This document shows, one piece after another, positions 1 through 64,000 of a DNA stretch of 64,000 nucleotides. The notes under the pieces were generated by a model. The model saw only the letters and a list, made by a program, of their open reading frames with translations. It was not told the origin of the DNA and made no database searches. Position numbers and translations under genes: made by a program. Each line of letters starts with the position of its first letter. The stretch's first letter is position 1. The stretch lies in the NCBI RefSeq assembly GCF_014190875.1, contig NZ_JACHVS010000005.1, positions 99,032 to 163,031 of the forward strand, given 5' to 3'. This DNA is from Paeniglutamicibacter cryotolerans. GTDB lineage: Bacteria > Actinomycetota > Actinomycetes > Actinomycetales > Micrococcaceae.

Positions 1-85
1 TGACCTATGCCCCCCACCGGGCCATCCCCGTTGCGCGGCACCACGGTTCCTTTTCGTATCCGTCCGCCCACAATGTAAAGGTCAC

Positions 86-1174
86 GTGATGCGGACCTTT
101 GGCATTGAAGAAGAGTTCTTCCTGATCGATCCGGGTACTAGCATGCCTATCCTGCCAGATGCCGAAACAGCCCGGATTTTATATGGGGTCGAAGGCGGCG
201 GTAGCAACACCACCGCGGAGTTCTTGGCCTGTCAGGTGGAAAGTGCCACACCGGTCTGTGTGGAAGCCGCTGAGGCTCTGGCTTCGTTGCGCGGATACCG
301 CAAGGAGCTGGCCAGGACGGCTCGTGAGCTGAATCTCCTGCCGGTGGGGGTGGGAACCCCGCCACTGATTCCGGTAGGCAGCGCGGTCATCACTGATCAG
401 GAACGGTACCGCAATATCAATGCGTTCCTGCCGGGCATCGGCGCCGAACAGTATGTCGGCGGGCTGCACATCCATGTTTCGATTCCCGATGCCGATACCG
501 GGGTGCACGTGTTGAACTCACTGCGACCCTGGCTGCCGGTCCTCTCGGCTCTGGGTGCCAATTCGCCATTCTGGAGGGGTGGTGATTCGGGTTTTGCCTC
601 CTGGCGCAGCATCCAGTACCGAAAGTGGTCGGTGCAGGGCATCCAACCGCATTTCCTGGATGCGGCTGATTACCATCGGCGGCTCGCCTTCATGTTATCT
701 TCGGACGTGGTTCTGGACGCCGGACACATCGGATGGGCCGCACGCCTGTCCGGGCGCTACCCGACCGTGGAAATACGGATGGTCGATGCCCAGATGCGAC
801 CAGAGGATTCCCTCTTGATCGCACTGCTGGCTCGAGCCTTGGTCGATACGGCCCTTCACCGTCCCGAAGATCCCTCTATTCCCGCCCCGGAGGCCCTGGA
901 CCTGGCCTATTGGCAGGGCGCCAAACACGGCATGACGGGCAATCAGCTTGATCCCAGATCCGGCGGCGGCACGGTCAGCACGGACCATCGCGTCTCTTCC
1001 CTACTGGAATACGTCGTGAGAGCCCTAGAGGACAATGGCGATCGGGAACTAGTGGAAGCGGGCTTGGCCCGGATCAAGAGCGAGGGCAACGGTGCCATCC
1101 GCCAGCGTCGCAGCTTCGCCGAGGGAGGCTTCGACCGGGTACTTGCCGATGCCGCCACCGAGGTGAGTGCCTGA
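86..1174 (+). CDS. ybdK: YbdK-type carboxylate-amine ligase (glutamate-cysteine ligase 2 family)
   Basis: Protein of 362 residues, close to the usual ~370 for this family of ATP-dependent carboxylate-amine ligases with weak glutamate-cysteine ligase activity. The family-defining start GIEEEF lies at residues 6-11, the metal/ATP-region HIHVS at about 128-132, and a VEIRM strand near 227. The frame opens with GTG directly followed by ATG; either may be used, with AAAGG about 5 bases upstream. It stands alone, followed by decayed DNA. In actinobacteria the true role of these orphan ligases is not settled; the family call is firm, the substrate is not. Confidence 0.9.
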   Translation: MMRTFGIEEEFFLIDPGTSMPILPDAETARILYGVEGGGSNTTAEFLACQVESATPVCVEAAEALASLRGYRKELARTARELNLLPVGVGTPPLIPVGSAVITDQERYRNINAFLPGIGAEQYVGGLHIHVSIPDADTGVHVLNSLRPWLPVLSALGANSPFWRGGDSGFASWRSIQYRKWSVQGIQPHFLDAADYHRRLAFMLSSDVVLDAGHIGWAARLSGRYPTVEIRMVDAQMRPEDSLLIALLARALVDTALHRPEDPSIPAPEALDLAYWQGAKHGMTGNQLDPRSGGGTVSTDHRVSSLLEYVVRALEDNGDRELVEAGLARIKSEGNGAIRQRRSFAEGGFDRVLADAATEVSA

Positions 1175-1477
1175 TCCCCGGCTCTCCATGACCCGGGTGA
1201 ATGCCCGGCTCGAGGGCGAGGATGAAACATGGATCGTGTGGCACGCATCCCAAGCACCTTCACGCGACCCTGACCAGTTCAACGCTCAAAGGCGGTGCCG
1301 GGACCTGGGACATGACTGTTAACCCGGTCGTTTCCCAGATAGCAGCCCGAAAGGGAGGCAGGATGCGGCAGGCAAAGCGGACAGCAAGGAGGTCTCTCCG
1401 AAGAAATTGGTGCCTCTGGGTGCTGACATGTTCTAAAAAAGGTTGAGCAGGTAACCGTGAAGCGTCAACACGTGGAA
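1175..1477. other. No gene seen
   Basis: No reading frame here has recognisable protein features. The stretch probably includes the lost upstream part of the decayed topoisomerase gene that follows. Confidence 0.5.
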
Positions 1478-2345
1478 ACCACGGATCGGGAGCATCTCAC
1501 GTCGGGTCGCCGGAACGGGGTTCACCTATATCTCGGCCAACGGCAGGCGCATCGGCTCGCAATAAATCCTTCAGCGGATTCGGTCCCTCTCCATACACCC
1601 GGCCTGGACAGATACCGGGATCGCTGCGCATACCAACGCTCACATCCTGGTGACAGGGGTCGACGCTGCTGAATGCACGCACGACATCTACCACCAACAC
1701 TGGCCAGAAGTCCGTTGACAGCGAGAAATTCACCCGTTGGCTGGCTTTCGCTACTCGGCTCCCGACGATCCGGTGAGCCGTGACCTGGGACCTGCGCCAA
1801 CAGGACGACGGGCGCAGACTGGCCATGGCTGCGGCGGTCCGGCTGATGGAGCGGGTCGGGCTGAGGGTGGGCGGCGCGTCCTACGAAGAGCATAACGGTT
1901 CCTTCAACGCATCGACCCTCCAACGCCGACACCTCCGCAGGGAAGCCGGGTGATCCGCCTGACGTTTCGGAAGGAAATCAGCCGGCACCTGGAACATCCG
2001 GCTCACCGATCTGCTGCTGGAAGACTACTTCTTCTCCATCCCCCGATCCCTCGTTCTGGGCCGGCGATCTGCTACTGCGTGTCTTCTGAGCGGAAAAGGC
2101 AAGGGAAGCCGGTATCTGACACCGATATCAATGGATACCCCTCGCGGAAATCACCGGGCCCGGCTTCACCACTAAGGCCTTTCGCACCTGGGCGGGGTCG
2201 GTAGTTGCTGCGCGATCCCTCGCGTGGGGGCTTCGCTGCGGATCAACATCTCCGGAGGCTGTCAGCACCGCTCTCAAAGAAGCCGCTGCTTGGTTGCACC
2301 ATGCTCTGCCGTTGCCCGGGACTCCTCCGCAAACCCCAATGCCGT
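1478..2345 (+). pseudogene. Decayed DNA topoisomerase IB (poxvirus type)
   Basis: Translated pieces in different frames line up in the right order with eukaryotic/poxvirus-type topoisomerase IB. An N-terminal GTGFTYISANGRRIGS is followed by an HPAWTDTGI segment near 1600. Next comes DLRQQDDGRRLAMAAAVRLM with ERVGLRVGG near 1790-1880, then FTTKAFRTWAGS near 2170-2200 and AAWLHHALP near 2280. Several frameshifts and stops separate them, so no intact enzyme can be made. The C-terminal end, where the catalytic tyrosine would follow, is cut off by the left end of the IS4-family element. In intact form this enzyme relaxes supercoils through a 3'-phosphotyrosine intermediate. Confidence 0.75.
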
Positions 2346-3833
2346 TCCGTTAAGAATCTGAAACCGTCGTCAAGTCGGCGCGTCGCCGAGCAGAAATAAG
2401 TGTGGCTCCTGTTTGAGTACTTCGGTCCTCCAAGACTGATCCACCCGCACGGGAGCCACCATGTTCGATGCTGCCATCAATCACGCCCCGGGGGTATTCG
2501 CCCCCGGTAACCTCGGGGAACTCACCGGTGTGGCCCCGTTCGAGATGGTTGACGCCGCACTGGAAGCGGCGGGCGGCAAGGAACACCGAATACGTAGGCT
2601 TCCATCCCGGGTGGTGGTTTACTTGCTGCTCGCCGGGGCGTTGTTCGCCGACCAGTGCTGGAAACAGGTCTACTCCCGCCTGGTTTCGGGGCTCTCAGTG
2701 CCGGGGAAAATCCCGGCAGCCTCGGCATTGAGCCAGGCCATGCACCGCGTGGGCCCGGCCGCGCTACGCGAGTTGTTCACCCTGCTCAAGGGACCGGCGG
2801 TCAGTAAGCAGAAGCATGAAACCCGCTTAGCCGGCCGCCTGGTCCTGGCCATCGACGGCACCCAAATTGCCGTGCCCGACACCGACGCCAACCGGGCCTC
2901 CTACCCCAAACCCCGCGGCGGACCCAACGGGGAAGCCGGGTATCCGATGATCCGGTTGGTCGCGGTCCTCACCGCGGGAACCCGCATGCTCATCGAGGCG
3001 GCCTTCGGCACCGATGCCGTGGGAGAGCTGACCTACGTCCACCAACTCACCTCGTGCCTGCGCCCGGGCATGGTGTTGCTCGGGGACCGGAACTTCGCCA
3101 CCTACAGGTTCTTCGCCGCGGTCGCCCACACGGGGGCGGTTTTCCTCTTCCGTGCCAAGACCGGGGCCAACGCCATGATATTGCCGGTCCTGGAACGCCT
3201 GCCCGACGGCTCCTACCTCTCCAAGGCTGCGGGGCAGCCGGTGCGGGTCGTTGACGCGGTCTTGACACTCACCACCCGGGCCGCGACCCGGGAGAGCGGC
3301 TACCGTTTGGTCACCACGATCCTTGACCCACGCCAGGCCCCGGCCGAGGCGCTGGTGCGGCTCTACCACCGGCGGTGGAAGATTGAAACTGCGTATTGCG
3401 AACTGGAATCACAGATCCTGGGCGGGCGGGTGCTGCGCGGGCGGCACCCCGGAGCCGTTGCCCAGGAAACGTGGGCGTTGCTGGTTTGCTACCAGGTGCT
3501 GCGCACCGCAATCAGTGATGTGACACTGCAGGATTCCTTGGCTGATCCCCACCGCTTGTCTTTCAGCATCGCCTTGAGAACCGCTCGTGACCAGGTCATC
3601 CATGCCCAAGGAATCCTGGCCGGGGCCACCGTTGACTGGGTGGGGCACATCGGGGCAGCGGTCCTGGCTGAACCACTGCCCGCGAAGCGAAGACGCACGC
3701 GGGTGCGGGTGGGTTAAACGGGCGATTTCCAAATACCGGGCCAAGGAACGGAACCTCGACCGGAGAACCTACGCCGCGACACTCAGTACGCAGATCTTGA
3801 CAGCGGACCCCTGATCCTTAACCGAACGGCATT
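2338..3833. mobile_element. IS4-family insertion sequence
   Basis: About 1.5 kb bounded by imperfect inverted ends that share AATGCCGTTC and then GTTAAG-ATC (left end at 2338, right end read on the minus strand from 3833). It contains one transposase gene. No clear target duplication is visible, probably because the right flank was later rearranged: an 816-bp block including this element's 3' half is repeated at 7.2 kb. Confidence 0.75.
2461..3717 (+). CDS. IS4-family DDE transposase
   Basis: Intact 418-residue transposase. First catalytic Asp lies in LAIDGTQ (about residue 138), the second in LLGDRNFATY (about 207), and the C-terminal signature YHRRWKIETAYCELE (about 303-317) carries the Y-x2-R-x3-E pattern typical of IS4. 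The ATG follows GGGAGCC. The 3' third is duplicated without change at 7176-7665. Confidence 0.92.
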   Translation: MFDAAINHAPGVFAPGNLGELTGVAPFEMVDAALEAAGGKEHRIRRLPSRVVVYLLLAGALFADQCWKQVYSRLVSGLSVPGKIPAASALSQAMHRVGPAALRELFTLLKGPAVSKQKHETRLAGRLVLAIDGTQIAVPDTDANRASYPKPRGGPNGEAGYPMIRLVAVLTAGTRMLIEAAFGTDAVGELTYVHQLTSCLRPGMVLLGDRNFATYRFFAAVAHTGAVFLFRAKTGANAMILPVLERLPDGSYLSKAAGQPVRVVDAVLTLTTRAATRESGYRLVTTILDPRQAPAEALVRLYHRRWKIETAYCELESQILGGRVLRGRHPGAVAQETWALLVCYQVLRTAISDVTLQDSLADPHRLSFSIALRTARDQVIHAQGILAGATVDWVGHIGAAVLAEPLPAKRRRTRVRVG

Positions 3834-4043
3834 GCCCCTAAGGCTCATCAGCTGCCCGGTACCCGTATCGAAAAATACCATCGGACCCCAGCGGGTTTAG
3901 CAACATCCCATTGAATACGAGGACTGGAAAAGTTCGTCCATCTGTGGGGACCAAGCCCCGCGGGCATCGTCTCTGCTCAGCACGTGGGCCCCACCTCAAC
4001 TGGAGGTAGCGGTGCCAGGCCTGCTGCAACGTGTAGTGCCGGT
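3228..4043. repeat. 816-bp direct repeat, copy 1
   Basis: Bases 3228-4043 recur in the same orientation at 7176-7991 with a constant offset of 3948. I saw no mismatch in the parts compared, and the encoded peptides are identical. The block contains the 3' part of the IS4 transposase gene, the right IS end and a piece of an IS21-type gene. The two copies bracket a 3.1-kb segment with stress-type membrane protein genes. Confidence 0.92.
3838..4043 (-). pseudogene. IstA fragment (IS21 type), copy 1
   Basis: A short minus-strand frame beginning QQAWHRYL is the same sequence as the end of the longer IstA remnant at 7786-8247. Here only this tail is present, ending where the direct repeat ends. 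Not functional. Confidence 0.6.
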
Positions 4044-4147
4044 GGGGTGTACGTCCTGGAGGAACCTAGCCCGGTCCCGTTGGCATCAGGCCCTGCGCCC
4101 GGATGATTCCCTCATGGATCCTGGTTTTGTCGGTGGGCGCGGCACAC

Positions 4148-4187
4148 GGTCGTTGCAACTCCCCGTGATCCGGGTGTTGCAACGACC
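4148..4187 (-). terminator. Hairpin downstream of the DUF3618 operon
   Basis: Perfect 12-bp inverted repeat GGTCGTTGCAAC / GTTGCAACGACC, with a smaller CCCG/CGGG pairing inside. It lies 34 bases past the stop of the last gene of the minus-strand unit, as expected for a terminator, though a U-tract is weak. Confidence 0.55.
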
Positions 4188-4220
4188 ATGAGAACTCAAG
4201 TTGCACCGATAGTTCCGACA

Positions 4221-4793
4221 CTACTGTGTGAGGTGGTCCCTCGCCGTCTGGCCCTGTTTCTTGATGTCGGTGGCGGCATCGATCGTCTCGGATTTGATGG
4301 TCTCCACCGACCCCACGGCCGTTTCCCGTACGGATTGGACGGCGTGCTCGACCGGCTCTTTGAGCTGTTCGACTATTTCTCGCGCGGCATCGGAGATTTC
4401 ACTGGTCAGTGGTTCGGCGCGTTCCACCAACGAGGAGGCCAGATCCTTCTCCTTCTCACTGGGCGGAATCAAGGAAGAAACCAAAAGACCGACTCCGAAC
4501 GCAATGAGGCCTGCTGCGACCGGGTTGCCCTTCGTCCGTGCCGTCAGCCGATCCGGTGCCTCCTGGACGGAGCTCCCTAAGTCGTGAGCGGCAGAACGGG
4601 TGGTTGAACCCGCATCCTGGGCACTGCCCATGACAGCGTCCTTGACTCCGCGCAACGACTGGCGGACCCTGGTGCTCTGGCGGTGGGCGATGCTTGCGGG
4701 GCTGACCTTATCGGCCAATGCGTCCACATCGGCACCCAGATGACCGCGGGTACGTTCGATATCCGAACGAATTTCATCTGGCGTTTGGCTCAT
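4221..4793 (-). CDS. DUF3618 domain protein
   Basis: 190 residues. The N-terminus (QTPDEIRSDIERTRGHL, residues 3-19) is the DUF3618 signature found in actinobacterial envelope/stress proteins. A single hydrophobic segment at about 94-112 (AAGLIAFGVGLLVSSLI) is followed by a long amphipathic, probably coiled-coil tail. Last gene of a three-gene minus-strand unit; its ATG overlaps the stop of the holin-like gene by 4 bases, so translational coupling is likely. Molecular function unknown. Confidence 0.85.
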   Translation of the reverse strand: MSQTPDEIRSDIERTRGHLGADVDALADKVSPASIAHRQSTRVRQSLRGVKDAVMGSAQDAGSTTRSAAHDLGSSVQEAPDRLTARTKGNPVAAGLIAFGVGLLVSSLIPPSEKEKDLASSLVERAEPLTSEISDAAREIVEQLKEPVEHAVQSVRETAVGSVETIKSETIDAATDIKKQGQTARDHLTQ

Positions 4794-5233
4794 GGCGTTT
4801 CCTCATTTGGCTTGAACGTGGGTGGAATTTTCTTCAGGGTGTCCGCAGTTTGGGGTAGGCCCTTGACCGAATGCATTTCGCGCCGGGCCACCAGTGCCAG
4901 CACGGCCCCGATTACCGCCCAAATCACGGCAACGATGACCGCAGCCCATCCGTAGCCGACCCACAGAGCCAACCCGAACATGGAGCCAAGCGAAAGGAAA
5001 AGCAAGACAAAGTGTGCGGCCAGCCCAGCGCCGGCATACATGCCCGCCCCTTTACCGGCCGAGGACGCCGTCTCTTTGAGTTCGGCCTTGGCCAGTTCCA
5101 GTTCCTGACGCATCAGGGTCGAGACATTTCGGGTCAGGTCCCCGAAAAGCTCGCCCAAGCTGCTGTTGGCCGCTCGCGCTTCTGCCGTTGATGGGCCGGG
5201 ATCTGGGTCCCTGGTGCCTTGATATTCGGTCAT
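4790..5233 (-). CDS. Holin-like phage-holin superfamily III (DUF1469) membrane protein
   Basis: 147 residues. The N-terminal amphipathic part (SLGELFGDLTRNVSTLMRQE, about 25-44) and two adjacent membrane segments (about 68-90 and 95-116) match the family annotated as phage holin superfamily III. In actinobacteria these sit next to DUF3618 genes, not in phage. It overlaps both neighbours by 4 bases. The role is probably envelope maintenance; lysis is not implied. Confidence 0.85.
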   Translation of the reverse strand: MTEYQGTRDPDPGPSTAEARAANSSLGELFGDLTRNVSTLMRQELELAKAELKETASSAGKGAGMYAGAGLAAHFVLLFLSLGSMFGLALWVGYGWAAVIVAVIWAVIGAVLALVARREMHSVKGLPQTADTLKKIPPTFKPNEETP

Positions 5234-6228
5234 GAGTCCAAGGACCCCCGTCCCGGACCGGCTTTCCGCGAAGGATCAAGGTCAAGCCCGGGAATTCCTC
5301 CGATCCCCCCAACGCCACCGGTGCTAACCTCCGGACTACTTCCCAGACCACTGTCAGGATAACGCGGGGCCGGCGTTTCGGGTCCTACCGACGAGCTCTC
5401 ATCCCTTTCGGGAGTGGAGGTGCGTTGAGTAGATGCTCCGCCGTGGGAATCATCCGCTGCGGCACCGGCCACCCCGCGAGCAAACCTGCCCACCAGAAGC
5501 CCAGCACCGGCAGCGATGGCCAAAAAGGCCCCTGGTCGTTGCCGAGCATAGCTCTTGACCTCTTCAAGGAGCGATCCGGGGTCACGATCCGTGAGCCATT
5601 CTGCAGCGTCACCTGTGCGATGGGCGGCCTGCCTCACCAGCGAAACCGCGGTTCCCTGATTACCGGAAGACTCGACCATGGCTTGGAGTTCGTTGCTGAT
5701 AAGGCGCAGGTTCTGAGCAATCTTCTCCTGCTGGATACCTGCCTGCTCGCGTAAATCGGTGCTGAGCTCATTCAAGAGGTCGGTGGCCTGGTGTTTTACT
5801 TCTTCGGTCACGTTCCCGGCTTGCTCCTGAGCCGTTCCCGCCACTTGCCGCGCTGCGTCAAGCCCCTGCCTGCCCAGCTCGCTGGCTTCAGCCTTGACGT
5901 CCGGCATTGTTCCCGAATCACCGGAGTCGGAGGAAAGGGCCGAAACGCCGGAGGTTGGTTGCGGTCGCACGTGAAGATCCTGAGGGTCCTCAGTGCCATG
6001 TCCCGGAATTGGCGAGACCCGCAGAAGGCCAGGAGGCTCAGCGACCTGTGAAACCGGTGGCAAGGCGGAAGGCGCAGCCACCTGAGAAACCGGCGGCAGG
6101 ACGGAAGGCTCAGCGACCTGTGAAACAGGACGTGCTTGGCCACTGCCGTCTGGGAGCGGGACCGTGGGGTCCAAGGGGTCAGGCTCGTGGCGGGCCTTTG
6201 GTGGATCAGGTGTAAATTCGTTGGTCAT
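5230..6228 (-). CDS. Proline-rich / coiled-coil membrane protein upstream of holin-like gene
   Basis: 332 residues, no family recognised. Residues about 25-75 contain three degenerate copies of a PVSQVAEPS unit. Residues 110-215 are Gln/Ala/Glu-rich and helical, recalling LEA-like and DUF3618-associated proteins (GRQGLDAARQVAGTAQEQAG). A membrane segment lies near 242-262 (PGAFLAIAAGAGLLVGRFA), and the tail is disordered and Gly/Ser-rich. First gene of the unit, with the start ATG at 6228. The context suggests envelope stress protection. Confidence 0.75.
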   Translation of the reverse strand: MTNEFTPDPPKARHEPDPLDPTVPLPDGSGQARPVSQVAEPSVLPPVSQVAAPSALPPVSQVAEPPGLLRVSPIPGHGTEDPQDLHVRPQPTSGVSALSSDSGDSGTMPDVKAEASELGRQGLDAARQVAGTAQEQAGNVTEEVKHQATDLLNELSTDLREQAGIQQEKIAQNLRLISNELQAMVESSGNQGTAVSLVRQAAHRTGDAAEWLTDRDPGSLLEEVKSYARQRPGAFLAIAAGAGLLVGRFARGVAGAAADDSHGGASTQRTSTPERDESSSVGPETPAPRYPDSGLGSSPEVSTGGVGGIGGIPGLDLDPSRKAGPGRGSLDS

Positions 6229-6852
6229 GAGCTTCCCTCTGATCGTTTAACCGATGATCTATTTGTTTGTGGGGATCCGCTGGACCATGCGGTATCCGGG
6301 GTGGGTTCGACGGCCGCCCCTCACCGGGCCGGTGGCTTTGTGCCCGGAGTGAGCGGTTCGGCTCTCCTGTCCGGGCGAGGAACGGTGATGCTCTTTGGCC
6401 CGAGTGGATGAAATCCGGGGCGAGGCGGTGCGCGCAAATCTGTCGTTGGTTGCTCGCACTGATGGTGCTTCTGAACCCCAAGCCATCCTGATTCCGCTCC
6501 CTATCTGCTTAGCATCCGGGGTCTCGTGAAAGCCTTGACCCTTCGCCGGTCCGGCGGCCTGAACCAAAGCCAACCACCACGTGTTCCACCACACAACCCT
6601 CCCGGTCGACCGCACCCGGAAACATCTGTTTCGGACACAGAGACTGTTGTGAAAAACCCAATAGAAAATGTCGTAATGGTCAGCAAAGTCGAAATATTGG
6701 GCCGTGAGCCTTGTCCCCGTGGAATGGCGGTGTTTGGCTAGTACTACAGGCTCGGCAGCCTCTGCGGACAGTGGTCTTAAGGCGTTTGCCAGCTGATAGG
6801 AGACTCATTATCTGCTTATCTGCGGGAACCGCGGCCTGATCTGGGAATCATT
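6229..6852. other. Intergenic region, promoter-bearing; no gene seen
   Basis: Over 600 bases between the divergent DUF3618 unit and the CsbD gene. Frames here lack recognisable domains. The promoter(s) of both units must lie inside. Confidence 0.5.
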
Positions 6853-6890
6853 TAAACGGTAAACAATCGAATAAACGGTAAACAATCGAA
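6853..6890 (+). promoter_or_regulatory. Tandem 19-bp repeat in front of CsbD gene
   Basis: TAAACGGTAAACAATCGAA occurs twice back to back (6853-6871 and 6872-6890) and runs into the AAGGAG ribosome site of the CsbD gene. It may be a duplicated control element or a duplicated leader; which one is not known. Confidence 0.7.
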
Positions 6891-6900
6891 GGAGAACATC

Positions 6901-7086
6901 ATGGGTCTCGGAGACAAGATGGGCAACAAAGCGCAGGAAGCCGCTGGCAAAGTGAAGGAAAAGGCCGGCCAGGCGAGCGACAACGAGAAGCTGCAGGCCG
7001 ATGGTGCCAAGGATCAGGCTTCGGCCAAGGCCAAGCAGGCAGGCGAACATCTAAAGGACGCGGCCAAGGACGTCACCGGGCAGTAA
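6901..7086 (+). CDS. CsbD-family stress protein
   Basis: 61 residues, highly hydrophilic, Lys/Ala/Gln-rich, with the family start GDKMGNKAQEAAGKVKEKAG (residues 4-23). CsbD proteins are small general-stress proteins under SigB-type control in Gram-positives; the biochemical role is unknown. A strong AAGGAG lies 6 bases before ATG. It lies within the segment bracketed by the 816-bp repeats. Confidence 0.9.
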   Translation: MGLGDKMGNKAQEAAGKVKEKAGQASDNEKLQADGAKDQASAKAKQAGEHLKDAAKDVTGQ

Positions 7087-7128
7087 CCGCTAGGCACGGC
7101 CATCCCACCGGGGAGCCGCCCCCTGAAT

Positions 7129-7167
7129 AGGAGGTCTTACGCCGCCACACCTGGCGTAGGACCTCCT
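7129..7167 (+). terminator. Hairpin after CsbD gene
   Basis: 15-bp stem AGGAGGTCTTACGCC / GGCGTAGGACCTCCT (one G-T pair) with a 9-base loop, 42 bases after the stop. Likely transcription terminator; no T-run follows. Confidence 0.6.
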
Positions 7168-7175
7168 ATATGCGT

Positions 7176-7665
7176 TGCGGGGCAGCCGGTGCGGGTCGTT
7201 GACGCGGTCTTGACACTCACCACCCGGGCCGCGACCCGGGAGAGCGGCTACCGTTTGGTCACCACGATCCTTGACCCACGCCAGGCCCCGGCCGAGGCGC
7301 TGGTGCGGCTCTACCACCGGCGGTGGAAGATTGAAACTGCGTATTGCGAACTGGAATCACAGATCCTGGGCGGGCGGGTGCTGCGCGGGCGGCACCCCGG
7401 AGCCGTTGCCCAGGAAACGTGGGCGTTGCTGGTTTGCTACCAGGTGCTGCGCACCGCAATCAGTGATGTGACACTGCAGGATTCCTTGGCTGATCCCCAC
7501 CGCTTGTCTTTCAGCATCGCCTTGAGAACCGCTCGTGACCAGGTCATCCATGCCCAAGGAATCCTGGCCGGGGCCACCGTTGACTGGGTGGGGCACATCG
7601 GGGCAGCGGTCCTGGCTGAACCACTGCCCGCGAAGCGAAGACGCACGCGGGTGCGGGTGGGTTAA
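7176..7665 (+). pseudogene. IS4 transposase, 3' fragment
   Basis: Encodes the last ~160 residues of the transposase at 2461-3717, including YHRRWKIETAY, but lacks the first two catalytic Asp regions. Non-functional copy created by the duplication. Confidence 0.9.
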
Positions 7666-7991
7666 ACGGGCGATTTCCAAATACCGGGCCAAGGAACGGA
7701 ACCTCGACCGGAGAACCTACGCCGCGACACTCAGTACGCAGATCTTGACAGCGGACCCCTGATCCTTAACCGAACGGCATTGCCCCTAAGGCTCATCAGC
7801 TGCCCGGTACCCGTATCGAAAAATACCATCGGACCCCAGCGGGTTTAGCAACATCCCATTGAATACGAGGACTGGAAAAGTTCGTCCATCTGTGGGGACC
7901 AAGCCCCGCGGGCATCGTCTCTGCTCAGCACGTGGGCCCCACCTCAACTGGAGGTAGCGGTGCCAGGCCTGCTGCAACGTGTAGTGCCGGT
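7176..7991. repeat. 816-bp direct repeat, copy 2
   Basis: Second copy of 3228-4043. Its left edge lies 8 bases past the CsbD terminator stem. Its right edge continues into more IstA sequence, so this copy keeps the original IS4/IS21 junction on the right, while copy 1 keeps the original IS4 left half. Confidence 0.92.
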
Positions 7992-8247
7992 TGGATTTCA
8001 TCGATCTGACGATCCCGGGGAAATCTGGTTGAGCGAACCCGGCCGAGACGTTCTTCCTGCCATCGGGAAACAGCCGCTCCAGCTGCTCCCGGTTCATTCC
8101 CGCAGCCTGGGCTGCGGTGATCGAGTGGGCGTGGACGGTCTTCTTCACCAGGGAAACCTCCCGGCGTGAACATCCCACCGTCTCGACAATTGCACTGTAA
8201 CTTCTGTGTTCGAGCACCAACGCCATGATCGCGCCGTAATCAGCCAT
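7786..8247 (-). pseudogene. IstA N-terminal remnant (IS21 family)
   Basis: The start is like IS21 IstA: an HTH region YSAIVETVGCSRREVSLVKK at about 17-36 and a later YTLQQAWHRYL near 88-98. After that the sequence leaves the family and stops at the IS4 end, without the integrase core. Different from the IS21 at 51 kb. A truncated relic. Confidence 0.65.
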
Positions 8248-8415
8248 GAAAGGACCTCTCCGTCGAAGCCGACAGCACCCGATGGGCCGTCGGCTTCTTC
8301 AGCGGACCATGTTTCATTCCGGAGCGGTACCACCTAGCCGAAATGAACGGTACCGGGTGCCCGGACTGACCGTACCATCAGGCCGTGCTCGCCAAAGTAA
8401 CGACCGTTACACCTT

Positions 8416-9025
8416 TTGATTGTGACACAGAATGTTGAGTGGGTCCTCGTCCTTCTGCAAATCCCCTCCGAACCCTCCAGGTACCGGGTCGCCGTCTGGC
8501 GGCAACTGCGTAAGACAGGCGCCGTGCCCCCTCTCCGCCGGGGTTTGGGCCCTGCCTGCGGGCCTGGGGTTTCAAGCGGAACTCGAATGCGCCAGGGAGC
8601 TGTGCAGCAACGGAGGTGGCACGTTTGCCATCATTGATGCCTCACCGCGCGATGAAGAGTCCAGGGCCGTCATCGTGGGCGCTTTCCAAGCGGTGCGGGT
8701 TGATGAATGGACCGAGTTCCTGGCCAATTGCGGCAAGTTCGAGGACGAGACCGCCCGGGAAGTAGCCAAGAAGAAGTTCACGTTCGCCGAGCTGGAGGAA
8801 GAAGAACAGAGCCTGGACCGGTTACGGGGCTGGTATCGGGATTTGAAGAAACGTGATGTCCTGGAGCTGCCCGAGGCAAAAGCCGCCGAGGAACGGTTGC
8901 AAGCCTGTGTGATCGTGCTGGAGCAGCACGCCGAACGGGTTTATGCCGCCGTCCACTCAACATCGCAGCGAGATGCCCCGGAACCGGGACAAGTGACCCA
9001 GGAACTGGAAGTACCCCGGGAATGA
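8416..9025 (+). pseudogene. ChrB-like protein with frameshift
   Basis: Two adjacent frames together give a ChrB-type N-terminal domain. WVLVLLQIPSEPSRYRVAVW with RQLRKTGAV is in the first frame; PLSAGVWALPAGLGFQAELE and RDEESRAVIVGAF follow in the second. The switch falls on a run of five C at 8527-8531; four C would restore one ~200-residue frame. In other bacteria ChrB regulates the chromate efflux gene chrA; no chrA is nearby, and standalone ChrB-domain proteins are common in actinobacteria. The start is TTG 8416 or GTG 8422. Confidence 0.7.
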
Positions 9026-9310
9026 GCCGGCCAGGTAGTAGTGAGCTCTCACGCGTAGGATTTTACGCCGATACATGAGACTGTTCTTCGCAGAACCAGC
9101 CGCTGGCCCTGAGCCGTTGAAAGGGTTCCCGGAATAATCACGGTCCGCATATCGAAGGCAAGGGCCGAGACAGCGCACGGCCGTAAATATCTGCCACGGT
9201 GTCCAGAGGAACACCGACGAGAGGGGTACCCATGACGGGAGCATCCGAATCGTGGACACTGATAAATCGGACCACCACCCAGCCTTTTCTAACCAGCCCG
9301 GGGGGTATGG

Positions 9311-9946
9311 ATGCTGATCCCGGTGGAAGTGCTATTTGTTGTGGTCATGGGCTCAACTGCCGTGAGGCAATCTTGGAGTGCTGCCACCATTCCGGCGCTT
9401 CTGCTTGTTGCAGCGACGGTTCCCGTGCTGGTCGAGCCTGGAGCCACAAGCCGATTCCCAGCGTGGGTGCATGGATTTTACCTTTCGTTCCTGCTTGCCG
9501 GACCGTTCGCCGGGGCCCAACTAGGGTTCTATGGGCGTTGGGAGCGCTGGGAGCGCTGGGAGCGCTGGGACAAAGTTGTACACACATCCTCCGGGCTTTT
9601 GGTCGGATACGCCACGATATTCGCTCTGGGAGTCATCAGCAGACGGCAGAATATTGGTCTTCCACCGGTCCTGCTGGTGGGCGGCATCCTCGCCACCGGC
9701 GGTTTCATTGCCGCAATGTGGGAGATCGCTGAGTTCAGTAGCGAGCATCTTCTAGGCACCCGCGCCCAGAACGGCAATTTGGAAGACACCATGACGGACA
9801 TCATCTGCGGCATCGCCGGGGCCACCGCTGTAAGTATCGCGATGAGCCTGCACCTCAAAGGCCACCGCTTCCCCTTGATCGTCTCGCTTCTCCAAGAGCG
9901 TGATTTCAGATTCAAGCTTTCCCGAAACGGAGAGCTAGAACTTTGA
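9311..9946 (+). CDS. YjdF-like (DUF2238) integral membrane protein
   Basis: 211 residues, about five membrane segments. The motifs WDKVVHTSSGLLVG (about 85-98), WEIAEFSSEHLLG (about 137-149) and a following NLEDTMTDIICG resemble the DUF2238/YjdF family, in which conserved Asp, His and Glu face the membrane. An oddity is RWERWERWERWDK at about 75-87, from a 9-bp DNA unit repeated in tandem. The stop overlaps the TTG start of the next gene. Function unknown. Confidence 0.7.
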   Translation: MLIPVEVLFVVVMGSTAVRQSWSAATIPALLLVAATVPVLVEPGATSRFPAWVHGFYLSFLLAGPFAGAQLGFYGRWERWERWERWDKVVHTSSGLLVGYATIFALGVISRRQNIGLPPVLLVGGILATGGFIAAMWEIAEFSSEHLLGTRAQNGNLEDTMTDIICGIAGATAVSIAMSLHLKGHRFPLIVSLLQERDFRFKLSRNGELEL

Positions 9947-10368
9947 ACTGGTGGGAGACGTTGCTGGGATTCCTTGCCGGGCTGATTGCCATGTATTTGG
10001 TGTTGCTGTTTACTCTCTGGATCTATGTCCGACACCACCCAGAGACAATAAGCCTGAAAGAGGCCTTACGCCTGCTACCGGATGTGCTGCGGGTGATTCG
10101 GCGCATGGCCGCCGATAAGTCGGTGCCCGGAAGCGTCCGCATAAAACTCATCATGCTGCTGGTCTACTTACTCTTCCCGCTGGATCTCGTCCCGGACTTC
10201 TTGCCCGTCATCGGTCATGCTGATGACCTCATCATTCTGGCGATGACGCTTCGCGCGGTGATCCGTTCCGCCGGACCAGCCGCGTTACGTCAACACTGGC
10301 CCGGGACCCCTGCCGGACTGGCAATCATTGAAAAACTCGCAGGACTACCCCCGAATTCGAACGAATGA
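9943..10368 (+). CDS. DUF1232 (YkvA-like) membrane protein
   Basis: 141 residues with an N-terminal membrane helix (about 6-27). The DUF1232 core is VRIKLIMLLVYLLFPLDLVP followed by DFLPVIGHADDLI (about 66-98). Start TTG 9943 overlaps the previous stop by 4 bases (TTGA), so the two are co-translated. Function unknown; often near envelope genes. Confidence 0.8.
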   Translation: MNWWETLLGFLAGLIAMYLVLLFTLWIYVRHHPETISLKEALRLLPDVLRVIRRMAADKSVPGSVRIKLIMLLVYLLFPLDLVPDFLPVIGHADDLIILAMTLRAVIRSAGPAALRQHWPGTPAGLAIIEKLAGLPPNSNE

Positions 10369-11209
10369 TGAAGAGCCCATCGATGCTGAGGGACTTCAGA
10401 GTGCAGATAGGTCCTGGTGCCCCCTACGGGCATTACGGGTACCGGAGCCTGAGTCCCGCCAGCGGGTCCAGAGTCGGAGCAGCTTAAAGCACAATGATGG
10501 TTTAGAGGCTTTGCCTGGGTAGCGTTCCGCAGCAGACACCCTACCGCGATACCCAAGCCTGACCATCCCGGCAGCTTCATACGCCGTTTTCCACAGTGCC
10601 TGCACGGGGATTCCCGGATTTGGGGACAGGTGTAACCGGCTTCTGATACGCAGGTCGCCAGGAGCCATGTGCACCAACCTGCCACATGCTTCACAGTCAT
10701 CTTCATTGCCAGCGCAGCGCAGGTGCCGAACCGAACCCGTGGTGCCCATTTCGCCTTCCCTGGTTCGTCGCACACTGCTGAGCAGCACGTCACTTATCGG
10801 CAACCGAGACGATCATGACCCGTGCACGCCACCGGAGCCGAAGCGATTCCGCGGCACCGCATCGGCACCGGCAACCTGGCAGCGGTTCACGCGACGATCC
10901 GCAGTACCATCATGTTCCACCAAGCCCCCGATCATCCCCGCTGCCAGCGCACCGGTATCGGTGGGAACACCCACCGATACCGGTGCGGGCCGGCAGCGGA
11001 CCCTCTATTTCCTGCACATGCGCCAACGCAGCTACTGCGGTGAACCCTCGCTTTCTTGTGGTGGACCACCCGGGCCGCGAGCTGGGGCGCACCCCCTGTG
11101 CTGCTCGGGCCATCCGGAGCATGGCGCCCCAGGATGGGGTGACGAGGCATGGTTGCTCCTGAAGTGCACGCAATCAGGAGCGCCGGAAATGCTGGCGCTC
11201 CTGGCCGCG
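10369..11209. other. Gene-poor region with a large hairpin
   Basis: Both strands have open frames over 100 codons, but none shows a domain or consistent composition. The only clear structure is the inverted repeat at 10938-10999. Confidence 0.5.
10938..10999. repeat. Long perfect hairpin
   Basis: An 18-bp perfect stem (10948-10965 with 10970-10987) closed by the 4-base loop AACA. After a 2/4-base internal bulge an outer 8-bp stem CCGCTGCC/GGCAGCGG (10938-10945 with 10992-10999) extends it. Without a T-run on either side it is a poor terminator; it could be a relic element, a replication or recombination site, or an RNA structure. Confidence 0.8.
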
Positions 11210-11866
11210 CTAATCGAGAGAACCCTCATCAAGTAGCGCGGCGCCAATCGCCTTGCCCACGAAGGTACCGAGCTCGCGCGCAGTCCAGTTGCGGCCCAGC
11301 ATCAGCTTCTCGCAAACCTCGGGGGCCGTGTAGAACCACATGATATCTGCGGCAAACTCCGCGGTGATGCCCGTGGCGAGCAGATTACGGTCCACCATGT
11401 GGCGGGCGTTGTGCAGCATGCGCTCATACCGATCCTGATCGATTTCCACCAGCAGCCTGGCCATTTGCTCGTCCTGGGCTGCGGCATCTCGAATGAGCGT
11501 GCGAATGGGGGCGGCCAGCGGTCCGATCTCCGCAGTGAACATGCCCAGGGCAAGGAGAAGCCCCCTGCCATCAGTTGCTTCAGCCTGCAGGAGGTCGGAG
11601 CGCTGTTCGGCTGACACCGGACCTACTCCCAGCAAGCCCTCGTTGTAGATGTCGCGAAGCAGACGGGCCTTGGAGCCGAAGGTTTTATAGATGGTCTCGG
11701 TGGAAACAACGGCCTCTGCGGCGATCGCCGCAATGGTGGTCCCGACGTATCCAGATGCGAGAAACAATGTGCGCGCCGAGTCAAGGATGGCTTGGCGTTT
11801 GTGTTCGGCACCCTGCCGGCGTGCGGAAGAATCGTAGGGGCGCGATGTCTTGACCGGCAATGCCAT
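11210..11866 (-). CDS. TetR-family regulator
   Basis: 218 residues. The N-terminal HTH is typical: RQAILDSARTLFLASGYVGT, then TIAAIAAEAVVSTETIYKTF (about 24-63). The C-terminal ligand domain belongs to no subgroup I can name. Divergent from the SnoaL/NmrA pair, with a strong palindrome between them that it probably binds. Confidence 0.9.
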   Translation of the reverse strand: MALPVKTSRPYDSSARRQGAEHKRQAILDSARTLFLASGYVGTTIAAIAAEAVVSTETIYKTFGSKARLLRDIYNEGLLGVGPVSAEQRSDLLQAEATDGRGLLLALGMFTAEIGPLAAPIRTLIRDAAAQDEQMARLLVEIDQDRYERMLHNARHMVDRNLLATGITAEFAADIMWFYTAPEVCEKLMLGRNWTARELGTFVGKAIGAALLDEGSLD

Positions 11867-11880
11867 GGGGCGTAACCTCC

Positions 11881-11910
11881 AAATTAGATACAGGTAAGTG
11901 TAACTAATTT
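11881..11910. promoter_or_regulatory. TetR operator candidate
   Basis: Inverted repeat AAATTAGATACA - GGTAAG - TGTAACTAATTT (11 of 12 positions symmetric), AT-rich against the surrounding GC. It sits in the 59-base gap between the divergent TetR and SnoaL genes. Confidence 0.75.
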
Positions 11911-11925
11911 CTTGGGAGGTTCTCC

Positions 11926-12399
11926 ATGGCTATCTCCGCCGCTTTAGACCGGGAGGCCCTGTCGGTCGTTGAAAAGTTGCGAGATGCTACCAACGCCCAC
12001 GATCTCGAGGCCATTGTTGCCCAGTTCTCCCCCGCCTACATCAACCAGACCCCGGCTCATCCCTCCCGCGGCTTCACCGGCCCCCACCAGGTCCGGGAAA
12101 ACTGGAGGCGCATCCTTAACGCCGTCCCGGACCTCCGCGCCCACATCATCCGCTGCGCCACTTCTGGGGCTACCGTCTGGAGCGAATGGGAAATGGTTGG
12201 TACCCGGCTGGACGGACAGCCCCACCGGATGGTGGGCATCGTTGTCTTTACCGTCGACACCGGGCTCATTACGGAGGCAACGTTCTACCTTGAGCCTGTC
12301 CAAGACCGGGCCGGAACCGTGTCTGCGGCCGTTGGATCCCTCCTCGGTGACCTCGCGCCGTCCAGCGAGCCGGCCCCTTCGGAGGGAAAACCGTCATGA
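11926..12399 (+). CDS. SnoaL-like / NTF2-fold protein (ester cyclase type)
   Basis: 157 residues. A typical SnoaL-like start, VVEKLRDATNAHDLEAIVAQF (about 10-30), is followed by GFTGPHQVRENWRRIL and a PDLRAHI strand, then WSEWEMVGT. Such small cone-shaped proteins bind or convert organic ligands. It shares a 4-base ATGA overlap with the following NmrA-like gene; both are likely repressed by the divergent TetR. Confidence 0.85.
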   Translation: MAISAALDREALSVVEKLRDATNAHDLEAIVAQFSPAYINQTPAHPSRGFTGPHQVRENWRRILNAVPDLRAHIIRCATSGATVWSEWEMVGTRLDGQPHRMVGIVVFTVDTGLITEATFYLEPVQDRAGTVSAAVGSLLGDLAPSSEPAPSEGKPS

Positions 12400-13271
12400 T
12401 TTTGCTGACCGGCGGGACCGGGACCGTGGGCAGGGAGCTGGTCCGCCTCCTGCAGGATTCCGGGCAGCCGCATCGGGTCTTGACCCGTAGCCTCGAGAGC
12501 GCACGTCGCTTGGAAGCAGCCGGCTCCCCGGCGGTGGTGGGGGATGTCCAGCATTCACCGGATCTTGCCGCTGCCGTCTGCGGCTGCGACATGATCATTT
12601 CCGCCATGACGGGCTTCGGGCCCTCCTCGGGCAGTTCTCCTGCCGTCGTTGACCGCGATGGAAACCTGAACTTGATCCGCGCCGCACAGGATGCCGGGGT
12701 GCAGCGGTTCGTTCTCTTCTCGGTCCGGGGCGCCGAAGCTGGGCACCATTTGGAACTCAACCGCATGAAGTTCACCGCCGAACAGGCCTTACGCGACTCG
12801 GAGCTGGGATGGACGATCCTGCGCCCCACCATCATCCTTGAAACGTTCACCGGGATCATGGAAGAATCCTTGGACCGGCACGGGGTGGTGGTGGTCTTTG
12901 GTTCAGGAGACAGGCCGGTCAACTTCGTATGTGCCTCCTATGCGGCCTGTACGGCACTCGTCGCGGCTCAAAGCCGTGACCTGTACCGGTCCGCCGTGGA
13001 GGTGGCCGGGCCTGAGAACTTGACGTTCAACGAGCTTGCCTCATTAGTCATCACCCGATACGGCTCCGGTCGCGTGCTCCATGTCCCCTTGCCGGTGCTG
13101 CGGGCCATGGAATTTTCGGCCAAGACCCTCGCGCCGCGATGGGGCAGGGTGCTTGGCGCCGCCATCTGGATGTGTACCGCAGACATGACGAGCAAGGCGG
13201 CGTTGACCTACGAATCATTATCCAGGATCCCGGTGAAAACCATACGTGAGGCTCTGAACGAATCGCCTTAG
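12396..13271 (+). CDS. NmrA-like NAD(P)-binding oxidoreductase
   Basis: 291 residues. N-terminal Rossmann motif LLTGGTGTVGRELV (residues 3-16), then RVLTRS, consistent with NADP binding. Belongs to the atypical short-chain dehydrogenase group (NmrA/HSCARG/YesF-like), without the YxxxK catalytic pair in standard position. Translationally coupled to the SnoaL gene. Probably reduces or senses a small electrophile; substrate unknown. Confidence 0.88.
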   Translation: MILLTGGTGTVGRELVRLLQDSGQPHRVLTRSLESARRLEAAGSPAVVGDVQHSPDLAAAVCGCDMIISAMTGFGPSSGSSPAVVDRDGNLNLIRAAQDAGVQRFVLFSVRGAEAGHHLELNRMKFTAEQALRDSELGWTILRPTIILETFTGIMEESLDRHGVVVVFGSGDRPVNFVCASYAACTALVAAQSRDLYRSAVEVAGPENLTFNELASLVITRYGSGRVLHVPLPVLRAMEFSAKTLAPRWGRVLGAAIWMCTADMTSKAALTYESLSRIPVKTIREALNESP

Positions 13272-13427
13272 ATACCGTACTGCCGACATGCCCTTCCTTC
13301 ACGCCGAAAAGATGCGGGGGGCCGGAATATCAAACTGCGCGGGGGGTTCCAATAACGGCCCAGGAGATGCACGATGTGAGAACGCAGCAGAACACTGCGG
13401 TAACGAACTTGGGAAAGGACAAATACC

Positions 13428-13895
13428 ATGAGCAGCCGCACTGCAGGTACCGGAACCGCGCGCACCAGCGTCCAGATGGTGGCTTTGGCGTTCGGTGCCG
13501 TCTTTCTCCTAGTCGGGATCCTGGGGTTCATTCCCGGGATCACGTCCAACTACGACCAGCTCTCCTTCGCCAGCCACCACTCCGAGGCACTGTTATTGGG
13601 CATCTTCCAAGTTTCAGTCCTGCACAATGTGGTCCATCTGCTCTTCGGTGTCGCAGGCATTGCCTTGGCCAAGACGTGGTCCGGGGCACGGGGCTACCTG
13701 CTTTGGGGCGGAGTCATCTATCTCCTCCTATGGATCTACGGGCTCTTCATCGACCATGACTCAAACGCCAATTTCGTGCCGGTGAACGGCGCGGACAACT
13801 GGCTGCACCTGGTCTTGGGTATCGTCATGGTCGCCTTTGCCTTGCTGCTGACCCGTGATAGTGACAGAACTACGCCCGCCACCACCGTTCGATAG
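13428..13895 (+). CDS. DUF4383 integral membrane protein
   Basis: 155 residues, four membrane segments (about 12-33, 61-81, 87-107, 127-147). Conserved features are GFIPGIT after the first helix, HNVVHLLFGVAG at the second, and the last helix beginning NWLHLVLGIVM. This is the actinobacterial DUF4383 family of unknown function. GGGAAAGGAC lies before the ATG. Confidence 0.88.
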   Translation: MSSRTAGTGTARTSVQMVALAFGAVFLLVGILGFIPGITSNYDQLSFASHHSEALLLGIFQVSVLHNVVHLLFGVAGIALAKTWSGARGYLLWGGVIYLLLWIYGLFIDHDSNANFVPVNGADNWLHLVLGIVMVAFALLLTRDSDRTTPATTVR

Positions 13896-14680
13896 CTCCC
13901 GCGACGTGCAGGGGCAGGGAAGGGAGTTTCCCCAGGCAGGGTGTCTGCAAAGTCGTCAGGCCAAGCGAATTCCGACCAGGCGCAGTACCAGAGCGGGATA
14001 ATTCCTCATCTTGCCGGTGGCTTCGGCAAGGTGGTGATTGCTCCGGCCTTCGAGCAAGATGGTGGCGATGTTGCGCACGATGGCCACCACATGAGGCCTG
14101 TTTCCCGGTGAGAATCGGAGATTTTTCCTGCGACCAGTGGACATCACGCCTCCCATGCAGGCCGCTTTCATTGCCACCGTGTCCGCGCACCCAGGGGCCG
14201 CTGCGCTCCAGACCTGGCGGAGGCTCATGCTGCTCGGTAATATTCCACCGGTCTCGTCCCGAGCACTGGTAGTCCCGGATGGACCGCCTTCAAGAGGCAT
14301 CAGACCCCTCACTTGGAGGGCCTCCGTTCGCCTCGCGCACTGCGTGGGCAGAAGGCTCCGGCGTTCGCGGGGTCTGACCGCTGTTCGGCTGTGGAGAGTA
14401 TCCCTCGAGTGAGATAAATGGCATCGCCGAGCTAGGGGCGTCAATCAATGGGCCGGCCTCGATGTGCAACAAAAGAGTCTTCGCTCATCGCGTGCCTCCG
14501 GGCAGCGAAGCCGCACCCACGGACAACAAGGTGTCCTTCCACGGCTGCGCCCAGTCCTCCGGGCCGAACCAGCTCGACATCACCGGAACGTAGCATCTGT
14601 CGAAGGGATCCTTGATCACCAACGACAGCTGCCCGTTCCGTTGACGACGAGGAAGGACTAGCTCATATATGGAAGGTGCT
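13896..14680. other. Decayed stretch, possibly with a transposase tail
   Basis: On the minus strand the end of a frame near 13956-14110 reads IVRNIATILLEGRSNHHLAE and finishes LRLVGI. It resembles the C-terminal tail of ISAs1-like transposases, but only weakly. Another minus-strand frame at about 14484-14670 (contains DPFDRCYVPVMSSWF) is free of stops but unrecognised. I do not call a gene. Confidence 0.35.
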
Positions 14681-15637
14681 TTAGTTACTTCCGCTTCGGT
14701 TGAGCTTTCCGTTGACACCGTGCGGGAAAAACCCGCCGGATGTGACCGACTTCGGGTTCAGGTAGGCGATGTTCAAGACCTGGCCAGGGGTTCGGCTGAA
14801 GGCCAGGGCGTTGGCGTCGGCGGGCACGAGGTTGGCGACCTTGGCCGTTCCGATGCCCTGGTCACGGTCCGTCTTGCCATCGAGGCTGTCGCGGGCGTTC
14901 GAGATGGCTTGGGTCGGAGCCTGAAGACCTCGGGCATACATGGTGGTTCTGATGATGCCGGCGTGGTATGCCTCCACGGCAAGGATGCCGGCAGCCGCTT
15001 CGAGGTAGGTCTTATTGTCAATGAACGGTGCTGCCCCCTTGTAGGCGCTGACGCCGACGTCCTCGAAAATGAACGCTCCGAGCAGGAAACTTGTTTCATC
15101 CTTGAACGGGTTGAAGCTCTGCCCCGCGCTGATGAGTCCGGCAGCGCGAGCGGCGGCGGTAAAGCTGGCCTTTAAATCGATCGGAGGACGGGCCACGGCG
15201 GCTTTGCCCAGCGCGCTGCGCAGGAACCGGACATGGGCCTTTTCATCCATGGCGATCTCCACGGCGTACTTCTGGATGAGGCTGCCGGCGGTGAACGGGA
15301 CCTTGCTGCCACCGGTGACCCCGCCTTTCCTTCCCCGGCCGTCGGTGAGGCTGTTGGGCAAGCCAGCACCGGTGACCGCACGCAGGTAGAATTCGGCCTC
15401 GAGGTATTCCAGGTTCAGTGCGAAGTTCAGGATGGCCGAATCACTGGGGCCGCCCTCATGCTCATCCTCATGCTCGTGATCGCGCTCACCGGAATGGGCG
15501 GCTGCGGCCGGGGCAGAGAACAGTGCGCCGGTACCCACGAGGCCTGCCGCAGCGGCGGCGCTGAACAGCTTCCTGCGGTCAAGGGTGTTTTCCGCGCTCC
15601 TGGCCATCGACGTGGTGATGAATTTCTGCTCGAACAT
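14681..15637 (-). CDS. Ferritin-like domain, Tat-exported protein
   Basis: 318 residues from the ATG at 15637, which has GGAG 8 bases upstream (a longer frame opens 28 codons earlier but lacks this site). A twin-arginine type signal, [20 protein letters not shown], precedes an Ala-rich cleavage zone, then a His/Glu/Asp-rich HEHEDEHE stretch. The core has the four-helix ferritin-like motifs [34 protein letters not shown] and [11 protein letters not shown]. These Rds1/desiccation-related proteins may bind metal outside the membrane. Confidence 0.88.
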
Positions 15638-15831
15638 GGTGTTCTCCTGCCATTCTGATGGAATGGCGGGGGCAGGATAGTCTCCTCTAGCGCTCCCCCA
15701 GCACTGCGGAACCCTCGCCACGGCCGAAGCGACCGCGATAGCTGTCAGGGTACATGCAGGACCAGTACAAGGAAAGGGCCTGCCGGACTCCCCGCACTGA
15801 TCGACTCAGGGATAAGGGAAAGGACGGGAAG

Positions 15832-16152
15832 ATGACTCAGAAGAGACCAAAGGACCTGGCCGTGTAAGCGATTTCGGTCGCCGCCGAACTGGTGGGCACC
15901 GGTCAGCAGAACCTGCGCCTCTATGAACGCAAAGGTCTTCTGGACCCCCAACGCACCGAAGGGGGAACTCGCCGCTACAGCGAGAAGGACCTGGATATCC
16001 TGCGTCGGATCTCCCATCTCCTCGCCCAAGGTCTGAACCTGTCGGGAATCCGGCTGGTGCTGTCCCTGGAGGCAGAAAACATCTCGCTGAAAAACAAGCT
16101 CGACCGGCAGGAAGCGAAGCCTGACCAGCAGCAGAACACCTCGGAAAGCTGA
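15832..16152 (+). pseudogene. HspR-like MerR regulator with premature stop
   Basis: From ATG 15832 the frame reads MTQKRPKDLAV, then TAA at 15865-15867, then continues in the same frame: AISVAAELVGTGQQNLRLYE and RKGLLDPQRTEGGTRRYSEKD. HspR homologues have Tyr where the TAA stands (a TAC/TAT to TAA change). A GTG at 15892 could start a product lacking the first helix of the HTH. HspR represses heat-shock operons; no dnaK operon is adjacent here. Confidence 0.7.
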
Positions 16153-16293
16153 TTCCGCTCCGGCGCATCGGCACGCACCCTGGGTGAAGATCATCCTTGG
16201 TTGACCGGCCTTGAAACACTTCCCGGCCTGTCCTACCGTGGTATCCCGTGCTAGCGCTTTTCTTTCCATCACTGGTGAACAGGAGGCAGATCA

Positions 16294-16539
16294 ATGAGCG
16301 AAGCTATTGACCCCCTGGACCCGGCCGATGCCGCGGCCATCGCGCAAGGCGTCATCGCACCGGATGATGCCCGACCCCTGGACCTGGACGATGAGCTCCC
16401 CACGGGCCCGGACGGTGAGCGGTTGGTGGTGTGGGACGAAGTGCACGACCGGGAGCTGGAACTCAACGAAGATCCTGGAATCGATGCGTACGTCGATGAA
16501 CCCACCGATGATGAGGCTCCACCGGAAGCACAGGCCTAA
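16294..16539 (+). CDS. Small acidic protein, unrecognised
   Basis: 81 residues, very acidic (about a third Asp/Glu) and without cysteine or membrane segment. Contains DELPTGPDGERLVVWDEVHD (about 32-51). CAGGAGG lies 6 bases before the ATG, supporting expression. No family recognised; the composition fits a small soluble protein common in actinobacteria. Confidence 0.6.
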   Translation: MSEAIDPLDPADAAAIAQGVIAPDDARPLDLDDELPTGPDGERLVVWDEVHDRELELNEDPGIDAYVDEPTDDEAPPEAQA

Positions 16540-16613
16540 TAAGCACCCAGAGCAGTACGGTGCCTACTATCCGTAGACACTCTGCTGGGCCGCGTCTCGG
16601 TCCCCTCAAACCC

Positions 16614-17708
16614 CTAGTGTTCAGTGTTAATAATTTGTTTGCGTTTCATCTTGCCCAACAAATGATCAGCTGATGTGGTCCACACGAACGGTTTAGCGTC
16701 CTTGTTGTAGTGCTCAATGTAGCGTTCCAGGGCTTCTTGGAAATCTCTGACCGAGGAGAAAGTGCCGCGCTTGAGACACTGGCGGGTGATGACGCCAAAG
16801 AAGATCTCCACCATGTTCAGCCACGAGCAGCTGGTCGGGGTGAAGTGCATCGTCACCCGGGGGTTCGCCGCCAACCACTCCTTCACATTCTGATGCTTGT
16901 GCGTGGCGTAGTTGTCGCAGATAACGTGCACGTCAACGAAGGGATGGGCCTGGGCGACCTGATTCAGGAAGTCAACGAATTCCACGTTCGTGTGCTTTTG
17001 GTAGAACGCGTTTGCGCTGAGTTTCCCGGTCAGGACATCCAGTGCCTCAAACAAGGTGGTGGTGCCGTTTCGCTTGTAGTCGTGGGTCTGCTGCTGCAGG
17101 TTCTTCGGGGCCAGTGGCTGGTCCGCAGCGGTGCGTGAGAGGGCCTGGATGTGGGTCTTTTCATCGATGCTCACCACCACCGCGTTCGCCGGTGGTGACA
17201 TGGAGAGTCCCCCCACGTCCCGGAGCTTGGATTCCAGGGCCGGATCGGTGGAGAACTTGAACGTCTCGATGCGGTGCGGTTGGATCTTCCACCGCCGCCA
17301 GATCCGTGCCACGGAGGAAAAGGAGATCACGTGGCGTTCGGCCATGATGCGGGCCGACCAATGCGAGATCCCCAGCTCCAGCGGTGGCTTCCCGTCGTTG
17401 GCCAGGGTGTCGGCAACCAAGGAAAGTTCGTCGATTCCCCGCGGTTTTCCGGGCCGTTGAACATCTTCCAGGCCCTTGATGCCCAGTTCCTCATCGCGCC
17501 TGCGCCAGCGCCTGACCGTGGGATCGCTGAACCCGGTGATCTCCGTGATCTGAAGGTTGGAGGACCCGCCAGCAGCCAGCAATACCGTGCGTGCCCGTAA
17601 GGCAACCGCCGCACTGATGGATTTTCCCCGGGTCATTGATTCAAGGATTTCCCGGTCCCGACACGCAGCGGAAGGGTCTTTGCATAGTTGGCCATCTTCA
17701 GAGAACAT
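16614..17708 (-). CDS. IS630-family transposase
   Basis: 364 residues, intact. N-terminal HTH (ITEITGFSDPTVRRWRRRDE). The DDE core has VVVSIDEKTHIQ (first Asp), VICDNYATHKHQNV (second Asp) and CSWLNMVEIFFG (Glu), all in the spacing expected for IS630. Acts in cis on the surrounding ends. Confidence 0.93.
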   Translation of the reverse strand: MFSEDGQLCKDPSAACRDREILESMTRGKSISAAVALRARTVLLAAGGSSNLQITEITGFSDPTVRRWRRRDEELGIKGLEDVQRPGKPRGIDELSLVADTLANDGKPPLELGISHWSARIMAERHVISFSSVARIWRRWKIQPHRIETFKFSTDPALESKLRDVGGLSMSPPANAVVVSIDEKTHIQALSRTAADQPLAPKNLQQQTHDYKRNGTTTLFEALDVLTGKLSANAFYQKHTNVEFVDFLNQVAQAHPFVDVHVICDNYATHKHQNVKEWLAANPRVTMHFTPTSCSWLNMVEIFFGVITRQCLKRGTFSSVRDFQEALERYIEHYNKDAKPFVWTTSADHLLGKMKRKQIINTEH

Positions 17709-17725
17709 TAGCTACGACACAGCAC
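16617..17725. mobile_element. IS630-family insertion sequence
   Basis: 1109 bp flanked by TA dinucleotides (16615-16616 and 17726-17727), the target that IS630/Tc1 elements duplicate. Ends begin GTGTTCAGTG and, inverted, GTGCTGTGTC. The transposase stop codon lies in the left TA flank. Confidence 0.85.
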
Positions 17726-17727
17726 TA

Positions 17728-18398
17728 GCTGGCCTGGTCATCATCGTGGTCATCGCGCTGTCAGCTGTCCTTGCCGCGTGGCAGTCGATCGAACGCCTAT
17801 TTAACCCGCAGCCCCTCGAAAACCTGTGGTGGGTGCGTGCGGCAGGCGTGATTGGATTCGCCGGGAACGAACTGGTGGCGGTGTACTGGATCCGGGTCGG
17901 TCAAAGGATCGGTTCCGCCGTGCTCGTAGCCGGTGCCGTGCACGCACGCACCGACGGATTCACTTCCCTCGCCGTGGTGTTCGGCGCCGTAGGAGTGATG
18001 CTCGGCCATCCGCTGGCCGACCCGATCATTGGCCTGCTGATTTCGGTAGCGATCAGGATCCTGCTCTTCGGATCGGTGAAAAGCATTGGCCGTCGACTCA
18101 TGGACGGCCTTGAACCCGATCTTGTTTCCAGGGCACAGGCAGCTCTTGACGGCACACCCGGGATCCTTGCGGTGCCACGGCTGCAATTGCGTTGGTGGGT
18201 CATCGCCTGCAGGGTGGGGTAATCATTGTTGTCGCCGACGCGGCACTCTCAAGCATTGAGGGGACTATCAAGGAAGGCGAACACCGGCTCTGACATGCGC
18301 TCCCGAAGCTCGACGACGTGTTGGTCAAGGCCATCACGGCATCGGCAAGCCAAGAAGTGGACGACATTGAATTACCCACGCACGACCCTCATCGATGA
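17728..18398 (+). pseudogene. CDF cation exporter, N-terminally lost and frameshifted
   Basis: Directly right of the IS630 end the frame encodes the C-terminal two thirds of a cation diffusion facilitator: IERLFNPQPLENLWWV, GFAGNELVAVYWIRVGQRIG, HARTDGFTSLAVVFGAVGV and RRLMDGLEPDLV. These lack the N-terminal helices. A one-base shift near 18190 moves the tail VGHRLQGGVIIVVADAALSS to another frame, and a TGA at 18291 interrupts it. The missing 5' part is not on the other side of the IS, so a deletion accompanied the insertion. Family substrates are Zn2+, Co2+ and Cd2+. Confidence 0.85.
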
Positions 18399-18808
18399 GA
18401 CAACCGGCCCAATGACGCAATTGTTCAATTTCACGAGGTGAATAGGGTGTTGTCGGCCTCCACCTTGCACGGGTTGTTCCCCGGCCTGAGCTGGGTAGAA
18501 GTTGCCCCCGGATGACGATGGCCTGCGGGCAGTCGCACTGGGCGATTGTCCTTTCGCGTGCACGCTCCCATAAAATGATTCAAGGCCACTGGGACACCCG
18601 GGTCCATATCCGTGGTTTCGCTGGAACTGCGTTGTGGAATTCACCCGCTTCGTCATGGCACCGGCAGGAGCCGCCTCCCCCACCGGGGTATCGGCTGTTG
18701 TCATGCCATGCAAAACACCCAGGTTGTAGCGCTGAGGGCGGCCTCCCCAGGGTGCACCAGAACACCGCCTGAACAGCTTCGAAACTATTTGCCGGAAGGG
18801 AACCCGTC
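18399..18808. other. No gene seen
   Basis: About 400 bases upstream of the copper cluster; no frame with recognisable features. The cluster's first promoter should lie near its right edge. Confidence 0.5.
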
Positions 18809-19258
18809 GTGAACAAACGCCGAGTGGTCCTACCCCCGGTGCTTCGTCATACGTTCATTTTGGTGGCACTGGTCCTGGGTTTGCTGGCGATGCACATTCT
18901 CGGTATTGATCACCAGATGCCGCACGGAGCCCATGGATCCCAGGGTGCGCTCACCAATCAGGCAGGGAATCAGCATTCCCCCCAGGACCTGACCGCCGTA
19001 GCTGCGTCGATGCAGCACACCTCAGCCGACGATTCCCCCGCCTTTCTCGCGGTGGATTCCCTCGGTGCTGCGGAATCGGCCATGATCGGCATGTGTGTCC
19101 TGGCCCTGTCCATCGGCGGACTCTTCATCCACCTTTTTTCCCGGGCTTTCCGCCCGGTCCCCGGGCGAGGGCTGGCGGCACCGCCGGTAATTTGGTTCCC
19201 ACAAAGCCGTCCCCACACAACGCCTTCGCTGATCCAACTTTCGATCAGTCGCACCTAA
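18809..19258 (+). CDS. DUF6153-type membrane protein (copper cluster, copy 1)
   Basis: 149 residues from GTG 18809. One helix near the N-terminus (about 13-30), a His/Gln-rich middle (MPHGAHGSQG, NQHSPQD), a second helix (about 92-110) and the terminal motif SLIQLSISRT. It shares length, topology and the last ten residues with the protein at 23636-24130. Such proteins sit in actinobacterial copper-resistance clusters; they probably bind periplasmic copper, but this is inference. Confidence 0.7.
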   Translation: MNKRRVVLPPVLRHTFILVALVLGLLAMHILGIDHQMPHGAHGSQGALTNQAGNQHSPQDLTAVAASMQHTSADDSPAFLAVDSLGAAESAMIGMCVLALSIGGLFIHLFSRAFRPVPGRGLAAPPVIWFPQSRPHTTPSLIQLSISRT

Positions 19259-19625
19259 GAGCAGTTGGCTTGCCCCGGGGCGGTCACCCCTTTGTCGTGC
19301 TTGTTTCCGCTGGAGAATCCCTGATCATCCGGATTCTTTCGCCGTTCTTGGCGCTACCAAGGCCTCTGTGCCCATGACCACCGGGCCAGTCCCCACCGAC
19401 ACCATTTAGATGAGTGCTGCGCTGTTTCTTACGCTCCCGCGCCACCACGCATCGGCGATGAACGCCCCGCAGAAACGACTCCTACCCCACGAGTAAGCTC
19501 TGCCGACCCGGCCGACCCGTTCCGTCGGCGGTCAGCCGCCACCAGCCCCGCACCAAGTGAGCTTGGGGCAACCCCCCCTATGCGCTCCAGCGGGCCCACT
19601 TCTGCTCTTTTTCGTCTGGAGAATT
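19259..19625. other. No gene seen
   Basis: Intergenic; probably holds the promoter of the lipoprotein/GNAT pair. No clear operator palindrome found. Confidence 0.45.
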
Positions 19626-20498
19626 ATGTCTTCCCCCCTGCCCATTTTTCGTCGTACCCGAAGGTGGTCAACGACGGCCCTCGCCGCAGTTGCCATCCTG
19701 GGACTTGCCGCATGCGGTGAACCAAGGAGTTCGAGTGTCGGTGAATTACCCCCGGTTAACCCCTACGGTCATATCCACGCCATCACCATCGAAGAATCAA
19801 CTCAACGAGTCCTGCTCGCCACCCACCACGGCCTCTTTGACGCCACTGAGGTTGTCCCCCAGAAGATCGGCCCAACGATCGACCTTATGGGATTCAGCGC
19901 TGCTTCGGATGGGACTTTCTACGCTTCCGGGCATCCCGGTCCGGGCACCGATCTGCCCGATCCCCTGGGTCTGATGAAATCCATCGACGGTGGAGAATCC
20001 TGGGCACCCCTCTCCTTGCAAGGGGTCTCGGATTTCCATGCACTGAGCGTGACCAGGGAGCAGATCATCGGATACGACGGGAACCTGCGCTCAACCACTG
20101 ATGGCCAGAAGTGGGCGGATATCGGCCCCCTGGCACCAACTCCCTATGCGTTGGTTGGAAACCCAAAAAACACCGTCGTTCTGGCCACCACCGAGGAAGG
20201 TGTCTGGCGATCCACTAACAGTGGAAAAACCTGGTCCGCTCCGGGTGGAGGCCCGCAGCTTCTCACTGCCGCGTTCGCCGATCTGATGACGGTCGTTGGG
20301 GTAACACCGGAGGGAAGTGTGTACCTCAGTCTCGACGCCGGAGCTTCTTGGGCGGCCCTGGGTGCCAAGGTCGAACAACCTGCGGCCATTGGCGCCGCCG
20401 CACTGGCAGGTGGACGACTTTCCATCTGGATGGCCATGGAACGCGGTCTGGTGAAGTTCTCCTACGACGGTACGACCTTCACCGAGGAAACCCGATGA
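19626..20498 (+). CDS. F510_1955-type BNR-repeat lipoprotein
   Basis: 290 residues from ATG 19626 (GGAGAATT upstream; a longer GTG frame lacks a ribosome site). Signal peptide with lipobox LAAC near residue 30, then NPYGHIHAITIEESTQRVLL and several Asp-box repeats (SIDGGESWAP, STTDGQKWAD, STNSGKTWSA, SLDAGASWAA). These predict a beta-propeller of the sialidase/sortilin-like fold. Proteins of this kind are annotated F510_1955 family and recur in copper clusters next to DUF6153 and DUF305; no glycosidase activity can be claimed. Confidence 0.8.
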   Translation: MSSPLPIFRRTRRWSTTALAAVAILGLAACGEPRSSSVGELPPVNPYGHIHAITIEESTQRVLLATHHGLFDATEVVPQKIGPTIDLMGFSAASDGTFYASGHPGPGTDLPDPLGLMKSIDGGESWAPLSLQGVSDFHALSVTREQIIGYDGNLRSTTDGQKWADIGPLAPTPYALVGNPKNTVVLATTEEGVWRSTNSGKTWSAPGGGPQLLTAAFADLMTVVGVTPEGSVYLSLDAGASWAALGAKVEQPAAIGAAALAGGRLSIWMAMERGLVKFSYDGTTFTEETR

Positions 20499-21178
20499 TT
20501 CAGAGGGTCTCGAATATCCCCAACCCCCGGTCTCTGGTGGTCATCAGGCAGGCCACGGAAGAAGACCTGCGATTGATGGCCTCCTACTTGATCCGGTACC
20601 TGCCCGAGGGGTTGTTCCCACGTCTGGGACACCGCTTCGTGCGGCGGTGGATGCAAACCTTTCTGAGCGAACAATATGGGGTGGCGCTGGTTGCGGTTAC
20701 CAACGATGCCCCTCGGCAGCAAGTGGGCTTCCTGATCGGTTCAACCAACCAAGGACGCCACGTCGCCGACGTCCTGCACCAGCATAAGCAGAGCCTCTTG
20801 CTCGCTGGGCTGTCGGCACTCTGCCTTCGTCCGCGGGTACTGCTTCACTTTCTGCGCACCCGGGCCCGGCCCTACCTGAGACGCATCCTGGGACGCACGC
20901 ATGCCCCGGATGCCGGTACTACTTCCCAGCCGGCAACGGCCGTCATCACCTCAGTGGTGGTGCTGCCAACGGTGCGAGGCGGGGGAATAGGCGGGCTCCT
21001 GGTGGAGGAATTTCTCGAACGTGCCGGGGCGGACCAGGCGTCCCTGGCCGAGCTTGTGACCACGGCAGGGGCTGCGGGAGCAGGAACGTTCTACGAGAAA
21101 TTGGGGTGGACCTGCGTGGAGGAACGGCATTCAAAGGACGGGACACCCATCCACGCCTATCACCGTTCTCTGCGGTAG
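20495..21178 (+). CDS. GNAT-family N-acetyltransferase-like protein
   Basis: 227 residues. ATG overlaps the previous stop (ATGA). The acetyl-CoA motif A is visible as VVLPTVRGGGIGGLLVEEFL (about 153-172), the end as GTFYEKLGWTCVEERH. Residues 90-140 form an unusual Arg/Leu-rich insertion between the strands. Why an acetyltransferase is coupled to a copper-cluster lipoprotein is unknown; it could modify a secreted partner or a metal-binding metabolite. Confidence 0.8.
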   Translation: MIQRVSNIPNPRSLVVIRQATEEDLRLMASYLIRYLPEGLFPRLGHRFVRRWMQTFLSEQYGVALVAVTNDAPRQQVGFLIGSTNQGRHVADVLHQHKQSLLLAGLSALCLRPRVLLHFLRTRARPYLRRILGRTHAPDAGTTSQPATAVITSVVVLPTVRGGGIGGLLVEEFLERAGADQASLAELVTTAGAAGAGTFYEKLGWTCVEERHSKDGTPIHAYHRSLR

Positions 21179-21262
21179 CAGTCACTCGGAGGTCAAAATG
21201 CTGCTCTCGGGCCGGGTAGGGGCAAGAGCCAAGTCGGTTTTCCCGTGCTCTTTCACCTTGAT

Positions 21263-21289
21263 CAACTATACCCCTAGGGGGTATAGTTG
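21263..21289. promoter_or_regulatory. CsoR-like copper operator
   Basis: Near-perfect palindrome centred on TACCCCTAGGGGGTA with outer AACTA/TAGTT arms. This G/C-tract pattern is that of CsoR-family operators, released by Cu(I). It lies about 160 bases ahead of the P-type ATPase start. No csoR gene is in the window, so the repressor must be encoded elsewhere. Confidence 0.85.
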
Positions 21290-21447
21290 GGCTGGATGTT
21301 AGAAACATGCCCATCGCAGACATCGGCCAGTCCTGCCCCGACTTTTCACGGCCCAACCGTCGCGAAACAACACCGGCCCGACCGCCACCTCCCTGGGAGA
21401 TCATCACTTCACCTTAGAACAGCCCATCCCCTGACCTCAGGAGAATC

Positions 21448-23547
21448 ATGGAAGATCACGACCACCACAAGTCAATGCCGGACATGGACCATACGGCCAT
21501 CGGACACGGCATGATGAAACACGGCGCCGTGGACCATGATGAGCATGCGGTCCACACCCAGGGCCAGCATGCCGGACACAGCACCGCCATGTTCAAAAAC
21601 CGATTCTGGTTGACCCTGGCACTGTCCATTCCGGTGGTGTTCTTCAGCCCCATGTTCGGTCACCTGCTCGGGTACACCCCACCGCAGTTCCCCGGCTCGA
21701 CGTGGATCGCCCCACTGCTGGGCACCATCATCTTCTTCTATGGCGGCCAACCGTTCCTCAAGGGAGGACGACAAGAGATCAAGGCTAGGCAGCCTGGCAT
21801 GATGCTGCTGATCTCCATGGCCATCACGGTCGCGTTTACCGCCTCATGGGTGACGAGCCTGGGCCTCGGCGGCTTCGATCTGGACTTCTGGTGGGAGTTG
21901 GCCTTGCTGGTAGCCATCATGCTGCTGGGTCATTGGATCGAAATGCGGGCACTGGGCTCGGCCCGCGGCGCCCTGGACGCCTTGGCGGCGCTACTGCCCG
22001 ACGAGGCCGAGCGGGTCATCGACGGCGGCACCGAAACCATCAGCGTCACCGCGCTGCGCACCGGGGATACCGTCCTGGTTCGCTCGGGGGCGCGGATGCC
22101 TGCCGACGGCATCATCACCGAGGGTTCCGCCGAGGTCGATGAATCGATGATCACCGGCGAATCAAAAACCGTACCGCGTACCATCGGGGATCCCCTGGTG
22201 GCGGGAACCGTGGCCACCGATAGTTCGCTGCGTCTGAGGGTCACGGCTGTTGGTGATGACACCGCACTGGCCGGGATCCAACGACTCGTCGCTCAAGCCC
22301 AGGCGTCCACCTCACGCGCCCAGGCACTGGCTGACCGGGCAGCGGCGTTCCTGTTCTACTTCGCCGCCGGCGCTGGCGTCATCACCTTCATTGTGTGGTC
22401 TTTGCTGGGCAGCATCCCGGACGCCGTGACCCGCACCGTGACGGTTTTGGTCATTGCTTGCCCGCATGCCCTGGGGCTGGCTATCCCCCTGGTGATCGCC
22501 ATTTCCACCGAACGAGCCGCCCGCTCCGGGGTGCTGATCAAAAACCGGATGGCTTTGGAACGGATGCGCACCATCGATGTGGTCCTGTTTGATAAGACCG
22601 GCACGCTGACCAAGGGAGAACCTTCCCTCACCGCCGTCGCCTCGGTCCAGGGCCTGAGCACGGGCGAATTGTTGGCCCTGGCCGCTGCCGTCGAATCCGA
22701 CAGTGAACACCCGGTGGCCCGTGCCATCGTCAACGCCGCCCAGCGGACGGGGACGCCGTCAGTGACGGTCACGGGCTTCCGGTCGATGACCGGTCGCGGA
22801 GTCAGCGCAAGGCTCGGTGATTCAGTGCTTGCCGTGGGCGGTCCTGCACTATTGGCGGACCTGAACCTGACCGAGCCCGAGGACATAGCCAGCGAAACGA
22901 AAGTATGGAAGTACCGGGGCGCTTCGGTGCTGCATGTCATGCGGGACGGCGCCGTGATCGGGGCCCTCGCATTGGAGGACGAGGTCCGGGACGAGTCCCG
23001 TCAGGCAGTTCAAGCCCTGCAGAACCGCGGTATCAAGGTCGCCATGATCACCGGAGACGCACGGCAGGTTGCCCGCGCCGTGGCCGCCGAACTGCATATT
23101 GATGAGGTTTTCGCCGAGGTCCTACCCCAAGACAAGGATGAGAAGGTCGCCGAACTGCAGGGGCGCGGGCTCAAGGTGGCCATGGTCGGTGACGGCGTCA
23201 ACGATGCCCCGGCACTGGCTCGCGCCGAGGTTGGCATCGCGATCGGCGCCGGGACCGATGTCGCCATGGAATCCGCCGGTGTGGTGCTGGCCGGCAACGA
23301 CCCGAGGGCCGTGTTGTCGATGGTGGATCTCTCCCACGCCAGCTACCGGAAAATGTGGCAGAACCTGATTTGGGCCACCGGCTACAACATCATTTCCGTA
23401 CCCTTGGCTGCCGGGGTGCTCGCGTTTGCCGGGTTCGTGCTTTCGCCTGCTGCCGGTGCTGTGCTGATGTCTCTCTCCACGATTGTGGTCGCCTTGAACG
23501 CGCAATTGTTGCGCCGACTCAAGCTCAACCCGGCCGACGCCAGCTGA
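21448..23547 (+). CDS. copB: CopB-type copper-exporting P1B ATPase
   Basis: 699 residues. The N-terminus (1-50) is rich in His and Met-Asp instead of a CxxC domain. Membrane helices surround TGES (about 234), the ion-site motif CPH in VIACPHALGLAIP (about 337), the phosphorylated Asp in DKTGT (about 382) and GDGVND (about 580). CPH rather than CPC marks the P1B-3/CopB group, which exports Cu+ or Cu2+ across the membrane. The CsoR-like palindrome upstream indicates copper induction. Confidence 0.95.
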   Translation: MEDHDHHKSMPDMDHTAIGHGMMKHGAVDHDEHAVHTQGQHAGHSTAMFKNRFWLTLALSIPVVFFSPMFGHLLGYTPPQFPGSTWIAPLLGTIIFFYGGQPFLKGGRQEIKARQPGMMLLISMAITVAFTASWVTSLGLGGFDLDFWWELALLVAIMLLGHWIEMRALGSARGALDALAALLPDEAERVIDGGTETISVTALRTGDTVLVRSGARMPADGIITEGSAEVDESMITGESKTVPRTIGDPLVAGTVATDSSLRLRVTAVGDDTALAGIQRLVAQAQASTSRAQALADRAAAFLFYFAAGAGVITFIVWSLLGSIPDAVTRTVTVLVIACPHALGLAIPLVIAISTERAARSGVLIKNRMALERMRTIDVVLFDKTGTLTKGEPSLTAVASVQGLSTGELLALAAAVESDSEHPVARAIVNAAQRTGTPSVTVTGFRSMTGRGVSARLGDSVLAVGGPALLADLNLTEPEDIASETKVWKYRGASVLHVMRDGAVIGALALEDEVRDESRQAVQALQNRGIKVAMITGDARQVARAVAAELHIDEVFAEVLPQDKDEKVAELQGRGLKVAMVGDGVNDAPALARAEVGIAIGAGTDVAMESAGVVLAGNDPRAVLSMVDLSHASYRKMWQNLIWATGYNIISVPLAAGVLAFAGFVLSPAAGAVLMSLSTIVVALNAQLLRRLKLNPADAS

Positions 23548-23635
23548 TACCTGCTCCGCGGCGAACCACCCAGCTGACACCCGTAGAATCCGCAACAACC
23601 CATTACATCCGGCCATCCACAGGAAGGAACCCGCC

Positions 23636-24130
23636 GTGCGCATGAGCAAATCCCTGCCCATCGTGGGAACCGCCCTATCCCGGCTCGGGTTGTTCGCCGT
23701 CGTGCTGGCCCTTATCGGGGGCCTGCTTGGCATGCACACAATGGGTATCGTCCATGCAAAGGCGATGGCCTCGGCATCGATGGCCCACCCGGCGTTAGTT
23801 CTCACTCCCGCCATGGAGGGTACTGCGGGTGAGCGCACCACCACCTCACATAGCCTTGGACAGGCCAATCTCGTCGCAGGCATGGCCAAGCCTGCCCTTC
23901 ACGGTGGTCCGATCGGCTGTGGCTTCTCACCCTCCGACGATCACGCCTCCATGACCGGTCACGGGACCTGCGTCCCCTCCTTTGGCCCGGATTTTTTGGG
24001 CCTGCCGACCCCGGGGGCACTCACCTGGACCCAAGTCCGAACCGCGTTCACGAGGGCACCCGGACCCAAGTCGATGGGCCGTGTCCCCGATCCTCCCTCA
24101 CTGATTCAGCTTTCGATCAACCGAACGTAA
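23636..24130 (+). CDS. DUF6153-type membrane protein (copper cluster, copy 2)
   Basis: 164 residues from GTG 23636, with AGGAAGG upstream. An N-terminal helix (about 17-37) containing GGLLGMHTMGIVHAKAM is followed by a Met/His-rich middle with three conserved-looking Cys/His spots (IGCGF, HASMTGHGTC). The same ending as the first copy follows: PPSLIQLSINRT. It follows copB by 88 bases and is probably co-transcribed. Confidence 0.75.
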   Translation: MRMSKSLPIVGTALSRLGLFAVVLALIGGLLGMHTMGIVHAKAMASASMAHPALVLTPAMEGTAGERTTTSHSLGQANLVAGMAKPALHGGPIGCGFSPSDDHASMTGHGTCVPSFGPDFLGLPTPGALTWTQVRTAFTRAPGPKSMGRVPDPPSLIQLSINRT

Positions 24131-24220
24131 ACCGATGACCTGCCCACCGCCGTGCTGGCGGGCACCATCGGCACGCCCCAGGGGAATGCCGTTTACCTTT
24201 CGAACCCTTTTAGTGAAGGA

Positions 24221-24829
24221 ATGATCTCCTTGAAGAAATTTCTAGTCCTCTCAACCACTGCCGTCGCCATCGCCATCGCCTTGGCCGGGTGTTCCACCGG
24301 AGCTGACGAGACCATGCCGGGCATGGACCATGGCACCTCGGCCACCGCAACCGCCCAAACCCCCGTGGCCGAGGGGGCACACAATTCCGCTGACACGATG
24401 TTCGCCCAGATGATGCTTCCCCACCACGAACAAGCCGTGGAGATGAGCGATATCATGCTGGCCAAGACCAGCCTCGATCCCCAGATCGCGATGCTGGCCC
24501 GGGACATCAAGAAAGCGCAGGGCCCGGAAATCCAAAAGATGACCACTTGGCTCACCGGATGGGGCGAGCCAACCACCATGTCCGGAAGCCACGGCATGGA
24601 CGGCATGATGACCGATGCCGACCTGGAAAAACTCAAGGCAGCGCAGGGCAACGAGGCGAGCACACTGTTCCTGTCCCAGATGATCAAACATCACCAGGGT
24701 GCCGTGGAGATGGCCCGATCCGAGGTCACCGACGGAAAGGATGCCGACGCCGTGGCCCTGGCCAAGAGCATCGTGTCCTCCCAAGGATCCGAAATCAAGG
24801 ACATGAAGGACCTGCTCACGGCCTTGTAA
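24221..24829 (+). CDS. DUF305 lipoprotein
   Basis: 202 residues from ATG 24221, but GAAGGA touches that ATG. TTG 24230, nine bases past GAAGGA, may be the real start. Lipobox LAGC, then a Met/His-rich linker (MPGMDHG). Two DUF305 half-repeats follow: FAQMMLPHHEQAVEMSDIML and FLSQMIKHHQGAVEMARSEV, each with the HH-x2-AVEM signature thought to bind copper on the cell surface. Part of the copper cluster. Confidence 0.9.
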   Translation: MISLKKFLVLSTTAVAIAIALAGCSTGADETMPGMDHGTSATATAQTPVAEGAHNSADTMFAQMMLPHHEQAVEMSDIMLAKTSLDPQIAMLARDIKKAQGPEIQKMTTWLTGWGEPTTMSGSHGMDGMMTDADLEKLKAAQGNEASTLFLSQMIKHHQGAVEMARSEVTDGKDADAVALAKSIVSSQGSEIKDMKDLLTAL

Positions 24830-24853
24830 CAGCCCTTTCGGCCTTCCCTTTTG

Positions 24854-24889
24854 CGGTGGTGGATCCGGGATTCCCCGGATCCACCACCG
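24854..24889 (+). terminator. Hairpin after the DUF305 gene
   Basis: Perfect 16-bp stem (24854-24869 with 24874-24889), loop ATTC, 24 bases after the stop. No U-tract follows, so it may only attenuate transcription into the oxidase gene. Confidence 0.65.
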
Positions 24890-25062
24890 ACCGTTCCATT
24901 CCGACCAGCTCCTTCTGGCCTCTCGGTCCGGCACGGCCCACGGGCTGCGCCCCCCTTTGCGATGCCCTGCCCCCGCCCCCGCCCAGCAGGCCCCATCCCA
25001 CGGTCGCTGGCATCATCTCTTTCGTGCCTCCTCCGGACACGCATGTCATAAAGGATTCCCCC

Positions 25063-26589
25063 ATGACCCACCAATTAAACCGGCGTTCGTTCCTCGGGCT
25101 CTCGGTCGCCACGACCGCAGTGGCAGCCCTGGCCGCCTGCACACCCACACCGCCCGTGACCACCGGGACTGCCCGCATCCTGCCCACCGACCCGCTCGTC
25201 ACCGCCTACGAAACCCAGCGGGCGAGCACAGGAAAAACCGTCTCCCATGCCCTCACCGCGAGGTCTTTCTCCACCACCCTGGCGGGGAAGAACATCACCA
25301 CCTGGGGCTACGACGGCTCTCTCGTCGCGCCGACGCTTCGCGGCATGGCCGGAGACCAGCTCAACCTCACCATTGCCAACCAGCTTCCTGAATCCACCAG
25401 CATCCACTGGCACGGTCTCGCATTGCGCAACGATGCCGACGGGGTGCCGGGCCTCACCCAGGAAGGCGTAGGCACTGGCAAGGATTACCCCTACGATTTC
25501 AAGTTGCCGCATCCGGGCACGTATTGGTACCACTCGCATGTGGAGATGCAGCGCGAACGGGCCCTCTACGGGGCCCTGGTCATTGATGACCCCCAGGAAC
25601 CTTTGAAGTATGACAAGGAGTGGGTGATTGTCCTGGATGACTGGCTCGACGGCATCACAGGTACCCCGGACGAGGTCTTGAAGGAACTCTCCGAGGGTAT
25701 GGGCGGCATGGGGGGCATGAATCACGGCAGGGGCGACGGTGGCATGGTGATGGGACACATGCTCATGGGTGCCACCAGCGACTTTCTGGGCGTGGACGCC
25801 GGCGACGTCGCCTACCCATTCCATCTCTTCAATGGCCGGGAACCCGGGAACCCGGAGATCTTCACGGCAAAAAAGGGTGAACGGATCCGGCTGCGCATCA
25901 TCAACGCGGCAGGTGACACTGCCTACCGGATCGGGGTCCCGAACCAGAAGCTCACCGTGACCCATACCGACGGCTTCCCGGTCCAGCACATCGAGGTCGA
26001 TGCCGTGGTTCTAGGCATGGGGGAACGCATCGACGCGCTTTTGACCGTCCGTGACGGCCACACCCCGGTGGTGGCCCTGGCCGAGGGGAAAGCCCAAATG
26101 GCCTACGGGCTACTCTCCACCGGGACCGGGACCCCACCGGCCAGGGGCAGCCTCCCAAAGACGTTGACGGGCAAGGTCGTGGACGGCGGCCAGCTCACCG
26201 CCGACCCGGCCGTGAGCCTGGCGACCAAGACACCTGACCGGGTCCACGAGCTTCGTTTGACCGGCGGGATGGCGAATTACGACTGGGGCATCAACGGCCA
26301 TCGCTTCGACATGGCCAAACCATTTGAAAACGCCTTTGATATCAAGGCCGGTGAGCGAGTGGAAATGAAGTTCGTGAATGACACCGAAATGTGGCACCCG
26401 ATGCACATCCACGGCCACACATTCCAGGTCGGGGACACCGGGGCCCGCAAGGACACCATCATCGTCCGCCCCAAGGAAACCATCATCGTCCGGTTCGACG
26501 CCGACAATCCGGGCCAGTGGCTCTTCCACTGCCACAACGCCTACCATGCCGAACGCGGCATGATGGGCGTCTTCTCCTACGTCAAATAG
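25063..26589 (+). CDS. Multicopper oxidase, Tat-exported lipoprotein
   Basis: 508 residues from ATG 25063 (AAGGA upstream). Twin-arginine signal NRRSFLGLSVATTAVAALAAC ends in a lipobox Cys. All copper-site motifs are present: HWHG (about 115), HSH in WYHSHVEM (about 157), HPMHIHGH (about 445) and HCHNAYHAERGMM (about 489). A Met-rich GMGGMGGMNHG loop at about 214-224 recalls CueO-type cuprous oxidases. Likely oxidises Cu(I) outside the cell and works with CopB and DUF305. Confidence 0.93.
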   Translation: MTHQLNRRSFLGLSVATTAVAALAACTPTPPVTTGTARILPTDPLVTAYETQRASTGKTVSHALTARSFSTTLAGKNITTWGYDGSLVAPTLRGMAGDQLNLTIANQLPESTSIHWHGLALRNDADGVPGLTQEGVGTGKDYPYDFKLPHPGTYWYHSHVEMQRERALYGALVIDDPQEPLKYDKEWVIVLDDWLDGITGTPDEVLKELSEGMGGMGGMNHGRGDGGMVMGHMLMGATSDFLGVDAGDVAYPFHLFNGREPGNPEIFTAKKGERIRLRIINAAGDTAYRIGVPNQKLTVTHTDGFPVQHIEVDAVVLGMGERIDALLTVRDGHTPVVALAEGKAQMAYGLLSTGTGTPPARGSLPKTLTGKVVDGGQLTADPAVSLATKTPDRVHELRLTGGMANYDWGINGHRFDMAKPFENAFDIKAGERVEMKFVNDTEMWHPMHIHGHTFQVGDTGARKDTIIVRPKETIIVRFDADNPGQWLFHCHNAYHAERGMMGVFSYVK

Positions 26590-27049
26590 GGCTGGACTAC
26601 CCTGAAATCCACGACCCTCGTCCCATATCCTGGCCCACCATAGGCGCTTTCCGCAGCCTCCACCTGAGCACATGCGGAAGCATCCCTGGAGTCGAATCCC
26701 CTCGGAAACGGAGGAAGCGAGCTATTTTCCTACGAGGCTCTGAGGGAGGGGTTGGCACAACTACCGCTCCCTCCCATCAGAGCTGAGACATCTGAGGCCT
26801 CTCCTACAGCGACGAAGGTTCTGGCAAACGAAGCTGGAAGGGAAAGAACCAGAGCATCCGCAACTACCGGCTCTGAGACAGTTCAGGGGCTCGGAAGCAG
26901 GCAATCAAAAACCGTCCACTACTCTATTTTGGATCACCCCTCGCAGCTTTGGAGTACACCCCAACGCAACACATTCATCTCCCGAGAAAAACCGTTGCGT
27001 TAGGGTATCTATTCATATTTTTGCGGCAGAACCGTGCATGACCCTAGAC
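26590..27049. other. No gene seen
   Basis: 460 bases between the copper cluster and the recombinase relic. ACGCAAC (about 26963) and GTTGCGT (about 26995) form a short inverted pair. A tRNA-like GAGTCGAATCCC near 26690 has no cloverleaf around it. Confidence 0.45.
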
Positions 27050-27660
27050 ATGACGCAACACGAGGGGCAGCACATCGGCTACGCCCGGTCTCGAGCACCG
27101 ACCAGAACCTCGCCCGCCAACTGGCCACCCTCGGAGAGGTGGACCGCCTCTTCGAAGAGAAGCAATACGACGCCCAACGCACCGGACGCAACGCCCTGAC
27201 TGAGATGACCGCCCATACCCGGGCCGGTGACATCGTGGTGGTTTCCTCCATGGACCGGCTTGCCCGATCGGTGGTCGACCTGAACCAAATCGTTGCCGAA
27301 CTGATCGCCAAGGACGTCACCGTCGAGTTCCTGAGCGAGTGGACCAGCTTCCGTCCCGATGCCAGGGATCCGTTCGCGGAGTTCCAGCTGAACATCATGG
27401 CCGCCTTCGCCCAGCTGGAGCGTTAGATCAGCAAGGAACGCCAAGCCGAAGGCATCAAGGCAGCCAAAGCCCGCGGCGTGGATAAAGGACGCGCTCGGAA
27501 GCTGAAACCGGAACAACTCACAGAAGCCCGCCAGATGATCGATGTCGGCGCTCCCAAGGCCCGGATAGCCCGACAGCTCGGCATCGACCGCTCCAGCCCG
27601 CATCGGGCACTGGCCCTCGACATCACTGGAGGCGGGATCGCGGGAACCCCTGGACAATGA
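27050..27660 (+). pseudogene. Serine recombinase (resolvase/invertase) with frameshift and stop
   Basis: ATG 27050 gives QHIGYAR; one missing G near 27087 shifts the frame before VSSTDQNLARQLATL. The catalytic core IVVVSSMDRLARSVVDL is intact. TAG at 27424 breaks the join LER-ISKERQAEGIKAAKARG, and the C-terminal HTH (ARIARQLGIDRSSPHRAL) follows. Catalytic Ser is the S of VSSTDQN. One deletion and one nonsense change kill it. Confidence 0.85.
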
Positions 27661-27930
27661 GAACCGGCATGTCGGGGACCGGCCACTCTCAGGCCCACGG
27701 GAATAGCCGGCAATAGCGAAGATTCACGCCCAGGCATGGTTCTGATCGCCCCCAGGGCCCCCTCGCAAACAGACGGCATAATTCCTCAGCCGACACGGCT
27801 CTCCCACCTGACCTAGCGCCCCGTTCGTGCGCGGCGTATTAGCTTCAGGCCTAGAAGCTGGCCAGCAGACGAGTCCTCCGGGGTTTATTGATAGGCCGGT
27901 CTCACAATCCACGGCCTCTCGCGCGCAATT

Positions 27931-28000
27931 GGTTGACGCGGTTGACGCGGTGGGTGCGCGAGAGCATACTGAATAATGCAATCAGTTGACACAGTTGACA
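27931..28000 (+). promoter_or_regulatory. Promoter with paired GTTGAC iterons (RES antitoxin)
   Basis: GTTGACGCG occurs twice in tandem (27931-27949) and GTTGACACA/GTTGACAGC twice again (27984-28002). The first pair supplies a -35 (TTGACG 27942-27947), 17 bases before CATACT (27965-27970). The second pair lies in the leader before GGAGG. The layout suggests autoregulation by the antitoxin. Confidence 0.6.
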
Positions 28001-28016
28001 GCACTGGAGGTGCGCC

Positions 28017-28523
28017 ATGGGAACGCTGGCAGAACGAAACCGCACCGAGCTCATGGAGTCGCTGGCCGACAATCTGAAGGCATTGCCGGATGAACAGCTT
28101 GAAGCCATCAAAGACTTCGCGGGTCTCGCCCGACGCATGGCCCATCTCGTGCCGGCTCCCCCTGGCACCTATGGCAACCTGATCGGCCCCGTTTACTCGA
28201 CCAAGGCACTTCAGGCAATGTGGGATATCAGCCGCGAAGCAGTGAGCAAGAAGGCGCGCTCCGGAAAGCTTCTCGCCCTCAAGGTCGATGGTGAAAACCT
28301 CTTTCCGGTCTTTCAATTCCGCGGTAATGAAGTCCGTGCAGACGTGCGGGACATCGTGAAGGTCCTTCGAGAAAGCGCCGATCCTTTCACGGTCGCCCAG
28401 TGGTTGCGCACCCCACAAGATGATGATGCTCAGAAGAGAACCCCCTTGAGTCAGCTCGACGAGGGCTGCTTCGAGGTCGTGAAGTCTTCAGCCACACGTG
28501 CCGCAGCGCGGTGGTCTGCCTAA
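28017..28523 (+). CDS. Putative antitoxin of RES toxin
   Basis: 168 residues, soluble. Central WDISREAVSKKARSGKLLAL (about 70-89) looks like a DNA-binding helix-turn-helix; the C-terminal half (FTVAQWLRTPQDD) may hold the toxin. The gene ends directly before the GTG of the RES gene with no gap, and GGAGG precedes the ATG. Antitoxin role is inferred from position; it is not a standard MbcA-like DUF2384 sequence. Confidence 0.7.
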   Translation: MGTLAERNRTELMESLADNLKALPDEQLEAIKDFAGLARRMAHLVPAPPGTYGNLIGPVYSTKALQAMWDISREAVSKKARSGKLLALKVDGENLFPVFQFRGNEVRADVRDIVKVLRESADPFTVAQWLRTPQDDDAQKRTPLSQLDEGCFEVVKSSATRAAARWSA

Positions 28524-29171
28524 GTGAATGACAGCACGCCCCGGGAATCATCAACCCAGCAGCCCCCACCTGAGCAGGCCGACATCAGTCTCTTCCCCAT
28601 CAAGGAAATATCCCAGGGAAGGCAGTGGAGTCGGGCACACAAACGCAGCAATGGGCCCTGGTTCTACTCATCGAGCATGGGCGGACGCTTCGACATCAGG
28701 GAACCGCACGGCACCTGCTATGTGGCGAACACGGACGAAACCGCCGTTCGTGAAATCGTCGGACCTGACTTTATCCGAAGCGGAATCATCAACGACGCTT
28801 TCGTCAGCGATCGTGTGGTCTCCCAGGTGACCCTGCACAAAAGCATCAAGGCCGCAAAGCTCACCGATCCGCTGGTGTTCCAGTTTCGTGTCACTAATGA
28901 GCTCAGCAATATGGACAACTACACCATCCCGCAAGCGTGGGCCGCGGCTTTCCACACCAGTGGATTCAAGGGCATCTGGTATCAGCCACGCTTTTCTGCA
29001 GGAAAATCCAGGGCCTTGGCCATGTTTGGCCCAACGGGTCCGGCCAAACATGGCTACGAAACAGGTCGGGAAATGCGCGACGTCGTCGATGAGATGCTCG
29101 ACCTTTCCGTCGTAACCACCCAGGGTCTGGATCAGTACGAAGTGCTGGACAAGCCGGAAGGCGACTTCTAA
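28524..29171 (+). CDS. RES-domain toxin (NAD+-degrading type)
   Basis: 215 residues from GTG 28524. RES motifs are visible: WSRAHKRSNGPWFYSSSMGG followed by RFDI (about 36-59), then GTCYVANTDETAVREIVG (about 64-81). They contain the conserved Arg and Glu of the fold, which resembles ADP-ribosyl transferases. Family members (MbcT, Res) phosphorolyse NAD+. Coupled with the preceding antitoxin gene. Confidence 0.8.
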   Translation: MNDSTPRESSTQQPPPEQADISLFPIKEISQGRQWSRAHKRSNGPWFYSSSMGGRFDIREPHGTCYVANTDETAVREIVGPDFIRSGIINDAFVSDRVVSQVTLHKSIKAAKLTDPLVFQFRVTNELSNMDNYTIPQAWAAAFHTSGFKGIWYQPRFSAGKSRALAMFGPTGPAKHGYETGREMRDVVDEMLDLSVVTTQGLDQYEVLDKPEGDF

Positions 29172-29258
29172 AACACTCCGTACCCAACGACCCATGATAG
29201 GTGCGAGGACCCGCCGGCATCCGGTTGTTGTCCTTCAACCACGACGCCAACCAAGGAG

Positions 29259-29963
29259 CTAAACCCGCTCGTCAACCGTTATCGGTTTCACCAAAAATGT
29301 GGTGGCCGGATCGGCATCCCAGGCGTAAGCGAGCGTGGGGAGGGCCGCGCTCTCCAACCCGGCGAGCTCAAGCGCCGCCTGACCAGATAAATGAGCGGAA
29401 TTGATTGAGCGTCCATTGGCAACGGCTGCATAGAACTGCGCTGCGTCATTAATCGCGTCAGCGCCGTCAATACTGTCCGCCATACCAATCGCGAAAGGCA
29501 CCGCGTTGGCCGCAACATCGTCAATCTGCGAGGCGGAGTTACAGGAGTTCATCAAAACCAGAAGCGGTGGGTCGTCCGTTGCTTGAACTGCCTTTGCAAA
29601 AGCTTGCGCCGAGACAACATGACCCTCATGATGTTCATCGACGTCCTGCTCGAAGACAATGAGTTCGTGGTTGCTGTGTCCAGAGAAGTGCACGACATGG
29701 GGTCGGAATCTAGTAATTCCGTCTAACAGATCGGCGGTGGTGGCCGCGGGGCGCACATCAAGGTCAATCTGGTTGCGGTGTAGAGCAGATTCCACCGCGG
29801 CACGGATACGCTTCTGTTCTCGGCCCACGCGCAGATCTCCCTCGGAGGAAGCGCCCAGGAGCAAGACGCGCAGTTTCTCCGGCTTGGGCGTCGGCATGTC
29901 CCGCAAAACTTTATCAACCGCAGCCTCCGAACCGGACCCTCTGGCTTCCAACGCCGACCGTTC
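29259..29963 (-). pseudogene. CHAT-domain protease-like protein, N-terminally truncated
   Basis: C-terminal ~230 residues of a CHAT (caspase-like) protein. RVLLLGASSEGDLRVGREQK opens the domain, the catalytic His is in HVVHFSGHSNHE and the catalytic Cys in LLVLMNSCNSASQ. The frame runs at its 5' end into a 46-bp relic of an IS3 terminus, so the N-terminal effector part is missing. ATG 29897 could still start a 212-residue CHAT-only protein. In intact systems a partner domain triggers this protease. Confidence 0.7.
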
Positions 29964-30009
29964 TGAACCGTCCCGAGAATCATGCCGCCGTCTTGCGGGC
30001 GGCAGCGTC
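29964..30009. mobile_element. Solo IS3-type end
   Basis: 46 bases beginning TGAACCGTCCCG match the left end of the IS3 at 53136 with few changes, including the GCCGCCGTCTTG-GGGCGGC hairpin. No transposase is attached. It marks an excised or recombined IS3 copy that cut the CHAT gene and the neighbouring RHS fragment. Confidence 0.8.
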
Positions 30010-30026
30010 CGCGTGAGCAGCGGGTA

Positions 30027-30517
30027 TATGCATGACGGGTTGGGACGACAGACCACCATCCCTGCCGTCGATGCACCGCGCACCTCGAGCACGGCCGGCG
30101 GGACCGGGGCCATTACCCTGGGCTACTACGACGACGACAGCGCCCGCACCCTCACCCGCGGTGAGGTCACCACGACCATCGGATTGGATCCGGCCGGCCG
30201 CCGGCCGCCGGCTGGCCCTGGGAACCTCCGGGACCGGGAGCACTGAAACCAAGCACTACACCGACACCACGGATAACCCGGGGTGGAGCACCCGCACCGT
30301 GGGCACCACCACCCTGACCACCCGCTACGAATCCACCATCGGCGGTGATCTGGCCCTGAGCATGACAGACATCGAGGTCGAGCTCGCCAGGGCCTCGCCG
30401 GGCACGCCTGAACACCTCCGGCTCGAACGCCAGCTCACCGGCCTGGATGCGGATGCCAATGCCGCCGAGGAGTGCCGCTTGACCGAGCTGCGGACAAGGT
30501 TCGACGGTACCGGCTAA
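30027..30517 (+). pseudogene. RHS/YD-repeat fragment with frameshift
   Basis: Begins DGLGRQTTIPAVDAP and continues GYYDDDSARTLTRGEVTTTI, then shifts frame near 30205 to RRLALGTSGTGSTETKHYTD and RYESTIGGDLALSMTD. These are RHS core repeats. The piece lies between the solo IS3 end and the full RHS gene and has no start. Confidence 0.75.
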
Positions 30518-30748
30518 GCGCGTTCCGGCCTGCGATCAGCCGTTATGCGGCGGATACCTCTGCGCCTCATTACCCCTCCCCCGGAGCCCTTGGCAGGGGG
30601 CCACTCCCCGCGAGTCACACCCGAGGTGAACGCCTCCTACGGGGTCAGGCCCGGGCCCCGGAAAAAGTCAATCCACTAGAACTATTGATTTCACCCACGT
30701 CAGCCGATAAACATGCCCCATCACATTGCTTCGAATTGGGGGTCGACA

Positions 30749-33700
30749 ATGCCAGGAACCGTTCCGCCGGACCATCACCACGCCGACGCGGGCGTGGTGC
30801 CGCCCCGGCCCCAGCGACGAAGCCCCTGGAACACGGCCCTGGTCGGGCTGGCCGGGCTGAGCCTGATCGCCTCCCTGAACACCGCCATCGCCCCGGCCGC
30901 ATTCGCCGCCCCACCGGTAGGCGGCCCGGCCCCAACGGACCTGCTCGGTCAACGCCCCGGCGCCACCGCCCTGCCGATCCCGGTCAGCGACACCGTGCAG
31001 GCCTCGGTGGATGTCGGCACCGGCAACCTCCTGCTCACCCTCCGGGGCCTGGCCCTGCGCGGGGTCAACCAGGACACCACGGTGGGCCTGAGCTTCAACT
31101 CCCTGGCCACACCTCCGGCCGCTGGGCCCTCGGTGGTCACCCCGCCGCGCTGGAACCTGGCCATCGCCGGCACCGGGGTTCTCTCCACCGACGGGCCACG
31201 CATCAACTTCCACGGCGCCGACGGATCGGTCTCCGTGTTCACCCCGCTCACCGGATCCACCACCACCTTCACCGCCCCTCCCGGGGTCAAGGCCGACCTG
31301 GTGAAAACCGCCACCGGCTACACCCTGACCTCCCGCACCACAGCCCAGGTGGTTACCTTCGATGCCGACGGCAAACCCACCCAGAGCGCCGACCGCAACA
31401 ACAACGCCACCACCCTGGCCTACAGTTCCTGGAAACCGACCACCGTCACCGCCACCCGCGGTGCCACCGAGGCCCGGACCGCCACCCTGACCTACGACTC
31501 CGCCGGGATCCTGACCGGCTTCAGACAGGCCAGCGGATCATCCGCCCGCCAGGTCATCCTGGCCACCGACGGCGCCGGGGACCTGACCCAGGTCACCGAC
31601 GCGGCGGGCAAGAACACCACCTTCACCTACACCGATCACCGCATCACCTCGGTGAGCTCCCCGACCGGGGCCACCACGAAGTTCAGCTACGACGCCTCCG
31701 GACGGGTCACCTCGATCACGGCCGTGAACACCGCCCCGGGCGTCGGGAACTCAATCACCCGCTTGGCCTACCCGGACACCACCCAGAGTCTGGTCGCCGG
31801 ACCCAACACCGACCAGGGCGCTGCCATCACCACCGTCCCGCGCACCACCTACACCCTGACCTCCACCAAGAGAGTGTCCCAGGCGGTGGATGCCCTGGGT
31901 CGTGAACGCGCCACGACCTATACCGGGGACTTCGACACCCTCACCGCCACCCGTGGCACCGGGCCGGGGGCCGGAACCACCACCAACGCCTACGGCGCGA
32001 ACTCGGGCCAGTCCCTGACCTCCTCCCAATCCCCCGGCGGGGCCACCAGTGCCCTGGACTACGCCAACACGGCGGCCAGCACCGCCTACCTGCCCACCTC
32101 GGGCACCGACGATGCCGGGAACACCTCCCTGTTCACCTACAGCGGGAGCGGGAACCCGTTGAGTTCCCAGGACGCGCTGGCCGCCACGGCCACCCTGACG
32201 TACAACACCGACGGGACTCCTGCCACCGCGCTGGCCCCGGGCAACGGAACCAACAAGAGCCTCTACACCTACGACAGTCTCAAGCAGTTGACGAAGTTCA
32301 CCCCGGTCACCGGTTCCTCCCTGGGGGTGCGGACCTTCACCTATGACCTGTGGGGGCGCACGGCCACCGCGACCAACGGTGCCGGGACCACCGCGACCTA
32401 TACCTACGACGCCCTGGACCGCGTCCGATCCATCACGCATTCGGGCGGGACGGCGAACACCACCTACACCTACAACAACAACGGGCAGCTCGCCACCCGG
32501 ACCGACCCGCAGGGAACCACCACCTACGGGTACGACCAGCTGGGCCGGCTGACCTCGCGGGCGAACACGGCCGGCGGAGGGACCATCGCCTACGGCTATG
32601 ACAAGGCCTCAAACCTGACCTCCACCACCGATACCCGGGGCACGACAACGTACGCGTTCGACGCCTCCGGTGTCCCGTCTTCGATGACGTACCAGTACCA
32701 GGGCACGCCCCGGGTGTTGGCGTTCGGCGTTGATGACCGGGGCCGGCGCACGGACACCTGGATGGATACCAACCCCGAGCACACAATCTGGGCAGCTCAT
32801 ACCCGCACCCGTTACGACACCACCGGCCGGGTCACCGGTGTCCTGGCCGAAGAACAATCGGCTACCGCCGGCCTGACCACGGTGGTGGACCTCACCTACT
32901 GCTACGCCGCCGGGTCCACCGCCCCGACCTGCCCAAGCAACGCCTCGACGGACCGATCCAAGATCCAGTGGACCAAAGACAACAAGTCCGGGGCCGTCAC
33001 CGCCTATACCTACGACCGGGCCGGCCGGCTGACCAAGGCGGCGATCACCGGCGGATCCTCGCCGGCGACGTACACCTACACCTATGATTCCCGGGGGAAC
33101 AGGCTGACCGCCACCACCACCGGCAGTATCAGCGGCAGCCAGTCGTTCACGGTGAACGCGGCGAACCAGATCACCACCGCCGGGTACGGCTACGACGGGG
33201 CCGGGAACCTCACCGCCGACCCGAACGGGACCTACGCCTATAACGCAGCGCAGCAGATGACGACCGTCACTAAGGGCGGGGCAACGTATCACTACACCTA
33301 CGCCGGTGGATCGCAGAACGAACTGCTCTCCCAGACCACGCCCACGGGAACCTACCAGCTCACCTACGGACGCACCGACGCCCAGGGGATGCCGGTCATC
33401 GAGCAGTTGAAGAAGGACAACCTCACCGCCTACCTCGAACACGACCCGGTCACCGGGGAACCGTTGATGCTGCGCACCGCATCCGGGAAACAGGCCCTCT
33501 ACGTCCACGACGGGACCGGCAGCCCCGTGGCCCTGATCACCAACGAACCCTACGTCGCATTCGCCTACGCCTACGACCCCTACGGCACACCCGTGCTGAC
33601 CCAGGTCTCCGGCGGCAACGCCGTCGCCCAAAACCCGTACGCGTTCAAGGACGGCACCCAGGACCGCACCACCGGCTGGGTCAAATACGGGGCCCGCTGG

Positions 33701-34009
33701 TACAACCCCGCCATCGGACGCTGGACCCAGCAAGACACCCTGGACGCACCACTGGACCCGGCCAACGCCAACCGGTACGCGTACGCCGCGAACGACCCCA
33801 CCAACAACAACGACCCCACAGGAAGGGACGTGGGGGGCTGTATCGGCGGAGTTGCAACAACGATTAGCGGCTACGCAACTTTCGGTGCCGGTCTTCTCAC
33901 AACTGAAGTCGGCGTTGGATTTCTTGGTGTCGTCGCTGGGCTAGGTGGCATTGTTGGGGGCCTTGCAACAGTCGGTCAGCAGTGTTACGACACCCCCTAC
34001 GGAGGATAA
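30749..34009 (+). CDS. Secreted RHS/YD-repeat polymorphic toxin
   Basis: 1086 residues from ATG 30749, which has GGGGGT 8 bases before it (ATG 30713 is in frame but lacks a site). Signal-type segment (about 34-57), ending AFAA. Then tens of YD repeats (YGYDGAGNL, YTYNNNGQLATR, FSYDASGRVT). The RHS core closes with YGARWYNPAIGRWTQQDTLD, about 100 residues before the end. The variable tip after DPTGRD is only ~60 residues, Gly-rich and hydrophobic, unlike enzymatic tips. Followed without a gap by a small membrane protein, its likely immunity. Confidence 0.88.
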   Translation: MPGTVPPDHHHADAGVVPPRPQRRSPWNTALVGLAGLSLIASLNTAIAPAAFAAPPVGGPAPTDLLGQRPGATALPIPVSDTVQASVDVGTGNLLLTLRGLALRGVNQDTTVGLSFNSLATPPAAGPSVVTPPRWNLAIAGTGVLSTDGPRINFHGADGSVSVFTPLTGSTTTFTAPPGVKADLVKTATGYTLTSRTTAQVVTFDADGKPTQSADRNNNATTLAYSSWKPTTVTATRGATEARTATLTYDSAGILTGFRQASGSSARQVILATDGAGDLTQVTDAAGKNTTFTYTDHRITSVSSPTGATTKFSYDASGRVTSITAVNTAPGVGNSITRLAYPDTTQSLVAGPNTDQGAAITTVPRTTYTLTSTKRVSQAVDALGRERATTYTGDFDTLTATRGTGPGAGTTTNAYGANSGQSLTSSQSPGGATSALDYANTAASTAYLPTSGTDDAGNTSLFTYSGSGNPLSSQDALAATATLTYNTDGTPATALAPGNGTNKSLYTYDSLKQLTKFTPVTGSSLGVRTFTYDLWGRTATATNGAGTTATYTYDALDRVRSITHSGGTANTTYTYNNNGQLATRTDPQGTTTYGYDQLGRLTSRANTAGGGTIAYGYDKASNLTSTTDTRGTTTYAFDASGVPSSMTYQYQGTPRVLAFGVDDRGRRTDTWMDTNPEHTIWAAHTRTRYDTTGRVTGVLAEEQSATAGLTTVVDLTYCYAAGSTAPTCPSNASTDRSKIQWTKDNKSGAVTAYTYDRAGRLTKAAITGGSSPATYTYTYDSRGNRLTATTTGSISGSQSFTVNAANQITTAGYGYDGAGNLTADPNGTYAYNAAQQMTTVTKGGATYHYTYAGGSQNELLSQTTPTGTYQLTYGRTDAQGMPVIEQLKKDNLTAYLEHDPVTGEPLMLRTASGKQALYVHDGTGSPVALITNEPYVAFAYAYDPYGTPVLTQVSGGNAVAQNPYAFKDGTQDRTTGWVKYGARWYNPAIGRWTQQDTLDAPLDPANANRYAYAANDPTNNNDPTGRDVGGCIGGVATTISGYATFGAGLLTTEVGVGFLGVVAGLGGIVGGLATVGQQCYDTPYGG
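33497..33750. repeat. 254-bp direct repeat in RHS core, copy 1
   Basis: Recurs at 34855-35108 (offset 1358), with no difference seen between its edges. Encodes the end of the RHS core just before the variable tip, from LYVHDGTGSP to TQQDTLDAP. Sequence identity drops on both sides. Confidence 0.85.
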
Positions 34010-34231
34010 GTGCGAACATCCTACAAATGGGGTTATGCGATCATATTCGCCACCCTAGCAGCAGCTCTGGCCCTGGCACTGACGAGCACGAGCCAATGGG
34101 CCGCAGCCCCCGTTAGCCTAATGATCATTTTCTTCATAACGTTGCTCTGGCGGCAGAGAAAGGACCGTCATCCGTCCAATAAAAATGCGGCGAGGGGGTC
34201 TGAGGAAGAACCGCCCGGAAATTCATGCTAA
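34010..34231 (+). CDS. Small membrane protein, probable RHS immunity
   Basis: 73 residues from GTG 34010, immediately after the RHS stop. Two membrane segments (about 8-26 and 32-47), then a charged tail. No family. Position and topology suggest an immunity protein against a membrane-acting tip. Confidence 0.6.
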   Translation: MRTSYKWGYAIIFATLAAALALALTSTSQWAAAPVSLMIIFFITLLWRQRKDRHPSNKNAARGSEEEPPGNSC

Positions 34232-34280
34232 CGGCGTACCGAGGAGCCGATTCTGGCGCGGACGGCAATAATCTGTGGAT

Positions 34281-34390
34281 CTACTTGGTGATGTCGCCGG
34301 CCCGTTTGATGGCAGGGTAGACCGTTGAGTGGGCTACACCGAAGAGCTCGGCGGTTTCTACGGTGGTGTGTTTCCCCGCCAGATGAACGA
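34281..34390 (-). pseudogene. Recombinase C-terminal HTH relic
   Basis: Minus-strand frame ending ETAELFGVAHSTVYPAIKRA resembles the C-terminal DNA-binding helix pair of serine recombinases. Nothing else of the gene remains. Lies between two small membrane protein genes. Confidence 0.55.
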
Positions 34391-34398
34391 GGGACGCC

Positions 34399-34578
34399 GT
34401 GATTCCAAAAATTGCATTCATTACCCTTATGGTTGCTGGCCTCGTCATGATAGGAGTTGCATGCATAAGCGCAATATTCTTAGGAAACTTCCCCGTATTC
34501 TATGTAGTCGTTGGGGCGTTTATGGCGCTTGCTGGCGCCCTTGGTTTCAGAGGAGTGAAGAAAGACAAAAATCACTAA
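34399..34578 (+). CDS. Orphan small membrane protein, possible RHS immunity
   Basis: 59 residues from GTG 34399, with GAACGAGGGA just upstream. Two helices: IAFITLMVAGLVMIGVACIS and FYVVVGAFMALAGALGF, then a basic tail KKDKNH. AT-richer than the RHS genes around it. Its own toxin tip is absent; the recombinase relic lies where it should be. Confidence 0.5.
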   Translation: MIPKIAFITLMVAGLVMIGVACISAIFLGNFPVFYVVVGAFMALAGALGFRGVKKDKNH

Positions 34579-34614
34579 ACACGGTTCAGAACCTATAGTG
34601 GGGTCGGGTAACTG

Positions 34615-35382
34615 GTGAAATCCACCAAGACCACCGGCACCGCGTACGCCAAGACCTATGCCGGGACCACCCAGCACGAGATGCCCTCGCAGAAGTCCCC
34701 GGCCGGGAACTACGAATTCACCTACGGACGCACCGACGCCCAGGGACTACCGGTGATCGAGCAGGCCGAACACGATAACCAAGGCGCCTGCCTCGAGCAC
34801 GATCCGGTCACCGGGGAACCGCTGATGCTGCCCACCAGCTCCGGCATGCAGTCACTCTACGTCCACGACGGGACCGGCAGCCCCGTGGCCCTGATCACCA
34901 ACGAACCCTACGTCGCATTCGCCTACGCCTACGACCCCTACGGCACACCCGTGCTGACCCAGGTCTCCGGCGGCAACGCCGTCGCCCAAAACCCGTACGC
35001 GTTCAAGGACGGCACCCAGGACCGCACCACCGGCTGGGTCAAATACGGGGCCCGCTGGTACAACCCCGCCATCGGACGCTGGACCCAGCAAGACACCCTG
35101 GACGCACCCCTGGACCCGGCCAACGCCAACCGCTACGCCTACGCAGCCAACGACCCCATTAACAACGCCGACCCTCTGGGGCTGGTGACAAGCCAATGCT
35201 TAATTTCGGGGGGAGTAACAGCCGGTTTGGGCCTAATCTCGGTGGCGTTGGCGATTGGTGCGGTTGGGGCGACTGGAACCATTCTTGGGGCGCCGGCTGG
35301 CGCGGTACTCACTGCAGGATCCCTAGCGGTAGGCGGTGGCCCAGCCGCATCTCTTACCTACTCGCTCTTCGTGTGTCTCTGA
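34615..35382 (+). CDS. Displaced RHS C-terminal cassette (orphan tip)
   Basis: 255 residues from GTG 34615, with a stop 3 bases before it, so not part of a larger protein. Residues 1-187 repeat the end of the RHS core (TYGRTDAQG to YAANDPINN). The tip after DPLGLV is a different ~65 residues: hydrophobic and Gly/Ala-rich (GLGLISVALAIGAVGATGTI). Orphan cassettes of this kind serve as donors for tip exchange in Rhs loci. No convincing ribosome site. Confidence 0.8.
   Translation: MKSTKTTGTAYAKTYAGTTQHEMPSQKSPAGNYEFTYGRTDAQGLPVIEQAEHDNQGACLEHDPVTGEPLMLPTSSGMQSLYVHDGTGSPVALITNEPYVAFAYAYDPYGTPVLTQVSGGNAVAQNPYAFKDGTQDRTTGWVKYGARWYNPAIGRWTQQDTLDAPLDPANANRYAYAANDPINNADPLGLVTSQCLISGGVTAGLGLISVALAIGAVGATGTILGAPAGAVLTAGSLAVGGGPAASLTYSLFVCL
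34855..35108. repeat. 254-bp direct repeat in RHS core, copy 2
   Basis: Copy of 33497-33750 inside the orphan cassette. Recombination across it would swap the orphan tip and its partner onto the full-length RHS gene. Confidence 0.85.
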
Positions 35383-35395
35383 AGGGAAGCTGTAG

Positions 35396-35584
35396 ATGCT
35401 CTTACTGTTTATTCCATCGCTGTTGCTTGTGATGTTCAGCGTGCCATATTTCTACAAGAATCCTCGGCAGCCTGGTGTTCCTCTGACGCGGGAGGGCCGG
35501 GTTAGGTTCGGACTGATACTCCTAGCCGGGATTGGCATGCTCACGTGCATTTTGCTGTTGTTTTTGGGTGTTCCACCGATTTAG
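35396..35584 (+). CDS. Small membrane protein, probable immunity of orphan tip
   Basis: 62 residues from ATG 35396, 13 bases after the orphan cassette, with GAAGGGA upstream. Two helices (LLLFIPSLLLVMFSVPYF and FGLILLAGIGMLTCILLLFL) joined by a charged loop. No family. Same size class and topology as the other two partners in this locus. Confidence 0.6.
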   Translation: MLLLFIPSLLLVMFSVPYFYKNPRQPGVPLTREGRVRFGLILLAGIGMLTCILLLFLGVPPI

Positions 35585-35782
35585 TGCAATGCCGGGATCT
35601 TCCTCAGACCCCGAGACACGGCACGCCGGAAACCCCGAAAGGCGTTCACAAGATCACGGCGTCAAGACGCCCGCACCACGGTCAATTCCGTAGAGCCGAA
35701 AAACCATGAAACGCAAATATTTCAATATAATTATCCAAAAAATCGACGGGTTGACGGAACATGACAAAAACTTCGAAGGAAA

Positions 35783-36524
35783 TGCCGATGTCCATCCGCG
35801 TTCAGCACACTCTCGGCCACGGCGTCTGGAACTACCTCCGAGGCCAATTGGGCGACGTACAAGCGGACGGTTCCACGTCGCCGTCGGACCGTGCCATCGG
35901 TTACCTGCGCACGTACCTCTGCGGCACCAACCCCGTAGTCGGCGGGGCTGGCCGGCCATCGGTCGGCGGTTTGAGCACCCCGGCACAGTGGACGATGATC
36001 CCAACACCATCACCGCCACCGACCTCGTCGCGATGTCCCTCCTCTCCGTGAACGTACTGCCGCGCGCGGCATGGACCATCCTCACCACCCTCGCAGCGGC
36101 GCCGACCGAGGCACTTGAACGGATCCCGACGGATCTAGCGATCCAAGGATTCCGGGTGCACCGCACAAATGTACCAAGTCGACTCCGCGCTGCAGGAGCT
36201 CGGGAACCTGCTTCGCCGCGACGAAGAGGGGAACCTGTGGAACATGGGAGCAACGACCGTCAGCAAGGTCACGGCTCGCAAACGCCCGGCCCTGGTGCCG
36301 ATCCAGGACAGCGCGGTCATGCGCGAATTCGGCGCGACAGACGCCACCTACTGGGACCAATGGTGGCAGGCCATGCACCTGCACATCCTTGACCGCCCCG
36401 TCGTTGGCGGATTCGCCAGCCAATTGCGCGGAAGCGTGCCCGAAGCCGCCCGCCTCAGTCTCCTGCGCACACACTGGATATCGTTACCTGGATGCACGGC
36501 ACGTACGGTGCAAAACCTACGTAA
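35783..36524 (+). pseudogene. DUF6308-like protein, multiply frameshifted
   Basis: Fragments in three frames read in order: SPSDRAIGYLRTYLCGTNP, ATDLVAMSLLSVNVLPRAAW, LWNMGATTVSKVTARKRPAL, then LVPIQDSAVM and a tail DIVTWMHGTYGAKPT ending at TAA 36522. This order is like DUF6308 proteins (function unknown). At least three shifts. Confidence 0.5.
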
Positions 36525-36581
36525 GGGACGCCCATGCGCAGCCGTCGGATCTCTTAGACCGGCGAACAGTTTTCCACAAGG

Positions 36582-36610
36582 TTGAGGATCTACACAGAAA
36601 TCTATATAGT
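36582..36610 (+). promoter_or_regulatory. Promoter of Phd/RelE-like pair, leaderless
   Basis: TTGAGG (36582-36587), 17 bases, TATAGT (36605-36610). The ATG begins 7 bases after the -10, so the transcript should start at or next to the A of ATG. This fits the lack of a ribosome site. Confidence 0.65.
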
Positions 36611-36616
36611 TTTTAC

Positions 36617-36925
36617 ATGACCACCATGACCATCACAGAAGCTTCCCGGGCCGGCCTTTCCGCACTGGTCGCCTCGGCCGAAGAGGGGAACGACATCCCC
36701 CTGTCACGGCACGGCAAAATCGTCGCCGAAGTTGTTTCCGCCCAGGAGATTTCCAGCCTGAGGCGCGACCGCGACACGCTTCGCGACGCGGCACTCGTCA
36801 TGGCCCGTTTCGCAACCGACACCGGGGTCCGCACCGACCTGGACCAGGCCATGGAATTCTTCGGCTTCACCCGCGCCGAGCTGGAAGCCGAGCTCGCCGC
36901 AGACATCGCCGCAGGGCGAGCGTGA
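36617..36925 (+). CDS. Phd/YefM-type antitoxin
   Basis: 102 residues from ATG 36617. The N-terminus ITEASRAGLSALVASAEEGN followed by DIPLSRHGKIVAEVVS (about 5-40) is the Phd/YefM DNA-binding fold. The C-terminal helical part probably wraps the toxin. It overlaps the toxin gene by 4 bases (GTGA). Confidence 0.8.
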   Translation: MTTMTITEASRAGLSALVASAEEGNDIPLSRHGKIVAEVVSAQEISSLRRDRDTLRDAALVMARFATDTGVRTDLDQAMEFFGFTRAELEAELAADIAAGRA

Positions 36926-37488
36926 CGGAGTATCCCCGGCGAGCCTGCGTGGTTCGGCTCACCGAGGATGCCGTTGCGGACCTTCACCGGCTCGGCAAGA
37001 AAGACCCCGCGATCGTCCGCGCCGTCTTCAAGAAGATGCTCCTGCTGGAACGATCCCCGGATGCCGGGGAGCCCCTGCTGGGCGCCTTGGTCGGTTTTCG
37101 CAAGCTCGTCGTCGGGGATCGCCATTGGCGCATTGTCTGGCGGGTCACCGCGGACACCGATGGCACCCCGATCCTTGACATTTCCGAAATCTGGGCAGTG
37201 GGCGCCCGGTCCGACAGCGAGATCTACGAGGAGCTTAAGGCCCGTGTCGCCCGGATTGGCGATGATCCCACGCTCCAGCCGCTGAAGGACGTTATTGTCC
37301 AAATGGGACGCCTTTATGAAACCGTCGAGGCCGCTGCCGAACCCCCGCGGGAGCCCTCCCTGCCGGACTGGCTTGTCACCGCCCTGCGGGACCAGCTCAA
37401 TCTTGGCCCCGAAGAGATCGCCGGCATCACCGAGCAGCAGGGACAAGAGCTGCTGATGAAGCATTGGTCCAGCCGCCGGGAGTCCTAA
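36922..37488 (+). CDS. RelE/ParE-like toxin with long C-terminal extension
   Basis: 188 residues, start GTG 36922. The first ~90 residues have the RelE/ParE pattern (VRLTEDAVADLHRLGKKDPA, FRKLVVGDRHWRIVWRV, ISEIWAVGARSDSEIY). About 90 further helical residues are not found in classical RelE. The stop TAA forms part of the CTAAG duplicated by the IS1380 insertion. Confidence 0.8.
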   Translation: MTEYPRRACVVRLTEDAVADLHRLGKKDPAIVRAVFKKMLLLERSPDAGEPLLGALVGFRKLVVGDRHWRIVWRVTADTDGTPILDISEIWAVGARSDSEIYEELKARVARIGDDPTLQPLKDVIVQMGRLYETVEAAAEPPREPSLPDWLVTALRDQLNLGPEEIAGITEQQGQELLMKHWSSRRES

Positions 37489-37610
37489 GCCTTGATCCAC
37501 CGATGAGATTTGGGAGCTGCTCGGCGTTTTAACCACGAAATGCCCGTCGTATCAGGGAAAATTGAACTTGCGACAGTAGCAACATTCCTGAAATGAAGGA
37601 CATCTCGTAG

Positions 37611-39005
37611 ATGCAAGTTTCCCACAATCCCTCCGCCGTGTCAGTTTCCTTCGACGAACCAAACCTCGTGTCCACCGCCGGGTTGCTGCCGGCCATGGTC
37701 CTGGCCCGGGACTCAGGCCTGCATGAACTGACTGACCAATGGCTCAGCGTGCCCACCGACAAAGGTGCCAACCCCGGGTTAAAGATTGCTTCCCTCGTGG
37801 CCGGGATGGTGGCCGGCGCCGACTCCATTGACGATATGGCCCTGTTGCGGCACGGAGCCATGAAAAAGGTCTTCACCGCCTGCTATGCCCCCTCCACCCT
37901 GGGGTCCTTCCTGCGCTCCTTCACCTTCGGGCACGTACGCCAGCTCGATGCCGTGGCCTCCAGGTTCCTGGTGAGCCTGAACCGCAAGGCCCCACTGCTG
38001 GGTGATGTTGCCGCTGATGACTACGTTTACCTCGACGTCGATGACACCATCATCGAGGTCCACGGCTACCAGAAGCAGGGCTCGGGCTACGGATATTCCG
38101 GGGTGCGCGGGCTCAACGCCTTGCTGGCCACAGCATCCACGAAGGACGCGGTGCCGTTCATTGCCGCCCAACGCCTGCGCAAGGGCGCAGCCAACTCCGC
38201 CCGCGGAGCCAAGAAGTTCGTCACCGAGGCACTGGGCACGCTCACACGTTGCCAACCCGGATCGAAGGTGTTGTGCCGTTTCGACTCCGCCTACTACGGC
38301 CACGGGCCGGTATCGGCGGCCTTGAAGGCGGGCGCGCAGGTCTCGGTGACGGTGCGCATGGACCCGGCCGTGAAGCGGGCGATCGCCACGATCCCGGAGG
38401 ATGCCTGGGAGACCATCCACTACACCGATGCGATCCTTGACGAATCCACCGGGGTTTTGGTCTCCAGCGCCGAGGTCGCCGAAACCGGCTTCACCGCGTT
38501 CACCTCCCGCAAGAAAGCCGAACGGGTTCCCGGGCGCCTGGTGGTGCGCCGGATCCCGGAACTGAACCCGAAGAAGGCCGCCGGGCAAGGCACCCTCTTT
38601 GACAGCCACCGTTTCCACGCGTTCTTCACCACCGTGGACCACGGGGTCCTGGACACCGTCGCGGCGGACAAGGCCCACCGCCAACACGCGGTCATCGAGC
38701 AGGTCAACGCAGATTTGAAGGACAGCGCACTGGCCCATATGCCCTCCGGGCACTTCGGCGCCAATAGTGCCTGGCTGGTGGCCGCGGCCATCGCCTACAA
38801 CCTCACCCGCGCCACCGGAATCCTGGCCGGCGGCACCTTCGCCAAGGCCAGGAGCGCAACGGTCCGGCGCAAGCTCATCCAGGTTCCGGCGCGCATCGCG
38901 CGCAGTGCCAGGAAAACCAAGCTCCGGCTTCCGCTGGATTGGCCATGGGAAACCGAATGGGAACGGCTCTTCACTTCCGTGCACGCCCCACCCCAAATCG
39001 CCTAG
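37611..39005 (+). CDS. IS1380-family transposase
   Basis: 464 residues. Core motifs YLDVDDTIIEVHGYQKQGSG (first Asp region, about 142-161), CRFDSAYYGHG (second) and HAVIEQVNADLKDSALAHMP (Glu region, about 362-381) fit IS1380. Start ATG 37611; the leader before it is long. Confidence 0.93.
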   Translation: MQVSHNPSAVSVSFDEPNLVSTAGLLPAMVLARDSGLHELTDQWLSVPTDKGANPGLKIASLVAGMVAGADSIDDMALLRHGAMKKVFTACYAPSTLGSFLRSFTFGHVRQLDAVASRFLVSLNRKAPLLGDVAADDYVYLDVDDTIIEVHGYQKQGSGYGYSGVRGLNALLATASTKDAVPFIAAQRLRKGAANSARGAKKFVTEALGTLTRCQPGSKVLCRFDSAYYGHGPVSAALKAGAQVSVTVRMDPAVKRAIATIPEDAWETIHYTDAILDESTGVLVSSAEVAETGFTAFTSRKKAERVPGRLVVRRIPELNPKKAAGQGTLFDSHRFHAFFTTVDHGVLDTVAADKAHRQHAVIEQVNADLKDSALAHMPSGHFGANSAWLVAAAIAYNLTRATGILAGGTFAKARSATVRRKLIQVPARIARSARKTKLRLPLDWPWETEWERLFTSVHAPPQIA

Positions 39006-39101
39006 AACCGTTCACCGAGCCCTCTGCGGCGCAACCAGGAAACCATCGTGGAACACCCGCCGGCAGAGAGGCTGGCGCCCTTCCCGTGCCCAAAAACGAA
39101 A

Positions 39102-39141
39102 CCGCCCCCGTCCGTCGTCAGCAGACGACGACCGGGGGCGG
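39102..39141 (+). terminator. Strong hairpin inside IS1380 right end
   Basis: CCGCCCCCG...CGTCGTC-AGCA-GACGACG...CGGGGGCGG, about 16 paired bases, right of the transposase gene and just before the inverted end. Likely insulates the element from the host. Confidence 0.65.
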
Positions 39142-39350
39142 ATCGGTGGATCAAGGCTAAGGGGGTCGCCTCAGAAAACGGAAAAAATCGTACGATCAGG
39201 GCGCGTGCAGCCAGGTAGCCACTGGACTGCGGCTTGCCAATAGAAGCCACCCATAGCCTGCCCGCAGGGGAACCTCTACCGGGCTGCAAGGTGGATACGG
39301 ACAGGTGGGCATGGGTGAAAGCCGGAGAGGGCGGAATTTTATTGCGCCAG

Positions 39351-40142
39351 TCAGAGCATTGCGGTCAGTACTCCTCCGTCAGCGCGCACGGCAGTTCCGT
39401 TTGTCGCGGAGGAGAGGGGGCTTGAGAGATACACGGCGAGGTTCGCGATTTCGGCGGGCTCGATGAAGCGCTCAAGGAGAGATGTCTGATTGCCACCAAT
39501 GATCATTGCTTTCATCTCATCCGCTGACATTCGCTGCGACTCCGCAATGTCCTGGATGGTACCGGCAACGCCGTCGGAGTAGGTCGGGCCGCCGAGGATC
39601 GTGTTGACCGTCACATCGGTTCCGCGAGTGAGTTTGGCGAGGCCGTTGCTCAAGGCGAGCATCCCTGCTTTCGTCACGCCGTAGTGCGTCATGTCAGCGG
39701 GTACGTTTACGCCTGATTCGCTGCCTACGAAAATGATCCGACCCCAGCCAGCATCGATCATCCCGGGTAGTAGCTCTCTGGAGAGCCGGACTCCGCTCAT
39801 CACGTTTACCGCGAAATAACGAGACCATTCATCGTCAGATATTTCAGTGAAGGGCTTTAGCCCGAAGAGACCGACGTTATTGACAAGGATGTCGACGGCC
39901 CCGAGCGTGCTGAGCAGGCTCTGCACCGCTGAGGCGTCTGTGAAGTCCGCTGCAATGCCGGTAACGACTCCGCCAGGCACTTCGGCCTGAAGGTTCTTCA
40001 CCGATTGCTGGAGGCGGCTGGCGTCGCGGCCGTTGATTACCACCTCGGCCCCTTCTTGGAGGAGCGCCTTTGCGATCGAGTACCCAATCCCTTGCGTTGA
40101 CCCGCTTATAAAGGCGCGTTTGGTTGACAGTTGCATGTCCAT
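39351..40142 (-). CDS. Short-chain dehydrogenase/reductase
   Basis: 263 residues from ATG 40142. Cofactor motif SGSTQGIGYSIA (about 10-21), NNVG (about 86), Ser in VGSES, catalytic YGVTK (about 150-154): a classical SDR. GRD after beta-2 suggests NADP(H). Divergent from a MarR gene with operator-like repeats between. Substrate unknown. Confidence 0.92.
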   Translation of the reverse strand: MDMQLSTKRAFISGSTQGIGYSIAKALLQEGAEVVINGRDASRLQQSVKNLQAEVPGGVVTGIAADFTDASAVQSLLSTLGAVDILVNNVGLFGLKPFTEISDDEWSRYFAVNVMSGVRLSRELLPGMIDAGWGRIIFVGSESGVNVPADMTHYGVTKAGMLALSNGLAKLTRGTDVTVNTILGGPTYSDGVAGTIQDIAESQRMSADEMKAMIIGGNQTSLLERFIEPAEIANLAVYLSSPLSSATNGTAVRADGGVLTAML

Positions 40143-40162
40143 GGTCGTTTTAGCCTCTCGCA

Positions 40163-40214
40163 TTACTTGCTCAGTCAAGTAAGAATAGTCAAAATTGTTT
40201 GCCCAGTCAAGTAA
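40163..40214. promoter_or_regulatory. MarR operator candidates
   Basis: Perfect inverted repeat TTACTTG-CTCAGT-CAAGTAA (40163-40182) plus a second half-site CAGTCAAGTAA (40204-40214) in the gap between the divergent SDR and MarR genes. Fits autoregulation by the MarR dimer. Confidence 0.75.
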
Positions 40215-40231
40215 ACGGGTAACCTGTATGC

Positions 40232-40741
40232 ATGACTGATTCCAGCGTCCCCAACCTCCTCGCGGGAGATAACCTCGCGACGTGGGCAGCTCTTGCGACG
40301 GTATTGGAATGGCTGCCCGCTGCACTCGATGCGCCTTTGGTTCGTGATTTCGACCTCACACACTTTGAGTACGGCATCCTCTTCGCCTTGGCTGACGCGC
40401 CGAACCAGATGCTGAGGATGACTGTCCTGGCTGGCTATGCCAATAGCTCGCTTTCTAGGCTCTCTCGAGCAGTATCGCGGATTGAGGGTCGCGGTTGGGT
40501 GCAGCGCAGTCGTGACCCTTTGGACGGGCGGTCGACCTTGGCCTCCCTGACCGAGGCAGGGCTTGCGATGGTCGAAAAGGTCACTCCTGTGCATTCTCGG
40601 ACCGTTACGAAATTGGTCTTAGAGCCTCTCACGACCGCCCAACGGGGTCAGCTGCGCGATATCAGTCTTCGGATTCAACACGCGATTCGGGAGCAGGAGA
40701 GTTGGCGGGCAACAAGCACCTTCTCTTCCGACACTGACTAA
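40232..40741 (+). CDS. MarR-family regulator
   Basis: 169 residues. Winged-helix part MTVLAGYANSSLSRLSRAVS and the wing RSRDPLDGRSTLASLTEAG (about 67-112) are typical of MarR. Probably represses itself and the divergent SDR gene. Its TAA stop (40739-40741) is also the 3-bp target duplicated by the adjoining IS5. Confidence 0.9.
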   Translation: MTDSSVPNLLAGDNLATWAALATVLEWLPAALDAPLVRDFDLTHFEYGILFALADAPNQMLRMTVLAGYANSSLSRLSRAVSRIEGRGWVQRSRDPLDGRSTLASLTEAGLAMVEKVTPVHSRTVTKLVLEPLTTAQRGQLRDISLRIQHAIREQESWRATSTFSSDTD

Positions 40742-41747
40742 GAAAATGCGCCAATAGGCGTGCCCCACAAACCCGCCAAACCGCACGCCAGCGTCATTAA
40801 GCTGCCAGTCGACGTCATTAAGAAGCAAGGCAGGCACGACTCCTGCTAAAACTGTTTTCGACCAAGAAAACGTTTAACCAGGAGAATCGTGCCTGCCCTT
40901 CCATCATTCCTCATCGAACCCCTCTGGACCCAATTCCAGGCCCTGATCCCACCCGTTGAAGACCACCACCCCCTGGGCTGCCATCGCCCCCGCATCCCGG
41001 ACAGGCTCGTCTTCGACAAGCTCATCCAGGTCCTCGTCCTCGGGGCCTCCTACGAGAAAATCTCCGACACCAACTGCTCCGCCACCACCATCCGACGGCG
41101 CCGGGACCTCTGGATCGATGCCGGAATCTTCACCACCCTGGAGCAGATCTGCCTCGAATCCTACGACCGCATCCTCGGGCTGGAACTGGAGAACCTCACC
41201 GTGGACAGCTGCATCGTCAAGGCCCCATGCGGCGGGGAAATGGCCGGAAAATCGCCGGTAGACCGCGGCAAACTCGGCACCAAACGCTCGGTCCTCACCG
41301 ACGGCAAGGGCATCCCCCTGGGATGCGTGGCCGCACCAGCCAACCGACACGACTCCCCGCTACTGCGCCCCACCTTGGAGAAACTCTCCCGCTTCGGATT
41401 CCACCTGCCACCAAAGATCACCGTGCACCTGGACGCCGGCTATGACAGCTCCAAGACCCGCACCCTGCTCACCGAACTCGGCTGCGAATGGGTGATCAGC
41501 ACCAGCGGCGAGCCGCTACAAGCAGGGGCGCGCTGGGTCGTTGAGCGAACCAACGCTTGGCACAACCGAGGCTTCAAGAAACTGTTGATCTGCACCGAAC
41601 GCCGCACCCTGGTCATCGACGCGATGATCAGCCTCGCCAACAGCATCATCGTCCTGCGGCGCCTGATCCGAGAGGCCTGGCACACCCACCGCTGGGACGC
41701 AAGACCCCAACGAAAGCCCTAACGATCAGGGCCTATTGGCGCATTTT
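40742..41747. mobile_element. IS5-family insertion sequence
   Basis: 1006 bp, inverted ends GAAAATGCGCCAATAGGC, target duplication TAA (40739-40741, 41748-41750). Intact transposase. A related deleted copy is at 62428-62693. Confidence 0.9.
40889..41722 (+). CDS. IS5-family transposase
   Basis: 277 residues from GTG 40889, with CAGGAG upstream. LTVDSCIVKAPCGG (first Asp), VHLDAGYDSSKTR (second Asp), VVERTNAWHNRGFKKL (Glu; ER-x-N-x-W) match IS5 group IS427. Ends RRLIREAWHTHRWDARP. Confidence 0.93.
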   Translation: MPALPSFLIEPLWTQFQALIPPVEDHHPLGCHRPRIPDRLVFDKLIQVLVLGASYEKISDTNCSATTIRRRRDLWIDAGIFTTLEQICLESYDRILGLELENLTVDSCIVKAPCGGEMAGKSPVDRGKLGTKRSVLTDGKGIPLGCVAAPANRHDSPLLRPTLEKLSRFGFHLPPKITVHLDAGYDSSKTRTLLTELGCEWVISTSGEPLQAGARWVVERTNAWHNRGFKKLLICTERRTLVIDAMISLANSIIVLRRLIREAWHTHRWDARPQRKP

Positions 41748-41878
41748 CTAACCTCGATATTTCATCGGCACGGGCACGGGCCGCAGGATCTCGATAATTT
41801 AAGTAAGTTCTGCCGGCCCTCTGAGCCAAGCTGGTTGTGAGCCACCCGGTTCTTTCCATCCTGCCGAAGGAGACAGCC

Positions 41879-42313
41879 ATGACAGCGACCATCCAGGGAT
41901 ACACCCGTGAGGAAATCCGTGAGTTCATGCATCAGTACTACCTGCAACCACACCGGACGAAGGGAACCTGGCTGGCCTCACAATCCGTGCCGGCATGGAC
42001 CTTTCAACAGTGGCGGAAGCTGGTCTACGACGGGGACCTCGACCGGAACCTGATACCAAGGGATCATGGGAGCATGACCCGAACATCCGGCGAACGGTCC
42101 GCGTTTGAAAAAGCACGCGCCCAGGAAATCGCTGAGCATCAATCAGAAGTGAAAAAGCTCCAGGAGCGCATCTTTGAGCTTGAGGGATCAAACGAGGCCC
42201 TGGGAAAAGCTATCGGGCTCTTGCACACGCTGAACGTGCCAGGGCCCGCTACCGAAGCGACGCGCAATCCGAAGCGTTCATCGACACCGAAAACCAGCTC
42301 ATCCGGACATTGA
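41879..42313 (+). CDS. IS3-like element A, OrfA
   Basis: 144 residues from ATG 41879 (GAAGGAG upstream). Starts MTATIQGYTREEIREFMHQY, then a DNA-binding part with PAWTFQQWRKLVYDGDLDRN. A coiled coil follows (VKKLQERIFELEGSNEALGK). Overlaps OrfB by 4 bases; a fusion by frameshifting is usual in IS3. Confidence 0.8.
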   Translation: MTATIQGYTREEIREFMHQYYLQPHRTKGTWLASQSVPAWTFQQWRKLVYDGDLDRNLIPRDHGSMTRTSGERSAFEKARAQEIAEHQSEVKKLQERIFELEGSNEALGKAIGLLHTLNVPGPATEATRNPKRSSTPKTSSSGH

Positions 42314-43311
42314 TGGAGTTCACCGGCTCCCAACGCCGGGCACTGGCACTGGCCGGGGTCTCGCGCTCCACCTGGCATTACCGGCACAAGCCCCGAGAAC
42401 GCGTCCAGGACCCGCTGCATCAGTCCGAGCGGGCCTACGAGAGCCGCATCAGCGAGGAGGACCGGGAGCGGATCAGCGAATTCATCAGGCTGGGATGGGC
42501 CAACCACAACTCCGTGGACCATTCCTTCGCCACGGCCTGGGATGCCGGGATCATGCTCGCCTCCCGGCGCACCTGGTGGCGCATCGCCGCGGAGATCGAA
42601 GACCAGCTGCTGCGTCCCCGGGTCCCGACCAAACGCCAGAACCGGCGGGGTACGCGGACCAAACCCGTGTTGAAGGCCACCGGACCGGGCCAGATCTGGT
42701 CCTGGGACATAACCGATGTGTACTCACCGTGGAAGTCGGTGGTGTTCAAGGTCTATTCCGTGATGGACATCTTCTCCCGCCGGATCGTGGCGTGGAGGGT
42801 GGAGGACCGCGAAGCGGACCACCTGGCCGTGGAGATGTTTGAGGGTGCCATCACCGAGCACGGGGCACCGCACACGGTGCATGCCGACTCGGGACCTGCC
42901 ATGAAATCGCATCTGCTGCGCGATGCGCTGACCGCCCACGGCGTGGAACTCTCCCACAACCGGCCGTACGTGAGTAACGATAATCCGTTCAGCGAGTCGG
43001 GATTCCGGACCATGAAATACCGGCCCGGTTACCCACGGATCTTCAAGACCGTGGAGAGCGCCGGGGCCTACATCGGGGACTACGTGCCGTGGTACAACAC
43101 GAAGCACAAGCATTCGGGGATTGCCCTCTTCTCGCCCGCTCAGGTCCATGACGGGTCCTGGAAAGAGGTGTGGGATACGCGTGAGCACGCGTTGCAGTGC
43201 TACTACGAGAAGAACCCCGGACGCTTCCGCACCCGGCCCAGGACACCGGCCCCGGCCAACTGCGTGGGAATCAACCTGCCCGAAACGAAACCGGCCCTAC
43301 TGAGCGCCTAG
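42310..43311 (+). CDS. IS3-like element A, OrfB integrase
   Basis: 333 residues. DDE core: WSWDITDVYSPWKSVVFKVY (first Asp), HADSGPAMKSH (second Asp), DNPFSESGFRTMKYRPGYP (Glu). Start TTG 42310 directly followed by ATG. Appears intact. Confidence 0.88.
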   Translation: MMEFTGSQRRALALAGVSRSTWHYRHKPRERVQDPLHQSERAYESRISEEDRERISEFIRLGWANHNSVDHSFATAWDAGIMLASRRTWWRIAAEIEDQLLRPRVPTKRQNRRGTRTKPVLKATGPGQIWSWDITDVYSPWKSVVFKVYSVMDIFSRRIVAWRVEDREADHLAVEMFEGAITEHGAPHTVHADSGPAMKSHLLRDALTAHGVELSHNRPYVSNDNPFSESGFRTMKYRPGYPRIFKTVESAGAYIGDYVPWYNTKHKHSGIALFSPAQVHDGSWKEVWDTREHALQCYYEKNPGRFRTRPRTPAPANCVGINLPETKPALLSA

Positions 43312-43340
43312 TGACTCCACACAGCTTGACAATTTTCGCT

Positions 43341-43863
43341 CAACACGCCACCCCACGATCTGGCGGGAGAAGATATCCATCACGGAATAGACCTTGAACA
43401 CCACCGACTTCCACGGTGAATACACATCGGAAATGTCCCAGGACCAGATCTGGCCCGGCCCGGTGGCCTTCAGCACGGGCTTCGCGCTCCGGGCCCGCTT
43501 GTTCTGGGCCCTGGTAGGAACCGTGGGGCGCAACATTTGGTCTTCAATCTCGGCAGCGATACGCCACCAGGTGCGTCGAGAGGCGAGCATCACCCCGTTG
43601 TCCCAAGCCGTGGCGAAGGAGTGGTCCACGGAGACCTGCTCGGCCCAGCCCAGCTTGATGTATTCACTGATCCGCTCACGGTCCGCCTCGCTGATCCGGC
43701 TCTCGTAGGCGCGCTCGGACTGATGGATCGGGTCCCGGACGTGTTCACGGGGATTGCGTCGGTAATGCCACGTGGAGCGCGATACGCCGGCCAGTTCAAG
43801 TGCCTGGCGTTGGGAGCCGGTGACGTCCCTCAGGGTTCGGACGAGCTGGTTCTCGGCGTCTAT
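43341..43863 (-). pseudogene. Element B OrfB, C-terminally truncated
   Basis: Encodes the OrfB start through VTGSQRQALELAGVSRSTWH and WSWDISDVYSPWKSVVFKVY up to QIVGWRVE, then runs into element A. Lacks the second Asp and the Glu, so inactive. Confidence 0.8.
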
Positions 43864-44264
43864 AAACTTTTCGGAGCGTTCGTCGGCTTCGTATCGGGCC
43901 CTGACACGTTCAAGTCGTGCAAGAGCCCGATAGCTTTTCCCAAGGCGGTATTGGACCCCTCAAGCATGCGAATGCGTTCCTGGAGCTGTTCGACTTCTAA
44001 CTGGTGTTCAGCGATTTCTTTGGCGCGGGCTTTTTCAAACGCGGACCGTTCGCCAGATGTTCGGGTCATACTCCCATGATCCCTTGGTACCAGGTTCCGG
44101 TCGAGGTCCCCGTCGTAGACCAGCTTCCGCCACTGCTGCAGGGTCCATGCCGGCACGTTCTGAGCAGCCAGCCAGGTTGCTTTGGTTCCGTGTGGTTGAA
44201 GGTAGTACTGGTGCATGAACTCGCGGATTTCTTCGCGAGTGTATCCCTGGATTGTTGCTGTCAT
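43860..44264 (-). CDS. Element B OrfA
   Basis: 134 residues from ATG 44264 (AAGGAG upstream). Near-identical opening to element A OrfA (MTATIQGYTREEIREF), then diverging in the coiled coil. Intact but without a working OrfB. Confidence 0.8.
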   Translation of the reverse strand: MTATIQGYTREEIREFMHQYYLQPHGTKATWLAAQNVPAWTLQQWRKLVYDGDLDRNLVPRDHGSMTRTSGERSAFEKARAKEIAEHQLEVEQLQERIRMLEGSNTALGKAIGLLHDLNVSGPDTKPTNAPKSL

Positions 44265-44330
44265 GGCTGTCTCCTTCAGCAAGGTTTGGACGAACCGTGT
44301 GGCTCACAACCAGCCTGACGTAGAGGGGAC

Positions 44331-45712
44331 TCATGAAAAGTGCTCGCGAAATGGGGTGCGTGCCTCATCTGGAATGTGCTCGCGAAATCTCTGGCCCACG
44401 CCGGGCGCTCTTGGTGTGCTGGAGGGATGGGTAATGGGATCTCGTTGTCTGCACGCAGGGAAATCACCAAGAAGGAAGCCACGGAGTATGCACGGGCTTC
44501 GAAGAAGGCCAAGGGAGTCATCCTGACCCGTTTGGTCATCCAGCTCGGCTGGTCCCGGGCCAACGCCCGCCGGCAGTTGAACCATGCCCTGAAACGGCGC
44601 GGACCGGCCTCGGCGGTGAAGCGGAACCCACGTCCACGGACCTACGGGTACGACACGCTCAAGGTCCTGCAACGGGTCTGGCTCATGGCCGGGCAACCAT
44701 GCGGAAAATACCTGGCCCCGATCATGGGACCCACGCTGCAGAACATGGAAAACCATCCCGGTTCCGCACCGTTTGGCCACGAAAAAGCCCGGTATACCCC
44801 GGCAGTTCGGGCTCAGCTGCTCACGATGAGCCCGGCGACCATCGACCGGCTGCTGGCCCCCTGCAAGGCCCTGCTCTATCCCGACGCGAAGTCCTCGACC
44901 CGTTCGGTCGCAAATAGGCACCGCGAGGCGATTCCCATCATGACCCACGTGCCGGAGATCGATAAGCAGCCGGGCTTGGTAGCCATCGACACCGTCGCCC
45001 ATTGCGGGCACACGCTCAAGGGCGAGTTCGCCTTCACCCTCACCGTGACCGATGTGTTCACCGGCTGGACGATGAACCGGGCCATCAAGAACAAGGCCGC
45101 CAAATGGATCGTTCAGGCCATGGACGAGATTGCCACCAAATTCCCTTACCCGATCGATCACGTCCACAGCGATAACGGCTCTGAGTTCCTCAACGACGCG
45201 GTCACCAAATGGTGTGATGTCCAGGGGATCCGGATGACTCGATCCCGGGCCCACCACTCCAACGACAACCCGTTCGTTGAGCAGAAAAACGGTGACATCG
45301 TGCGCCGTTCGGCGTTCAACTACCGTTACGACACCCCCGCGGAGCTGGTTCTCTTGCAGGAGCTCTGGCCGTTGGTGAACCTGCGCAAGAACCTGTTCCT
45401 GCCGACCAAGAAGGCTGTTGGCTACCGTTTGAGCAAGACCGGGAGGCAGGTGCGTGACTACGACGCGCCGCGTACCCCGGCGGACCGGGTGAAAGGTACC
45501 GGGGTGATGCTGCCACCGGAACGGGCCGCCGTGGAAGAGCTGCTTCGCGAGGTGGATCTGGCGAAATTGACCCGCCGGATCTCGGGAATCCAGCAGGACC
45601 TGATCCGGTTGGCTGCCGCCAAGACCTCCTCCCAGGCGAGGGTTGCCTGATGAGTTTCGAGAGCACTTTAGGTGAGGCACGCGGTGGTCATTTGGCGAGC
45701 ACATTGACATGA
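44331..45712. mobile_element. Integrase-type IS with ~60-bp inverted ends
   Basis: Ends of about 60 bp, imperfectly inverted, each containing two copies of a sub-repeat around GTGCTCGCGAAAT (left 44340-44353 and 44376-44388). It abuts element B directly. One gene, 44427-45650. Does not match the IS families I can name; possibly ISNCY or IS481-like. Confidence 0.75.
44427..45650 (+). CDS. Transposase with retroviral-integrase core
   Basis: 407 residues. N-terminal basic HTH part (VILTRLVIQLGWSRANARRQ), then a DDE core: LVAIDTVAHCGHTLKGEFAF (Asp), HVHSDNGSEFLNDAVTKWC (Asp), SNDNPFVEQKNGDIVRR (Glu). The C-terminus is helical. The ribosome site GGAGGG touches the ATG, so the start could lie slightly downstream. 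Confidence 0.85.
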   Translation: MGNGISLSARREITKKEATEYARASKKAKGVILTRLVIQLGWSRANARRQLNHALKRRGPASAVKRNPRPRTYGYDTLKVLQRVWLMAGQPCGKYLAPIMGPTLQNMENHPGSAPFGHEKARYTPAVRAQLLTMSPATIDRLLAPCKALLYPDAKSSTRSVANRHREAIPIMTHVPEIDKQPGLVAIDTVAHCGHTLKGEFAFTLTVTDVFTGWTMNRAIKNKAAKWIVQAMDEIATKFPYPIDHVHSDNGSEFLNDAVTKWCDVQGIRMTRSRAHHSNDNPFVEQKNGDIVRRSAFNYRYDTPAELVLLQELWPLVNLRKNLFLPTKKAVGYRLSKTGRQVRDYDAPRTPADRVKGTGVMLPPERAAVEELLREVDLAKLTRRISGIQQDLIRLAAAKTSSQARVA

Positions 45713-45872
45713 GGCACTACGGCTTCTGCGTCGGGGTGAACGACCTGCGAGGGGTCGGTCCACCGGCACGCGGTCCGGGACTACTCATGGATCCATCTTG
45801 GCGTACTTCGGCCAAAACTAGATTCTGCATAATGATTGGTTTCCTGGTTCTCGCCCTACGCGATCGAGCTGA

Positions 45873-46265
45873 GGTGCTCTGTCACCGTGGTACCGCTCCA
45901 GCCTGACACGTAGGGACGGGACCCTCGTCACATGGAATCTGCAGAAGACTAAACGTAGCAAGTATGTCAGTACAGAATTCACGCGGATCGGAACGGGTGA
46001 CAGGCTCGAATACACCTATGTCATTTCCGAGGAAGATGTCAGCGAGGACCTGTTCATCGGAGTTGTGCTTTCAAACGACTCTCCGTATCACCGGCATGGC
46101 ACCAGCCACGACGATGTCCGCTTCTTTAGGTATCAAGTAAATCCGCCAAGGAGCATTCCTGGATCCCTTGAGGCCAATGAAGATATACCAGCGGTTCAAT
46201 CAGGCTTTGCCGAACAGCCCAAGGGACCCGTTTGGAAAAGGTTCCTGCCCGGGGGTGGCCTGTAG
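45873..46265 (+). pseudogene. C-terminal fragment of an unknown protein
   Basis: Open frame without ATG up to 46065 (GTG). It reads TLVTWNLQKTKRSKYVSTEF, EYTYVISEEDVSEDLFIGVV, then FRYQVNPPRSIPGS and a basic end. Composition looks like real coding sequence. The 5' part was probably removed with the IS elements. Family not recognised. Confidence 0.4.
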
Positions 46266-46325
46266 GTCCTTGACGGCGACCCTGGCGCCGGCGGGTGGCA
46301 CCGGCGTACCTACCACTGTCTACCA

Positions 46326-46355
46326 TGGGTGTCATTTGGGTGTTATTATGGGGTC
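46326..46355 (+). promoter_or_regulatory. Promoter region of MbcA/RES operon
   Basis: Tandem 11-bp repeat TGGGTGTCATT/TGGGTGTTATT (46326-46347) overlaps a TATTAT -10 (46344-46349), with the ATG 7 bases after it. A leaderless transcript and antitoxin binding to the repeat are both plausible. Confidence 0.5.
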
Positions 46356-46739
46356 ATGAGCATTTCAACGACCATCATCGAGGGGCACAACGAGACCGCC
46401 CGCATGGACATCCACGAGCTCGTACGACGCTTGAACAGCCATCTCGGCCCTCTCTTGGTGGCCGCACTGGCAGGTTCTAAGGACAGGAAGCTTCCCCACA
46501 AGTGGGCGAAGCCCGACGGTCCGACCCCCGGTCCGGCCTTCCAAAAACGCCTGCAGCTGGCACACCGCGTCTGGATCTCGCTTGCAGATGCAGAGAGCGA
46601 GGCCATCGCGCGCGCTTGGTTCATTGGCGGAAACCCCTTTTTGGACGAAGACACCCCGATCACCGCGATCCGCGAAGACCGGCACAAAGAGGTCTTCCAG
46701 GCACTGACGGCGTTCCTCGAGGACAGGCAAGACGTTTGA
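46356..46739 (+). CDS. MbcA/ParS-like antitoxin
   Basis: 127 residues from ATG 46356. The C-terminal half (ISLADAESEAIARAWFIGGN with PFLDEDTPITAIREDRHKEV) matches the toxin-binding MbcA/ParS/Xre domain, usual partner of RES toxins. The N-terminal half may be an HTH. Overlaps the RES gene by 4 bases (TTGA). Confidence 0.7.
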   Translation: MSISTTIIEGHNETARMDIHELVRRLNSHLGPLLVAALAGSKDRKLPHKWAKPDGPTPGPAFQKRLQLAHRVWISLADAESEAIARAWFIGGNPFLDEDTPITAIREDRHKEVFQALTAFLEDRQDV

Positions 46740-47494
46740 GCGGGCGGCAGTGCACAAAAACGGGTCTCTGGATCCTGGACGATTTCCGGTCCGGCCGCCG
46801 GGTTGCCACCGCCAACCGCGGTGCCTTGGATCCGCCCGAGCGTCTGAGCGGTGATGACCCGGCGGGCTGGAACCGCTATGACACGCCGGGCTCCACAGTC
46901 TATATTTCTGACAACGACGAGATCGCCTTCGCGGAAGTGCTGTCGGGGTACGCCATGAAGCTTGGCTCCAAGCACCCGATGCAAAAGGATGCCGACTTCA
47001 TGGGCATGACCCTGGACGATTACTTCAAGGGCGTCAAAGACGACTGGGGCAACCAGGTCAAGATGGGCTGTCTGCCGCGGCACTGGCGCGATCGGCGCAA
47101 CATCTACCAGCTCACACTGAACGGCGCGGGGTGGTGGGTCGATGTCGAACACCCCGACTCCATCTCAGCCATAAGCGCCGGCATCGGCGAGAAACTCAAA
47201 AATGAACTTGGCATCTCCCAGTTGACGCTCGGCGTCCTCCACGGGGAAAACCGGGCGGCGACGACCAAGATCGCCGCATGGATCCGCGAGCAGACAATGG
47301 ATGACGGAAGCCTGCCGTTGGGTATTCGGTTCATGAGCAAACACGGTGGGGGTGACTGTTGGGCGTACTGGCTGCGCCGCCGGGACGATGGCTTGGACGG
47401 CGACGAAATGGCCTCCGATTCGGGCACCGGAATCCAGTCCCACAATTCCGCTCTACTGACCGTGGCAAAACGCTTCGGCATCAAGATCTGGTAG
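46736..47494 (+). CDS. RES-domain toxin, second module
   Basis: 252 residues from TTG 46736. RES features: WNRYDTPGSTVYISDNDEIA, then FAEVLSGY (about 42-70). A longer C-terminal part than the first RES protein follows (KMGCLPRHWRDRRNIYQL, then AISAGIGEKLKNELG and GIRFMSKHGGGDCWAYW). Probably degrades NAD+. The next gene starts 7 bases after its stop. Confidence 0.75.
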   Translation: MSGRQCTKTGLWILDDFRSGRRVATANRGALDPPERLSGDDPAGWNRYDTPGSTVYISDNDEIAFAEVLSGYAMKLGSKHPMQKDADFMGMTLDDYFKGVKDDWGNQVKMGCLPRHWRDRRNIYQLTLNGAGWWVDVEHPDSISAISAGIGEKLKNELGISQLTLGVLHGENRAATTKIAAWIREQTMDDGSLPLGIRFMSKHGGGDCWAYWLRRRDDGLDGDEMASDSGTGIQSHNSALLTVAKRFGIKIW

Positions 47495-47501
47495 ACAGAA
47501 C

Positions 47502-48500
47502 GTGAGCACTCCCCCGGCCCCACTGCAGCAGTTTCAGGACATCTTCCCTGCCGCCTTCCAGACGTTACCGGCACCAGAGCTGCCCGACCGAGCCAACCTC
47601 AAAACGGTGCGAGCTGCCATCGCCGGCGCCTTGGCCCAGACACCTGCACAAGAGGTGGCGGAAGAGTGCGAACGATTCGGCCTCGCGCCACCCCAAGATG
47701 GTGAGGATCCCTGGAAGGGCAAGATCCGATACATCGAGAAAAAGCTCCGGGAATTCTCCCTGCAGCAGCTCGTCGCCCTGGGCCACCGGGTCAACGAGGA
47801 GCATCCTTCAACGGAACTCGAACATGTGCTTTCCCTTGCCGGCGTCGGCGGGGTGGCTGGCGACCTAAAGAACCTCATTTTTGCCGCAAACGGTCCGAAG
47901 CCCAAGATTGTCCTGCTCGATGCGGTGAACAACGACATCCAGATCACCAAAAACGCCGAACACTGTCTGGTCTACAACAGGTCACTACCGGCCGATGGAC
48001 TGAGCTGGCGGGCACTGGTGTCCTGGTGGGCCGACACAGAAACCATCCCCGCCGAGACCGAACGCGAAACGGCCGGGACGCTCTACCGCCGTCTCATGGC
48101 ATCGATGGAGGGCAACGGCGCCGAGCAATTCCTTTTCCAGCAATACTGCAGTCTGTACGGTGCCCACGGGTTTGACCTTCCGGCTCTGATCCCGCAGGTG
48201 TACCTGCATTACGATCCCTACACCAAACGCCACGGCGGTACGCTTCCTCGGCAACGGATGGATTTTCTCTTGCTGCTGCCGAACCGAAGGCGGGTCGTGC
48301 TCGAGCTGGACGGGGTCCAGCATTACGCTGACCCGGACGGGCGGGCCAAACCGAGGTTGTACGCCGAGATGGTGGCCGAGGACCGCCGACTCAGGCTCAC
48401 CGGCTACGAGGTCTACCGCTTCGGCGGGTTCGAATTCGTGAACCGGGACCAGGCGGGGACCATGTTGAACGGCTTCTTCCGAGAGCTCCTCCAGTTGTGA
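47502..48500 (+). CDS. Putative defence nuclease (AbiJ-like N-terminus plus PD-(D/E)XK-like C-terminus)
   Basis: 332 residues from GTG 47502. The middle segment DLKNLIFAANGPKPKIVLLD, then AVNNDIQITKNAEHCLVY, recalls the AbiJ-NTD3 type domain of abortive-infection proteins (moderate certainty). The C-terminus has a nuclease-like arrangement: QRMDFLLLLPNRRRVVLELD, then GVQHY, then YEVYRFGGFEF. This is R-x-D, E-x-DG-x-QH and a final RF, as in DUF559/Vsr-like endonucleases. Only 7 bases separate it from the RES gene, so all three genes likely form one operon. Confidence 0.6.
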   Translation: MSTPPAPLQQFQDIFPAAFQTLPAPELPDRANLKTVRAAIAGALAQTPAQEVAEECERFGLAPPQDGEDPWKGKIRYIEKKLREFSLQQLVALGHRVNEEHPSTELEHVLSLAGVGGVAGDLKNLIFAANGPKPKIVLLDAVNNDIQITKNAEHCLVYNRSLPADGLSWRALVSWWADTETIPAETERETAGTLYRRLMASMEGNGAEQFLFQQYCSLYGAHGFDLPALIPQVYLHYDPYTKRHGGTLPRQRMDFLLLLPNRRRVVLELDGVQHYADPDGRAKPRLYAEMVAEDRRLRLTGYEVYRFGGFEFVNRDQAGTMLNGFFRELLQL

Positions 48501-48918
48501 ATCGCGAGCTTGGAACTCCCGGCACCACATCCAACGATGCTCACGTGCCGGCCCGCACGTGGCACCTGTAGAACGCAGATAATGGCGGTTCCGTCGTTTT
48601 CCCTCAACATGAACCTATCCAGGTAGCTTCAAAGACCCCCAGCTAAACCGACAGTCAACCCAAATTACGACACTAACCTGATGGTTCTGCGTTGGTCTCC
48701 TGACGTCAGGATGATGTATACCCCAAACTGGCACGTGTGACCTGGCGCGCTATTTCACGCCATTGCTACCCATGCCCCACCCCCAGGCGGAAGCTCTAGC
48801 GGGCGGCCGAGGAACACCCGAGGAGGCAAGGGGTGAGCTCTTGGAGAGCGTCAACTCCGATTCCTGCCCTGGTGCGCGCAACTGGTGAGCGATGCAAACT
48901 TTGACACGAACGGCATGA
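48501..48918. other. No gene seen
   Basis: About 400 bases downstream of the nuclease gene. No frame with features. May hold the promoter of the hairpin array that follows. Confidence 0.5.
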
Positions 48919-48958
48919 GGCGGGCTAGTGATGGATATAGCTCCATCTCTAGCCCGCC
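48919..48958. repeat. Leading hairpin of the array
   Basis: 17-bp stem with a single mismatch (48919-48935 with 48942-48958), loop TATAGC. Starts GGCGGGCTAG. Lies 26 bases before the first repeat hairpin. Confidence 0.75.
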
Positions 48959-48983
48959 CCATAGGGTGTTGCTTTACTGCTGT

Positions 48984-49506
48984 GGCCGTCTCAAGCTGTC
49001 CTACGGCCCGGTACTGCAGGTACTACCGGTGTTGCTGGTACTGCTGTGGTCGTCTCAAGCTGTCCGACGACCACGCCCTCCGGGTACTGCTTTACTGATT
49101 TACTGCTGGTACTGCCGGTTTTGCTGCGGCCGTCTCAAGCTGTCCGACGGCCGGATACTGCTGGTACTGCTTTACTGCTGGTACTGCTTGATTGCCGGGG
49201 TAACTGGTTCTGCTGTACTGCTGCGGTCGTCTCAAACTGTCCGACGACCACGCCCTCCGGCTACTGCTTTACTGCTGGTGTTGCTGGTACTGCTTGATTG
49301 CCGGGGTAACTGGTTCTGCTGTACTGCTGCGGCCGCCTCAAGCTGTCCGACGACCACGCCCTCCGGCTACTGCTTTACTGCTGGTGTTGCTGGTACTGCT
49401 GTACTGCTGCGGTCGTCTCAAGCTGTCCGACGACCACGCCCTCCGGCTACTGCTTTACTGCTGGTACTTCTTTACTGCGGTGGCCGTCTCAAGCTGTCCG
49501 ACGGCC
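48984..49506 (+). repeat. Array of seven related hairpins with compensatory stem changes
   Basis: Seven copies of a hairpin with stem GGYCGTC/GACGRCC and 11-base loop TCAAGCTGTCC. They start at 48984, 49046, 49127, 49225, 49331, 49411 and 49482. Where the left arm has GGCCGTC the right has GACGGCC (copies 3 and 7; copy 1 pairs 6 bp). Where it has GGTCGTC the right has GACGACC (copies 2, 4, 6). Copy 5 alone has two C-A mismatches. Copy 4 has one loop change (TCAAACTGTCC). Spacers of 30-80 bases are themselves built from TACTGCTTTACTGCTG-type units. Frames crossing it give low-complexity Cys/Tyr/Leu peptides, so it is not a protein gene. Possible structured RNA or a DNA-level element. Confidence 0.8.
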
Positions 49507-49515
49507 GGGTACTGC

Positions 49516-49590
49516 CATGCGGGGTTCCCCCGAAAGGAAGCAACTGCAGCTTCCTCAATCTGGGGGTAATTCGCTCTCCTCCCCCGCATG
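49516..49590. ncRNA. Nested stem structure closing the hairpin array (candidate)
   Basis: Three helices nest inside one another: CATGCGGGG/CCCCGCATG (49516-49524 with 49582-49590), CCCCC/GGGGG (49527-49531 with 49562-49566) and AGGAAGC/GCTTCCT (49535-49541 with 49549-49555). The arrangement is typical of a folded RNA. It begins 9 bases after the last array hairpin. RNA status is inferred from structure only. Confidence 0.4.
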
Positions 49591-49624
49591 CCAAAAAATA
49601 TAGTACTGCTTCCAGAGAAAATCA

Positions 49625-49648
49625 AATCCCCAAGTTTCCGGGGTTTTT
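49625..49648 (+). terminator. Terminator-like hairpin after the array
   Basis: AAATCCCC-AAGTTTCC-GGGGTTTTT: a short GC stem followed by five T. It would end a plus-strand transcript through the array. Confidence 0.45.
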
Positions 49649-50385
49649 GGAGGGGTTGGGCACCAAACCAAGCGAGGTCGCTGGCTTACGGCATGGTCCC
49701 CTCGGGATGCCCGGGGGTGACCTGGCCGTAGCGGACTCACCGGCGGGCAGATCCTGCCGGCCGGCCGGCGGTGGACCCACCGGGACGAGGAGCTGTCGAT
49801 CGCGGTCATCGGGTTGCCACAAGCAAAGGCGCTACCTCAGGGGACAACCAATGAGTAGTCGAAGTCTTCGCAGCCGATGCTTGCGGTCAGTTCCGTGGTG
49901 CGGTTCTGGTCCTGGCAACGCAGCAAAATCGCTCATCGCGGCACGGAAGCCCCCGCAGAACCGCCTGGTGCGGCCGAGGGCACACCTCTGGCGCGTGATT
50001 CACACGGATCCTTGCCGGTTCCGCTGAAGAAACGGGTGTTCTCGGGTGCTCGGGCTTTGACCTGCAAGTTCCTGCCCGTGGGGTCACCGACACCCTTGTG
50101 GTCCAGGACCTTGATGCAGTCCGCTGAAAAGGTTGGTTCGGCGCGGGACCGGACCCCTGAGCTTGTTGGTCCGGAATGAGGCTTGGTTCCCCCTGGACGC
50201 CTGGGGTTGCCACGGGCTGTATTCAGCCACGGAAGCACTGGGCAGGGATGGATTTGACAGGGCCCGGCACTCGTTATTAGCCTATTGCTACTTGCATCCG
50301 TTGATGGATTTGACCGGCCAAGAGGGGAGGGACACGTCGCCGTTAAGCTAAACCTAAACCGAGACAAACCACCCCATTCATCGAG

Positions 50386-50408
50386 GGCCCCTCTGGCATA
50401 GAGGGGCC
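50386..50408 (+). terminator. Terminator-like hairpin
   Basis: GGCCCCTC-TGGCATA-GAGGGGCC followed by TTCTGTTT. Classic stem and T-rich tail; no gene recognised upstream. Confidence 0.55.
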
Positions 50409-50520
50409 TTCTGTTTACCCGGAACGAGTCCCTCGTCCGCCCTCGAGGTGCGGGCATCTTGCCGCCTCTGCCCGGGCCGGGGAAAACAGCGAAGACGTTT
50501 ATCCCCCCAAGCGGTGAAAA

Positions 50521-50563
50521 CCTCAAGCGTCCGGCCGTGGAATCCCCGGCCGGGCGCTTGAGG
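50521..50563. terminator. Long GC-rich hairpin
   Basis: 16-bp stem with one mismatch, CCTCAAGCGTCCGGCC / GGCCGGGCGCTTGAGG, loop of 11 bases. No T-run. Confidence 0.5.
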
Positions 50564-50981
50564 CGATTCCATGGTGGTCGGCGACAGTCTGCCGGGCAGA
50601 TGTTTCTCGCCGTGCAGTTCTTCCCTGGACGACGCCAACGGGCTGCCGGGCTGCGCCTTTTTTAGTAGGGGCGGTACTCGTCCACCATCGGGCAGTCGAA
50701 CGGGTCGCAGGCGGAGATGTGTGTGATCGACTATCTGTAGGCCGTTTGAGCCAAGGAATCCAGCCAAGTTGGTGGCCGGTTTCCAGCCAAAAGAGCGGTA
50801 AGAATCAGGCCAGAGAATTCCACCCGGAAATCATCATTCCCGGACTGGCCTGCAGAGAAAGACCACCCGGTGGTTCGGGCCCGTCCAGTGTGTCAAGGCA
50901 CATGGGCCCGCCACCACCCAGATAAGTTCCATACGGCGCTGCCATTGCAAAGCGTGTGCGCCGGAAGGAACTGGAAAGCAG

Positions 50982-52461
50982 ATGACGGTACCCATGTCCG
51001 TACAAGAAAATATCAGAACTATGGATTCCCAGGGAATCTCGGGCCGGGAGATCGCCCGACGGTTGGGAGTCAGCCGGGACGCGGTCTCCAAGTACGCCAA
51101 CCAACAGGATTTCTCCCCGGCCCCGGCGGCCCCCACCGCCCGGCCGGGCGCCTCGGTGCTCACCGGGTTCGAGCACCACATCGGGCAGTGGCTCACCGAT
51201 GATGATCGCCGACCGCGCAAGCAGCGGCATACGGCCAAACGGGTCTTTGACCGGCTCGTGGAGGAACACGGTTTCACCGGCGCGTATTCGGCGGTGCAGC
51301 GGTACGCGAAGAAATGGAAGGCCGCCCACCGGAAGCCCGGGGAGGGCTTCACCGAGCTTCTCTGGCCCGCCGGCACCGTGCAGGTCGACTTCGGGCAGGC
51401 CGAAGCCATCATTGCCGGGGTCCGGCAGGTGCTGCACATCTTCTTGGTGACCTTCCCGTTCTCGAACATGCGCTTCGTACAGGCCTACCGCGGCGAGACC
51501 GCCGAATGCGTCGCCCACGGGCTGCGCACCGTGTTCGAGCACATCAACGCGGCGCCACGGCACCTGGTGTTCGACAACGCCACGGGCATCGGTCGGAGGG
51601 TCGGAACCAAGGTCGTCGAGTCGAAGCTCTTTGGTGCGTTCAAGCTCCACTACCGGTCCGAATCACGCTATTGCAACGCGTATTCGGGGCATGAGAAGGG
51701 CAACGAAAGAAAACGCGGTCGGGTTCCTGCGCCGCAACTTCATGGTCCCGCTGCCAGAAGCTGCCTCCCTGGCCAGGCTCAATGAGGTGTTGATGGCCAA
51801 ATGCGACTCGTTGGCCGCCACCGTGCACTACCGCAAGGGCCTGCCCCTGGGCGAGCTGTTTGCCCAGGACGTGGCCGCGTCCCTTCAGCTGCCGGGGATC
51901 GGTTTCGAAGCGGTGCGCTACGAATCGCGCAGGGCCGACAAGACCGGGAACCTGCTCATTGATGGGAACACCTACGCAGCCGGGCCAATGTTCAATGGGC
52001 GGATGCTCACCGTGGGGCTGGGCCATGAGGTGGTGCAGATCCTGGACGAGCACTCGGCACCGGTGCGCACCTTCGAGCGTGTCTTCGGGACGCAGGCCGA
52101 GACGATCTTCGACCCGGCGTCCCCTCTCCCGTTGCTGGTGACCAAACCCGGTGCGTGGTCCCATTCCCCGTTGCGGACCCTGGTCAGCGACCCGGTGCGC
52201 GACTGGCTGGATGCGGCCACCGCCACCAACCGGCGCCGGTTGTTCAGCGCGGTGGACGCCGCGTCCGGGACCACCGGGTTCGATACCGCGATCCAGGCCG
52301 CCGACACCCTGATCCAGCGCGGGGACGAACCGGACATGGCCATGCTGGGCATGCTGGCCCGCCGCCTGGCCGACGGCACCGAACCACCGGCGGCCAACGT
52401 GGATCTGAGCGTCTATGACACCTTCACCATCCTGAACACCAGCACGGGAGAAGTCGCATGA
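50982..52461 (+). pseudogene. istA: IS21 IstA with frameshift
   Basis: The N-terminal HTH (REIARRLGVSRDAVSKYANQ) and integrase motifs VQVDFGQAEAI and LVFDNATGIGRR are in the first frame. The frame shifts near 51700 (after SGHEKGN), and the rest (ENAVGFLRRNFMVPLPEAAS to the end) is in another frame. One or two bases would restore ~490 residues. Its end overlaps istB by 4 bases. Confidence 0.88.
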
Positions 52462-53124
52462 ATCCGATCACCGTCCAGGAGATCCTCGAGGCCGGAAAGC
52501 ACGCCTCGCTGACCGGCAGCGTACTCACCGAGTGGGCCGAGAAAGGCACCCCGAAACAACGCGAATACCTGCACGGGGTCCTGGTCGCCGAGCACGAATC
52601 CCGACTCGAATCCCGGCGCCAGCGGCTGCTGAAGGCAGCGCGGCTGCCGGCCTTGAAAACCCTGAGCGGCTTCGACTACACCTGCGTGAAGTTCACCGGG
52701 GACTACGGACATGAGCCCCTGGAGTCCCTGGATTTCATCGACCGCGCCCAAGACCTCGTCCTCTATGGCGACGTGGGTACCGGCAAGACGCACATGGCCA
52801 CCGCCTTGGTGGCCGCGGCCTGCCGGCGGGGCATCGCGGCCGGGTTCTTCACACCTCGGCGTTGGTGATGATGCTGCGCCGGGCCAAGGAGGAGGACCGG
52901 TTGGATAAGGAGCTCGCATCCCTGGCCAAAAATCAGGTCTTGGCCATCGACGAGCTGGGCTACCTGCCGATCGACACCGAGGGTGCCAGGCTGTTGTTCC
53001 AGGTCATCGCCGACAGCTATGAGAACCGTAGCTTGATCATTACCACCAACCTGGAGTTTTCAAGGTGGGGGACGGTGTTTGGGGATGACAACATGGCCGC
53101 TGCCGTCATCGACCGGCTGGTCCA
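52458..53124 (+). pseudogene. istB: IS21 IstB with frameshift, 3' end cut by IS3
   Basis: Walker A LYGDVGTGKTHMAT is in the first frame. A shift near 52855 separates it from TSALVMMLRRAKEEDRLDKE and Walker B QVLAIDELGYLPID. The final residues after RLVHHGRL are missing because the IS3 element begins there. An ATPase helper of transposition; inactive here. Confidence 0.88.
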
Positions 53125-53151
53125 CCACGGAAGGCTGAACCGTCCCGGAAA

Positions 53152-54051
53152 TCATGCCGCCGTCTTGTGGGCGGCAGCGTCGGGTAACGAGCCGGAAATT
53201 TCAGCATAGTAGGTTCGCTCAAATTCCTCCGGGGTTTGGTGTTCCAAAGTGGAATGCAAGCGCTCATTGTTGTACCAGTGAACCCAGTCGAAGACGACCT
53301 CAATCACGTCGGATTCAGTCTTCAGGGCCCCGGTTCGGAACGGTGAACCCTTGGCCACGGCTTCGTTCTTGAAGAGTCCCATCACGGTTTCGGCGGCCGC
53401 ATTGTCGTACGCATCCCCGACGCTGCCGATCGAAGGGATCAGTCCCTCAATCTCCAGGGTGTCGGTGTAGCGGATCGAGGTGTATTGACTGCCCGCATCG
53501 CTGTGGTGCAGAAGTCCCTTGTCAACCGGTCTATTGGCGTTTTTTCGGCGCCATAGTGCCATCTTGAGGCACTGCTCCACGAAGGCGGTGTCCTTGACCG
53601 TGGAAGTTTCCCAGCCGACGATGGCCCGCGAATACAGGTCGATCACCAACGCGACGTAAACGAACCCGGAATACACCGGGACGTAGGTGAAATCGGTGAC
53701 CCAAATCCGGTTTGGCGCGCTGGCCTGGAAATTGCGGTTCAGCCGGTCCCCGGCGCGTTTTCCGTCCTTGCCGGGGATGGTGGTGCGGGTCTTGCGGCCA
53801 CGGACAAGCCCGTTCATGCCTTCGTCTCGCATGAGCCGGTCCACGGTGTGTTTGGAGGCCTCAGGGAAGTCATTGCGGCGCAGCCACGCGGTCATCTTCC
53901 GGCGACCGTAGAGGATTTCCGGCCGCGGCCGCCCCTTGGCGTCTGGGATGTTCAGTGCGCGTAACGTGTCGATGACCCTGGCGTCCTCGACCGCCCGCAG
54001 TGCCGGCAGTCGTGTTTTCCAGGCCCGGTAGGTCCGTGCGGCGACCTGCAC
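53152..54051 (-). CDS. IS3-family OrfB integrase
   Basis: 299 residues. DDE core: WVTDFTYVPVYSGFVYVALV (Asp), LLHHSDAGSQYTSIRYTD (Asp), DNAAAETVMGLFKNEAV (Glu). The frame is open upstream to the OrfA end (RFIDELRAKGHAVESICSVL), so the active form is the OrfAB fusion made by -1 frameshifting. Confidence 0.92.
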   Translation of the reverse strand: MQVAARTYRAWKTRLPALRAVEDARVIDTLRALNIPDAKGRPRPEILYGRRKMTAWLRRNDFPEASKHTVDRLMRDEGMNGLVRGRKTRTTIPGKDGKRAGDRLNRNFQASAPNRIWVTDFTYVPVYSGFVYVALVIDLYSRAIVGWETSTVKDTAFVEQCLKMALWRRKNANRPVDKGLLHHSDAGSQYTSIRYTDTLEIEGLIPSIGSVGDAYDNAAAETVMGLFKNEAVAKGSPFRTGALKTESDVIEVVFDWVHWYNNERLHSTLEHQTPEEFERTYYAEISGSLPDAAAHKTAA

Positions 54052-54128
54052 GCCCTGCTCTCGCAGGACGGAACAGATCGACTCGACCGCATGGCCTTTG
54101 GCTCTCAGTTCGTCAATGAAACGGCAAA

Positions 54129-54440
54129 TCAGCGGCGGCGAGGGTCGAGTTCCCTCGCGAAGAAAATCGATGCCGCTTTCAGGATCTCGTTGGCTTCCTT
54201 CAAGTCCCGGTTTTCGACCCGCAGCCGCTTGAGCTCATCGATCTCATCGGTGGTTGGGCCGTCCTTCTCGCCTGAGTCCACCTGGGATTGGACCACCCAA
54301 CGGCGCAAGGACTCGGCGCCGACATCCAGCTTCGGGGCCAGTGCCTTGCATGCTGCGTAGAGCGATGGATATTCGGTGATTCGATCCAGGACCATGTTCA
54401 CGGCACGGTCACGAACTTCGGCAGGGTATTTCTTGGGCAT
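54129..54440 (-). CDS. IS3-family OrfA
   Basis: 103 residues from ATG 54440. HTH (VRDRAVNMVLDRITEYPSLY, GAESLRRWVVQ) and leucine-zipper-like coiled coil (LKRLRVENRDLKEANEILKA). Ends FFARELDPRRR, overlapping the OrfB frame. Confidence 0.9.
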   Translation of the reverse strand: MPKKYPAEVRDRAVNMVLDRITEYPSLYAACKALAPKLDVGAESLRRWVVQSQVDSGEKDGPTTDEIDELKRLRVENRDLKEANEILKAASIFFARELDPRRR

Positions 54441-54712
54441 GGTTGCCATCTTTCTCAAAAAAGACAGCGGCATCAAACCCGGGACGGTTCACGTTGGCAG
54501 CCTATGTATACCGAGTTTGGCAAACATAGATCGCGCTGCCGCTGAAAGCGCAACCGCCGATAACCGCACATATGAAGTTATGGTTATCACTTCCATGCTG
54601 GACTCTTGGCCTTGCGCCTTTGGGTGCTAGCTCGGTCCACAGGGATGTTGCCGATGTTTGACCGACTTCAGTTGTCCGCATCCTGGAACAGGTGAACCGA
54701 TGTATGCACAAT

Positions 54713-54730
54713 GGTTCTTTTATGAGAACC
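54713..54730. promoter_or_regulatory. Operator candidate before AbiEi-like gene
   Basis: Perfect inverted repeat GGTTCT-TTTATG-AGAACC, 7 bases before the ATG at 54738. Position fits autoregulation by the HTH antitoxin. Confidence 0.6.
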
Positions 54731-54737
54731 TTTATGT

Positions 54738-55418
54738 ATGAATGTTGTGACGACCCGGGAGGCGGCCGACCGCCTGGGCATCAGCGATGTCGCGGTGCGC
54801 AAGATGCTCCGCAGTGGCCGACTCACCGGCGCGGGGACCGCCGGCCGCACCCTGCTCATCGACCCCGCCTCTTTGCAACGGGTGGTCGATTCGGGTAAAC
54901 ATACCGGCAGGTTATGGAGCCCCCGGACGGCATGGGCAGCCCTATGCATCCTTTCCGGGCAGGAAGCACCCTGGATCACTGCGGCGGAAAAATACCGCCT
55001 TAAAACCCGCCTCGGCGACCTCGGATCCGAGGACGTGCATCTGCTGGCCAGGAACCGCGCCGCAGTAAAGCGCTACCGGGGAACCCCGGCGGCCGTGGAC
55101 CGGCTCCGCCCACGACTGATGCCAACCGCGGGTTCCGCCATGCACGATGAGGTAACGGCCGCGCGCTTTAGCCTCTCCGGCGGCGGCGGGTTTGCCGAGG
55201 GCTATGCGACGGCCGGAGATGGCGAGAAGTTTGCCAACGCACTGGGCCTGGTGGAAGACCCCAACGGCAACGTGGTCATCCGCGAAACCACACGCACCGA
55301 ACCATTCACCTCCAGCCATACGCCCTGGGCCGCGGTCGCCGTGGACCTGATGGATTCGCTATCCACCCGGGAACGCTCCGCGGGCATCCGCGTCCTCGAG
55401 GAACTGCTCCATGGCTGA
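54738..55418 (+). CDS. HTH protein, AbiEi-like antitoxin
   Basis: 226 residues. N-terminal excisionase/MerR-like helix-turn-helix: VVTTREAADRLGISDVAVRK followed by MLRSGRLTGAGTAGRTLLID (about 3-42). The C-terminal part is unlike classical AbiEi, but the coupling with an AbiEii-type nucleotidyltransferase (8-base overlap) marks it as the regulator/antitoxin. Confidence 0.65.
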   Translation: MNVVTTREAADRLGISDVAVRKMLRSGRLTGAGTAGRTLLIDPASLQRVVDSGKHTGRLWSPRTAWAALCILSGQEAPWITAAEKYRLKTRLGDLGSEDVHLLARNRAAVKRYRGTPAAVDRLRPRLMPTAGSAMHDEVTAARFSLSGGGGFAEGYATAGDGEKFANALGLVEDPNGNVVIRETTRTEPFTSSHTPWAAVAVDLMDSLSTRERSAGIRVLEELLHG

Positions 55419-56241
55419 GCCAAGCAGCGCTGACCTAGCTGGGATTCGACCCGTCTGGGAAGTCCCCGCGCCCGCGGGCGGGTGGGGCTCGCCGTGGCCG
55501 CAGTGTCTGGAATTGGCCCGAGCGCTGCCCGCCAGCAAATGGACACTGGTGGGCGGACTCATGGTGCAGCTGCACGCCGCCGTCGCAGGAATGGAAGTCA
55601 CTCGGCCGACCTCCGACGTCGACATCATCCTGCATGTCGAAACGGGTTCGGTCACCGCCAGCGAGCTCAACGAAACCCTGCACACACTCGGATATAGCCT
55701 GCAGGCCTCGATCGATAACGGCGCCCCGGCCCACCGTTTCGTGCGAGGCGCCGAGCAGATCGACGTCATGGTCGCCGACCATGGGGTGGCCAAGCCTCCG
55801 TTGCTCCTGGGCCGGAGGGAAGTGTTCCGGATTCCTGCCTGAACGCAGGCCCTGCAGCGCACCGTCCATTGCCGAATCGACACAGGCGAGGGAGCCGTGA
55901 GCGTTAGCATCCCCAATACGCTTGGCGCCCTTGTCCTGAAAGGAGCGGCCTACCGGGAGGACTCCCGAGACGGACGCCGCCACTTGGATGATGCAGCGAT
56001 GCTCGCGGCCACGCTCAAGGACCCGCTCGGGGTGGTGCCGGAGCTGAAGGGCAGCGACCGCAGCCGGATCATCACCCTGCACCAGGCATTGGCTGACCCA
56101 TTGTATCCGTCCTGGCTCATGCTCGATGAAAGGGACCGGACCCAGGGCCAGGACACCCTGCGCATCCTGGCAACCAACCCGCAGGACTTCGAACTGCCAG
56201 CGGGGTTAACCGGCGGGCTGGCGCCAAGGACCGGTCGCTAG
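55411..56241 (+). pseudogene. AbiEii-like nucleotidyltransferase toxin with in-frame TGA
   Basis: From ATG 55411 the nucleotidyltransferase motifs are present: WTLVGGLMVQLHAAV (GG near residue 48), then TRPTSDVDIILHVE (D-x-D) and a third acidic site in QIDVMVADHG. TGA at 55840-55842 follows FRIPA. The same frame continues TQALQRTVHCRID, then PNTLGALVLKGAAYRED and RRHLDDAAMLAATL, as in AbiEii. One base change (for example from TGG or GGA) would restore 276 residues. Confidence 0.75.
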
Positions 56242-56563
56242 ATCGCTCGGGTAATCGTAAAGCTGAATTATTCGCGTGGAATCGTGCGGTAAGCGTCAGC
56301 CAAAAACATTTCGGAATTCACATGACTCCTGTTCGATGCATGAACTCCGGGATCACTCGGCGGCACCAACTCCCCGGATTGAACGTACCGACAAGCCATA
56401 TTTGCCACCCATGGGCTAGGATCTGGTTCTACGTCGAGGGCACAAAACGGTGGTCCTGTTCGACGTCCACGCGCATCACCCCAACGCCACGCAGTAGGCC
56501 TTTAACTGCGCAGCCTCCCCACCTTCTAAAGTTCAAGTCGACGGGTTTTCACCTTCGGAAGAG

Positions 56564-57130
56564 TCAGCGGGCCATGAATCGTTTGACGCAGCGGCGGATC
56601 TCGCGAAGGGTATTCGCTTCGGCAGTCCGACGTCCGACGTAGGCGATGGTTGTAGGGTCATATTCCGTTCGGGATCGGGCGATCATATACGGAACACGAT
56701 TCAGCTGCGGGCCACCGTGGTGGTTGAGCCTGTGCCGGGTCGATGTGACGGAGGATGCGGGGATGGGGTTTGCTGCGGCCCAGGCTGCGAACGCGGCCTG
56801 GCGAACGCACCGGTCCGGGGGCGAATACGAGATCAGCACCTGGGCCCCAGACGCAGGACCGACACCGGAGAGCTCCAACAGGCCGGATGCCATGGCGTCT
56901 ACAGCGTCGCGCAGAACCTGGTGGTTCGATGCCAGCCTGGTATTGATCTGCAAGATGGCGGCGACCAGCCGTTTGACCTGGACGCGAGCGATCTTGGTCT
57001 TCAGGCCCTTGTCCCGGTGGGCCCGCCACCAGCTGACCAGCAGGATCTACGCGTCGGCGAGGGAGCATCGTGCCCCGACGTCCAGGTCCATGGTCCGTAA
57101 CAGTGAGATGGGCATCAGCCGGCAAGCCGT
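56564..57130 (-). pseudogene. IS110-family transposase, C-terminal remains
   Basis: Minus-strand LLELSGVGPASGAQVLISYS, then NPIPASSVTSTRHRLNHHGG and TAEANTLREIRRCVKRFMAR are the IS110/IS902 C-terminal domain. Upstream parts are in other frames, and the N-terminal DEDD nuclease part is lost. Confidence 0.8.
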
Positions 57131-57666
57131 TGGCGTGTCGCACCATGGCATTGAAGGGCGTTGAGCGGGCTACACGGGACCTCGCGGTTACCCTCGGTAT
57201 GGGATTCGGCCAGGGTCTCACCCTGTTCTCCGAACATCGTTCACTCTGCCGCCATGACATCCATTTCATCCGACTTTCAGTAGCCCGTACGCGAGGCCGG
57301 AGCGAAGGGCGCAGCTGGTCACCACGATGAACAACATCAGCCGCCGGGGCATGGCAAAGGCCAGCCACGTCTCTTCGGTGTGGTTGGCCTTTGCTATTGG
57401 TTGTTTGCCACGGGGCGGGGCACCTATGTGCCGCCTTTCCTGGCATCATGGATCCCAGCTGAGTTTCGACCGACGGTACCCATCCCAGGTCCTCGATAAC
57501 CGGTCCCCTTTGATACCCACTGCGGTAGCCAATGGGTGGCACTTGAACGAGAGTGCCGCGTCAAAGGTAGGATGCCCATGACGCGGCAAGCCAGCTATTC
57601 CCGAATCAGCCAATGACCCCCGCTGTCAACGAGTACAGAGATCTCCTTTGCCTTTAATCCTGAAGG
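57131..57666. other. No gene seen
   Basis: Continuation of the decayed IS110 area; frames have no recognisable content. Confidence 0.45.
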
Positions 57667-57849
57667 CTACTTGGAGGTAAAGCCCGCGACGCAATTCGCG
57701 GTGGCATCCTCGTATGTGGCCCCAGCGTTGGCTTCCAGCCCGGCCTTGTAGGTATCAAGCAGCGCCTGCGGGTCAGCAACCTTGTAATCCGTAGCGATCT
57801 TAAGCCAAGCAGTCTCGGCATCGTCGCCGGCTGCGGTCTTGCATGGCAT
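57667..57849 (-). pseudogene. C-terminal fragment of a small secreted-type protein
   Basis: 60 codons: AETAWLKIATDYKVADPQAL, LLDTYKAGLEANAGATYEDA, then TANCVAGFTSK. Two Cys and the helical pattern look like the end of an exported actinobacterial protein. No signal peptide remains. Confidence 0.4.
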
Positions 57850-58019
57850 GGATTACGAGTCGTCTCATCCGCCGATTCATCTACCCTCCAAGACCCGGCC
57901 CTAGGTCAGTTGTTGCCTGCCGTCGGAGTAGGAGAGTGGGACCGTCGGGAATGGGCAGGCCAGAAGGACCTTTCTTCGTCCAAGTGCGAGAATGATGTGA
58001 TGAACATTGTGATTGCAAG

Positions 58020-58217
58020 ATGAACAAAACCTACGTCTTGGTCAGGCCGGATACCAAGGGTTGGGCTGCGCTTCCGCTGTGCCCTCGCCCGTGGCAACAA
58101 ACGGTGGTTGCTTGTTCCGCCCACAGTCCCGAGGACCTCGAGTTCGTTGCCCAAAAGCTCAATGCGTGCCCACGCAAAACGCTCGGCTGGGATACCCCGG
58201 CCGAGCGTTTTGCGTGA
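58020..58217 (+). CDS. Possible small protein, unrecognised
   Basis: 65 residues, MNKTYVLVRPDTKGWAALPL with a Trp/Cys-rich middle. No good ribosome site. Its last codons lie inside a strong bidirectional terminator, which argues against it. Confidence 0.25.
   Translation: MNKTYVLVRPDTKGWAALPLCPRPWQQTVVACSAHSPEDLEFVAQKLNACPRKTLGWDTPAERFA
58171..58216. terminator. Strong bidirectional terminator
   Basis: Perfect 17-bp stem CACGCAAAACGCTCGGC / GCCGAGCGTTTTGCGTG with a 12-base loop and internal AAAA/TTTT. It lies downstream of the aminotransferase operon (minus strand) as well. Confidence 0.8.
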
Positions 58218-58533
58218 TCTAATAACTAACTAACCACCCCTAGGCGTTGCAACGACCCCTAGAATTCGCCCAACCCGGGGTTCCTGGCGTTCAGGCCAAC
58301 GCAACTTCAGGCTAAAGTAGACCATGGCTCAGGAAGGTGGCAGTTGTAGGTGCTGCTCGCCTGCCCCAACTTCGTTGATCGCTTTAGCAACCGGTATAGG
58401 TGGGAACCCCTTCGTTAGTCCACCGAGACAGACTTGACCTGATAGTCGTTCTAACTACTTCGGGCTACACTCATCCACCACGTGTCATGGAAATAGATCA
58501 GCATCTGAGAACGCAATGTAAACGGCGTTGGGT
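58217..58533. other. No gene seen
   Basis: Spacer between the terminator and the end of the aminotransferase gene. No frame or structure I can support. Confidence 0.4.
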
Positions 58534-59682
58534 CTAAAGAGCTTTCAGAGCCACGACTAGCGCATCAATGTCGCTCTGCGCCGAATAGGCATGTAAAGAG
58601 AGTCGCAAGCGCGACCCTCGGGGTGAGGTGCCTATGCGAAACTCGGCGAGCTTAGCTGCAAGCGCATCTGGATCGTCGCATACGATTGCTACTTCGGGTC
58701 CGCGGTGGGCTGGGTTTTCGGGGTAGTCGATCTCGTATCCGAGAGCGAGTAGCTCATCTGCGAGCGACTCGCGAAGTGATTCGACATGCGGCCAGCAACT
58801 TGCGATGTCAATTTGCTCGAGAACTTCGTAGCCTGCAACACCGGCATACGCTGAGGGGATGGAGTAGGTGCCAGTCTCGTAACGACGCCCATTGTTCGGG
58901 TAGTCGACGAGTGCCGGGTCGAACTCGAACGGGTTCACGCGTCCGAACCAACCAGTCAGCATCGCGTTCTGTTCGGCTTTCTCGGGCTCGCGTACGAAAA
59001 GCGATGCGATGCCCGGCAACCCCAGCAAATACTTAAGATTGCCCGTCACTAGGAAGTCGCATTGAAGCTCGTTGACCGAGAACGGTACTACGCCCGCCCC
59101 TTGGTATGCATCGACGAAAACCAGGGCACCGACCGAGTGCGCATGTTCGACGATGCGCTCGATCTCCGGTCGCGTGCCGTTGATGTAGCTCACCAGTGGA
59201 ACCGAGACCAGCTTCGTGCGCTCATCGATGTGCGGGATCCAGTTTTCGGCCAGGAGTGCTTCCTCGATGCCTCCCACGTTGACGACTTCGATGCCTTCGC
59301 GCTGGGCACGCCACACATTGCCGACCGACGGGAACTCGAGATCGGAAGTGACGAGGCGGTTGCGCTCACCTGACCAATCGAGCGAGGTGACAGCTTGGAA
59401 AGCGCCTTCGCTTGCACAGGAGAGCACGGCGATCTGATCGCTCGAGCAGCCTAGGAACGCGGCGCTCTTGGCCCTGTACTGTTCTACAACGCCTACCCAT
59501 ACGTCCCATGGAGCTTGGGAGTCGACGAGCGATGCCGTCATGCATTGCATGGTTTGCGTCAAGTGGTCGGAAAGCGCGCCTTGGCTACAGCTTGCGAAAT
59601 GCGGTGCTTTGTCGAGCTGTGCGAAATTCCGGCGGAACTGATCGGGTGTGAGTGAGACGGGTGAAATGACGTTGACTGTCAT
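58534..59682 (-). CDS. Class V aminotransferase (cysteine desulfurase/kynureninase-like)
   Basis: 382 residues. PLP fold type I, class V: VFVDAYQGAGVVP (Asp and Gln around the ring) and the Schiff-base Lys in FLVTGNLKYLLGLPG (about 218). Lacks the cysteine-rich loop of NifS/SufS, so a lyase on an amino acid derivative is more likely than sulfur transfer. Probably in one unit with the NhaC-type gene 34 bases upstream. Substrate unknown. Confidence 0.85.
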   Translation of the reverse strand: MTVNVISPVSLTPDQFRRNFAQLDKAPHFASCSQGALSDHLTQTMQCMTASLVDSQAPWDVWVGVVEQYRAKSAAFLGCSSDQIAVLSCASEGAFQAVTSLDWSGERNRLVTSDLEFPSVGNVWRAQREGIEVVNVGGIEEALLAENWIPHIDERTKLVSVPLVSYINGTRPEIERIVEHAHSVGALVFVDAYQGAGVVPFSVNELQCDFLVTGNLKYLLGLPGIASLFVREPEKAEQNAMLTGWFGRVNPFEFDPALVDYPNNGRRYETGTYSIPSAYAGVAGYEVLEQIDIASCWPHVESLRESLADELLALGYEIDYPENPAHRGPEVAIVCDDPDALAAKLAEFRIGTSPRGSRLRLSLHAYSAQSDIDALVVALKAL

Positions 59683-59716
59683 GATTCCCTCAATTCTGTG
59701 ATTGACGATAGGTTTT

Positions 59717-61222
59717 CTAGCCGCGCGTCGCGGGGGCTGGGTAGGCGGAGGCGGTGTCTGCGGGTTCGCTCAGGATCTCAGGAACTATGTCCTCGAATCG
59801 CTTCACAGGGACACCGTTAGCCGATTCGAAGCGCCGGCCCCAACCAGTGATGATAGAGAAGATCATCACGGCACTGAACATAATGGGGTAGAAAGAGACA
59901 AATGCCACGGTAATCGGCGATATTGCTGGCATGCCCTCAACACCGGTTGTCAACTGGCTGATGATGAATAGGAACGCGCTGAACGAGGGGACTATGCATG
60001 CGATACCTGCGGCGAAACCCTCCATCACGTTTGCTCGCCGGTACGGATGGAGGCTTGCACGAGCACCGATTTCATCGGCTATGACCGAGAACGGAACGAT
60101 CGAGGGACCCACAACGCCGGCAAACATGGTCGTCGTGATGGTCTGGCCCACGGCGATGGCAGCTTCTGCACCGCGGGCGCTCTGTGTCCATGGCCGACGC
60201 GACAGCGCATTGATGATAATTTCAAATACGCCCGCTTCACGCACAATGCCGATCATCCCAAAGACCGCGATTGACAGACCGATCAGAGGCAGCATGCCGT
60301 CAATACCCTCAAAGAGGAAGCCACTCGGGGAGCCGTCCTCAACGAACATAATGTCCTTCGGCGTGATCAAGCCCGAGATGAGCGCGACGATGGTGCCGCT
60401 GATGACACCGACAGTGATGGCGAGATAGAGGTTGCGTTTCCAGAAGGCGACCACGATGAGTGCGATGACCGGTAGCAGCATGACGAGTCCGAGTGGCGAG
60501 TAGCCGCTGGCATCGACGGAGCCGCCCTGGGCTGGCGGCGCGGCGATATTGCCTAGCACCAGGAACAAGACCATGCTGATTCCAGCAGCAGTGAGCGCGT
60601 ACTTAGCGCGTGTGCCGACCACTCCGGCGACCTCGGCACTGCCCTCACGGCGACGATAGCGTTGCGTGGATGCCGAGACAATCGTGGTGTCCGAAATCGG
60701 GGCGAGGCTATCGCCGAACATAGCACCTGAGAAGATCGCCCCGGCGAGCAACAGAGCGTCAGCGCCGACCATTGCACCAGCGGGGTAGAAGATCGGGAAA
60801 GCAGTGAACATAGTGCCTAGTGAGGTACCCGTCGCCATCGACATGGCACAGCACGCAATAAAGACGACGGCAATGAAGAGGCCGCCTGTCACGTTCAACT
60901 CTGCAGCCAGCCATACGAATCCCTCTGAGACTCCGGTGGATTCGAGCAGTGACGACAATGGGCCGACGACGAACAGAATCATCACTACGGTCATCGCGAT
61001 GGGGTTCGATAGGCCTGCAATCACGCTGTCCCAGAATCGGGTGTACTCCTTAGTAAAAACACCGGCAATGACGATGCCGACGATGCCTGCGGTCGTGAGA
61101 GCCGTAGTATCGAATGCTTTGAAAACGACGAAGTAGACGATTGCGCCGGCGATAAAAATGATTGGTGCGATAAAAGCACCGAAAGTGCCAACTCGGAATT
61201 GCAGTGGTTTGTCGGTATTCAA
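59717..61222 (-). CDS. nhaC: NhaC-family Na+/H+ antiporter
   Basis: 501 residues from TTG 61222 (AAAGG 11 bases upstream); a longer frame would overlap the upstream gene by 65 bases. About twelve membrane segments. Signature regions ATGTSLGTMFTAFPIF, GAIFSGAMFGDSLAPISDTT and FAAGIACIVPSFSAFLFI belong to the NhaC family, which includes Na+/H+ and malate/lactate exchangers. Since its neighbour is a PLP enzyme, organic-acid or amine exchange is plausible. Confidence 0.9.
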   Translation of the reverse strand: MNTDKPLQFRVGTFGAFIAPIIFIAGAIVYFVVFKAFDTTALTTAGIVGIVIAGVFTKEYTRFWDSVIAGLSNPIAMTVVMILFVVGPLSSLLESTGVSEGFVWLAAELNVTGGLFIAVVFIACCAMSMATGTSLGTMFTAFPIFYPAGAMVGADALLLAGAIFSGAMFGDSLAPISDTTIVSASTQRYRRREGSAEVAGVVGTRAKYALTAAGISMVLFLVLGNIAAPPAQGGSVDASGYSPLGLVMLLPVIALIVVAFWKRNLYLAITVGVISGTIVALISGLITPKDIMFVEDGSPSGFLFEGIDGMLPLIGLSIAVFGMIGIVREAGVFEIIINALSRRPWTQSARGAEAAIAVGQTITTTMFAGVVGPSIVPFSVIADEIGARASLHPYRRANVMEGFAAGIACIVPSFSAFLFIISQLTTGVEGMPAISPITVAFVSFYPIMFSAVMIFSIITGWGRRFESANGVPVKRFEDIVPEILSEPADTASAYPAPATRG

Positions 61223-61283
61223 GTTGATGGCGCCTTTCTTGATCGGGTGGAGCGGGATATGGGTGCCTAGCGAGGAGCCCGGC

Positions 61284-61649
61284 TTATCGCGGGAGTAGGA
61301 ATAGCTTGCGTCCGAGGCGGCTTTCGAACCGGTAGTACCGGTCGGCACGCTCGCCGTTCACAGTGGTGCGTGCGCGGTTCATCATCTGCACAATGGTGTC
61401 AAGCGACGGCACCGTGCCCAGGATCGTGATGGGAAACTGCAACGACCCGGGCTGGCCAACAAGGAAGAAGTCGTCGTCAAAAGAATGCAGTAGTTCGAAT
61501 CCGAGCGCTTCCCAGTCTTCAAGGAGGTGTTGTAGGGTCGGCAGCGCGACTGTGCTTCGTTCATCGTCGCTCGCCTCGTACCATGACTCGCGGCAGGCCA
61601 TGAGGACCATTACACGGTGGGGCGGCTCGGCGGTTGGTTTCACGAACAT
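61284..61649 (-). CDS. Small conserved-looking protein, unrecognised
   Basis: 121 residues from ATG 61649. Globular, Leu/Arg/Phe-rich: LEDWEALGFELLHSFDDDFF, then LGTVPSLDTIVQMMNRARTT. No domain known to me. First gene of the unit leading to nhaC and the aminotransferase, divergent from the regulator. Confidence 0.65.
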   Translation of the reverse strand: MFVKPTAEPPHRVMVLMACRESWYEASDDERSTVALPTLQHLLEDWEALGFELLHSFDDDFFLVGQPGSLQFPITILGTVPSLDTIVQMMNRARTTVNGERADRYYRFESRLGRKLFLLPR

Positions 61650-61815
61650 CGTGGAAGCACTCCTGGGGAAGTAAGATTAGTGGCTAGCGAGGATTATAGG
61701 GAGCTGGCTCATTCGAGCCAATATCCCGCTTTTGTGACGCTCGTTACTTTAGTATACTTAAACTTTCTTAAATAGCACTACATTTTTAGTGACCTGTAAT
61801 CGTTGAGGACGAATC

Positions 61816-62358
61816 ATGAGCTTTCCGTTGCGCGTACGACGGCTCCGACAGGCTAAGGGGCTGAAGGCGAAGGAGCTCGCTGGTTCAGCAGGCATTTCGG
61901 CTTCCATGCTCAGCCAGGTTGAACGTGGGCTTGTTGATCCAAGCCTCGAAACACTGCGCCAGATTGCTCAGGTGCTGGATGTGCCGCTGTTCGAACTATT
62001 CGTTCCCGAGGTCGACCGTGAGCAGATGCACGTCATGCGTGTGGGTGACGAAATGACGATCACGACGCGCTCCGGCGACATGAAATATCGTCGCAAGTCG
62101 ACAGTCGGCATGCAGCTCGAGGTGCTTGCGGGAGAACTGTTGCCAGGTGGCGTCTCGCGCGAGACCGTGTGGAGCCATGAAGCAGAGGAATGCATTGTGG
62201 TAACCCGTGGTCGGCTCGTGATCGAGACTGACCGCGAGCGTCTCGAGCTCGCCAAGGGCGACAGTTGCCACTTCAATTCTCGAATTCCTCATCGCTTCGT
62301 AAATGACACGAAGGAAGGCGTCGAATTTATCGTCTCAGTAACCCCTCCGAGCCATTGA
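61816..62358 (+). CDS. XRE-cupin regulator
   Basis: 180 residues. HTH_3 at 5-58 (VRRLRQAKGLKAKELAGSAG, ISASMLSQVERGLVDPSLET), then a cupin barrel (TVWSHEAEECIVVTRGRLVI, GDSCHFNSRIPHRFVND). These HipB/PuuR-type regulators sense small amines or acids and usually control the divergent catabolic or transport unit, here the 61284-nhaC-aminotransferase genes. Confidence 0.92.
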   Translation: MSFPLRVRRLRQAKGLKAKELAGSAGISASMLSQVERGLVDPSLETLRQIAQVLDVPLFELFVPEVDREQMHVMRVGDEMTITTRSGDMKYRRKSTVGMQLEVLAGELLPGGVSRETVWSHEAEECIVVTRGRLVIETDRERLELAKGDSCHFNSRIPHRFVNDTKEGVEFIVSVTPPSH

Positions 62359-62427
62359 CATGAAGCATGCATAAAAAGAGATGTACCGCGCTTCGATGAT
62401 CGTTTGTGCAGGGTAAATAATTTTGAA

Positions 62428-62693
62428 ATTCCGCCAATAGGCGTTGATGGCTCAGGGTGTGCGTTTGGGCCGGGTATCCCAGCGATGGGTTTGCCAGGCT
62501 TGGCGGATGAGCCGCCTGAGGGTAATGACCACGGTCGGGTGGCCGGAGGGGATTTAGCCCTCCGGCTCCCACAGATCCCGGCGTGACAGTCTCCCGTCAC
62601 CGGGTTCTTCTCAACCTCTTCACCACGCGGTGGGCTCGGTCAATGACGTCACAGCATCATTTCAGGTCTGCCGCATGACGCCTATTGGCGGAA
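62428..62693. mobile_element. MITE-like deletion derivative of an IS5-family element
   Basis: About 266 bp with 17-bp inverted ends ATTCCGCCAATAGGCGT. On the minus strand at about 62452-62545 it keeps the last codons of a transposase, RRLIRQAWQTHRWDTRP, very like the end of the IS5 transposase at 41722. The rest of the gene is gone. A hairpin GCCGGAGGGG-ATTTA-GCCCTCCGGC lies inside. Its edge touches the stop codon of the next gene. Confidence 0.85.
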
Positions 62694-62697
62694 TCTT

Positions 62698-64000
62698 TTA
62701 GTGACCCTTAAAGGCCTCCGCCAGCCACCATGAACCCGAATCGGAGGCGATCTTCGCGTCGATCACCAACGGTCTGGCGGGGTTCGAGGCCACCCAGTCC
62801 CCCACCGCGTCCAGATCCGCAACGCTGCGCACCGTGATTCCGTCGGCACCAAAACCACGGCCGATGGCCGCGAAGTCGGTGTCGGGGAATCGCACGGAAC
62901 TCATGTCTGCCTCCGGGTTGTCGATGGCAAAGTGGTGCACCTCGGCCCCGTAGGCCGCGTCGTTGTACACGATGCACACCAGTGGCATCTTCAGCCGCAC
63001 CGCGGTGTCCAGTTCGGCGATGGCCATGTGGAAGCCCCCGTCCCCGGTACCCAGCACCGGGAAACGCCCCGGCTGTGCCAGGGAAGCGCCGATCGCCGTG
63101 TACAGGCCCAGTCCGATGGATTGGAAGGCCTGGGTGAAGCAGAATCCGAACTCGTCTGGCACCGAGAGGAACTGGCTGGGATAGCCCATGAAGTTGCCCG
63201 AGTCGACACTGAGGATCCGCTCGGCGGGCAGCAACTCGTCCAGCACCTTGGTCAGCGTGCGCGGGTCGATGAACTGCCCGTCGGACAGGTCCTCGAAATC
63301 GACCTGCTGCCAGTGGATCGCTTCCTTGATGCGCACGGCGAGTTCTGCGCTGCGGTAGCCCTGGCGGGCCTGCATGCCGGTGGCCTGCAGGGCTTCAAGT
63401 ACGTCCGCCGCACATTGTGCCGAGTCGCCCACCACGCCCAGGTCGATGGGCCGGTTGGCGCCCAGCGCTTGTTCCTCGAGGTCGATCTGGACCACCTTGG
63501 TTTCGCTCCCGATGAGGTGCCCGTGACGCATCGTCCACATGTTCAGCGCGCAACCGAAGCCAATGATCAGATCCGCGTCGGTGATCAGCTCGGCCGCCAG
63601 GGGCGACGAGAACCCGCCGGAGATGCCCAGGTTGAACTCGTCCTCGTTGAACAGGCCCTTGGCCACCGCGGAGGTCGCCACCAGGGCACCGGCGTGCTCG
63701 GCCAGGGCCAGGATTTCGGCCTTGGCCTCGCGGCCGCCACGGCCGGCGACGAACACCGGACGCTTGGTCTGGGCAAGCAGCCCGGCCAACGCCTCGACAG
63801 AGGCCCGCGAGGGGCGGATCGGCTCGGCCGCCGCCATGGCCACGACGGCGGAGGCCTGTTCCTCGGTGGCTTCCTGCGCCTGGACGTTCAGCGGCAGGTT
63901 CAGCACCACGGTTCGGCGGTCGTTCACCGCACGGCGGTAGGCCCGCACGGTATCGGCCACGGCGCTCTGCGCCGAGTGCACGCGCTCGGGCACGGCGTAC
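62698..64000 (-). CDS. Thiamine-diphosphate-dependent enzyme, 5' end beyond window
   Basis: 434 residues visible; the frame is still open at the window edge. Central domain with GRGGREAKAEILALAEHAGA, and C-terminal ThDP domain with GTGDGGFHMAIAELDTAV to VYNDAAYG (the GDG...N motif that binds Mg-ThDP). Acetolactate synthase/benzoylformate decarboxylase-like superfamily. N-terminal domain not seen, so the reaction cannot be assigned. Stop TAA abuts the MITE-like element. Confidence 0.88.
   Translation of the reverse strand, partial: YAVPERVHSAQSAVADTVRAYRRAVNDRRTVVLNLPLNVQAQEATEEQASAVVAMAAAEPIRPSRASVEALAGLLAQTKRPVFVAGRGGREAKAEILALAEHAGALVATSAVAKGLFNEDEFNLGISGGFSSPLAAELITDADLIIGFGCALNMWTMRHGHLIGSETKVVQIDLEEQALGANRPIDLGVVGDSAQCAADVLEALQATGMQARQGYRSAELAVRIKEAIHWQQVDFEDLSDGQFIDPRTLTKVLDELLPAERILSVDSGNFMGYPSQFLSVPDEFGFCFTQAFQSIGLGLYTAIGASLAQPGRFPVLGTGDGGFHMAIAELDTAVRLKMPLVCIVYNDAAYGAEVHHFAIDNPEADMSSVRFPDTDFAAIGRGFGADGITVRSVADLDAVGDWVASNPARPLVIDAKIASDSGSWWLAEAFKGH

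Follow-up and report, generated by a model that had tools for sequence, protein, structure and literature searches.

A mobile hairpin-array element of Micrococcaceae that appears to be a minus-strand structured RNA gene

In the sponge RNAs CsrB, CsrC, RsmY and RsmZ, a single RNA with its own promoter and terminator carries many hairpins that repeat one loop motif. The type III toxin-antitoxin RNAs (ToxI) are arrays of structured repeats that end in a terminator hairpin, and they are found on plasmids. REP/BIME sequences, with their RAYT transposase, are intergenic palindromes arranged in clusters, and CRISPR arrays and CRISPR-mimic RNAs consist of repeats and intervening sequence transcribed as one RNA. 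We analysed a hairpin array within a 64,000-nucleotide stretch of Paeniglutamicibacter cryotolerans DNA (contig NZ_JACHVS010000005.1; the whole stretch is here called the window) that has likenesses to these systems and departs from each of them.

The element appears to represent a clearly bounded family of structured RNAs not described before. Four relatives were compared with Rfam 15 and no family reached the gathering score; searches by E-value with the window region and with two relatives yielded only matches far below threshold, the best at 18 bits. We found no description of the element in titles and the beginnings of abstracts, nor in the available parts of PMC2864571, PMC12306157, PMC6305408 and PMC8632094; a large candidate-RNA survey might contain one.

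Architecture of the element

A sequence-only reading of the window had reported seven hairpins with a common loop and one variant copy. This was borne out: between 48991 and 49499 the plus strand contains TCAAGCTGTCC seven times, one of them with TCAAACTGTCC. Allowing up to one mismatch, 7 of the 10 loop matches in the whole window fell inside the array (1.07 expected from shuffles). The unit is larger than first described, however. The whole feature runs from 49625 to 48915 on the minus strand and has the form of a compact, apparently non-coding RNA gene, in the order promoter, 5' stem domain, seven hairpins with U-poor linkers, and a GC-rich closing hairpin, H0.

The promoter (49597–49625, minus strand) is of the sigma-70 type, with a −35 box TTGATT at 49620–49625, a 17-nt spacer and a −10 box TATATT at 49597–49602. 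Judging from the position of the −10 box, the RNA is predicted to start near 49590. A terminator-like hairpin lies immediately upstream of the promoter (window 49628–49643, minus strand). The 5' domain (49514–49592, minus strand) was delimited with alignments A4 (33 rows, one of 34 sequences, L101, being left out) and A6 (8 rows), an inverted repeat (I5) and the fold. Its parts are an outer stem, GCAUGCGGGG/CCCCGCAUGG, an inner C5/G5 stem and an apical GGAAGC/GCUUCC hairpin; a consensus fold over both subfamilies retained only 3 pairs.

In RNA order, the seven hairpins of type A, all on the minus strand and with the minus-strand loop GGACAGCUUGA, occupy 49480–49508 (plus-strand copy 7), 49409–49437, 49329–49357, 49223–49251, 49126–49154, 49046–49074 and 48982–49010. 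The fourth has the loop variant GGACAGUUUGA, where a chromosomal copy of the element has GGACAGCUUGA. Spacing between hairpins is irregular (64, 80, 97, 106, 80 and 71), and no value is a multiple of three. It had been claimed that both arms change together in six of the seven copies. The array itself is real, but perfect Watson-Crick pairing of the inner 7 bp holds in only 5 of 7. Copy 1, the last hairpin in RNA order, is imperfect as reported, lacking the loop-closing pair, but so is copy 5, the third in RNA order (GGCCGCC/GACGACC), whose inner seven pairs include two C-A mismatches on the plus strand that become U-G wobbles on the minus strand.

The linker stretch (49011–49479, minus strand, with hairpins 2 to 6 inside it) is made of repeats of the AGCAGUA, CAGCAACAC and CAGUAACAC types. 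Over 35 element rows, two of them near-identical copies from the own genome, the linkers comprised 7300 letters (A 0.35, C 0.28, G 0.23, U 0.11, remainder N), with any hairpins missed by the pattern counted as linker; AGCAGTA was the commonest linker 7-mer, with 211 occurrences. By pattern, the same 35 rows, some of them cut by contig ends, held 2 to 16 hairpins per element, the low counts reflecting contig ends or missed loop variants. The closing hairpin H0 (48915–48962, minus strand) coincides with inverted repeat I1 and covaries in 25 sequences. We propose it as a terminator without a U-tract; it was not among the calls of a terminator scan of 48500–50500. Away from the array, short tandem repeats occur in the window at 6034–6126, 6853–6890, 9535–9570 and 26443–26492.

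The earlier statement that no protein gene fits the array was upheld. The spacings are not multiples of three, and plus-strand frames start and end differently between copies, which led us to reject a protein-coding repeat; one such frame, of 380 aa, runs across the array in the window. No minus-strand ORF of at least 60 aa overlaps the seven hairpins, and mechanically called minus-strand ORFs reach H0 and the promoter and 5' domain.

Strand, pairing and loop conservation

The sequence-only reading had proposed a plus-strand RNA from 48.9 to 49.65 kb. A promoter scan of 48500–50500 returned a single promoter-like site, on the minus strand at 49625–49597 (0.3 expected). The same TTGA..-17-TATATT layout was found in 34 distinct sequences, which had been selected by a promoter pattern, so that the shared layout is partly a matter of choice. 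We built two models from non-overlapping source sequences: R1 for the hairpin, and R2, using sequence only, for the promoter and 5' domain. Eight arrays (L140 to L147) matched R1 by their hairpins alone, and all eight had TTGAC.-N17-TATATT and the 5' domain; having given no row to R1, these arrays are a fairer promoter test than the 34 sequences. The promoter hexamers were constant across two subfamilies, and the spacer sequence differed. Promoter matches were missing from L020 and L072, in which the 5' part is replaced and transposase-like sequence adjoins (PF01527 in L020), from L055, which keeps the layout with one changed base in the −10 box (TATTTT), and from the contig-end cases L058, L061, L068 and L091.

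Stem mismatches were then read for strand. On the minus-strand reading, G-U cells outnumbered A-C cells by 39 to 15 for the A hairpins and by 18 to 7 for H0, or only by 8 to 7 and 10 to 4, respectively, when counted by distinct position-type. Folding was stable on both strands (z −6.48 for minus and −5.06 for plus, 20 shuffles each; energy was low in a relative too) and thus did not decide the strand. We placed the gene on the minus strand because the lone promoter lies there and is conserved in homologues, and because the stem mismatches favor that strand. The plus-strand RNA is accordingly rejected, as 48500–50500 holds no plus-strand promoter-like site and the mismatches point the other way. 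The case shows that a palindromic array read without regard to strand can lead one astray: the gene lies opposite to the strand first proposed. We consider a minus-strand RNA gene, taken by itself, very probable.

Covariation within the window amounts to two stem types, and homologues were therefore required to test it. In 52 distinct rows of A hairpins, 92.3% of cells were paired, covariation was 0.268 versus 0.183 in shuffled alignments, and cells changed on both sides numbered 31 versus 16.2. Two of the five measures were not above the shuffles (both-sided pairs, 4 versus 3.7; pair types, 13 versus 11.7). H0 showed the strongest covariation of the element's stems: 93.7% of cells were paired in 25 sequences, pairs with both-sided change numbered 7 versus 4.2 (7 of 500 shuffles as high), and both-sided cells (31 versus 8.1) and further pair types (19 versus 13.6) were each matched by 0 of 500 shuffles. 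This H0 set comprised 24 distinct sequences found by pattern plus that of the window, 8 of them with ends shifted by 1–2 bases; at the remaining loci H0 escaped the pattern or was truncated at a contig end. Hairpins of a second type, B, gave no covariation in 16 rows; of the 9 pairs modelled for them, 3 were mostly or always unpaired.

The suggestion of selection on pairing thus held up in homologues for the A hairpins and H0. The uncompensated stem decay expected of a plain minisatellite was looked for in the same homologues and was not seen in either of them; the B hairpins, with no covariation, do not share in this result. Copy number does vary and the repeats do expand in register, as a minisatellite or an inert, functionless repeat would have it. 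That explanation was already disfavored, and the fixed flanking domains, the compensated stems and the near-fixed loop in relatives make it scarcely credible. A structured non-coding RNA gene is expected to show compensatory stem changes, which were present in the A hairpins and H0, as well as a promoter in conserved position and an end hairpin, both present, the latter without a U-tract.

The A hairpins (alignment A2) and B hairpins (A3) were gathered with loop patterns, so that loop conservation in these alignments is partly by choice; a pattern-free search upheld the A loop. With a stem of at least 6 pairs and a loop of 8–12 nt as criteria, under which most B stems are too short, the search found 145 hairpins in 34 elements. 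A GCTTGA or GTTTGA loop was present in 130, exactly GGACAGCTTGA in 96; the rest were 6 close loop variants, 1 B-like hairpin and 8 unrelated ones. A2 omits 2 of the 54 distinct A hairpins (L082:1461–1489 and L083:2352–2380), and AGCT is present in 48 of its 52 loops; kissing contacts through it, or between A and B loops, are conceivable. B hairpins, with the loop AAGCAGUAGGA, occur in many relatives, and the pattern found none in the window's own subfamily. The motif AGCAGUA recurs in the linkers and in many B loops. Because hairpin number varies while the loop is near-fixed and the stems are compensated, the selected feature would be a loop on a stem, shown several times.

The same observations could be read differently. 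If the repeated loops, together with AGCAGUA in linkers and B loops, paired with target RNAs, the element would be a multi-seed antisense RNA, and a loop that stays near-fixed while stems vary, along with a motif repeated in linkers and many B loops, would suit such a regulator. Searches for complements in the own genome and in rRNA argue otherwise. Beyond the arrays, the own genome contains a single exact complement of the loop, which lies within a long ORF. A stretch of rRNA operon gave no excess of complementarity: loop A matched 8 nt, a length reached by 33 of 200 shuffles, and the values for the other five motifs were reached by 89 to 197 of 200. We regard base-pairing regulation as unlikely, if still worth bearing in mind.

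Distribution, mobility and neighboring genes

The own genome holds a second copy on contig C1 (1966660–1968873, minus strand) in a segment 98% identical to that of the window. Three substitutions and an 8-nt gap in a linker separate the two copies within the RNA gene. At one end the duplicated segment extends to at least 50900 in the window; this second full copy matches only from 48695 on. The start of an IS21 transposase ORF, outside the RNA gene (50982–51785, plus strand; NF033546, E 2.6e-57), adjoins both the window and the chromosomal copies. A third, diverged array lies on the window's own contig, C5, at 33148–33373 (L020 4400–6400), where the promoter and 5' domain are missing beside a transposase ORF (PF01527) and the GC-rich closing hairpin is retained.

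Within the genus, 6 of 15 genomes contained the exact hairpin pattern, as did 15 of the 295 in the family sample. The pattern occurred in 41 stretches of the genome contig collection, 30 of them from Arthrobacter, Paeniglutamicibacter, Paenarthrobacter or other Micrococcaceae and 11 being single matches in other taxa. R1 found clusters in 17 of the 295 Micrococcaceae genomes, plus 13 single weak matches, and R2 matched in exactly those 17. This agreement is partly by construction, because most loci supplied model rows; what it adds is that every full locus detected by R2 in the 295 family genomes had an array. Among 396 genomes of the order, R1 clusters were confined to the own genome (G000) and G116, both Micrococcaceae, with isolated weak matches in 12 others. 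The R1 and R2 searches used filters able to lose weak matches. Several genomes carry two or three copies, three being the maximum in the sample; the flanks of copies diverge, and the distribution is patchy. Several carriers have cold-linked names or sources (alpinus, antarcticus, psychrophenolicus, psychrochitiniphilus, a meltwater pond), for which sampling bias is possible.

The ParA-like, relaxase (PF03432) and TraG/D-type (PF12696, PF02534) proteins encoded on contig C5 mark it as most likely a conjugative plasmid. Among annotated plasmids, those of Arthrobacter alpinus (strain A3) and Arthrobacter sp. TMP15 have a related array immediately behind umuDC, and a third umuC-linked array was found in A. 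psychrochitiniphilus GP3. The umuDC genes (Y-family polymerase) are convergent to the RNA gene at L018, L019 and L087/L145, with 7 bp from the umuC stop to H0. Since H0 begins 7 bp past the convergent umuC in L018 and L019, and likewise by sequence in L087, it may serve as a shared terminator. DNA upstream of the promoter is common to 8 Arthrobacter copies, with indels. One of these upstream stretches is 60–80% identical to a hypothetical gene present in 20 plasmid records, and in the three records examined this gene stands directly behind mobC and a relaxase gene. The plasmid-gene match and the indels among the eight led us to read the upstream DNA as a gene relic, and a second RNA there was rejected. 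Copies were located on plasmids, next to umuDC or next to a degraded plasmid gene, and plasmids and their relics seem to be the vehicles on which the RNA gene moves. A plasmid backbone feature was rejected, the element being present in only 2 of 72,556 plasmid records, as was a phage origin: blastn gave no match to phages, and two exact patterns gave no viral-contig match.

Mobility raises the question of whether the element acts as DNA, its hairpins being extruded as protein sites for transposition, as a transfer origin or in a REP-like role. Its scattered occurrence, its presence in several copies in one genome, nearby IS sequences, plasmid carriage and resolvase genes near some arrays would all fit. 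The promoter stands in register with the array, however, the mismatch types favor a minus-strand RNA, and Y1 transposase (PF01797) was found in few carriers (2 of 17) and not in the own genome. We judge a DNA-level role improbable, and a minus-strand RNA gene remains our preferred reading.

The array had been placed just downstream of a RES toxin/nuclease operon. No RES match was found in Pfam, NCBIfam or PADLOC, and a link to such an operon was not sustained, since neighbors differ between copies and other DNA occupies that flank of the own genome's second full copy. A nuclease-like ORF in the window (47502–48500) gave sub-threshold matches only, to AbiJ_NTD3 and DUF559. At the Arthrobacter sp. 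ISL-72 array (L082), a stretch resembles this ORF (72% over 190 bases). We surveyed crude ORFs within 6 kb of 27 arrays, some on short contigs. A conserved protein partner was rejected: once frames arising by chance in the arrays themselves were set aside, no ORF family extended beyond 6 of the 27 arrays, and the nearest ORFs differ. Serine-resolvase-like ORFs lay within 6 kb of 6 of the 27 arrays (L083, L096, L097, L142 and others), and the two tested both match PF00239. An Hsp20 gene lies 435–723 bp upstream of the promoter at L095, L106 and L145, in differing orientations, the L095 copy matching PF00011. Because no protein gene stands consistently alongside the element, a partner acting in trans is likely.

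Proposed function and comparison with known systems

The gene boundaries, strand, pairing, patchy spread and plasmid links are supported by the sequence comparisons above. Beyond these, we infer that the element is transcribed and that H0 terminates the RNA. RNA polymerase would start at TTGATT-N17-TATATT (near 49590) and make a minus-strand RNA some 670 nt long. The first part made would be a stable 5' stem domain, followed by seven hairpins with a near-fixed 11-nt loop, spaced by mostly single-stranded, U-poor linkers, and transcription would stop at or just past H0. The RNA would then act as a sponge by multivalent titration, binding many copies of one loop-recognising partner, protein or RNA, for the carrier element. 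The sponge role is argued from architecture: a molecule of this make would show one motif many times. Given a minus-strand RNA gene, we consider this role somewhat favored; for the gene and the sponge role taken jointly, we would give an even chance. A broader proposal, that the element founds a new class of mobile-element multivalent decoy RNAs, in which a modular array of variable copy number, carried by Micrococcaceae plasmids, titrates a host RNA-binding factor and the A and B loops are two display motifs, is tentative.

One specific partner can be weighed, namely CsrA, in a sponge of the CsrB/RsmZ kind. CsrA (PF02599) was found in 11 of 17 carriers, the own genome among them, versus 96 of the 295 family genomes sampled (Fisher p 0.006), although outside the own genus the association weakened (p 0.09). 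GGA was present in 35 of 52 A loops and in 16 of 16 aligned B loops, the latter chosen by a pattern favoring such loops. Yet 6 of the 17 carriers gave no CsrA match, 5 of these being at least 90% complete, and G274, one of the carriers with no CsrA match, carries GGA in each of its five A loops (L089). In the A hairpins GGA sits at the loop edge, and 17 of 52 loops lack it. In view of the carriers with no match and the loops without GGA, a CsrA sponge is possible yet not favored, and we hold it to be quite improbable.

If the sponge reading is true, mobile DNA would carry a purpose-built loop-display RNA. The clear boundaries, multiple copies and named carriers make transcription and partner capture directly testable.

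Compared with the large ornate RNAs OLE, GOLLD and ROOL (see PMC12286853 and PMC12265935), the element is likewise a long structured RNA whose role is unknown or newly emerging, but it is a modular array of one hairpin and has no fixed, elaborate fold. The array has no gaps of cassette size between its hairpins, such as an integron attC array would show. The view that the array is unlike CRISPR and REP/BIME layouts was confirmed: its spacing of 64–106, repetitive linkers and variable stems set it apart from CRISPR by layout, and its own promoter, its 5' domain and an array held in register inside a larger unit distinguish it from REP/BIME. The element resembles ToxI in its structured repeat array, closing hairpin and plasmid carriage, but at the umuDC loci the next gene past that hairpin runs convergently; ToxN matched in 0 of 17 carrier genomes, and control genomes likewise gave none. 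With CsrB, CsrC, RsmY and RsmZ it shares the plan of one RNA with repeated loop hairpins, its own predicted promoter and an end hairpin. It differs from them in its GAYAGYUUGA-like motif, in having GGA in only some of its loops, in its long U-poor linkers and in its carriage on mobile DNA.
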